Below the pieces are notes generated by a model. It searched no databases, was not told the origin of the DNA, and saw nothing but the letters and a program-made list of their open reading frames with translations. From assembly GCA_011369465.1 (NCBI GenBank), contig DRQG01000077.1:1-32152 (forward strand): 32,152 nt of DNA, given 5' to 3'. Of this stretch, positions 1-32,152 are shown in pieces (position 1 is the stretch's first letter; each line of letters opens with the position of its first letter). A program made the position numbers and the translations under genes. The DNA is from Caldithrix abyssi (GTDB lineage: Bacteria; Calditrichota; Calditrichia; Calditrichales; Calditrichaceae).

Positions 1-332
1 AATAGTTTAAAAAAGATTTTACTAAACTTAAATCTCTATGCCATTAGAGAAAAGGATGCCTATATCCCAAAATGAAAATATAGGTAATTTTGACTTGTTT
101 TCTAACATAACAGAGGGGGACCAAGGGGGAGAGTTGGCAGAGGGGCACGCCACCGCGCACAAGCACGCCTCGGCGCACAGGCAGTTATGACAATGAAGAT
201 AATTGTTGTTATAACTCCTTATAAAACAATGCCTGTTTTTACCATAATAAATTATTTTGGACAGCAATGATTTTATCTATATTTGCAGATGTTGGTAAAC
301 TTTTATTACAGCGCGCTTTAATCGTAAAAAAA
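1..332. other. Gene-free edge of window
   Basis: No convincing gene lies here. The only long reading frame (minus strand, 28-267) has a cysteine- and histidine-rich, low-complexity product, no ribosome binding site that I can see, and runs across a GC-rich repeat, so I do not call it. The stretch is AT-rich except for about positions 110-185, where runs of G and a short tandem repeat occur. It lies downstream of the minus-strand gene that ends at 333, and I see no clear hairpin plus T-tract terminator for that gene. Confidence 0.6.
145..180. repeat. Two-copy 18-bp GC-rich tandem repeat
   Basis: Two adjacent 18-base units, 145-162 and 163-180, share 15 of 18 bases (pattern GCACGCC-N-C-N-GCGCACA-N). 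On the minus strand the unit resembles the segment at about 21427-21445, so this is probably one member of a dispersed intergenic repeat family that also carries runs of five G or C nearby (113-130 here). The function is unknown. Confidence 0.5.
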
Positions 333-1685
333 CTATTTTTGAATTTGTGCGATCACCGCGGGTAAAACTTCTTCCACCTTTTTTGCGGCATTCTCGAAAG
401 CTTTAACCGTCGCTTTTTCATAATCCAGGTTGATGCCTTTTATATTGGCAAAAGAATTCTTGTATATCTCTTTGCCGCTGCTCATATCCATGATGGATAA
501 ATTCATATCTACCCAGGCCACATATAAATCATGCATAACCGCGCCTTTGCGAGCGGCGGCATTCAGTTTTATCATCACATCAGCTTTAGCCACGTTGGTG
601 GTGAACGCAAAACCATAACCGGTAAGCGCATTTTTTAATTTGGGTTCGATGTAAAGCACGGAAGCCGCGCCCTCGATAGGCCGTTCGGTTACATCCAGAT
701 AAGCGGTTAGTCCGCTTACATCCAGTACAAATTTTGTAGTGGGTACACTAAAATGATTCACAATATTTTGTACCAGTTTGGAAGCCCCGCTGCCCAGGCT
801 GCTGCTTAAATCCGGTCTTACCCGGATGATCTGAATGCGATCCGTAGCGCTGATCTTGCTCACTCTGCTGCTGCCCACTCCGTTGCGGTCGGTAATCGCC
901 TGCCGGATCAAACTGCCCTTGCCGCGGATAAACTCGAAGTGCAGCGGTAAGCCGGATACGGGTTTCGAGCCGTTATATACCGCTTTAACGCGCAGCGGTT
1001 TTTTTAAGGCTTGCCCTACTTTTACTTTGCGATTGGGCTGTAAAGCCTGTAATTCCAGATTGGCCAGCAAATCCTGAATAGACGAATAAATACTGTTCAT
1101 CAAATAGATTTGCGAGCCATCGTATTCTACCTGAAGGGGTTCGCCCAGATATTCCTGAATGGGGTTGAAGGCCTGAATATAGTAAATTAAGGCATTGGCG
1201 TACTTCCCTTCGGCCTCATTGGCTTTCCCTTTGCGAAATAAATCCAACCCCATTGAGGCGGCTTTATCCAGTTTTTGCTGTTTGGCGCTGCGGTATTTGG
1301 CTTTGGATAAACGATAATACACCCAATATTCCTGATCGTCTTCCCATTTATCCACCAATTCGTAGCCCTCAAGATTGGCCTGGGTTGTGGAACGAACATA
1401 GGACTGGACGTCTTCCGCAATCATGCCGGCCTGTTCGGCAATGGTATGGATAAAGGAACTGGAAATGTGTACGGTAATTTCCGAAGCCAGGTCTTTGAGC
1501 GCGTTATCCCGGGCAATTTGATGGTAGTTGCCCAGCCCGGGGTCCTTTTGCGCGTAGCCGATACCAATGTAATAGGCGTCGTTTACCGGCCTGTTTTCTA
1601 TCCAGTTCGGTTTGCTGCCCGCAAAAAGGTAAGCAGTAAGAAATAAAACGCAGAACAGCGATTGCAGCCATTTCTCTTTTTGCAT
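333..1685 (-). CDS. Secreted LPP20-domain protein
   Basis: This 450-residue exported protein has a signal peptide at residues 1-23 (Lys-rich start, hydrophobic core, AYLFAG end). There is no lipobox, so it is probably soluble periplasmic or outer-membrane associated. Residues of about 25-130 fit the LPP20 family: a Pro-Asn-Trp opening, an Ile-Gly-Ile-Gly-Tyr-Ala segment, then an Ala-rich helix with 'ARDNALKDLASEI'. A middle region (about 215-300) is beta-rich and Ig-like. The C-terminal 100 residues look like a second small domain ending in a helix (KAFENAAKKVEEVL). The start is supported by GGAGG seven bases upstream of the ATG. The role is unknown; LPP20-type proteins are generally envelope proteins. 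It lies 98 bases downstream of the cysQ-like gene in the same direction and may share its transcript. Confidence 0.72.
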   Translation of the reverse strand: MQKEKWLQSLFCVLFLTAYLFAGSKPNWIENRPVNDAYYIGIGYAQKDPGLGNYHQIARDNALKDLASEITVHISSSFIHTIAEQAGMIAEDVQSYVRSTTQANLEGYELVDKWEDDQEYWVYYRLSKAKYRSAKQQKLDKAASMGLDLFRKGKANEAEGKYANALIYYIQAFNPIQEYLGEPLQVEYDGSQIYLMNSIYSSIQDLLANLELQALQPNRKVKVGQALKKPLRVKAVYNGSKPVSGLPLHFEFIRGKGSLIRQAITDRNGVGSSRVSKISATDRIQIIRVRPDLSSSLGSGASKLVQNIVNHFSVPTTKFVLDVSGLTAYLDVTERPIEGAASVLYIEPKLKNALTGYGFAFTTNVAKADVMIKLNAAARKGAVMHDLYVAWVDMNLSIMDMSSGKEIYKNSFANIKGINLDYEKATVKAFENAAKKVEEVLPAVIAQIQK

Positions 1686-1783
1686 ACGACCTCCACAAAT
1701 TGGGTATAATGCCCGAATTTATTACGGATTCGAGAAAAGTCAAAACAATGATACGGAATATTTAATTTAAATGCACCGCTTTT

Positions 1784-2740
1784 TCAGGAAAGGTCTTTTA
1801 ATAGTTGGATAATTGTTTCGTGAACCGTTCCGTTGGTTACGATAACGCCGCGGTTGTTCAACAACTTTTTCCCCTGTGTGAAATCCAATTCTTTACCGTA
1901 CATATCGGTGGCTCTTCCACCGGCCTCCCGGATAACGATGACGCCGGCGGCATGATCCCATATTTTTTCCCGGTAGTCCGGGTATTTTGGATTGGGCAGA
2001 CGCAGATACACATCGGCTTTACCGGCGGCCAGAACCGCATATTTAACCTGACTGTCATAGCGGACGGATTGCGCCTGTTCGCCAAAATACGACATAATCT
2101 GACCCTGCAAGCCGTGGTTGGCATGACCCGATTCCACGCTTTCCAGAAAACGTACGGCCTCATCCGGGCTGCCGGCAGCAACCCGGTTTTCCCGGATGCT
2201 ATCCCCATGAATAGCCGTAGCATAACTGCCGCCGCCCTTTACGGCGTAAGCAAGGGTTCCGTCTTTTTGGTTTTCGTCAAAAGAAAGATTCGGACAGCCC
2301 AGAACGCCCAGTTGTATTTCTCCGCTTTCAATCAGCGCCAGGGCCACGGCGTATTGATCGCCGCGTAAAAATCCTTTGGTACCGTCGATAGGGTCCAGCG
2401 TCCAGTAACGTCCCTGCGCTTCTCCATTGCCCAGATCAATCGCATCAAGAATATCGCTATGACTCCAGCCGGGTAGAAATTCGGCTACTTTTTCCAATAC
2501 ATTCCGGTTCTCCTCTTCCCGTAAACTTTGTGCGTCTTCTTCGCCTACTATCGGTATCTCGGGGAAGGTGTCGTGCAAAACCTTACAGATAACAGCCTGT
2601 GAGGCGTAATCGGCTATGGTAACCGGACTGCGGTCTTTTTTTGTCAGCGTGTCTTCGTCAACCAGGCGGCTTTGGATGCGGCTGCAGATTTCGCTGGCCT
2701 GCCGAACAGCCTCCTGTGCCGTTTTCAATAAATCGTTCAT
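1784..2740 (-). CDS. cysQ: CysQ/HAL2-family 3'(2'),5'-bisphosphate nucleotidase
   Basis: This 318-residue cytoplasmic Mg-dependent, Li-sensitive phosphatase fold belongs to the inositol monophosphatase superfamily. The metal-binding motifs are all present: VGEED at 65-69, DPIDGTKGF at 116-124 and WDHAAG at 261-266. The DPIDGTKGF form, the long middle loop and the length point to the HAL2/SAL1-like branch, which hydrolyses 3'-phosphoadenosine 5'-phosphate left over from sulfate-transfer or assimilation reactions, rather than to plain inositol-1-phosphatase. An AAGGGA sequence precedes the ATG by a few bases. No sulfate assimilation genes are seen nearby, so the physiological substrate is inferred from the family alone. 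An inositol-phosphatase role cannot be excluded. Confidence 0.85.
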   Translation of the reverse strand: MNDLLKTAQEAVRQASEICSRIQSRLVDEDTLTKKDRSPVTIADYASQAVICKVLHDTFPEIPIVGEEDAQSLREEENRNVLEKVAEFLPGWSHSDILDAIDLGNGEAQGRYWTLDPIDGTKGFLRGDQYAVALALIESGEIQLGVLGCPNLSFDENQKDGTLAYAVKGGGSYATAIHGDSIRENRVAAGSPDEAVRFLESVESGHANHGLQGQIMSYFGEQAQSVRYDSQVKYAVLAAGKADVYLRLPNPKYPDYREKIWDHAAGVIVIREAGGRATDMYGKELDFTQGKKLLNNRGVIVTNGTVHETIIQLLKDLS

Positions 2741-2829
2741 ACGTTCCCTTCAAGATGATGTGCGCGGTTTAATATGCTCAGAAAATTGTCTGATGAATTT
2801 ACAACGTTACACCAATTCAATCCTGTGAT

Positions 2830-2865
2830 GAGATCGATAAATTGCTGCTGCAAAATCGATTTCTC
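2830..2865. repeat. Imperfect inverted repeat
   Basis: Arms beginning GAGA and containing TCGAT fold back around a small loop (TTGC-TGCT-GCAA at the tip). It lies between the stop of the DUF1684 gene and the start of the cysQ-like gene, both on the minus strand. There is no T-run after it on the minus strand, so it is not a clear intrinsic terminator; it may be a processing or attenuation structure, or chance. Confidence 0.35.
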
Positions 2866-2885
2866 GGGTATTTTTTACCAACCCA

Positions 2886-3539
2886 TTAATGTGCGGAGTA
2901 ATTTTTTTCGCCGGCGTTCACCGCTATATCCAATCGATTCTCCAATGGCGGGATAGCGCAGCTATATTCATGGTTATAGGCGCAAAAAGGATTGTAGGCA
3001 TAGTTGAAATCCACAATGTAGCGGTTTTCACCGGCTTTCCGCATTTCGATGTAGCGTCCGCCGGCGTAGGTTTCTTTGCCGGAGGTCTCGTCCCAAAATC
3101 CCAAAAAGAGATGCGGCTTACCTCCGGGCCCGGAAGGTAGAATCTTTATAATTTCCAGCCGGTATTCTTTGCCATCCCTTTCGAAGGCAAAATAACCGTA
3201 TTTAAGCGCCGGACGCAGATCGTTTCGTCCCTTTCCGTGTTTAGTTCCCATAATGAGGATACTGTCCGGGTTTTCGTAACGATGAATAGGACCTTCGTAA
3301 CGCCAGGACGGATTGTATTCAAAATAACTCAATCCCGTAAAGTGGACTTTGGCGCTGTCCGTTAACGGGGACCAACGGGCAAAGCGAAAACTGCTGTCCT
3401 TTTCGGCCTTATAAGCATTAAAGGCTGAGATGAGCTGTTTCGGATTTACTTTCTCTGTCCGGGTTTCAGGTTCATTATTGTTGCAGGCTGTGATAGCGAT
3501 ACCGATCATTAAAAGGATGGCGAGAATATTCGGTTTCAT
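2886..3539 (-). CDS. DUF1684 family lipoprotein
   Basis: This 217-residue predicted lipoprotein has a short hydrophobic signal ending in ITAC with lipidation at Cys19, followed by an Asn/Glu-rich linker. The body matches the DUF1684 family. It opens with LTDSAKVHFTGLSYFEYNP (about 60-78), has a Gly-Lys-Gly-rich strand region and carries the family hallmark near the end: an Asp-Phe-Asn-x-Ala-Tyr-Asn-Pro-x-Cys-Ala-Tyr segment followed by CAIPPLENRLDI. The biochemical role of DUF1684 is not established to my knowledge. GGAGAA just upstream of the ATG supports the start. It is divergent from the penicillin-binding protein gene and precedes the cysQ-like gene by 145 bases. Confidence 0.85.
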   Translation of the reverse strand: MKPNILAILLMIGIAITACNNNEPETRTEKVNPKQLISAFNAYKAEKDSSFRFARWSPLTDSAKVHFTGLSYFEYNPSWRYEGPIHRYENPDSILIMGTKHGKGRNDLRPALKYGYFAFERDGKEYRLEIIKILPSGPGGKPHLFLGFWDETSGKETYAGGRYIEMRKAGENRYIVDFNYAYNPFCAYNHEYSCAIPPLENRLDIAVNAGEKNYSAH

Positions 3540-3780
3540 ACCAATTCTCCGTTAAATTTGCTCTCAATTTATAAAAATTCCGGTGAACAGCAATATATCG
3601 TCCTGACCGTTTGGATGCAATAAATGGCCGGATTATTTATAGACCCGGCTTAAGGGCATTTGCTTGATTTAAGAAATAATATTAATTAAGTTGGAACGTT
3701 TTAATAGATAAATCAGTACATAAATTGATTTTAATTTAGACACAACGAGTAAATTCGGAAAACGGAAAACGAAATAGAAT
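3540..3780. promoter_or_regulatory. Divergent intergenic region (DUF1684 / PBP1A)
   Basis: This 241-base AT-rich region lies between two divergently transcribed genes, so it must hold promoters for both. I could not assign a -35/-10 pair with confidence on either strand. Several TTG-plus-AT-rich combinations exist, but none has both good boxes and 16-18 base spacing. No palindromic operator or RNA element was recognised. Confidence 0.4.
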
Positions 3781-5949
3781 ATGAAACGAAAAAAACGAGG
3801 GACGCCCACCGGCACACGCATTCCGCAAACGTCCACCCGGCATACGCCAAAAACAACCAGAGCGTTTAAAAAACCCGCGGCGAAGCGTAAAATTATCATT
3901 CTTTTATTGGTTGTGGCTTTTATTGCCGCGGCAGGTATTTATCTGTATTATTTGAGTCAGGATTTGCCGCCTCTTACCAAGCTGGAACAGATCGATCCGG
4001 CACAGGCGTCGCAGGTGTTCTCTGCGGACGGTCAGCTTATCTACTCTTTTTTCCGACTCGAAAACCGCAAATTTATTCCCTTTGACCGCATACCGCCTCA
4101 TTTGGTGAACGCCCTGCTTTCGGTGGAAGACAGGGATTTTTATCATCATTGGGGTATCAACCTGGCCGGTATTGCCCGGTCGTTAGTTTACAACATTATT
4201 CATCTGGATCTGAAAGGGCAGGGCGCTAGCACCATTACCATGCAATTGGCGCGCAATCTCTATTTCGGCTTTGCCAAAACGTGGAACCGCAAGATAAAGG
4301 AAGCGCTCACGGCTCTGCAAATTGAGCGTACCTATTCCAAGCAGGAAATATTGAATATGTACCTCAATATCAACTTTTTCGGAAGTAATGCCTATGGAAT
4401 CCAGGCGGCGGCAAAGCGCTATTTCGATAAAGAAGTGGACGATTTAACCGTAGAAGAAGGCGCTTTGTTGATCGGAGTTTTAAAGGGACAAACTTTTTAT
4501 TCGCCGATCCGCCACCCGGAGCGAGCTTTAAAACGCCGCAATGTAGTGCTTAAAACCATGGTGGATAACGGAAAGCTGAGCCGGGCGGAATACGACAGTT
4601 TGAAACAGCTCCCGCTGAAACTCAATTTGGTGGACCCGCACGAAATGAAGATAGCGCCGTATTTTACAGAATATGTGCGCCGCCAGCTCAACCGCCTGCA
4701 GGATTCATTGAATGTGGATGTGTACGAAGACGGTTTACGCATTTATACCAGTCTGAATACGGAAATGCAGCGATTGATGGAACTGGCCGTAGCCCGGCGG
4801 GTGGACGCCATACAGGAACGGGTACGCCGGCAGCGTGCTTTTAAAGAACTGCGGGAATCTGTGGATGATTCCACATTCAATGAGTTGACCACCATGCAAA
4901 TTGCTTTTGTGGCGCTCGACCCGGCCACCGGACACATTTTGGCGATGATCGGCGGAAGGGATTATAAAAAATCCAAATTTAACCGTGTTACCCAGATGAA
5001 GCGTCAACCCGGTTCTTCTTTTAAGCCGTTTTTGTACACGGCGGCAATTGATAACGGATACACCCCGGCGGATGTCTATCTGAATCAGCCGACGGTGGAA
5101 ATAAACGCGGACGGTACCCGCTGGACGCCGAAAAACTTTAACGGCAAAGTAGGGGGTATGATGCCCTTGCGGGAGGCCTTGCGAAAATCGGTTAACCTGG
5201 TGGCTGTTCGGCTCATTGCCGATATCACGCCGCAAACCGTGGTACAATATGCCCGGGCCTTCGGAATCACCACCCCCTTACGGCCTTTTTCGTCTCTGGC
5301 TTTGGGCAGCTCGGAAGTGATTCCCCTTGAGCTGGTTTCCGCCTACGGCACATTCGCCAATAACGGCATCCACGTTAAGCCGGTTTCTATTTTACGCATT
5401 GAAGATAAAAACGGAAATATCATCTACCAGCCCAGTCCCGAAGGGCGGCGCAAGGAGGTGATTTCGCCAGAAACGAATTACATCATGAACGATATGCTGC
5501 AGGATGTGGTTCGGCGCGGAACAGGGTACGCCATTCGGCGGGATTTTAAGTTCTATCACCCGGCCGGGGGAAAAACCGGCACAACCAACGATTATACCAA
5601 CGCCTGGTTTTTAGGGTACACACCCGATATCGTCGCCGGTGTATGGGTCGGTTTGGATGATTTCCAATACAATTTAGGACCGGGAATGACCGGCGCTGCC
5701 GCGGCGCTTCCCTTTTGGGGCGAATTCATGACCATGGTCTATGATTCCCTGGAATTCAAACATCATAAATTCCCGGACAACTCCAAAGTGGTTCATCTGA
5801 AAATCTGCAAAGAAACCTATAAGCTGGCTACGCCGTACTGCCCGGATGTGTACGAAGAAGTGTTTAATATGAAATACCAGCCCACCGAAAAATGCGACGT
5901 ACATTCCGGTCGTTTACTGCGCAAATCCAAAAGGCACAAACGATTTTAA
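3781..5949 (+). CDS. Class A penicillin-binding protein (PBP1A-type)
   Basis: This 722-residue bifunctional peptidoglycan synthase has a basic cytoplasmic tail (1-37) and a single membrane anchor at about 38-56. The GT51 glycosyltransferase domain includes EDRDFYHH with catalytic Glu116, GASTITMQ at 148-155 and the RKIKEA/NMYLN motifs at 170-195. The transpeptidase domain shows all three active-site motifs: SSFK (nucleophile Ser412, Lys415), SVN at 470-472 and KTGT at 598-601. A C-terminal extension has cysteines at 676, 687 and 705, and the protein ends in a basic tail. It polymerises lipid II and cross-links stem peptides in the periplasm. The Shine-Dalgarno sequence is weak, but the Lys/Arg-rich N-terminus is normal for the family. 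It overlaps tail to tail with the oligopeptidase gene. Confidence 0.96.
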   Translation: MKRKKRGTPTGTRIPQTSTRHTPKTTRAFKKPAAKRKIIILLLVVAFIAAAGIYLYYLSQDLPPLTKLEQIDPAQASQVFSADGQLIYSFFRLENRKFIPFDRIPPHLVNALLSVEDRDFYHHWGINLAGIARSLVYNIIHLDLKGQGASTITMQLARNLYFGFAKTWNRKIKEALTALQIERTYSKQEILNMYLNINFFGSNAYGIQAAAKRYFDKEVDDLTVEEGALLIGVLKGQTFYSPIRHPERALKRRNVVLKTMVDNGKLSRAEYDSLKQLPLKLNLVDPHEMKIAPYFTEYVRRQLNRLQDSLNVDVYEDGLRIYTSLNTEMQRLMELAVARRVDAIQERVRRQRAFKELRESVDDSTFNELTTMQIAFVALDPATGHILAMIGGRDYKKSKFNRVTQMKRQPGSSFKPFLYTAAIDNGYTPADVYLNQPTVEINADGTRWTPKNFNGKVGGMMPLREALRKSVNLVAVRLIADITPQTVVQYARAFGITTPLRPFSSLALGSSEVIPLELVSAYGTFANNGIHVKPVSILRIEDKNGNIIYQPSPEGRRKEVISPETNYIMNDMLQDVVRRGTGYAIRRDFKFYHPAGGKTGTTNDYTNAWFLGYTPDIVAGVWVGLDDFQYNLGPGMTGAAAALPFWGEFMTMVYDSLEFKHHKFPDNSKVVHLKICKETYKLATPYCPDVYEEVFNMKYQPTEKCDVHSGRLLRKSKRHKRF

Positions 5950-8069
5950 GGCTCGGTGCGTCCCAGTAAATCCAGGAAAAAAGCATATTCCAAAGCGGTA
6001 ACCCGGTACCGTTTAAAACGACCGGATGCGCCGCCGTGCCCGGCCTCCATTTCCGTTTTAAGATACAGAGGATGATCGTCGGTTTTGAGGGCGCGCAATT
6101 TGGCCACCCATTTAGCCGGCTCCCAATACTGTACCTGCGAGTCATGCAATCCGGTGGTTACCAGCAAAGCCGGGTATTCTTTGGCCTCCACATTATCATA
6201 GGGTGAGTAAGACAGAATGTAATCGTAATAGACCTTTTTATGGGGATCGCCCCACTCGTCATACTCGGCTGTGGTCAGAGGAATGGATTCGTCTAACATG
6301 GTTGTCACCACGTCCACAAAAGGAACCGCCGCCACCACGCCTTTGAATAAATCCGGACGCATATTGACGACCGCGCCCATCAACAGCCCGCCGGCTGAAC
6401 CGCCCATGGCAAACAGGCGATCCGCTGAGGTGTAATCCTCATCGATCAGGTAAAGCGCACAGTCGATAAAATCGTTGAAGGTGTTTTTCTTTTTAAGCAG
6501 TTTCCCGTCTTCGTACCACTGACGACCCAGTTCCGAACCTCCGCGCACGTGGGCAATGGCAAAAACAAATCCCCGGTCCAACAAACTCAGTCGATCGGAT
6601 CGAAACGATGGGTTCATACTGTAGCCGTACGATCCGTAACCGTAAAGCAGCAAAGGCATGTTGTCCTTTTTTTTGTCTTTGCGGTAAACCAGCGAAATGG
6701 GCACCTTTACGCCATCCCGGGCCGGGGCCCACAGCCGTTCGGTTGTATAATTATCCCGATTAAAATCGCCCACCACTTCCTGTTGTTTCTTAAGCGTTTT
6801 TTCCTTGGTGGCCATATTGTAATCGTAGGTGGAATTGGGCGTGGTTAAAGAAGTATATCCGTAGCGAAGGATATCGGTATCAAATTCGGGGTTGGTGGAA
6901 ATGTAGGCCACATAGGCCGGTTCACCGAAATCCAGATAATGTTCGCTGCGGTCGCGCCAGCGAATAATACGCAGGTGCGTTAAGGCCTCGCTGCGCTCCT
7001 GTAAGACCAGAAAATTTTTAAACAGTTCGAAGTTTTCCAGTAATACATCCGGGCGATGGGGGATGATTTCGCGCCAGTACTGAATGCCGGTATGTTTAAC
7101 CGGTGTGGTCATAAGACGAAAATTCTTGGCCTGCCAGTTGGTGCGAATATAAAACTTATCCTGAAAATGCTCTACATAATACTCCAGATCGCGCATTCTG
7201 GGCTGGATAATCTTGAATTCGCCTTCCGGATCGGAAGCATCCAGAAAACGATATTCCGTGGACAGAGTGTGATCCGACATACTGAAAATCAATTGATCGG
7301 ATTTGGATTTATACACATACGTATTAAACGTGCTGTCTGCTTCATGATAAACGGTAAAATCCTCCGCAGCGGCTTTTCCCAGTCGATGGCGCATTATTTT
7401 ATAGGGCCGCAGGGTGTAGTCCTTTGCCGTGTAAAAAAAAGTGCGGTTATCGTTTGCCCAGGCCGCGCCGCCTGTGGTGTTGGGAATGGCGTCATCCAGC
7501 AGCCGGCCGGTGGTTAAATCTTTTACCCGGATGGTGTATTTTCTTCGGCCAATGGTGTCCACACCGAAAGCCAGCAGCCGATTATCGGGACTCACGGCCA
7601 GGCCGACTACCTGATAAAAGTCGTGCCCTTCAGCCATTTCATTCACGTTAAGCATGATTTCCTCATCGGCTTCCAGCGATCCTTTCTTGCGGCAATAGAC
7701 GGGATATTCCTTCCCCTCTTTATAGCGGCTGTAATAGTAATAGCCGTTTTTATGATAGGGAACCGACTGATCGTCCTGTTTTATGCGCCCGACGATTTCA
7801 TTATACAGCTTTTCCTGAAAAGGGACCGTATGGGCCATCCGGGCCTCCAGATAAGCATTCTCCGCTTTCAGGTAATCCAATACTTCGGGATTATCGCGCT
7901 GATTCAGCCAGTAATAATTATCGATTCGGGTATGATTGTGCATGGTCAGTTTTTTGGGTACAATTCGGGCTTTGGGCGGTTTCATATCACTATTTCCTTT
8001 ATGGCATCCGGTTACAAAGAACGCTGAAACAAGGAACAGCGCAAAAATGAAGCGTATCAAAAGTTTCAT
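5946..8069 (-). CDS. S9A prolyl oligopeptidase / oligopeptidase B, lipoprotein
   Basis: This 707-residue serine peptidase belongs to family S9A. An N-terminal propeller domain (about 30-440) is followed by an alpha/beta-hydrolase domain with nucleophile Ser558 in GGSAGG, Asp643 in LHDSQV and His678 in AGHGG. The RGGSELGRQWYEDGK region (509-523) and the Glu-rich S1 surroundings resemble oligopeptidase B, which cleaves short peptides after basic residues; prolyl specificity is less likely. It carries a signal peptide with lipobox VTGC (Cys22), so it is probably anchored in the periplasm or envelope, whereas enterobacterial OpdB is cytoplasmic. GAAAGGG lies upstream of the ATG. Its stop overlaps the convergent PBP gene by four bases. 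Confidence 0.92.
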   Translation of the reverse strand: MKLLIRFIFALFLVSAFFVTGCHKGNSDMKPPKARIVPKKLTMHNHTRIDNYYWLNQRDNPEVLDYLKAENAYLEARMAHTVPFQEKLYNEIVGRIKQDDQSVPYHKNGYYYYSRYKEGKEYPVYCRKKGSLEADEEIMLNVNEMAEGHDFYQVVGLAVSPDNRLLAFGVDTIGRRKYTIRVKDLTTGRLLDDAIPNTTGGAAWANDNRTFFYTAKDYTLRPYKIMRHRLGKAAAEDFTVYHEADSTFNTYVYKSKSDQLIFSMSDHTLSTEYRFLDASDPEGEFKIIQPRMRDLEYYVEHFQDKFYIRTNWQAKNFRLMTTPVKHTGIQYWREIIPHRPDVLLENFELFKNFLVLQERSEALTHLRIIRWRDRSEHYLDFGEPAYVAYISTNPEFDTDILRYGYTSLTTPNSTYDYNMATKEKTLKKQQEVVGDFNRDNYTTERLWAPARDGVKVPISLVYRKDKKKDNMPLLLYGYGSYGYSMNPSFRSDRLSLLDRGFVFAIAHVRGGSELGRQWYEDGKLLKKKNTFNDFIDCALYLIDEDYTSADRLFAMGGSAGGLLMGAVVNMRPDLFKGVVAAVPFVDVVTTMLDESIPLTTAEYDEWGDPHKKVYYDYILSYSPYDNVEAKEYPALLVTTGLHDSQVQYWEPAKWVAKLRALKTDDHPLYLKTEMEAGHGGASGRFKRYRVTALEYAFFLDLLGRTEP

Positions 8070-8169
8070 TATAAAACCCTTTCATAATTCGAATAAGAGG
8101 CTTGCGAGGTAGAAAACACGTGCCATAAAACGTTTTTTAACGTAAAAAAATTTCATTGCTCAAGTGCCT

Positions 8170-9402
8170 CTACTCATAACGCAGTGCATTGATGGGGTCC
8201 ATAGACGCTGCGTGGGCGGCCGGATAGATTCCGGCAAACAATCCCACCACAGCGGTAACCAGCAGAGATACGACTACAGCCCAAAGCGGTACGGAGAAGG
8301 GAATGCCCACCAGCAAACTGATGCCGCCGGCCAGACCAAATCCGACCAACAGCCCGATGATGCCGCCGATCAAACTAAGCACTACCGCTTCGCTTAAAAA
8401 CTGAACGAGGATATTGCGCCGTGTAGCGCCGACGGCTTTACGAACGCCGATTTCCCGGGTGCGTTCGGTTACAGCCACAAGCATAATGTTCATTACGCCG
8501 ATGCTGCCCACCAACAGGGAAACCAGTCCCAACAAAATAGCCACCAGTTCCACATTTTTAGCAATGTTGTCAAAAGATTCCACCAGGGTTTCGTTGGAAA
8601 AAATGGCGAAATCGTTTTCATCGCCGGGCGGTACCTTGCGTTTGGCCCGCAGAATTCCGATTACCTGATTTTTTGCCTCTTCGAAATCGGCGCCTTCTTT
8701 TACCCGGACGGTCAGATTTACGGAGCGTTTTTTGCCCCAGATTTGTTCAAAAGCGGTAATGGGAATAATATTAACATTATCGCGGCTCTGGCCGAAGGTG
8801 CTGCTGCCCATTTTTTCCAGTACGCCGATCACCTGAAATTTAGCCCCGGCCACTTTGACGGTTTTACCCAGGGGGTCTTCGAAAGGGAATAGAACTTCCA
8901 CCGCATCCATTCCCAGGATAATCACCCGTCTGGCGGCCTGTATATCTTCTCGGGTCAGCGTCCGCCCCTCGGAAATGAAATACCCGTTATTGATGAAAAA
9001 CTCGGGCTCTCCGCCGGCTACATTCAGATTGGGGTTGGATTTTTTATCTTTGTAACGCAAGACCTGATTAAACTGCCATACCTCGGCGCCGACCGCTTCC
9101 ACCAGCGCACAGTTTTCCCGGATAGCGTCGGCCAGATCGCGTTTCAGGTCTTTGCGCTGTTTTTCGCGCCGACCGTGGCCGACCCGTATGCCGCTGAAGG
9201 TATCGTATTTTTGCACCTGGAAGGTATTCGCGCCCAGAACGTTCAACTCATTCACAATGGACCGTTTATATCCCTCCAGAATGGATACAATAAAAATAAC
9301 CGTGGCAATTCCGATGGTGATGCCCAGAGTGGTGAGCACGGAACGCATTTTATTGCTGCGCAGCTGTGAAACCGCCACGCTCAGATTTTCATGAAGTACC
9401 AT
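8170..9402 (-). CDS. MacB-type ABC permease (second)
   Basis: This 410-residue permease has the FtsX/MacB architecture. There is a transmembrane helix at about 20-45, a large periplasmic MacB core domain at about 50-260, then three membrane helices at about 285-400 with the family motif RTREIGVRKAVGATRRN between the first two. It lacks a fused ATPase. It starts three bases after the stop of the preceding permease gene and is last in the five-gene operon, so it probably pairs with that permease, the separate ATPase, the MacA-like adaptor and the TolC-like channel. MacB systems are mechanotransducers that push substrates from the periplasm through TolC. The substrate cannot be read from sequence. 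Confidence 0.9.
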   Translation of the reverse strand: MVLHENLSVAVSQLRSNKMRSVLTTLGITIGIATVIFIVSILEGYKRSIVNELNVLGANTFQVQKYDTFSGIRVGHGRREKQRKDLKRDLADAIRENCALVEAVGAEVWQFNQVLRYKDKKSNPNLNVAGGEPEFFINNGYFISEGRTLTREDIQAARRVIILGMDAVEVLFPFEDPLGKTVKVAGAKFQVIGVLEKMGSSTFGQSRDNVNIIPITAFEQIWGKKRSVNLTVRVKEGADFEEAKNQVIGILRAKRKVPPGDENDFAIFSNETLVESFDNIAKNVELVAILLGLVSLLVGSIGVMNIMLVAVTERTREIGVRKAVGATRRNILVQFLSEAVVLSLIGGIIGLLVGFGLAGGISLLVGIPFSVPLWAVVVSLLVTAVVGLFAGIYPAAHAASMDPINALRYE

Positions 9403-9405
9403 AAT

Positions 9406-10635
9406 TTACTCGTACCGTAAAGAATCTATCGGGTTAAGCCGCGAAGCCCGGTAAGCGGGGAAAAAACCGGCCAGAACGCCAACCATGGTGGAAAAGCCGA
9501 AACCCACCGCAATGGAAAGCAGGCTCACTCCAATAGTCAGATCCATCTGGGAAAGAATAAGCAATCCGGCAGCATAACCGACCGCAATACCGCCAAAGCC
9601 GCCTATGGAAGCGATGATGACCGCTTCGATTAAAAACTGGCTGAGAATATTGCGCCGGGTGGCGCCGATGGCTTTGCGAATACCGATTTCGCGCGTCCGT
9701 TCGGTAACGCTGACCATCATAATATTCATAATACCGATACCGCCCACAACCAGTGAAATAAATCCGATTACGAACACAATGGCGTACAGGGTGGAAGTAA
9801 GCTGCCGGTACAAATCCGTCAACATATCCTGTTGATTGATAGCAAAATCGTCATCCTGTCCGGGTTTATTTTTGCGCACCTGGCGCAAAATGCCGCGGAT
9901 TTGATCTTTCATGTCCTCCAGACGCTCCGGCTGGGTAGTCATCAGGGCAATGCGCAGGCCGCGGTGCCCGCCGTACACCCGTCTGAAGGAGCCGATGGGC
10001 ACAATGGCGTAGTTATCCATACTTTGGCCGAAGAACGAACCCTTGCGTTCCAGTATGCCGATTACGCGGTATTTATCCGTGCCGATGGTAATGCGTTTGC
10101 CCAACGGATTTTCGTGTTTAAACAGCTTATCGGCCAGTTCCGCTCCCAACACAGCCACACGATGATTGTTGCGGACGTCCAGCTCGGTTAAGAAGCGGCC
10201 TACTTCGGGATAGGCGTTTGCCGTCTCCTTATAGTTTTCGTTACTGCCCATAATAAAAATATTATCGAATTTTTCACCCCGGTAACCCACCCGCTTTACG
10301 GCAAAAACCTCCGGCGAAATGTAATCGGCCAGGGTACAGCGTTTTTTGAGCGCCAGATATTCTTTGTAGGTTATATTTTTACGGTTGCGGTAGCGCCAAA
10401 AATCGCCTTTGATCACCCAGGGGTATTTTTGCACATACACCGTGTTGGCGCCGATGTTGGAAAGCTGGCCGTACACATACTGATTGAGCCCCTGAATGGT
10501 GGTAAAAATGGTAATGATGGTGGATACGCCGATAAATATACCCAGCGTTGTGAGAAAAGAGCGTAGTTTGTGGGCGCGTAAAGCCTGCCAGGCCATCAGC
10601 AGGTATTCGTTAATTCTTGAAAAAACAATTAACAT
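9406..10635 (-). CDS. MacB-type ABC permease (first)
   Basis: This 409-residue permease is built like its downstream neighbour: a membrane helix at about 22-45, a periplasmic MacB core domain, and three C-terminal helices with RTREIGIRKAIGATRRN. The two permeases are clearly paralogous but well diverged in the periplasmic domain, which suggests a heterodimeric transporter rather than a recent duplication. It begins 33 bases after the ATPase gene. The start chosen (ATG at 10635) gives a short cytoplasmic segment before the first helix, as usual in the family. No strong Shine-Dalgarno sequence is visible. Confidence 0.9.
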   Translation of the reverse strand: MLIVFSRINEYLLMAWQALRAHKLRSFLTTLGIFIGVSTIITIFTTIQGLNQYVYGQLSNIGANTVYVQKYPWVIKGDFWRYRNRKNITYKEYLALKKRCTLADYISPEVFAVKRVGYRGEKFDNIFIMGSNENYKETANAYPEVGRFLTELDVRNNHRVAVLGAELADKLFKHENPLGKRITIGTDKYRVIGILERKGSFFGQSMDNYAIVPIGSFRRVYGGHRGLRIALMTTQPERLEDMKDQIRGILRQVRKNKPGQDDDFAINQQDMLTDLYRQLTSTLYAIVFVIGFISLVVGGIGIMNIMMVSVTERTREIGIRKAIGATRRNILSQFLIEAVIIASIGGFGGIAVGYAAGLLILSQMDLTIGVSLLSIAVGFGFSTMVGVLAGFFPAYRASRLNPIDSLRYE

Positions 10636-10668
10636 AACACACCGGGCTTCCGCTTAATGATAAAACGA

Positions 10669-11340
10669 TCAGGCATCGCTTATAATCCTGCCGTCCAGCA
10701 GACGGATTATCCGTTTGCTGTGTTTGGCAATGTGTTCTTCGTGTGTTACCACAATAATCGTGTTGCCGGCGTTATTCAGCCGTTCGAATATCTCCATAAT
10801 TTCTTCACCGGTTTTGGAATCCAGATTACCGGTCGGTTCATCGGCCAGGATAAGCGAAGGATTGTTGATCAGCGCCCGGGCAATGGCCACTCTTTGCCGT
10901 TGCCCTCCGGAAAGTTCGTTGGGTTTGTGAAAAGCCCGCTCGGCCAGTCCGACGTTATCCAGAGCCTGCAGAGCCAGCTCCCGGCGCTGTGCGCGTGGCG
11001 TACCGTTATAAATAAGGGGCAGTTCCACATTGTGCAGGGCGTTGGCCCGGGGCAGCAGATTAAAGGTCTGGAAAACAAAACCGATTTCCCGGTTGCGGAT
11101 GCGGGCCAGCTCGTCATCGCTCATACTGCTCACGTCGCGATCGTTCAAAATATAGCGCCCTTCCGTTACCACATCCAAACAACCGATGATGTTCATCAGG
11201 GTGGATTTACCGGAACCGCTCGGCCCCATAATAGCCACGTACTCCGATTTTTCAATTTGAAGATTGGTGTCGATCAGCGCCGGTACTTCAATTTCGCCCA
11301 ATTTATATATTTTGGAAACCTGCTCGAGTTTAATCAGCAT
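10669..11340 (-). CDS. LolD/MacB-type ABC transporter ATPase
   Basis: This 223-residue nucleotide-binding protein is of the size and type used by MacB, LolCDE and FtsE systems. It has Walker [10 protein letters not shown] (39-47), a Q-loop at about 91, signature LSGGQRQR (143-150), Walker B LILADE (163-168), D-loop NLD and switch His200. The start overlaps the end of the MacA-like gene by 11 bases, which implies translational coupling. It supplies ATP hydrolysis for the two MacB-type permeases encoded immediately downstream; in enterobacterial MacB the same domain is fused to the permease. Confidence 0.95.
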
Positions 11341-12535
11341 TTTTGCGGCCTTTTTTACTTTTCTTTATCTCAACCAGGTCTTCGTTGTTCAAAGATTTGT
11401 TGAGAACTTTAAAGGGGCCGGTAATCACTTCCTCGCCCTCTTCCAAGCCGCTTAATACGGCATAGTGCGTGTCGTCGCTGATGCCCAGTTTTACCGGTTT
11501 GGCGACGGCGCGGTCGTTTTCCACCACAAAAACAACTTCCTGCATCTCTTCGTCATCAGAGGAACTTTCCTCCGTAGCCGTATGTTCTTCCACGTTTCTC
11601 TTTTTTTGTAAACGCGATTTTTTACGAACGGTAACCGCCTGAATAGGCACCCTGACCACATCATCCAGCCGTTTTGTTTTGATATCCACCGTAGTGCTCA
11701 TACCCGGGCGGAAACGGGTATCCGGATTATCCAGCCGTATGGTTACCTCGAAGTTGGTTACCTGCTCCTGCGTACCCAAACCTTTGGTAATGGCCGAATT
11801 GGCGATTTCCGTAACCACACCATGAAAAAGCGTATCCGGAAAAGCATCCAGCTCCACATCGGCGGAATCGCCTATGGAAACATTAATGACGTCATTCTCA
11901 TCCACCTCGATAACCGCTTCCATCACGGAAAGATCGGATACCACCATAATTACGTCTTCCTGAAATTGCGCGCCGATGGCCATTTCGCCCTTTTCTTTAT
12001 TCAATCGTGTAACGATACCGTCCATTGTGGCGTACAGTTTGGTTTTATTCAGGGCGTCCCGGGCTTCTTTGAGAGAGGCTTCGGCTTGCATGCGGGTGCT
12101 TACGGCGGATTCGTAGGCGGCTTCGGCGGATTGATAGTCCGCTTCGGAGATCAGGTTTTGACGGAATAATTCTTTGGCGCGGTTATACTCGCTCAGCGCC
12201 TTTTTCTCATTGGCTTTGGCGGCCAAAAGGGATGACTCGGCCCGTTCCACGGAGGCCTGATATTGCTGCGGGTCCAGGGCAACCAGAAGCTGTCCCTTTT
12301 TGACGCGGTCACCTTCTTTGGCGTACAGCCCAACAATTTTTCCGGCTACCTGGGCGCTCACTTTCACTTCTACAGCCGGTTTGATCTGGCCGGAACCGGT
12401 TACCACCTGCTGGACGGTGCCGCGTTTTACCTTTTCGGTGGTTACCTCAATGCCTTTTTCACGACGGATAAAATTAAATGCAATGATGGCGCCGACCACA
12501 ACGATAATTCCAATCCCGATAAGCCATCTTTTCAT
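11330..12535 (-). CDS. MacA-type periplasmic adaptor (HlyD family)
   Basis: This 401-residue membrane-fusion protein has an N-terminal anchor helix (4-22), a barrel-sandwich/lipoyl part beginning at about 45 ([20 protein letters not shown]), an alpha-helical hairpin at about 95-165 that contacts the TolC-type channel, a second lipoyl half with DGIVTRLN, and beta-barrel and membrane-proximal domains. An unusual charged stretch at about 305-340 (basic, then Glu/Ser/Asp-rich) interrupts the membrane-proximal region; it looks like a flexible loop. AAGGAG sits eight bases before the ATG. The gene lies 123 bases after the TolC-like gene and overlaps the ATPase gene by 11 bases. Confidence 0.93.
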
Positions 12536-12658
12536 TTCGCGCTCCTTAAATTGGATAAGTCCTGTTTCTTTAACGCCGTTTACCGCTTATCAGTCGCATC
12601 GATTACCGACAGCCGGCCTTCGCCATAATTGTAGCTGCATTCCCCGGCTTTTGATGGT

Positions 12659-14071
12659 CTAATTTTTCATATCCTGTTTCATCTTTTCATAGGCGATGCC
12701 CAACTGCGCGTCGATTTGGGCCAAAAGCAGCAAAGCGTTGTATTGAGCGGCGATCAGCGTTTGTTCGGCGTTGGTTAAGTTAACCTGCGCTTCCCGCACA
12801 TCCAGCGAGGTGCCCGCGCCGATCTGGAATCGTTCTTCGGCCAGGCGCACTTCCTCACGGGCCGCTTCGAGGTTTATCTTGTTGATTTCGATAATGTCGA
12901 GAGTTGATAAATAGTTGGCATAATACTGATGCAGTGTCGCTTTCAGATTGCGTTTATACTCTTCATATTGTTCCTGCGCAATCCGTTTGTTGATTTCCGC
13001 TTTTTGAATGTTGGCGTAATCCTTAAATCCGTTAAAAAGATTAATGGAAACATTAATGCCGTAACGGGTCTGGTAATTTTTATTGAAATCGGAAAAGACC
13101 TTGATGATATCCTCATGAAAACGATCATATTGTAAATAGGCCGAAATACGGGGGTAATTGATGCCTTTGGCCAGAGAAACGGACAGATCGCTGGCGAAAA
13201 TATCCTCTTCATATTTTTTAAGCAAGGGTTGATTGCGTATGGCCGTGTGCACCAGCTCGTCCAGATCGGGCAGCTTCACATTTACTTCGTGGATGGGTTT
13301 GATTTCCAGCGGCGTAAGCGGATCGCGTCCCATCACCAGATTGAGCTTTTTACGGGATTCTTCCATCTGGATCTGCTGGTTAAGCATCTGAATGCGGTCG
13401 TTGCCCCAGTTCACCCGCGCCCGGTAAACATCCAGCCGGGCGGTAGCACCCAGGGCGTGCATCTTTTCCGTACGATCCACCTGCTCCTGGCTGCGCTGCA
13501 CGGCCATCTTTTTGGCTTCCAGCAATTTTATTTGTTTATTTAAGTCGAAATAGGCTTGTTTGACCGAAAGAATGGTGTTATTGCGTTCGCTAAGATAATT
13601 ATATTCCGAGGAACGTTTGTCGGCTTTGGCTTTGCGTATCTGATTCCACCAGATGCCGCCGTCAAAGAGGGTCTGGTTTAAAGACAGATTTGCCGAATTG
13701 TTATCCCGGCTCTGTTTCTCGATGGAACGGGTTCTTTGTTCGTAAATAACGTTACCCGTTTCCGGATCGATGCCTACCGGCTCGTTACTCAGGTATTCGG
13801 AAGCACCGATGTCGATTCTGCTTTTTCCTGCCGAGGCGGTTAATGAAGGAAGAATACCCTGGTAGCTGCCCAGTACATCGGCCTCCGCCGCGCTTTCCTG
13901 AAACATGGCCGTCCGCAGAGTGACGTTATTTTGCAGAGCAATTTCAATGCAGTCCTCTAAGGTCAGGTATTCCTTTTCCTGCAATTCTTCTTGTGCATAT
14001 ACCGAAGCAAATATGAACAAGGGAAGAATGATAGATAGAATATCCACCCGAATTCTAAATACCCGTATCAT
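12659..14071 (-). CDS. TolC-family outer membrane efflux protein
   Basis: This 470-residue outer-membrane channel subunit is the first gene of the exporter operon. A signal peptide (MIRVFRI... ending VYA at about 26) is followed by two outer-membrane efflux repeats, each with a long coiled-coil helix pair (about 125-225 and 340-460). The LTLEDCIEIALQNN opening is typical of the family. I chose the ATG at 14071 because AAAAAGGAG lies directly upstream with six-base spacing and because it starts cleanly with the signal peptide. In-frame ATGs 30-33 bases further upstream would add a non-hydrophobic leader and lie within a palindromic element. Confidence 0.92.
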   Translation of the reverse strand: MIRVFRIRVDILSIILPLFIFASVYAQEELQEKEYLTLEDCIEIALQNNVTLRTAMFQESAAEADVLGSYQGILPSLTASAGKSRIDIGASEYLSNEPVGIDPETGNVIYEQRTRSIEKQSRDNNSANLSLNQTLFDGGIWWNQIRKAKADKRSSEYNYLSERNNTILSVKQAYFDLNKQIKLLEAKKMAVQRSQEQVDRTEKMHALGATARLDVYRARVNWGNDRIQMLNQQIQMEESRKKLNLVMGRDPLTPLEIKPIHEVNVKLPDLDELVHTAIRNQPLLKKYEEDIFASDLSVSLAKGINYPRISAYLQYDRFHEDIIKVFSDFNKNYQTRYGINVSINLFNGFKDYANIQKAEINKRIAQEQYEEYKRNLKATLHQYYANYLSTLDIIEINKINLEAAREEVRLAEERFQIGAGTSLDVREAQVNLTNAEQTLIAAQYNALLLLAQIDAQLGIAYEKMKQDMKN

Positions 14072-14094
14072 CAAACACTCCTTTTTAAGATTGG

Positions 14095-14162
14095 ATCTCA
14101 TCATTTTCCGTATGCCCGGCCGCTATCTCGCGGTATGGGCATATTTCGCGAAAAAATGAGAT
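14095..14162. repeat. 68-bp imperfect palindrome between operons
   Basis: The outer arms ATCTCAT and ATGAGAT match exactly. Further in, TTTT/AAAA, TATGCCC/GGGCATA and CCGC/GCGG also pair, leaving a six-base tip. The element lies between the stop of the editing-domain gene (14209) and the start of the TolC-like gene (14071). No T-tract follows on the minus strand. It may be a regulatory or terminator structure for the intergenic junction, or a short palindromic mobile repeat. Confidence 0.6.
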
Positions 14163-14208
14163 GGTTATATAGACGACAACTTAATTTAAAAGTTGCAAAT
14201 TTTTCCGC

Positions 14209-14619
14209 TTAAAATTCTTTATAGACCCGGGCAAGGGAACGTCCCGGTGCAGCGATTTCAATATCCAGAAAGTATCCGTAGGGCGTTTGCGCCACATCAT
14301 AGCCCACCGCGGCAAGCCGTTCTTCGGCGCGATCAAACAACGCCTTAAGGCAGGCCGGGTCGCATTTGGACTCGCCCAGATGGGCAAAGGAATGCAAAAC
14401 CACCTTCTTCGTATCCCATTTTCCGGCCAGCCACTTGATGTTTTTTATCAGTTTGGTTTCGGCTTTGCCCGGATTTTCTTCGTCTTTTTCTTCGCCGTGC
14501 ACAAAGGCCACCACAGCGTTTTCCGCCTGTCCGGCTTCATTCACGGTTTCCACATCATCCAGATTTTTTACCGCCGGTTTATAGGCGAAACGATCCATAT
14601 ACCAAAAAAGTACGCGCAT
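14209..14619 (-). CDS. Free-standing archaeal-type ThrRS editing-domain protein
   Basis: This 136-residue protein is made up entirely of the fold found at the N-terminus of archaeal threonyl-tRNA synthetases (the DTD-like tRNA-Thr editing domain, Pfam tRNA-Thr_ED). The family pattern is clear: an MRVLFWYMDRFAY opening, a beta strand VVAFVHGEE, the helix-strand VVLHSFAHL (His80 is the conserved substrate-pocket histidine) and YDVAQTPYGYF near the end. In archaeal enzymes this domain removes serine mischarged on tRNA-Thr. A lysine that I recall after the GYY motif is replaced here by Leu (GYFLDIEI), so activity may be altered or lost. The start codon overlaps the stop of the CCA-adding enzyme gene (TGATG), implying coupling. 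A proofreading or D-aminoacyl-tRNA role is inference. Confidence 0.8.
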   Translation of the reverse strand: MRVLFWYMDRFAYKPAVKNLDDVETVNEAGQAENAVVAFVHGEEKDEENPGKAETKLIKNIKWLAGKWDTKKVVLHSFAHLGESKCDPACLKALFDRAEERLAAVGYDVAQTPYGYFLDIEIAAPGRSLARVYKEF

Positions 14620-16001
14620 CAGGAAAGCAGCTCCTCTTTATGTTGATTGATATAGGCCACGCAGGCGTCGTGATCGTTGGGTACATCGCCGTTGAGTATG
14701 GCTTCTTCGATAAATTTTTTTATTTTTCCCACCATCGGGCCGGGCTGCAAGTCGAACATACGCATAATTTCATCGCCCCGTACCGGAGGCTGAAAATTAC
14801 GCAGCCGGTCGCGTTCTTCCACCTCCAGCACCTTTTGCACAACGCGGTCGTAATTATTACGGTAACGCTTAACCCGGTTGGGATTTTTGGAAGTGATATC
14901 GGCCCGGCACAGCGTCATCAGGTCGTCCAGTTCGTTTCCGGCCAAAAAGATTAAGCGACGCACGGCGGAATCGGTCACCTCCTCATCCACCAGAGCCATA
15001 GGCCGTAAATGCAGGCCGACCAGTTTGGCCACGTATTCGATGGTCTCCGCGGGGTACTTCATCCGGCGCAGGATGGCTTTGGCCATGCGGGCGCCCACCA
15101 CTTCGTGCCCGTGGAAGGTCCAGCCGGTCTGTTCGCTGAAGCGTTTGGTGCGCGGTTTGGCAATATCGTGGAAAAGGGCGGCCAGCCGCAGCTTGAGATC
15201 GCCGCCGCCCGCGGCCACATTGTCCAGCACTTCCAGCGTATGGTAAAACACATCTTTGTGATGAAATTTCTTCTTCTGTTCCACGCCTTTCAGAGCCGTG
15301 AATTCCGGAAAGAATATCTCCAGCAAACCGCTTTCATCCAGCAGGCGCATTCCCGCCGACGGGGCGTCGGCCATTAAAATTTTATTAAATTCGTCGGTGA
15401 TGCGCTCCTGCGAAACGATCTTTAAACGGTCGCGTATTTTGCGAATGGCCTTAAAGGTTTTTTCTTCGATGGTAAACCCAAGCCGCGCGGCAAAACGCAC
15501 GGCGCGGATCATCCGCAGAGGATCGTCGGCAAAGGTTTGTTCCGGTTCCAGCGGTGTGCGGATGACGCCCTTCTGCAAATCGTCTATGCCGTGGTACACA
15601 TCGATAACCCGGCCGTACCCCTGCGGCGAAATATCCATAGCTAAGGTATTAATGGTGAAATCGCGCCGGCTCAGGTCGGAACGCAGATCGGCCTGCCGGG
15701 TAACCGGTTTGCGGGAATGGCTGCTATAGGATTCTTCGCGGGCGTTTACGAATTCCAAAGTGTATCCGTAATAGCGGGTCATAAAGGTGCCAAAGCGGGG
15801 GTAGCGCACCAGCGTACGCAAATGCAGTTCCTTTTTCAGTTGATCGGCAAAACGCATGGCGTCGCCTACCACCACAAAATCGATGTCTTTGCTGTTCTTA
15901 CCAAGCTGCAGATCGCGTACGTATCCGCCTACCACATAAATTTCGTATCCGCAGTTTTGCGCGGCCTGATATATTTTGCCGAATAGTTCTTTTGTTGTCA
16001 T
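14619..16001 (-). CDS. cca: CCA tRNA nucleotidyltransferase with HD domain
   Basis: This 460-residue class II tRNA nucleotidyltransferase/poly(A) polymerase-family enzyme builds or repairs the 3' CCA end of tRNAs. The head domain has GGYVRD (25-30), the metal-binding DID at 39-41, and RRDFTIN (112-118). The neck has the DDPLRMIRAVRFAARLGF segment (159-176). A C-terminal HD phosphohydrolase region follows, with His248 and His278-Asp279 (LFHDIAKPRT) and further His residues near 297-299. Such HD fusions occur in CCA enzymes and can carry phosphatase or phosphodiesterase activity. It is the first gene of a two-gene unit with the editing-domain protein. A poly(A) polymerase role is possible but less likely. 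Confidence 0.92.
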   Translation of the reverse strand: MTTKELFGKIYQAAQNCGYEIYVVGGYVRDLQLGKNSKDIDFVVVGDAMRFADQLKKELHLRTLVRYPRFGTFMTRYYGYTLEFVNAREESYSSHSRKPVTRQADLRSDLSRRDFTINTLAMDISPQGYGRVIDVYHGIDDLQKGVIRTPLEPEQTFADDPLRMIRAVRFAARLGFTIEEKTFKAIRKIRDRLKIVSQERITDEFNKILMADAPSAGMRLLDESGLLEIFFPEFTALKGVEQKKKFHHKDVFYHTLEVLDNVAAGGGDLKLRLAALFHDIAKPRTKRFSEQTGWTFHGHEVVGARMAKAILRRMKYPAETIEYVAKLVGLHLRPMALVDEEVTDSAVRRLIFLAGNELDDLMTLCRADITSKNPNRVKRYRNNYDRVVQKVLEVEERDRLRNFQPPVRGDEIMRMFDLQPGPMVGKIKKFIEEAILNGDVPNDHDACVAYINQHKEELLS

Positions 16002-16099
16002 CCGCCAACCGGTTTCTATCTATAATACAATGTTCTGTTTTCGTTTATTGCGGTTGAATTTATAAAAGATTAGCCTGATATTCTACTGTATGCATCACG

Positions 16100-17245
16100 T
16101 TACGACCGCTTCTTTCGCAAACGGGGTAAAATTTCCTTCAATTTTTCCAACGTATATTCCAACTGATCGCGGGTGGTATGCCGGCCAAAACTGAAACGGA
16201 CGGTGCTGTTGACCAGCCCGGCCGGCAAGCCCATCGCTTGCAGCACGTGGGACGGCCGGACGCTGCCCGAGCTGCAGGCCGAACCGACCGAAACGGCAAT
16301 GCCGGACAGGTCGAGATTGATAAGCAGACTTTCGTTATCCACGCCGGGGAACGACACATTGCTGATAAAAGGCGACCGGGCCGCCGCGGCGCCGTTTATC
16401 CTGCAAAAGGGAAAACGTTCCGATAGTTCGCGTTCAAAATAGTGTTGTAATTTTTTTACGGTCGAATAATCCTTTTCGGCATTGAGCAGAGCCAAAGCGG
16501 CGTCAAAACCGATGATGCCGTTTATATTTTCCGTTCCCGGGCGTCGTCCGGCTTCCTGTCCGCCCCCGTGAAGCAGGGGTTCCAAAGCCGTTCCTTCGCG
16601 GATGATCAGCGCGCCGCAGCCTTTTGGGCCGTATATTTTATGCGCGGATAGAGTGATCAATCCGGCGCCGGTTTCGTTGAGTTTCAGGCCCGTCTTTCCA
16701 AAGGATTGCACGGCGTCGCAATGAAACAGGATACCCCGTTCCCGGCACAAACGACCGATTTCTTCCACCGGGTTGATAACGCCGGTTTCGTTGTTTACAT
16801 GCATTACCGAAACGAGCACCGTATTTTTTTTAATCAGCCGCGCGATTTCCTCGGCCGTTACCACCCCATCCGCAGTCGGTTGGGCGTAGCTGACTTCGTA
16901 ACCGACGGTTTGTAAATATTCGGCCGTTTTTAACAATGACGGGTGTTCCACTGCGGAAACAATGATATGCATCGTTTTGTTCCGATGCGCCCGGACAGTT
17001 CCCACAAGCGCCCAGTTGTTGCTCTCGGTCCCGCCGCTGGTAAAGGCAATCTCTTTCGGCAGGAAGCCGGTATGATCCGCCAGATGATCGCGGGCTTCTT
17101 CGATCCGCGCTTTGGCCGCGCGGCCAAAGGAATGCTGACTGGACGGATTACCGAAAACTTCCCGATTCCATCGGGAAATGGCTTCGGTAACTTCCGGAGC
17201 CTGCGGTGTTGTGGCGCTGTAATCGAGATAGACGGTTTTGTTCAT
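16100..17245 (-). CDS. iscS: Cysteine desulfurase (NifS/IscS family)
   Basis: This 381-residue PLP enzyme takes sulfur from cysteine for Fe-S clusters and thiolated tRNAs. It has the YLDYSATTP start (6-14), His101 in the VEHPS motif that stacks on PLP, Schiff-base Lys203 in SAHKIYGPKG, and catalytic Cys324 in GSACSSGS, which is the class I loop of IscS/NifS. The length is normal. No IscU or other scaffold gene is adjacent, so assignment to iron-sulfur assembly as opposed to tRNA thiolation is open. It lies 98 bases upstream of the CCA enzyme gene on the same strand, which makes a tRNA-modification link plausible but unproven. A strong terminator at its 5' side separates it from the nrdJ genes. 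Confidence 0.9.
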   Translation of the reverse strand: MNKTVYLDYSATTPQAPEVTEAISRWNREVFGNPSSQHSFGRAAKARIEEARDHLADHTGFLPKEIAFTSGGTESNNWALVGTVRAHRNKTMHIIVSAVEHPSLLKTAEYLQTVGYEVSYAQPTADGVVTAEEIARLIKKNTVLVSVMHVNNETGVINPVEEIGRLCRERGILFHCDAVQSFGKTGLKLNETGAGLITLSAHKIYGPKGCGALIIREGTALEPLLHGGGQEAGRRPGTENINGIIGFDAALALLNAEKDYSTVKKLQHYFERELSERFPFCRINGAAAARSPFISNVSFPGVDNESLLINLDLSGIAVSVGSACSSGSVRPSHVLQAMGLPAGLVNSTVRFSFGRHTTRDQLEYTLEKLKEILPRLRKKRS

Positions 17246-17272
17246 ACGGGTCTAATTTAACGTATTTCGTTT

Positions 17273-17311
17273 AAAAATAAAAAACCCCATTTGAATCGAT
17301 CAAACAGGGTT
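17273..17311 (-). terminator. Intrinsic terminator of the nrdJ operon
   Basis: Read on the minus strand, AACCCTGTTTGA pairs with TCAAATGGGGTT as a 12-bp stem with two G-U wobbles and a five-base loop. It runs directly into a T-rich tract (TTTTTTATTTTT). It lies about 110 bases after the stop of the small ribonucleotide reductase gene and before the cysteine desulfurase start, so it should end transcription of the reductase operon. Confidence 0.85.
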
Positions 17312-17314
17312 AAA

Positions 17315-17421
17315 AATATACCGGTATAAAAGGCGCTTTTAAAATGAGTAACGCAAGATTCATCTTGCGCCCTGAAGGCAAAGGTGTAAGAATATACCGG
17401 TATAGAAGACGCTTTTAAAAT
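17315..17421. repeat. Paired 31-bp direct repeats flanking a hairpin
   Basis: Two copies, 17315-17345 and 17391-17421, match at 29 of 31 bases. Each contains the perfect 10-bp palindrome ATACCGGTAT and the shared end GCGCTTTTAAAAT or ACGCTTTTAAAAT. Between them lies a perfect 8-bp inverted repeat, CGCAAGAT/ATCTTGCG (17352-17369, two-base loop). The whole array sits in the transcribed tail between the nrdJ small-subunit stop and the terminator. Confidence 0.75.
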
Positions 17422-17422
17422 A

Positions 17423-18031
17423 TTATTTATCGCATTTACTGTAGCCGCATTCCGGGTTGATGCAGGTTAAGCAGCCGTTTTCCATTTTTACGCTGCGCTG
17501 GCTGCAATCCGGGCAAATTTGAAACTCGGTGTTCATATCCGGTTCGGCCGAGGCCAGGGCTTCGTTTACCGCGGGAGCCAGAGCAACGTCTTCACTGTCG
17601 TCCATACAGCCGATTTCACGGAAAAAACGTTCGATCACATCGGCAATTTCGGAGTAAAAAGAGTGAATGTATTTACCGTTTCTGTGATAGCCGCCGTTGG
17701 GGTCGTGGATGCTGCTCAATTCCTCAAGAATAAAGGTCGGACGCGCCGATTTACGGAAGATAGCCGAAATCAGCCTGGTCAGCACGGCGTATTCCGCATT
17801 TTTGGTGAGATCTTTGCTGTTGATAAAAATTTCAATCGGGCGGTTTCTCCCGTTTTGCTGGATGTAACCCAGGGTGATATAAACGCTGTGTTTTACAAAT
17901 CCGCTGCGCAATTTGTAAACCTTGGCCTGTACGATATCCGGACGTACCACCACATGGTCGGTAACGCTGTCCAGCGGTTCTTCCTGCTTTACTTCTTCAA
18001 TTTCGAAGTCCCTGTCGGTAATCTTGTACAT
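17423..18031 (-). CDS. Small chain of split class II ribonucleotide reductase (TSCPD domain)
   Basis: This 202-residue protein corresponds to the C-terminal part of single-chain adenosylcobalamin-dependent reductases. Residues of about 30-135 match the TSCPD domain (VYITLGYIQQNGRNRPIEIF, then a helix NAEYAVLTRLISAIFRKS). The tail (about 172-200) holds a zinc-ribbon-like cysteine set, CPDC...C..C...CGYSKC, with the last cysteines probably acting as the swinging redox pair that re-reduces the active site. In most bacteria this is fused to the catalytic chain; a separate small chain is also known in split NrdJ systems such as that of Pseudomonas aeruginosa (NrdJa/NrdJb). It begins 28 bases after the large chain, with AAGGG upstream of the ATG. 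Confidence 0.88.
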   Translation of the reverse strand: MYKITDRDFEIEEVKQEEPLDSVTDHVVVRPDIVQAKVYKLRSGFVKHSVYITLGYIQQNGRNRPIEIFINSKDLTKNAEYAVLTRLISAIFRKSARPTFILEELSSIHDPNGGYHRNGKYIHSFYSEIADVIERFFREIGCMDDSEDVALAPAVNEALASAEPDMNTEFQICPDCSQRSVKMENGCLTCINPECGYSKCDK

Positions 18032-18059
18032 ATTCCCTTAAAGCCCCCACGCTTTTTAG

Positions 18060-20546
18060 TTAAAAATTTTCGTTTTTTGATTTTACATAGTGGTAAACGG
18101 TGGTCAAACGATCGTCGGGAGTGACGATGATATCGTCACCGCGTAATGTAACTTCTTCCTCATCGTTTGCCAAAATTATTTTAAACAATTTTTCTTTCAT
18201 ACGCTGGAATTCGGTTTTTTCGCCGTCCACGCTCAGGATGGGATAGCGGCTGCCGTCCCTGTAAATGGTGATGCCTTTCAAGCCCCGTTTCCAGGCGCTC
18301 AGGTAAATGTTGGAAATCACCTCCGGCTCTATGGTTTCCGCCAGATTCACCGTGGATGAAATGGAATGATCCACATATTTCTGGCAGCGGCCCTGTATTT
18401 CCACCCGACGCTCGGCGTCAATGTGGTGCGCGGTACGGAAAAAATAACTGGGTAAAAATTCGGTCAGCTCGGCTTCGGTTTGCGCGTTTTCCACCTGCTT
18501 GTTCAGACCGTGCAGATCAATATAGGCCTGGATGGTGGAATGGAACACTTTAAAGAGCTTGTTACCGAAGGACTCCGACCGGCGGGTGTAAAAAAGAGCA
18601 AAGATCGGCTCAACGCCGCTGGATACGCCCAGATAATTTTTAGCGCCGTTTACGAAACTGAGCACAATATTACTGATGGAACCGGTGGGTGCGATGGCCA
18701 GCAGGGCCAGATTGCGCAGCCCTTTCTCTTTAATGAGTTTTTGGGTTTCCTCGCTGAGTGCCTCTTTAAAGAAGGGGCCTTCGGCATAGCGGTTATAATC
18801 GAATATGGGCGAAGCGCCCTTTTCTTCGGCCAGTTCCGCGGAGGCCTGATAGGCGGTGTTGGCGATGGTGCGCATTACTTTTTCCACCAGGTCGATGCCT
18901 TCGCTGGAATCATAAGCGATACCCAATTGATTGAGCATATCCGCAGCGCCCATTGTACCCAGCCCCAGCCGGCGGGTTTCCGCGGCGGCTTTGCGCTGTT
19001 TTTCCAGCGGGTTCAGTAGTTCGTTCCAGCTCACCACATTATCCAGAAAACGAACAACGGATCGGGTTACCTTCTCCAGCATTTTCCAGTCGATGGCCGC
19101 TTCTTTGGTGAAACCGTTGCGCACCAATCGTGAAAGATTGATGGAGGCCAGGTTGCAGGCGCCGCCTTTTTCCAGAGGCACTTCGGCACAGGGATTGGTG
19201 CAGGAAATAGGCCGGTCCAGATAATTGGAAGGGGAATATTTGCTCATGCGGCTCCAGAAAATCAACCCCGGCTCGGCGGTTTTATAATTACCTTCAATAA
19301 AGGCGTCCCACACCTCGCGCGCTTTTATCAGCCGCCGAATTTCACCGCTGGGAACAGACCCGAAGTAGAGCATAAAGTCACCGCTGTAACGGATGGCCAG
19401 ATCGTAAGGCTCATTGGTGAGCGGCAGCACCACATCCCCATATACATCGCGCCGGAACGGATCCGTGAGTTCCTCTTCGGTGAGCATCTGCTCGTAATTT
19501 TTATAGAGAAAATCGTTCAAACCGCTGATGTTATCGAATACCTGAAATTTTTCATATTCGTCGATGTTCTTGGACGGGATGGCAATGGAATAGTGGTAGC
19601 CATCGTCCTGAAACGCTTTATCCAGTATTTTTTTATTGAATTTTTTGTAAACGAGGATTTTGTTTTTGCCGTGCAGGTTCTGCTCTTCCACAGCCTGCAT
19701 AAATTCGTCGGAGGCCTTAATGCTGATATTGGCGAAACGTACCTGCGTATTTTCCATAATCTGTTTGCTGACTTCCTGAAGCTGGTCGTCTTCGAACTGG
19801 TTACTCCATTTTAACTGCTCGATAATCTGGTTGGTCACCCAGTTGGGTATTTTTTTAACCCGGATGAATTCGATGATGTCGGGATGTTTAACGTCGATGG
19901 TCAGCATTAAAGCGCCCCGTCTGCCGCTCTGGCCGATCAATCCTGTGGTTAAAGAGAAGAGTTCCATAAAGGAAACCGCGCCCGTAGAGCTGTCCGCCGC
20001 GTTATGCACAACGGAATCTTTGGGTCGCAGCGGTGAAATATCCACTCCGATACCGCCGCCGTAAGAATAGGTGCGGGCGCATTCGTAAGCGGCATTGTAA
20101 ATGGATTCGATATTGTCATGCTCAATTTGGGTTACAAAACAGTTGGAAAGGGTTTTCAGACGATATAAGTCCCCCGCGCCGGCCAACACCCGGCCGCCCG
20201 GCACAAAATAACCGTCGTACAAGTTTTTGTAGAATTCTACCGCCGCTTCCTCGGCCTTGCGTTTGTCCGGCTCAATGGCGGCGATAAAGGAAGCTACCCG
20301 AACAAATAAGTCTTCCGGTGCGTGCTCCAGTAAGTTGTTGTCCAGGTCTTTAACAAAATACTTTTTTTCATATATATTTTTAGCCAGATCATTATCATTC
20401 AAATAATTGTTTTCCGGATGAACCGGTATTTCACCCGCGTTCTGTTTCTTCTTCAACATTAAATACAGGTTCTGATAATTCTTAAGATTTGTCTTTCCGC
20501 TGACTTTGGTAAACTTTCCCGTATATTTGAACATATCCAAAAACAT
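18060..20546 (-). CDS. nrdJ: Adenosylcobalamin-dependent (class II) ribonucleotide reductase, large chain
   Basis: This 828-residue catalytic chain makes deoxyribonucleotides using adenosylcobalamin to generate the thiyl radical, without needing oxygen. Key residues are visible: SNC at 134-136 (Cys136) and ACNL with Cys464 are the redox pair; NPCAE at 451-455 holds the radical Cys453 with Asn451 and Glu455; APTGSIS in the second half binds substrate phosphate. A segment of roughly 230-405 is longer than in the better-known NrdJ proteins and contains extra charged helices, so this is a variant subtype. The chain ends just after the barrel (KGITIYRDGSR), with the TSCPD/cysteine module on the next gene. 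AAGGA seven bases before the ATG fixes the start. Confidence 0.93.
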   Translation of the reverse strand: MFLDMFKYTGKFTKVSGKTNLKNYQNLYLMLKKKQNAGEIPVHPENNYLNDNDLAKNIYEKKYFVKDLDNNLLEHAPEDLFVRVASFIAAIEPDKRKAEEAAVEFYKNLYDGYFVPGGRVLAGAGDLYRLKTLSNCFVTQIEHDNIESIYNAAYECARTYSYGGGIGVDISPLRPKDSVVHNAADSSTGAVSFMELFSLTTGLIGQSGRRGALMLTIDVKHPDIIEFIRVKKIPNWVTNQIIEQLKWSNQFEDDQLQEVSKQIMENTQVRFANISIKASDEFMQAVEEQNLHGKNKILVYKKFNKKILDKAFQDDGYHYSIAIPSKNIDEYEKFQVFDNISGLNDFLYKNYEQMLTEEELTDPFRRDVYGDVVLPLTNEPYDLAIRYSGDFMLYFGSVPSGEIRRLIKAREVWDAFIEGNYKTAEPGLIFWSRMSKYSPSNYLDRPISCTNPCAEVPLEKGGACNLASINLSRLVRNGFTKEAAIDWKMLEKVTRSVVRFLDNVVSWNELLNPLEKQRKAAAETRRLGLGTMGAADMLNQLGIAYDSSEGIDLVEKVMRTIANTAYQASAELAEEKGASPIFDYNRYAEGPFFKEALSEETQKLIKEKGLRNLALLAIAPTGSISNIVLSFVNGAKNYLGVSSGVEPIFALFYTRRSESFGNKLFKVFHSTIQAYIDLHGLNKQVENAQTEAELTEFLPSYFFRTAHHIDAERRVEIQGRCQKYVDHSISSTVNLAETIEPEVISNIYLSAWKRGLKGITIYRDGSRYPILSVDGEKTEFQRMKEKLFKIILANDEEEVTLRGDDIIVTPDDRLTTVYHYVKSKNENF

Positions 20547-20749
20547 AAGCCATCCTTAGTGCTAAAAATTAATAACTGGTGTCAATTGAGTAAAGACACT
20601 ATCTTCCTCTAAAGTTGAGTACAGTGTTTTTATATATTGAGGGTTACAACTATTTGTTTTTTAATGTATTAGGCGTATTTGTAATGACAATTGGGTCAAA
20701 AAATTATAAAGACAATTTACTAAATTTTTTGCCTAATTCAACTAAAAAA
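20547..20749 (-). promoter_or_regulatory. Upstream region of nrdJ, no riboswitch seen
   Basis: This is a 203-base AT-rich gap between the adenosyltransferase stop and the nrdJ start. I looked for a cobalamin riboswitch B12 box and for paired NrdR boxes and found neither in recognisable form. A partial match (11 of 14) to the lexA operator occurs at 20610-20623 (TAAAGTTGAGTACA against TGTACTTGAGTACA), but only one arm is good. A TATATA sequence just upstream of it on the minus strand could be a -10 box, without a clear -35 partner. Confidence 0.35.
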
Positions 20750-21283
20750 TCACGACTCGATTCCTTTTCTTGCCAAAACGCCCGTCGTTGCATAATAATG
20801 TTTGATTTCTTTCATCTCGGTTAGGAGGTCAGCCCGTTGGTCGATGGCTTCTGTGCTGTATCTTCCCGTGAGAACTATCTCGACCGTATCCGGTTTTTTC
20901 TTTAGAAAATTTATGACCTCTTTTTCAGAAAAAAGGCCGAAATATACGGAAACCAGAATCTCATCCAGAATCACAATATCAAATTTTCCGGAAACCATAT
21001 CCCGCTCAGCTTCGTTCAGACCGTTTTTTACTTCTTCCATCATTTTTTTGGGCGGCGATTCCATACGAAAAACAAAAGCATCATTACCATAACGACGCAG
21101 CACCAGATTGGGCGAAAGGTCCTTTAAAATATTCACCTCACCGTACGGATAGTCTTTCATAAACTGAACAAACAGAATGCGCAGACCTGAGCCAAGCGCC
21201 CGAACGGCCAGTCCGATAGCGGCGGTGGTTTTGCCTTTGCCGTTTCCGGTGTAAACCTGTATGTAACCTTTTTCAAGCGGCAT
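20750..21283 (-). CDS. cobO: Cob(I)yrinic acid a,c-diamide / cob(I)alamin adenosyltransferase
   Basis: This 177-residue CobO/BtuR/CobA-type enzyme transfers the adenosyl group of ATP to the corrinoid cobalt, making adenosylcobalamin. It has a P-loop GNGKGKTT at 13-20, an AAIGLAVRALGSG helix, the VQFMKDYPYGE region, ILDEI at 105-109 and LTGR at 138-141, and a C-terminal GIES typical of the family. It lies between the corrinoid-binding lipoprotein gene and nrdJ, so it can convert salvaged corrinoid into the form that the reductase uses. No other corrin biosynthesis gene is nearby, which fits a salvage role. The Shine-Dalgarno sequence is weak (GGGA). Confidence 0.93.
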   Translation of the reverse strand: MPLEKGYIQVYTGNGKGKTTAAIGLAVRALGSGLRILFVQFMKDYPYGEVNILKDLSPNLVLRRYGNDAFVFRMESPPKKMMEEVKNGLNEAERDMVSGKFDIVILDEILVSVYFGLFSEKEVINFLKKKPDTVEIVLTGRYSTEAIDQRADLLTEMKEIKHYYATTGVLARKGIES

Positions 21284-21409
21284 TTTGTTATCCCGGGTTT
21301 TGAATTGATATAGTGAACACGCGTTTACAACTATTTAAAACGCGAGGAAAAAAGTCACATCCGTCCTAAAAAAATCGAAAAGTCTATGTAAAATATCAGT
21401 GTTTACGAG

Positions 21410-21555
21410 TTTCCCCCTATTAAGGCTTGTACGCCGTGGCGTGGGGACTAAGGGGGTGTTTTGCTCAAAACATAAAGACAATCTATTGGACTATTTTACA
21501 ACCCCCTAACCCTCCCGCCGCTGCGGGACAGGCTCTTTTTTAAGGGGGAAATTTT
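21410..21555. repeat. Intergenic element with CCCCC/GGGGG inverted ends
   Basis: The ends TTTCCCCCT (21410-21418) and AAGGGGGAAA (21542-21551) are inverted copies. Inside lie a second pair of runs (AAGGGGGTGT at 21450-21459 and ACAACCCCCTAA at 21499-21509) and a small hairpin, CCCGC/GCGGG (21514-21527). The segment ACGCCGTGGCGT near 21431 is itself palindromic and resembles the tandem repeat at 145-180 on the opposite strand. It fills the 295-base gap between the adenosyltransferase and the BtuF-like gene. No gene is present. Confidence 0.55.
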
Positions 21556-21578
21556 ACGTTTCATGCGATCATATATCA

Positions 21579-22475
21579 TTATTTTAGCCGCTGATCATTA
21601 TAGTCCCGTAAAATTCGGTAATAATCACGGATCAGCAAAGTAACCCGCGGGCCGGGGATGAGACTGTAGTTGCCGTCAATTACGTAAATATGGCCTTCCT
21701 TTACCGCCTTTAATTGTTTCAGATTTTGCCATTCTTTTTTATTGTTTCGTCGACGCTGCTCATCCCATTTTTGGTTAAATCTGAATTCAATGATCAAATC
21801 GGGATTCATAGTCAGCAGGCTTTCACTATTCAACTGACCGTATTTGAGGCCGGCTGATTCAAATGCATTCCGGCCGCCCAGCATGCGCCACAAATCGTCG
21901 GTAAAGGTATTGCCGCCGATTACCGAAATATTACGGGTTGTGCCGGGATCGCGGTGCAGTACAAAAAGCGCCTCGGGCGAAGCATGCGGCAATTGTTGAG
22001 CCAGACGGCGAAAGATTTCCAGCGAATCCCTGATCGTTTTGGCCAGTTTTTCCGCGCGCCTGCTCAAATCAAACAAACGCCCCAATGTATCGATGGTGGC
22101 AAAGATATCCTGCAAGCGATCGTTGGGCAGCAAAACTGCCCGGATGTTCCGCTGTGCAAGCTGTGCAGCCAGATCTTCGCTTGCAGGGGTGGCCAGCAAA
22201 AGGTCGGGTTTTAGGGCAATAATGCGTTCCAGATTCGGATTGAGCAGTCCGCCTACCCGCGTTTTTTGCCGGGCCCGGAGAGGATAGTTGCAAAAGTCGC
22301 TCACTCCCACCAAAAAATTTTCCGCTCCCAAAGCGTAGATGGTTTCGGTAATATTGGGCGAAAGGGAAATAACCCGGCGTACGGTTGAGTCGTTTTTGTC
22401 CGCATTTTGTCCGCAACTCCACAGAATCGTGAAAATGATGACTAAAACGAACGGGATTTTTTTCTTAAATAGCAT
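21579..22475 (-). CDS. btuF: BtuF-like corrinoid-binding lipoprotein
   Basis: This 298-residue substrate-binding protein belongs to the helical-backbone (BtuF/FhuD) class. With the ATG at 22475 the signal has a lipobox LWSC at Cys21. The mature part opens with the family pattern RRVISLSPNITETIYALGA, followed by VGVSDFCNYP and RVGGLLNPNLERIIALKPDLLLA, all typical of B12-binding members. The second lobe has IGGNTFTDDLWRMLGG. It would hand cobalamin to an inner-membrane ABC importer, but no BtuC or BtuD lies in the window. An in-frame TTG nine bases upstream is an alternative start; no clear Shine-Dalgarno sequence favours either. Iron-siderophore binding is the main alternative; the riboswitch and neighbours favour cobalamin. 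Confidence 0.85.
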   Translation of the reverse strand: MLFKKKIPFVLVIIFTILWSCGQNADKNDSTVRRVISLSPNITETIYALGAENFLVGVSDFCNYPLRARQKTRVGGLLNPNLERIIALKPDLLLATPASEDLAAQLAQRNIRAVLLPNDRLQDIFATIDTLGRLFDLSRRAEKLAKTIRDSLEIFRRLAQQLPHASPEALFVLHRDPGTTRNISVIGGNTFTDDLWRMLGGRNAFESAGLKYGQLNSESLLTMNPDLIIEFRFNQKWDEQRRRNNKKEWQNLKQLKAVKEGHIYVIDGNYSLIPGPRVTLLIRDYYRILRDYNDQRLK

Positions 22476-22582
22476 TTTATACAAAATGAACAGGCTTTCT
22501 TTTTAGGCCCGGGCGGTGCGCTGTAATGATACCAAAATCCGTATTGTAATATTGGTTGAACAATTCATTACAGCGCTGCGGG

Positions 22583-23650
22583 CTAATTAACATTTTCGTA
22601 AACAAAAGTAACCGAACCGGGAATAATGCCCACGGTATGGTTGATTTTTTGCGCACCCTGCGCATCGTAAATAAAAAGTTCACCGTTTTGAACGTAATCC
22701 TTTGCGTCGAGCAAATAGATATCCTTGCTTAAGGGATCCACTTCCAGTCCGTAAAAGTATCCGCTGATGAAGGCCGGATCAGTCACTTCATTGGTTTCGG
22801 TTGAATATTTAACCACATGCTGACCGTTGAGGAAATAACCGGTTTTGTTTCCATCCAGCGATAGCTGCGTAGGATGCCCTTTTATGACGAAGGAATCCAC
22901 AACCGCATCGCTGCCCGAATCGATTACAAAGAGAGCGCCGTCTGTCCCTTTGTCGGTCGTGTCGTTCCAGGCCGGCCAGCGTCCCGAACACAGCACATGC
23001 ACGTCATTTTCAGCGTCCACCCGTACGCTAAGGGGATAATCACCCACGGTAATGGTTTTAACAACCTTGCGCGTAGCCACATCGATGACGCTTACCGTGT
23101 TGTTCCAGCCAAATCCGCTGTTGGCCACATACGCTTTGCCATTTACAACGGCCAGTTCCTCCGGATTGTCGCCCACGGTGATGCTTTGTTCGATCTGATT
23201 GCTCTGCAAATCGATAACCGCTACCGATGCCGTGTATAAATTGGTTACAAAAGCGGTCCCGTCCCCTGCCGGAACCAGATAGCGCGGGCTGGATCCGGCA
23301 GGTAAGTTAATGGTAGCTTTGCTTTTCCAGGTGTTCAGGCTGATTACTTCAATTTTATGAGAATTGTTAACCACAATGTATCCAAGCGAGTCTATGATGG
23401 TCATGCTTTGCGCCACATCGCCCAACGAGCGCAGATTAATGGATTTGAAAATATCATTCTGCAGGGAATCCGCTTCCGGATCGTAAAAAGACAGGGAAGC
23501 GTTTGCTGCGGTAAAATTACCCTGATTAAGTATGAAGGCGCCGGTTAGTTTGGGCGTTTTTTCCGAATCTTCCGTTCCGGTCGGGTCCTTTACACATCCC
23601 AGAGTCATTAAAAACAATACAAGGGCCGTAATAAGCAGTTTGGTCTTCAT
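22583..23650 (-). CDS. BtuG-like beta-propeller lipoprotein (YncE/DUF5074 type)
   Basis: This 355-residue predicted lipoprotein has lipobox MTLGC (Cys19) and a Lys/Asp/Glu-rich linker that may act as a surface-export signal. The mature protein begins GAFILNQGNF and contains repeated propeller blades such as VAVIDLQSNQIEQSITVGDNPEELAV and VSVIDVATRKVVKTITVGDYP, fitting a seven-bladed YncE-like propeller. In Bacteroides the lipoprotein BtuG has this architecture, sits on the cell surface next to BtuB and captures cobalamin very tightly. The same neighbourhood here, directly between a BtuB-like receptor and a BtuF-like protein under a cobalamin riboswitch, makes that role likely. AGGAGGTG before the ATG is a strong start signal. 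Other propeller lipoproteins of unknown role remain possible. Confidence 0.75.
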   Translation of the reverse strand: MKTKLLITALVLFLMTLGCVKDPTGTEDSEKTPKLTGAFILNQGNFTAANASLSFYDPEADSLQNDIFKSINLRSLGDVAQSMTIIDSLGYIVVNNSHKIEVISLNTWKSKATINLPAGSSPRYLVPAGDGTAFVTNLYTASVAVIDLQSNQIEQSITVGDNPEELAVVNGKAYVANSGFGWNNTVSVIDVATRKVVKTITVGDYPLSVRVDAENDVHVLCSGRWPAWNDTTDKGTDGALFVIDSGSDAVVDSFVIKGHPTQLSLDGNKTGYFLNGQHVVKYSTETNEVTDPAFISGYFYGLEVDPLSKDIYLLDAKDYVQNGELFIYDAQGAQKINHTVGIIPGSVTFVYENVN

Positions 23651-23703
23651 AACACACCTCCTGAGGTTGGTTTATTGATTTCAATTTACGGTAAATATTA
23701 CAC

Positions 23704-25833
23704 TCATTTATCCAGAGCCAGCTCCAGCCGGATACCATATTGTCTGGGCGGCATAGGATACCCGGATATAATTTGATAGCTTTGATCGAACAGGTTATCG
23801 ATATGAAAAAGCAGAGTGAGCTTCTGCCTGTATAACACGGTATCAAAGGACAGCCAGATGCGCCACACGCTCACCGAAGGCAATATGCTCTGCGGATTGT
23901 TTAGCAGAGTAGTATAGCGGAAACTGGAGTACCAGCCGTTGACGCCGGCGGAAAACAGTCCGTGATTTGTTTGTAAAGAAAGGTTTACCTGCTCATCCGG
24001 CAGGTAAGGCAGTTGATTACCCACGGTGCGGTCGCCCTCAAAATCCGCTTTGTTCTTGCGGCTGCTTCCACGAGTATATTTTACCTGCAAGATATAGCGA
24101 TCGTCGGGAGTGGCCAACCGCGCATCCGCTTCGATTCCGCGGCTGAGCACCTGGCCGATATTTTGCGGCGTCCAAACCTGCCCGACGGGCAGCCATTTAA
24201 TCAGATTGGTAACCCGGTTGGTATAATAGGCAGCCTGCAAACGCAGATAAACCACGTCAGCCAGCAGGTTTTCATAGCTCAGGCCGACTTCTCCAAAAAT
24301 GCTGCGCTCCGGTAAGAGATGGGGATTGCCTCCCGGCTGCCAGTACAAGTCGTTGAAGGAAGGAGCGCGGTAGTTGCTGCCCAACGACAGATAGGCATTA
24401 AAGACGCCAATCCGGTAGCCGGCGCCGATACCGGGTAGCAAAAGCACCGGGAAGTCCGAATAGGCTTCGGTGCGCAGGCTGGCGTTTAAATGAACTTCGG
24501 ATGAAGCATCCGGATTGTGATATATTTGCCAATCGGCTAATACAAAACCGGCGGTGCGGCGGCGGGTATGCCGGCCGGCTTCCGAACTTTGAATTTCCTG
24601 CCGGGATGTTTCCAGTCCGCCGTTGATAAGCAGACGGGGATGAACCGGATATCGTCCGCGCAGAATGAAGCCGCTTTCACGATTAAAATGACGGCTGTGC
24701 AGAGAGGCGCCGCCGATATTCAAAAGAGGATCGCGGTATTCCATCCATTCGTTGCGTAAAAAAGCGCGCGCGGAAATCTGTCCGCTGCGGCCCTGCCAAT
24801 GTGTGTACACTTGCAGCAGAGTCTGGTCGCCGCTCAGACGGGCGCGGTTGGCTTCTTCGCCTGCGGCGCCTAAAAAGGCTTTGGGCGAACCTCCTTCGCT
24901 TTTGATGGCATGCAGCAAAGCGCCAAAACGAAAATCGGCATTTACAGCATATTCCGTTCTGTATTGCATAATTTGTCTTGAAAAATCCCGATTTTGCAAT
25001 GGGACCGATTGACCTTCCGAAGAAACGCTGTAATTATTAACACCGCTTTGATTCAAAAAAGAAATACTTTGACGAACACCGGCCAGCGGTATTTGCAAAG
25101 CCAGACCGAATTCCCGGTTACCGAACGAAGCCAGGGAGCCGTTTAACCGATAGCCGAAACTTTTTTCCGGAGCGGTTGTTCGCAAATTAACCGTACCGCC
25201 AATGGACCCGCTGCCCCCAAACAGGGCGCTTCCGCCGCGGTATATCTCCGCTTCGGCTATGGAATACAGATCGAATTGTCCCAAATCCACCGAACCCAAC
25301 TGTAAATTGTTCACCGGCACGCCGTCCAGAAGCACTTGTGTCTGTTCGGCGCTCATTCCCCGCAAGGCGATGGTTTGCAGCTGTCCGGCGCCGCCGTAGG
25401 ATTTAATGAAGATACCGCTTTCTTGGGATAAAGCGGAGGCCAGATGTCCAAATCCGTGTTCGCGGTTTTGATCCAATCGGAGACGAGTAATATGTGCCGG
25501 CAATACGGGTCTTTGCCCGGAGGCGGCCTCGCGCACCACAACGATCGGTTCTGTGCTTGAAATGGGTTCCAGAAAAATAATTTTTCCGGAAAACCCGGAC
25601 AGATCAACTCGTATCGGAAAGTAGCCGGTACGCTGTACCAGAATGGTCGGCTTGCCTTTCATCCGCAGCAAACCGTCCTTTCTCAGCGTCAGGCTGTCCC
25701 GGTCAATAATCACCTGTACGCTGTCCAGCGGAAGGCCGGTCCACATATCGCAAATTCGGTAAACTTCGGCCGTAAGCGTACCGGTAAAAAGGGTGATGCC
25801 GATTATTACATTAAAAATACGATTCATTTTCAT
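23704..25833 (-). CDS. btuB: BtuB-like TonB-dependent receptor
   Basis: This 709-residue outer-membrane receptor probably imports cobalamin. A signal peptide (1-22) is followed by a small carboxypeptidase-regulatory-like beta domain (about 24-92), a TonB-box-like EPIVVV at 95-100, the plug with SYGGAGQLQTIALRGM and QVLLDGVPVNN (145-176) and SGSIGGTVNLRT (208-219), then a beta barrel to the C-terminus. The cobalamin riboswitch in its leader is the main reason for the substrate call; the sequence alone fits TonB receptors for several ligands. Two ATGs lie six bases apart at the start; the first is used here. AGGA is about 13 bases upstream and sits in a small AATCC/GGATT hairpin, so translation may also be controlled. 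Confidence 0.88.
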   Translation of the reverse strand: MKMNRIFNVIIGITLFTGTLTAEVYRICDMWTGLPLDSVQVIIDRDSLTLRKDGLLRMKGKPTILVQRTGYFPIRVDLSGFSGKIIFLEPISSTEPIVVVREAASGQRPVLPAHITRLRLDQNREHGFGHLASALSQESGIFIKSYGGAGQLQTIALRGMSAEQTQVLLDGVPVNNLQLGSVDLGQFDLYSIAEAEIYRGGSALFGGSGSIGGTVNLRTTAPEKSFGYRLNGSLASFGNREFGLALQIPLAGVRQSISFLNQSGVNNYSVSSEGQSVPLQNRDFSRQIMQYRTEYAVNADFRFGALLHAIKSEGGSPKAFLGAAGEEANRARLSGDQTLLQVYTHWQGRSGQISARAFLRNEWMEYRDPLLNIGGASLHSRHFNRESGFILRGRYPVHPRLLINGGLETSRQEIQSSEAGRHTRRRTAGFVLADWQIYHNPDASSEVHLNASLRTEAYSDFPVLLLPGIGAGYRIGVFNAYLSLGSNYRAPSFNDLYWQPGGNPHLLPERSIFGEVGLSYENLLADVVYLRLQAAYYTNRVTNLIKWLPVGQVWTPQNIGQVLSRGIEADARLATPDDRYILQVKYTRGSSRKNKADFEGDRTVGNQLPYLPDEQVNLSLQTNHGLFSAGVNGWYSSFRYTTLLNNPQSILPSVSVWRIWLSFDTVLYRQKLTLLFHIDNLFDQSYQIISGYPMPPRQYGIRLELALDK

Positions 25834-25956
25834 AGAGTAAAAAATCCTGGAGGGATTGCTGCTTATAGCCCCATCATTCTGTTTTGGACAAGTATTGATA
25901 ATTATAACGGGGAGATCAACTGAAAGGACAACCCTGAAGAGAAAGACAAGAGGCAG

Positions 25957-25974
25957 GAAATTCCGGGGAATTTC
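25957..25974 (-). promoter_or_regulatory. Candidate riboswitch expression-platform hairpin
   Basis: A 7-bp stem, GAAATTC/GAATTTC with loop CCCG on the minus strand, lies about 40 bases after the cobalamin aptamer and is followed by a pyrimidine-rich tract (CTGCCTCTTGTCTTTCTC). It could be the terminator arm that cobalamin binding favours. The tract is not a clean T-run, so control through ribosome access at the receptor start is an alternative. Confidence 0.4.
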
Positions 25975-26011
25975 GTACCCTTTATCCGCCCGCGCAGATT
26001 TCGGGGAAAGG

Positions 26012-26165
26012 CCATTTCAGTCGGTCTCCTGACTCAAGCGTCATCCTACTTGCCGGGCCTTCCCATCCCGAATCCTCGGAACAGTGGCGTGAAATCCGGC
26101 TTTCGTCGGCTATTACAGTTGCGGGGCAGTGGCGGAATTTCACCGCGCTTCCCGTTACTGAATGG
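26012..26165 (-). promoter_or_regulatory. Cobalamin riboswitch aptamer
   Basis: On the minus strand the RNA has the conserved adenosylcobalamin aptamer parts in order: GGGAAGCGCGGTGAAATTCC, GCCACTGCCCCGCAACTG, the AGCCGACGAAAGCCGG stem, and the B12 box GAGTCAGGAGACCGACTGA (26017-26035). The closing P1 helix is visible, CCATTCAGT at the 5' end pairing with ACTGAAATGG at the 3' end with one bulged A. It lies in the 5' leader of the TonB receptor operon, about 180 bases before the start codon, and should lower expression of the uptake genes when adenosylcobalamin is abundant. Confidence 0.95.
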
Positions 26166-26196
26166 TTCGTATATAAAGAACAAATAAACCGGTTGA

Positions 26197-26225
26197 AATA
26201 TAGAAGATTAGGCAATGGATTTCAA
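26197..26225 (-). promoter_or_regulatory. Sigma70-type promoter of the cobalamin uptake operon
   Basis: On the minus strand, TTGAAA (26220-26225) and TATATT (26197-26202) are separated by 17 bases. The predicted start of transcription near 26190 lies about 25 bases before the first helix of the riboswitch aptamer, which is the expected geometry. Confidence 0.6.
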
Positions 26226-26286
26226 GAAAAGTTTTTACATATTTGAACATTGTCGGAACGATTTGTCTTTTTGCCGTATCAGACCG

Positions 26287-26721
26287 TTACAATTCGCGAA
26301 TAACGGCCGAAACCTTGCCGATAATTTCGAATCCGGGGGTTTTGGGATCGATGATTACCGGCTGGCTGTTTTCGCCGCTTGTTTCCAGACGGACAAGATT
26401 TTTTTGCGTAAATTTTTTACGGATAAACAAACGGCTGCCCAATTTGACGGCAACGATGTCCCCGTCGCGTACGCGGGCTTTTAGATCGACGGTTAAAAAA
26501 TCGCCTTGCAAAATACCGTCGGCAGAAAGCCCGTTATCCACCGAACGCACGGTTATGAAAGGAGTGTCTTTCTTGCGGAAATTTTTTATCAATTCGCCTA
26601 AATTATAATTTCCTCCGCTGTTAAAAGGGCCGTCCACGTGCACTTCGCCCATATCCTCAACCAGCGGGATATTATAAAACTCGTTGCTCTTAAAAACATC
26701 TTCTTTAATAAACAGATTCAT
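26287..26721 (-). CDS. LexA/UmuD-fold protein lacking cleavage site and catalytic dyad
   Basis: This 144-residue protein has no DNA-binding domain and appears to consist of one S24-type (LexA C-terminal) domain. Alignment by eye with the LexA encoded just upstream is good over ADGILQGDFLTVDLKARVRD and FEIIGKVSAVIREL. At the key places residues differ: the Ser of GDSM becomes Gly64 (VDNGLS), the catalytic Lys becomes Arg101 (FIRKK) with the same 37-residue spacing, and the Ala-Gly cleavage bond becomes Asp30-Gly31. It therefore cannot self-cleave by the usual mechanism. It begins 19 bases after the lexA stop, so it is likely co-transcribed and SOS-controlled. I chose the ATG at 26721; an in-frame TTG inside lexA would add 15 residues. 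The function is unknown; it may dimerise with LexA. Confidence 0.72.
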   Translation of the reverse strand: MNLFIKEDVFKSNEFYNIPLVEDMGEVHVDGPFNSGGNYNLGELIKNFRKKDTPFITVRSVDNGLSADGILQGDFLTVDLKARVRDGDIVAVKLGSRLFIRKKFTQKNLVRLETSGENSQPVIIDPKTPGFEIIGKVSAVIREL

Positions 26722-26740
26722 ACCATAATTCTGCAAACAA

Positions 26741-27355
26741 TTAATTAATTTCGCGAACCAGCCCAACCACCTTGCCTTGTATCGACCATTCGCTTTCGGG
26801 ATAAATATCGTCGTACTGCGGATTTTCGGCCTTTAAATAGGCTTTCCCTTTTTCCAGCATCAATCGTTTTACCGTTACTTCATCGTGTAGCAAGGCGACC
26901 ACAATATCGCGGTTATGAGCGGTATTGGTGGAATTGACAACCACTAAATCGTCCTCAAAAATTCCGGCGTTGATCATGCTGTCGCCGCGGACTTTTAAGG
27001 CAAAATAGCGGCCTTCGGATTTAATGAGGGCGCGGGGAATGGGGATATAGCGTTCCACATTTTCCTGAGCTAAAATGGGGAAGCCGGCGGCAACCCGACC
27101 AATAAGCGGAACATTCACCTCGTTCTGGCTTGCCGGCGCATATTCGGAATCGATGATCCGCAGGGCGCGGGCCGAGGAATCTTTTTCCAGATACCCTTTG
27201 GCCACCAGAGCGTCGATATGTTTGAGAATGGCGTATTTGGATTTAATGTTGAGCTTGTCAGCCAGCTCCTGGTACGAGGGCGGGTAGCCTTTTTCATCAA
27301 TGTAGCCGGAAATCAGCCTTAAAATTTCTTTTTGGCGGTTGGTTAACGCTTTCAT
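26741..27355 (-). CDS. lexA: LexA repressor
   Basis: This 204-residue SOS repressor and self-cleaving protease has an N-terminal winged helix (1-68; TNRQKEILRLISGYI, SYQELADKLNIKS, ALVAKGYLEKD), a cleavage bond Ala90-Gly91 in GRVAAGFP, nucleophile Ser126 in GDSMINAG and catalytic Lys163 in VTVKRL. The ATG at 27355 is chosen because AGGGG precedes it and because the protein then starts at the usual MKxLTxRQxE; an upstream in-frame TTG would run into the operators. A consensus promoter and two palindromic operators lie directly upstream, implying autorepression. RecA-bound single-stranded DNA would trigger cleavage. Confidence 0.96.
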   Translation of the reverse strand: MKALTNRQKEILRLISGYIDEKGYPPSYQELADKLNIKSKYAILKHIDALVAKGYLEKDSSARALRIIDSEYAPASQNEVNVPLIGRVAAGFPILAQENVERYIPIPRALIKSEGRYFALKVRGDSMINAGIFEDDLVVVNSTNTAHNRDIVVALLHDEVTVKRLMLEKGKAYLKAENPQYDDIYPESEWSIQGKVVGLVREIN

Positions 27356-27357
27356 AG

Positions 27358-27387
27358 TGTACCCCTGTATAAATGTACTTGAGTACA
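27358..27387. promoter_or_regulatory. Two tandem LexA operators, GTAC-N4-GTAC type
   Basis: The site at 27374-27387, TGTACTTGAGTACA, has perfect five-base inverted arms. The site at 27358-27371, TGTACCCCTGTATA, has one mismatch. Their centres are 16 bases apart, so dimers would lie on roughly opposite sides or in partial contact along the helix. The first site covers the predicted transcription start and the second lies next to the ribosome binding site. The GTAC-N4-GTAC core resembles the cyanobacterial LexA box rather than the CTG-N10-CAG or GAAC-N4-GTTC types. Confidence 0.75.
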
Positions 27388-27390
27388 CCA

Positions 27391-27419
27391 ATTATATGAA
27401 AAATTGCGTTTGTTGTCAA
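27391..27419 (-). promoter_or_regulatory. Consensus sigma70 promoter of lexA
   Basis: On the minus strand, TTGACA (27414-27419) and TATAAT (27391-27396) are both perfect consensus boxes with exactly 17 bases between them. The predicted start falls inside the upstream LexA operator, so the repressor should block initiation. Confidence 0.85.
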
Positions 27420-27516
27420 TATAATTTTACTATTGCGCTGAAAGCCCTTTCCTGACTAAACTTGCAAAATTCAGGCAACGTTTCAACGGTGTTAATTTTT
27501 TTTGAAAGCTTATACA

Positions 27517-29115
27517 ATGGACTGGATCAGTTATTTGCAGCAGCATCAGGTGATACTTCTTTTTTTAATTATCGCGCTCGGTTTTTTATTTGGCCGGATT
27601 AAAATGTGGGGTTTTTCTTTTGACTCTTCGGGCATACTGTTTGTAGCTATGTTATTTGGGCATCTGGGCTTTTCTCTTTCTACAGACTTTAAGATGCTGG
27701 GGTTGATATTTTTCATTTATGCCATCGGATTGCAGGCCGGTCCGTCCATATTCAACATATCCAAACAGCGGGGATTACGTGTGTACTGGCTGGTGTTTCA
27801 ACTTTTGACACTGGGCGCGCTGCTCACCTTTTTACTGGCCGTATTGTTCGATATCGATATGCCGCTGGCCATCGGGCTTTTTTCCGGAGCGATGACCAGT
27901 ACACCGGGGCTTGCTGCGGCTCAGGAAGCGACACGTTCCACATTAACTTCCACCGGATACGGGGTGGCCTATCCGTTCGGTGTGATTGGCGTGATTTTTT
28001 TTATCAAAATCCTGCCCCGTCTTTTTAAGGTGAACATTAAAGAAGAGGAACGGCAGCACAAAGACATGACAACGGGCGCGCAGCCCAAAATTATCCGCCA
28101 AAATCTGGAAATAACCAACCAGTCATTGGATGGAAAAACTCTGCGCGAAATCAAATTCAGCAAAACAACCGGTACGGTGATTACCCGTCTGCTGCACAAC
28201 GGTGATGTGATCATCCCGGGGCCGGATACCAAGCTGCACAGCGGGGATATCGTGCGTATAGTCGGCCGCGAAGAGGATGTGCGCTCGGTTATTCCTTATC
28301 TTGGTAAACCAACCGAACAGGAAATCCCGGATATTCGGCAACTGGAATCGCGCCGTTTTGTGGTTACCAATAAGGATATCGTTGGGAAAACCATCGGGGA
28401 GCTGCACATTCACGATTTGTACCACATGAACATCACCCGCATCCGGCGCAGCGGCATCGAGTTCCTGGCGGAACCCAATCAAAAGCTGAGCTGGGGCGAC
28501 CGGGTGCAGGTAGTGGGCGAAGCCGCGCAGATGCCTTTAATACGCAAACTGTTTGGCGACGAGATGAAAAAAGTGGAATACGGCAATATTTTTTCCATTA
28601 TCCTAGGTATTTTGCTGGGGATATTTGTGGGTCTTGTACCTTTTTCCATTGGCAAGGCCGTTGCCTTTAATTTGGGGATTACCGGAGGCGTACTGGTGGC
28701 CGGTTTATTTTTGAGCAACCGGGGTAAAGTGGGCCCGGTGATCTGGCAGGTTCCGGTACCCATCATCGCGTTTATGCGCGAGCTGGGACTAACGCTTTTC
28801 CTGGCTGTTGTGGGGGTAAAGGCCGGATCGGAAATTGTACATATTTTTCAGGCGGACGGGGCCAAACTACTTCTGGCCGGCGTTTTGATCACTACATTAC
28901 CGATGGTGATAACGGCCTGGTTTGCCCGTAAGCGCCATAAAATGCTGCTAATAGAACTGGCCGGCGTTTTGTGTGGGGGAATGACATCCGCGCCGGGCCT
29001 TACAGCCGCCGCAGGTTTTACCGAATCGCAGGCACCTTTGATTATGTACGCCACGGTTTATCCGTTTGCCATGATACTAATGATGGTGTTTGTAAAACTG
29101 CTGGCTCTGTTTTAA
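27517..29115 (+). CDS. AspT/YidE-family (AAE) membrane transporter with two RCK_C domains
   Basis: This 532-residue inner-membrane protein belongs to the aspartate-alanine exchanger family. Two homologous membrane halves (about 10-170 and 355-532), each with about five helices, flank a cytoplasmic loop holding two TrkA-C/RCK_C domains (about 195-345; NQSLDGKTLREI and NKDIVGKTIGEL start the two copies). Each half carries the family signature SGAMTSTPGLAAA or CGGMTSAPGLTAA. The family includes aspartate/alanine antiporters and the poorly characterised YidE and YbjL, so the substrate is uncertain. I use the ATG at 27517 with GAAAG upstream; a TTG 15 bases earlier is possible. It is divergent from lexA but lies outside its operators. 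Confidence 0.88.
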   Translation: MDWISYLQQHQVILLFLIIALGFLFGRIKMWGFSFDSSGILFVAMLFGHLGFSLSTDFKMLGLIFFIYAIGLQAGPSIFNISKQRGLRVYWLVFQLLTLGALLTFLLAVLFDIDMPLAIGLFSGAMTSTPGLAAAQEATRSTLTSTGYGVAYPFGVIGVIFFIKILPRLFKVNIKEEERQHKDMTTGAQPKIIRQNLEITNQSLDGKTLREIKFSKTTGTVITRLLHNGDVIIPGPDTKLHSGDIVRIVGREEDVRSVIPYLGKPTEQEIPDIRQLESRRFVVTNKDIVGKTIGELHIHDLYHMNITRIRRSGIEFLAEPNQKLSWGDRVQVVGEAAQMPLIRKLFGDEMKKVEYGNIFSIILGILLGIFVGLVPFSIGKAVAFNLGITGGVLVAGLFLSNRGKVGPVIWQVPVPIIAFMRELGLTLFLAVVGVKAGSEIVHIFQADGAKLLLAGVLITTLPMVITAWFARKRHKMLLIELAGVLCGGMTSAPGLTAAAGFTESQAPLIMYATVYPFAMILMMVFVKLLALF

Positions 29116-29151
29116 GGTCCGCCTGTACCGGTTTTATCGGATTACCGCCGG

Positions 29152-29826
29152 TTAGAGAAAATAATATTTCTGTCGGCGTTCGAATAGTTTTATTAAAAAC
29201 AGACCGGCCAGAAACCCGCCGATATGAGCAAAATAAGCCACGCCGCCTCCGGCGCCGCCGGGAATAAGGCTGAAGAAGCTGTTATATACCTGAAACAGGA
29301 ACCACAGGGAAAGCACCAGAACAGCGGGCACCTGAATGATTTTAATAAAGAAAAAGATAAAAAACAGAACGGAAATCCGGTTACGCGGAAATTTTACCAG
29401 ATACGCGCCCAACACGCCGGAAATAGCCCCGCTGGCGCCCACCATAGGCACCGTGGATGAGGGACTCATTATAACCTGCAAAAGCGCAGCGCCGATGCCT
29501 ACGCAGATATAGAATATAAAATAACGACCATGTCCCACCGTGTATTCTATATTATCCCCAAAAATCCATAAGTAAAGCATATTACCGGCCAAATGCCAAA
29601 ATCCGCCGTGGAGAAACATGGAAGTGAAAATATTGATCACACCTTTCAGAAAAGTGGCTCCGTTGGTGAATTCCGCAGGGATCAGGCCAAAGCGCATAAA
29701 GAAGAGTTCCACGGCGTGGATATCGGACGGTTGAAGGAAAAAGTACACAAAAATATTTACCGCCAAAAAGATGTAATTGACAAAGGGAATGAATCCCCTG
29801 GGGCTTTCATCGGCAATGGGTATCAT
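29152..29826 (-). CDS. Rhomboid-family intramembrane serine protease
   Basis: This 224-residue protein has about six transmembrane helices. It shows the rhomboid core: HGGFWHLAGNM (73-83) with the oxyanion-stabilising His/Asn, catalytic Ser132 in GASGAISG, and catalytic His201 in AHIGGFLAG. It would cleave membrane proteins within or near the bilayer; the target is unknown. It starts 15 bases after the stop of the M23 peptidase gene, with GGGA upstream, so the two are likely one transcript. It converges on the transporter gene with a 36-base gap that holds no strong terminator. Confidence 0.93.
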   Translation of the reverse strand: MIPIADESPRGFIPFVNYIFLAVNIFVYFFLQPSDIHAVELFFMRFGLIPAEFTNGATFLKGVINIFTSMFLHGGFWHLAGNMLYLWIFGDNIEYTVGHGRYFIFYICVGIGAALLQVIMSPSSTVPMVGASGAISGVLGAYLVKFPRNRISVLFFIFFFIKIIQVPAVLVLSLWFLFQVYNSFFSLIPGGAGGGVAYFAHIGGFLAGLFLIKLFERRQKYYFL

Positions 29827-29841
29827 AAAATAATTCCCGTC

Positions 29842-32070
29842 TTAGTTTTTGATAAAAAAGCGGATTTGTTTTTGGCTGCGATTCCCGGCGGCGTCATCCA
29901 CCCACACCCGCAAACGGTGCATGCCCGGTTCCAACTGCCAGTACGGACGCCCTGTTACCGTATCGGTTTCCGGATCCCATTCCGGGATAACAAAATGATC
30001 GTCAATACGGATATGCAGGTCGGCGTCGCTGTTTATACCGGAAAGTTCATCCAAAGCTTTGAATTTAATGGCAGACAAACGTTTCAAATGTTCTCCATCC
30101 CGCGGATAAAGCAACTCCAGTAGAGGCGCCACCGTATCCGCAGCGACCACATAAACGCCGGGGGAACGTATTCCCGCTTCAATAACGGAATTTATCGTAT
30201 CCGCACGGCCGCCCGCCGGGGAAAGTTTCCCCTTTTTATTCACGACATATAAACCAACCCGCCGCGCCGGCACGGTAAGCGTATCGTAAGCTACGAAAAG
30301 CCGGGCGCTTTTGTTAAACACCGGTCCGGCAAAATCTATACGAAAGGGCGGACTGAACAGAGGCGCTTCCGTCGTATCGGGCAGAGGTTCTTCCCGCCAG
30401 TACACTATTACCGTATCCAGCAGCGTTTTAGGAGCGGTTTCCATCCGGACATAAGAAGACAGACGTTTATGCATTTTTTTGCCCGGTTCAAAACGGAAAA
30501 AAGTCAGCGTGGTATCAAAATAATCATAACCGTCATTAGCGATACGCAAACGTAGAGAGTCGCCTGCAAACCAGCGCATACCGAGCGCCAGCTCAGCCGA
30601 ACCGTTACGCGCCAGCGGGGTTAACAAGGTGTCTATGGCGCCGCAGCTGATGTGCACCGGTTGATTTTCATTACTGAAAAAAGGTTTTAAACGGGCGATC
30701 AGGTAATGTTCCGTGTAATCAAAATCCAGGCTGATAGGGGGCTTGCGGTTGTTACTCAGCAGAGCGTACATCGATTCATTTTGAGCGTTTTCGATATCCA
30801 GGCGCAGCAGATAGTCGGAGGACGAATTCAGTTTTAATTTTACCAGCATATTTTCGCCCGATTGTTCGCTGCTGCGGCCAAGCAAATCAAAATATTTTAC
30901 CGGTCTCCACAAACCGCTGTCGTTTTGGGTGAAAAAGCGCATTTCTTTTACATCTTTGGGTAAGCGAAGTTGTATATACGCGGCATGATCCGATAAATCC
31001 AAAAGCGTTAGCGCAGGACGTCCGGCTCTTTCTTCCGGCGCAATCGTCCCGCGGATGATGCTGGTGTTTCCACGATAATCGCTTACTTCCACGCGAAAAT
31101 CAAGCGGCCGGTCAGCGATTTGCAGGCGGCCGTCGGCCGGACTCTCCCGGTAAAATGGCAGGGCGTTAAAATCATCGATAAAAAGCTTATTGAACCGTTG
31201 ACCCGTTGTGCGTCGGCGCGGATAATAAACGTCCACATCCACCTGATTGGTCAAGGCAAAATCCAGCGTATCATAGCGCATACTGAACAATAGGGTGTCG
31301 TCTGCAAACAGGGCGCTGCGATAAAAGGCCAGCTTGTTGGTAACGCCGTTGGAGCGGTCGTATCCGCGGACGGCCAGACCGATTATGCCCTGCGCGCGGA
31401 TGGTATCATTTAAAACATAGACGCCGGTTTTAATTTTTTTTAAGCCGAAGGCCTGCGGCAAACGGGATTGATTGACCGAAGCGGCGTCGTTTAAAGGGAT
31501 AACCAATAAAGATTGCAGAGTCGGCGCCACAGCGTCTTCATAATCGGGATAAAAGGCCAACGGCTGCAGGGGATGTTCCTGCGCGTCGCGAATTTCGAAA
31601 TGCAGGTGCGGCACGCCGATGCCGGTTTGCCCGGTGTAACCCAGAATTTCCCCTTTTTTTACCGGCCAGTTTTTGGGATACCATTGAACGGTATAGCGTT
31701 TCTTTTTGAGCTGTAAACGGCGTACGCTCTGTTCCAGTTTTTTATTAAACCTTTGCAGATGGGCGTACACGGCTGTGCGTCCGTCTCTTAGCCGTACGTA
31801 CAGCACTTTGCCGTATCCGAACGGGGAAACGCGCAGGCGCACAACCCGGCCGTCTTCCACCGCATAAATGGGGTACCCTTCTTTGTTCCAGGTTTTGATA
31901 TCGATGGCCGAGTGATAGTGCCCGGGCCTGTATTCACAAAAACTGGAAGAAAGGTGCCGGCTGGCGTTTGTAGGCCACAGATAGGATTGAGCATTGAGCA
32001 ATAGCGGCATTAATGCAAGTAAAAGGCTGAAGAGAAACATCATCTTGGAAACCGGATTTCGCAGTATCAT
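29842..32070 (-). CDS. M23 metallopeptidase with Ig-like C-terminal region
   Basis: This 742-residue exported protein has a signal peptide at about 1-28 (ending LLLNAQ). The M23/LytM peptidase domain covers about 33-170, with His53 and Asp57 in HSAID, YAH at 102-104 and HLH at 155-157, so the zinc site is complete and endopeptidase activity on peptidoglycan cross-links is expected. The following roughly 550 residues are beta-rich with no known catalytic motif; the last 100 (VAPLLELLYPRDGEHLKRLSA... WVDDAAGN) look like a bacterial Ig-like domain. I chose the ATG at 32070; the frame is open to the window edge, and an in-frame TTG at 32136 or two ATGs at about 32043 are alternatives. The gene could therefore extend slightly further. 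Confidence 0.86.
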   Translation of the reverse strand: MILRNPVSKMMFLFSLLLALMPLLLNAQSYLWPTNASRHLSSSFCEYRPGHYHSAIDIKTWNKEGYPIYAVEDGRVVRLRVSPFGYGKVLYVRLRDGRTAVYAHLQRFNKKLEQSVRRLQLKKKRYTVQWYPKNWPVKKGEILGYTGQTGIGVPHLHFEIRDAQEHPLQPLAFYPDYEDAVAPTLQSLLVIPLNDAASVNQSRLPQAFGLKKIKTGVYVLNDTIRAQGIIGLAVRGYDRSNGVTNKLAFYRSALFADDTLLFSMRYDTLDFALTNQVDVDVYYPRRRTTGQRFNKLFIDDFNALPFYRESPADGRLQIADRPLDFRVEVSDYRGNTSIIRGTIAPEERAGRPALTLLDLSDHAAYIQLRLPKDVKEMRFFTQNDSGLWRPVKYFDLLGRSSEQSGENMLVKLKLNSSSDYLLRLDIENAQNESMYALLSNNRKPPISLDFDYTEHYLIARLKPFFSNENQPVHISCGAIDTLLTPLARNGSAELALGMRWFAGDSLRLRIANDGYDYFDTTLTFFRFEPGKKMHKRLSSYVRMETAPKTLLDTVIVYWREEPLPDTTEAPLFSPPFRIDFAGPVFNKSARLFVAYDTLTVPARRVGLYVVNKKGKLSPAGGRADTINSVIEAGIRSPGVYVVAADTVAPLLELLYPRDGEHLKRLSAIKFKALDELSGINSDADLHIRIDDHFVIPEWDPETDTVTGRPYWQLEPGMHRLRVWVDDAAGNRSQKQIRFFIKN

Positions 32071-32152
32071 AAGCAAGACGTCTTTGGGCTGAACCGCCCC
32101 TGTTTTTTTGAATGAAAAGCCAATAATAGCGCTCAATGTAAAAACAAAGAAC

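Follow-up and report, generated by a model that had tools for sequence, protein, structure and literature searches.

A LexA-fold pseudoprotease conserved beside lexA across the phylum Calditrichota

The window analysed here, a 32,152-nucleotide stretch of Caldithrix abyssi DNA (contig DRQG01000077.1) from a genome of 4.3 Mb, encodes on its minus strand a LexA repressor of 204 amino acids (26741..27355; TIGR00498, 212 bits; PF01726) that retains an intact winged helix, the Ala90-Gly91 cleavage site and the catalytic residues Ser126 and Lys163. The cleavage and dyad sites are invariant across 21 Calditrichota LexAs. Immediately downstream, on the same strand, lies an open reading frame of 144 codons (26287..26721, from the ATG at 26721 to the stop at 26287), which the initial annotation had described as a single-domain S24 protein with all catalytic features replaced, starting 19 bases after lexA. 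Both the frame and the gap (26722..26740, minus strand; lexA ends at 26741) were confirmed.

The lexA gene is preceded by a sigma-70 promoter-like site, TTGACA-17-TATAAT, that matches at 12 of 12 positions (27391..27419, minus strand), and the palindromic LexA box TGTACTCAAGTACA is located just 3' of the -10 box (27374..27387, minus strand). The same kind of motif was found 5' of lexA in 27 of 28 loci, and only three perfect boxes are present in the entire 4.3 Mb genome, compared to none for the reversed control pattern. No second promoter-like site was detected on the minus strand between that of lexA and the dead S24 gene, the 19-base gap contains neither a LexA box nor a clear Shine-Dalgarno sequence, and a LexA box of the lexA type directly preceding the S24 gene was not found in any locus examined. 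As already proposed in the initial annotation, lexA and the S24 gene are predicted to be co-transcribed in the window, with LexA itself as the regulator. The apparent lack of a Shine-Dalgarno sequence hints that translation of the second gene may be coupled to that of lexA and proceed at a lower level, although the start codons from which this is read are themselves predicted.

The next gene downstream encodes a TonB-dependent receptor (23704-25833) with its own promoter-like site and a cobalamin riboswitch (Rfam RF00174, 88.6 bits; 26004-26201, minus strand), followed further on by a gene for a periplasmic binding protein (21579-22484); together these genes probably constitute a vitamin B12 uptake locus. 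The two other perfect LexA boxes of the genome reside on different contigs. One (L131:401-414; G000:C143) is followed after about 30 nt by a YjbR-family gene (PF04237), which probably belongs to the SOS regulon as well. The other (L130:1501-1514; G000:C79) precedes an uncharacterised ORF, behind which comes a small ORF encoding a heavy-metal-associated-like CxxC motif.

The 144-residue product matched the Pfam family PF00717 with 32.4 bits, above the cut-off of 23.3, and scored below the curated cut-offs for both LexA (TIGR00498, 37.8 bits; cut-off 110.95) and UmuD (NF007621, 26.2 bits; cut-off 110); by these cut-offs, it is neither of the two. The absence of a winged helix from the protein, previously noted from the translation, was borne out by the lack of a PF01726 match. 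Structure prediction yielded the fold of the LexA/UmuD C-terminal domain rather than an unrelated one: the core of the AlphaFold model, spanning approximately residues 51-140, has pLDDT values above 90, and residues 1-39 are of low confidence. A Foldseek search against the PDB retrieved LexA C-terminal domains first (1.7 A rmsd, 26% identity), then UmuD' and lambda CI, and a profile built from 30 members of the family likewise placed LexA on top (Thermotoga maritima 3k2z, E = 8e-13), with UmuD' lower. In the profile alignment, the protein and the adjacent LexA share about 21% identity.

The same alignment superimposes LexA Ser126 on Gly64 (codon 26530..26532, minus strand) and Lys163 on Arg101 (codon 26419..26421, minus strand), with 37 residues separating the two positions in both proteins, in full agreement with the replacements initially read from the sequence. 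Among the 28 aligned family members, the nucleophile position is occupied by Gly in 13, Ala in 8, Arg in 3, and Gln, His, Ser and Thr in one each, and none possesses the Ser-Lys dyad. A shifted alignment that hides an intact dyad was considered and rejected given that no column of conserved Ser exists among the 28 members; the only Lys present in at least 60% of them is at position 136 (17/28), within the C-terminal strand. The catalytic Lys position, by contrast, is Arg in all 28 proteins, and this strict replacement suggests that the site has been re-used rather than left to decay. Asp62 (codon 26536..26538, minus strand), which corresponds to the Gly of the LexA GDSM motif, is Asp in 26 of the 28 and could possibly serve as a salt-bridge partner of Arg101. 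Apart from Arg101, the invariant residues are Pro19, Asn47, Asp74, Pro129, Gly135 and Val137. One of the earlier observations did not hold at the level of the family: Asp-Gly at residues 30-31, taken as the counterpart of the Ala-Gly cleavage site, is not a family feature. Gly31 was found in a single one of the 28 members and residue 30 is variable, so that the family preserves no vestige of a cleavage site. What the gene encodes is a conserved pseudoprotease that consists of just the LexA/UmuD C-terminal domain, with the Ser-Lys dyad replaced. The C-terminal strand, with the shared pattern 'G-K/R-V-x-x-V-I-R-E', is common to this protein and LexA; it is the strand through which this fold dimerises, and it includes the invariant Gly135 and Val137.

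A search of relatives for lexA followed by a short dead S24 gene, suggested by the initial annotation, detected homologs in 32 of 40 Calditrichota genomes, in 31 of which the gene adjoins lexA. These comprise 30 intact loci and two partly masked or damaged copies, both adjoining lexA. Of the intact loci, 29 have the S24 gene 3' of lexA and in the same orientation, and the remaining one is at a contig end. The distance between the two genes ranges from -4 to 258 nt in 27 loci and is 1573 nt, with two ORFs in between, in two. In two sister genomes (L047, L048), two additional ORFs of 276 and 251 amino acids are found on the same strand between lexA and the S24 gene. The eight genomes without the S24 gene also show no lexA match; the two genes being adjacent, assembly gaps may account for most of these joint absences. 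The gene is present in the single-contig 4.98 Mb genome G001. Outside the phylum, the best profile match among 250 genomes scored 94 bits, compared to 152-195 for intact members, and those matches that we inspected proved to be dyad-containing S24 proteins of the ordinary kind. A second S24 frame near lexA was encountered in none of 33 loci from other phyla and in all five Calditrichota loci of the same set. An origin from phages or plasmids was considered and rejected: there was no phage match, viral contigs held no relative, and plasmids gave only a weak match to umuD.

The replacement of all catalytic positions and the rate of evolution, about 2.75 times that of the LexA C-terminal domain, are what one would expect of a functionless lexA duplicate in decay. 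The frame, however, is intact in 30 genomes spanning six families and is under purifying selection (dN/dS 0.06-0.19), residues such as Asn47, Asp74, Arg101, Pro129, Gly135 and Val137 are invariant, and the single copy that looks broken comes from a 62%-complete assembly. Purifying selection and phylum-wide retention refute decay, to which we assign next to no probability. None of the three outcomes that the initial annotation had named as refuting its reading was observed. Retention of the gene throughout the phylum makes a real job in the DNA-damage response very likely.

The evolutionary distances in the trees of the dead protein and LexA are correlated (Mantel r 0.86, 0/2000 permutations), which points to joint vertical descent of the two genes, and the dead proteins form a single clade (support 100/100). 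The initial annotation had aligned the protein with the C-terminal half of its neighbor; a simple equation of the two was not supported. The family profile scores a median of 56 bits against LexAs of other phyla (hhalign score 129.5), versus 41 bits (hhalign 79) against the neighboring LexA and 39 bits (hhalign 91) against UmuD, so that, by profile comparison, LexAs of other phyla are nearer to the protein than either the LexA next door or UmuD. In the phylogenetic trees, the family belongs neither to the clade of Calditrichota LexAs nor to that of UmuD, and in the larger tree it falls outside a UmuD clade of 17 sequences with support of 100/100. The trees nevertheless do not settle the exact position of the family: approximately unbiased (AU) tests did not reject a sister relationship to the Calditrichota LexAs (p 0.10 and 0.30) nor, for the smaller tree, a grouping with UmuD (p 0.17). 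A recent duplication of the adjacent lexA is accordingly not supported by either the profile scores or the shape of the trees, yet it is not statistically rejected. The simplest reading is that the gene descends from an ancient paralogue of LexA type whose DNA-binding domain was lost.

Downstream of the dead gene, 17 genomes encode an 84-amino-acid DUF6504 protein (PF20114, just over the cut-off), in most cases no more than 0.9 kb away; from its gene context, we equate this protein with a standalone ImuB-C. A DinB-type polymerase is also encoded downstream in 11. This arrangement resembles the lexA-imuB-C-polY operon of Geobacter, in which lexA is followed by a standalone ImuB-C and a Y-family polymerase, although the passages cited from that report mention no dead S24 gene in the interval from lexA to imuB-C (PMC6511836). 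The pseudoprotease could be an adaptor of the UmuD' type that escapes cleavage. In this reading, single-domain S24 subunits would form a homodimer that docks to a Y-family polymerase or to the replication clamp; being made only after SOS induction, it would be controlled by expression alone, with no need for RecA-triggered cleavage. The architecture, a short arm followed by an S24 domain within 144 amino acids, is UmuD-like, the helix 'LGELIxN' at residues 41-50 recalls 'LDLNEhLI' of UmuD, and DinB as well as UmuC is bound by UmuD and UmuD' (PMC5342242).

Several observations run counter to such an adaptor. The ImuB-C/DinB pair is sited elsewhere in a number of genomes, that of the window among them, the module being unlinked in at least eight; the relocated pair often has a LexA box of its own 18-23 nt upstream, whereas the dead gene never moves along with it and remains beside lexA. 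In one such SOS module away from lexA (L099:3490-5826, minus strand), DUF6504/ImuB-C, a 23S rRNA-intervening-sequence protein and a DinB-type polymerase are encoded by consecutive genes, the first of which has a LexA box with one mismatch 23 nt upstream. Strict dependence on the module can be rejected: four genomes (G005, G010, G028 and G030) retain the dead gene without an ImuB-C/DinB-B pair, and among them G005 and G030 (97% complete) also lack umuDC, whereas G010 and G028 keep it despite carrying a separate umuDC of their own with the active site intact. In addition, UmuD scores below LexA in the profile comparisons, and the trees place the family outside the UmuD clade. An adaptor may nonetheless act with the second DinB, which is nearly universal. 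Overall, we regard a role in polymerase docking as a serious, if uncertain, possibility. Separate umuDC genes encoding UmuD with an intact dyad are present in G010, G015, G028 and G031 (L132, L133, L134 and L135); all four genomes appear to be without the DinB-B polymerase, as if one had replaced the other.

The protein might also act on RecA. As an uncut occupant of the groove in the RecA filament in which LexA and UmuD dock, it would slow LexA cleavage and limit the SOS response through negative feedback. Its fold is that of the RecA-binding domains (PDB 8gms, 8gmt, 8trg and 8s7g are among the Foldseek matches), and it is predicted to be made while SOS is on; the segment with the cleavage site, which occupies the active site, shows no conservation in the family, however, and we consider this decoy function improbable.

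Both the fold and the principle of a pseudoenzyme are known from other systems, whereas the phylum-wide pairing with lexA appears to be new. With the LexA C-terminal domain, the protein shares the fold (1.7 A rmsd), the C-terminal dimer strand and about 20-26% identity, and it differs from LexA in lacking the winged helix, the cleavage site and the dyad. It resembles UmuD/UmuD', the Pol V subunit, in its single S24 domain, short N-terminal segment, predicted SOS control and frequent proximity to polymerase genes, yet it has no Ser-Lys dyad, is placed outside the UmuD clade by the trees and is not in an operon with umuC, its neighbor being lexA and the downstream polymerase, where present, being DinB-like; four of the genomes that carry it have genuine UmuD genes in addition. 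The C-terminal domain of phage 186 CI, which has the LexA-like fold without being a peptidase and bears Arg152 in the place of the catalytic base, provides a precedent for Arg in place of the catalytic Lys, but is part of a phage repressor that acts in lysogeny and not a standalone gene behind lexA (PMC12984324). SipA of Streptococcus pyogenes is a signal-peptidase-fold pseudoenzyme that lost the dyad and acquired a new role, although it belongs to another family of the superfamily and functions in pilus assembly (PMC12984324). UmuDAb of Acinetobacter is an S24 regulator of SOS that needs a dedicated small partner, DdrR (PMC11332147). This genus is not known to have a LexA. In the open-licence literature that we searched on Caldithrix LexA, inactive LexA/UmuD paralogues and LexA heterodimers, no system of this kind was described, in line with the initial impression. 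As for DdrR, we know of no relationship to the S24 fold.

We tentatively favor, at somewhat less than an even chance, the reading in which the dead protein, itself not cleavable, binds LexA and serves as a modulator dedicated to this switch; the UmuD'-like polymerase adaptor is nearly as likely. The initial annotation had proposed both possibilities. Conservation of the C-terminal dimer strand would allow either homodimers or pairing with the C-terminal domain of LexA, and it is the absolute tie to lexA, in combination with this strand, that favors the latter. We count for the LexA partnership that the gene keeps its place next to lexA in genomes where the ImuB-C/DinB module is missing or unlinked, that the two genes are jointly absent and share their vertical descent, and that the LexA box and promoter lie upstream of lexA, no locus having a LexA box that directly precedes the dead gene. 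Furthermore, a single mode of dimerisation prevails among S24-fold proteins (10 of 12 structures; PMC12984324), and UmuD and UmuD' preferentially heterodimerise (PMC5342242). On the other side, inspection by eye of the dimer strands of the dead protein and LexA revealed no lineage-specific matching, and the distance from the neighboring LexA (about 21% identity) makes homodimers insulated from LexA equally possible. Genes behind lexA in other bacteria, moreover, are often SOS effectors rather than LexA modulators.

If the protein works by pairing with LexA, the heterodimer would contain a single winged helix and a single cleavable subunit. The partner, which cannot be cut, would outlast LexA during the SOS response and could take up newly made LexA, so that the return to repression would be delayed or graded. 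The SOS switch of Calditrichota might then be a two-protein device, composed of LexA and a non-cleavable pseudo-LexA from the same transcript, that sets the threshold or duration of the response throughout the phylum, a possibility we put forward with caution. Few bacterial switches have been studied as closely as LexA, which is usually portrayed as working with RecA only. A lexA-linked pseudoprotease retained across an entire phylum suggests that the repressor may have a built-in partner or, alternatively, that a UmuD-type polymerase manager may operate there without cleavage.
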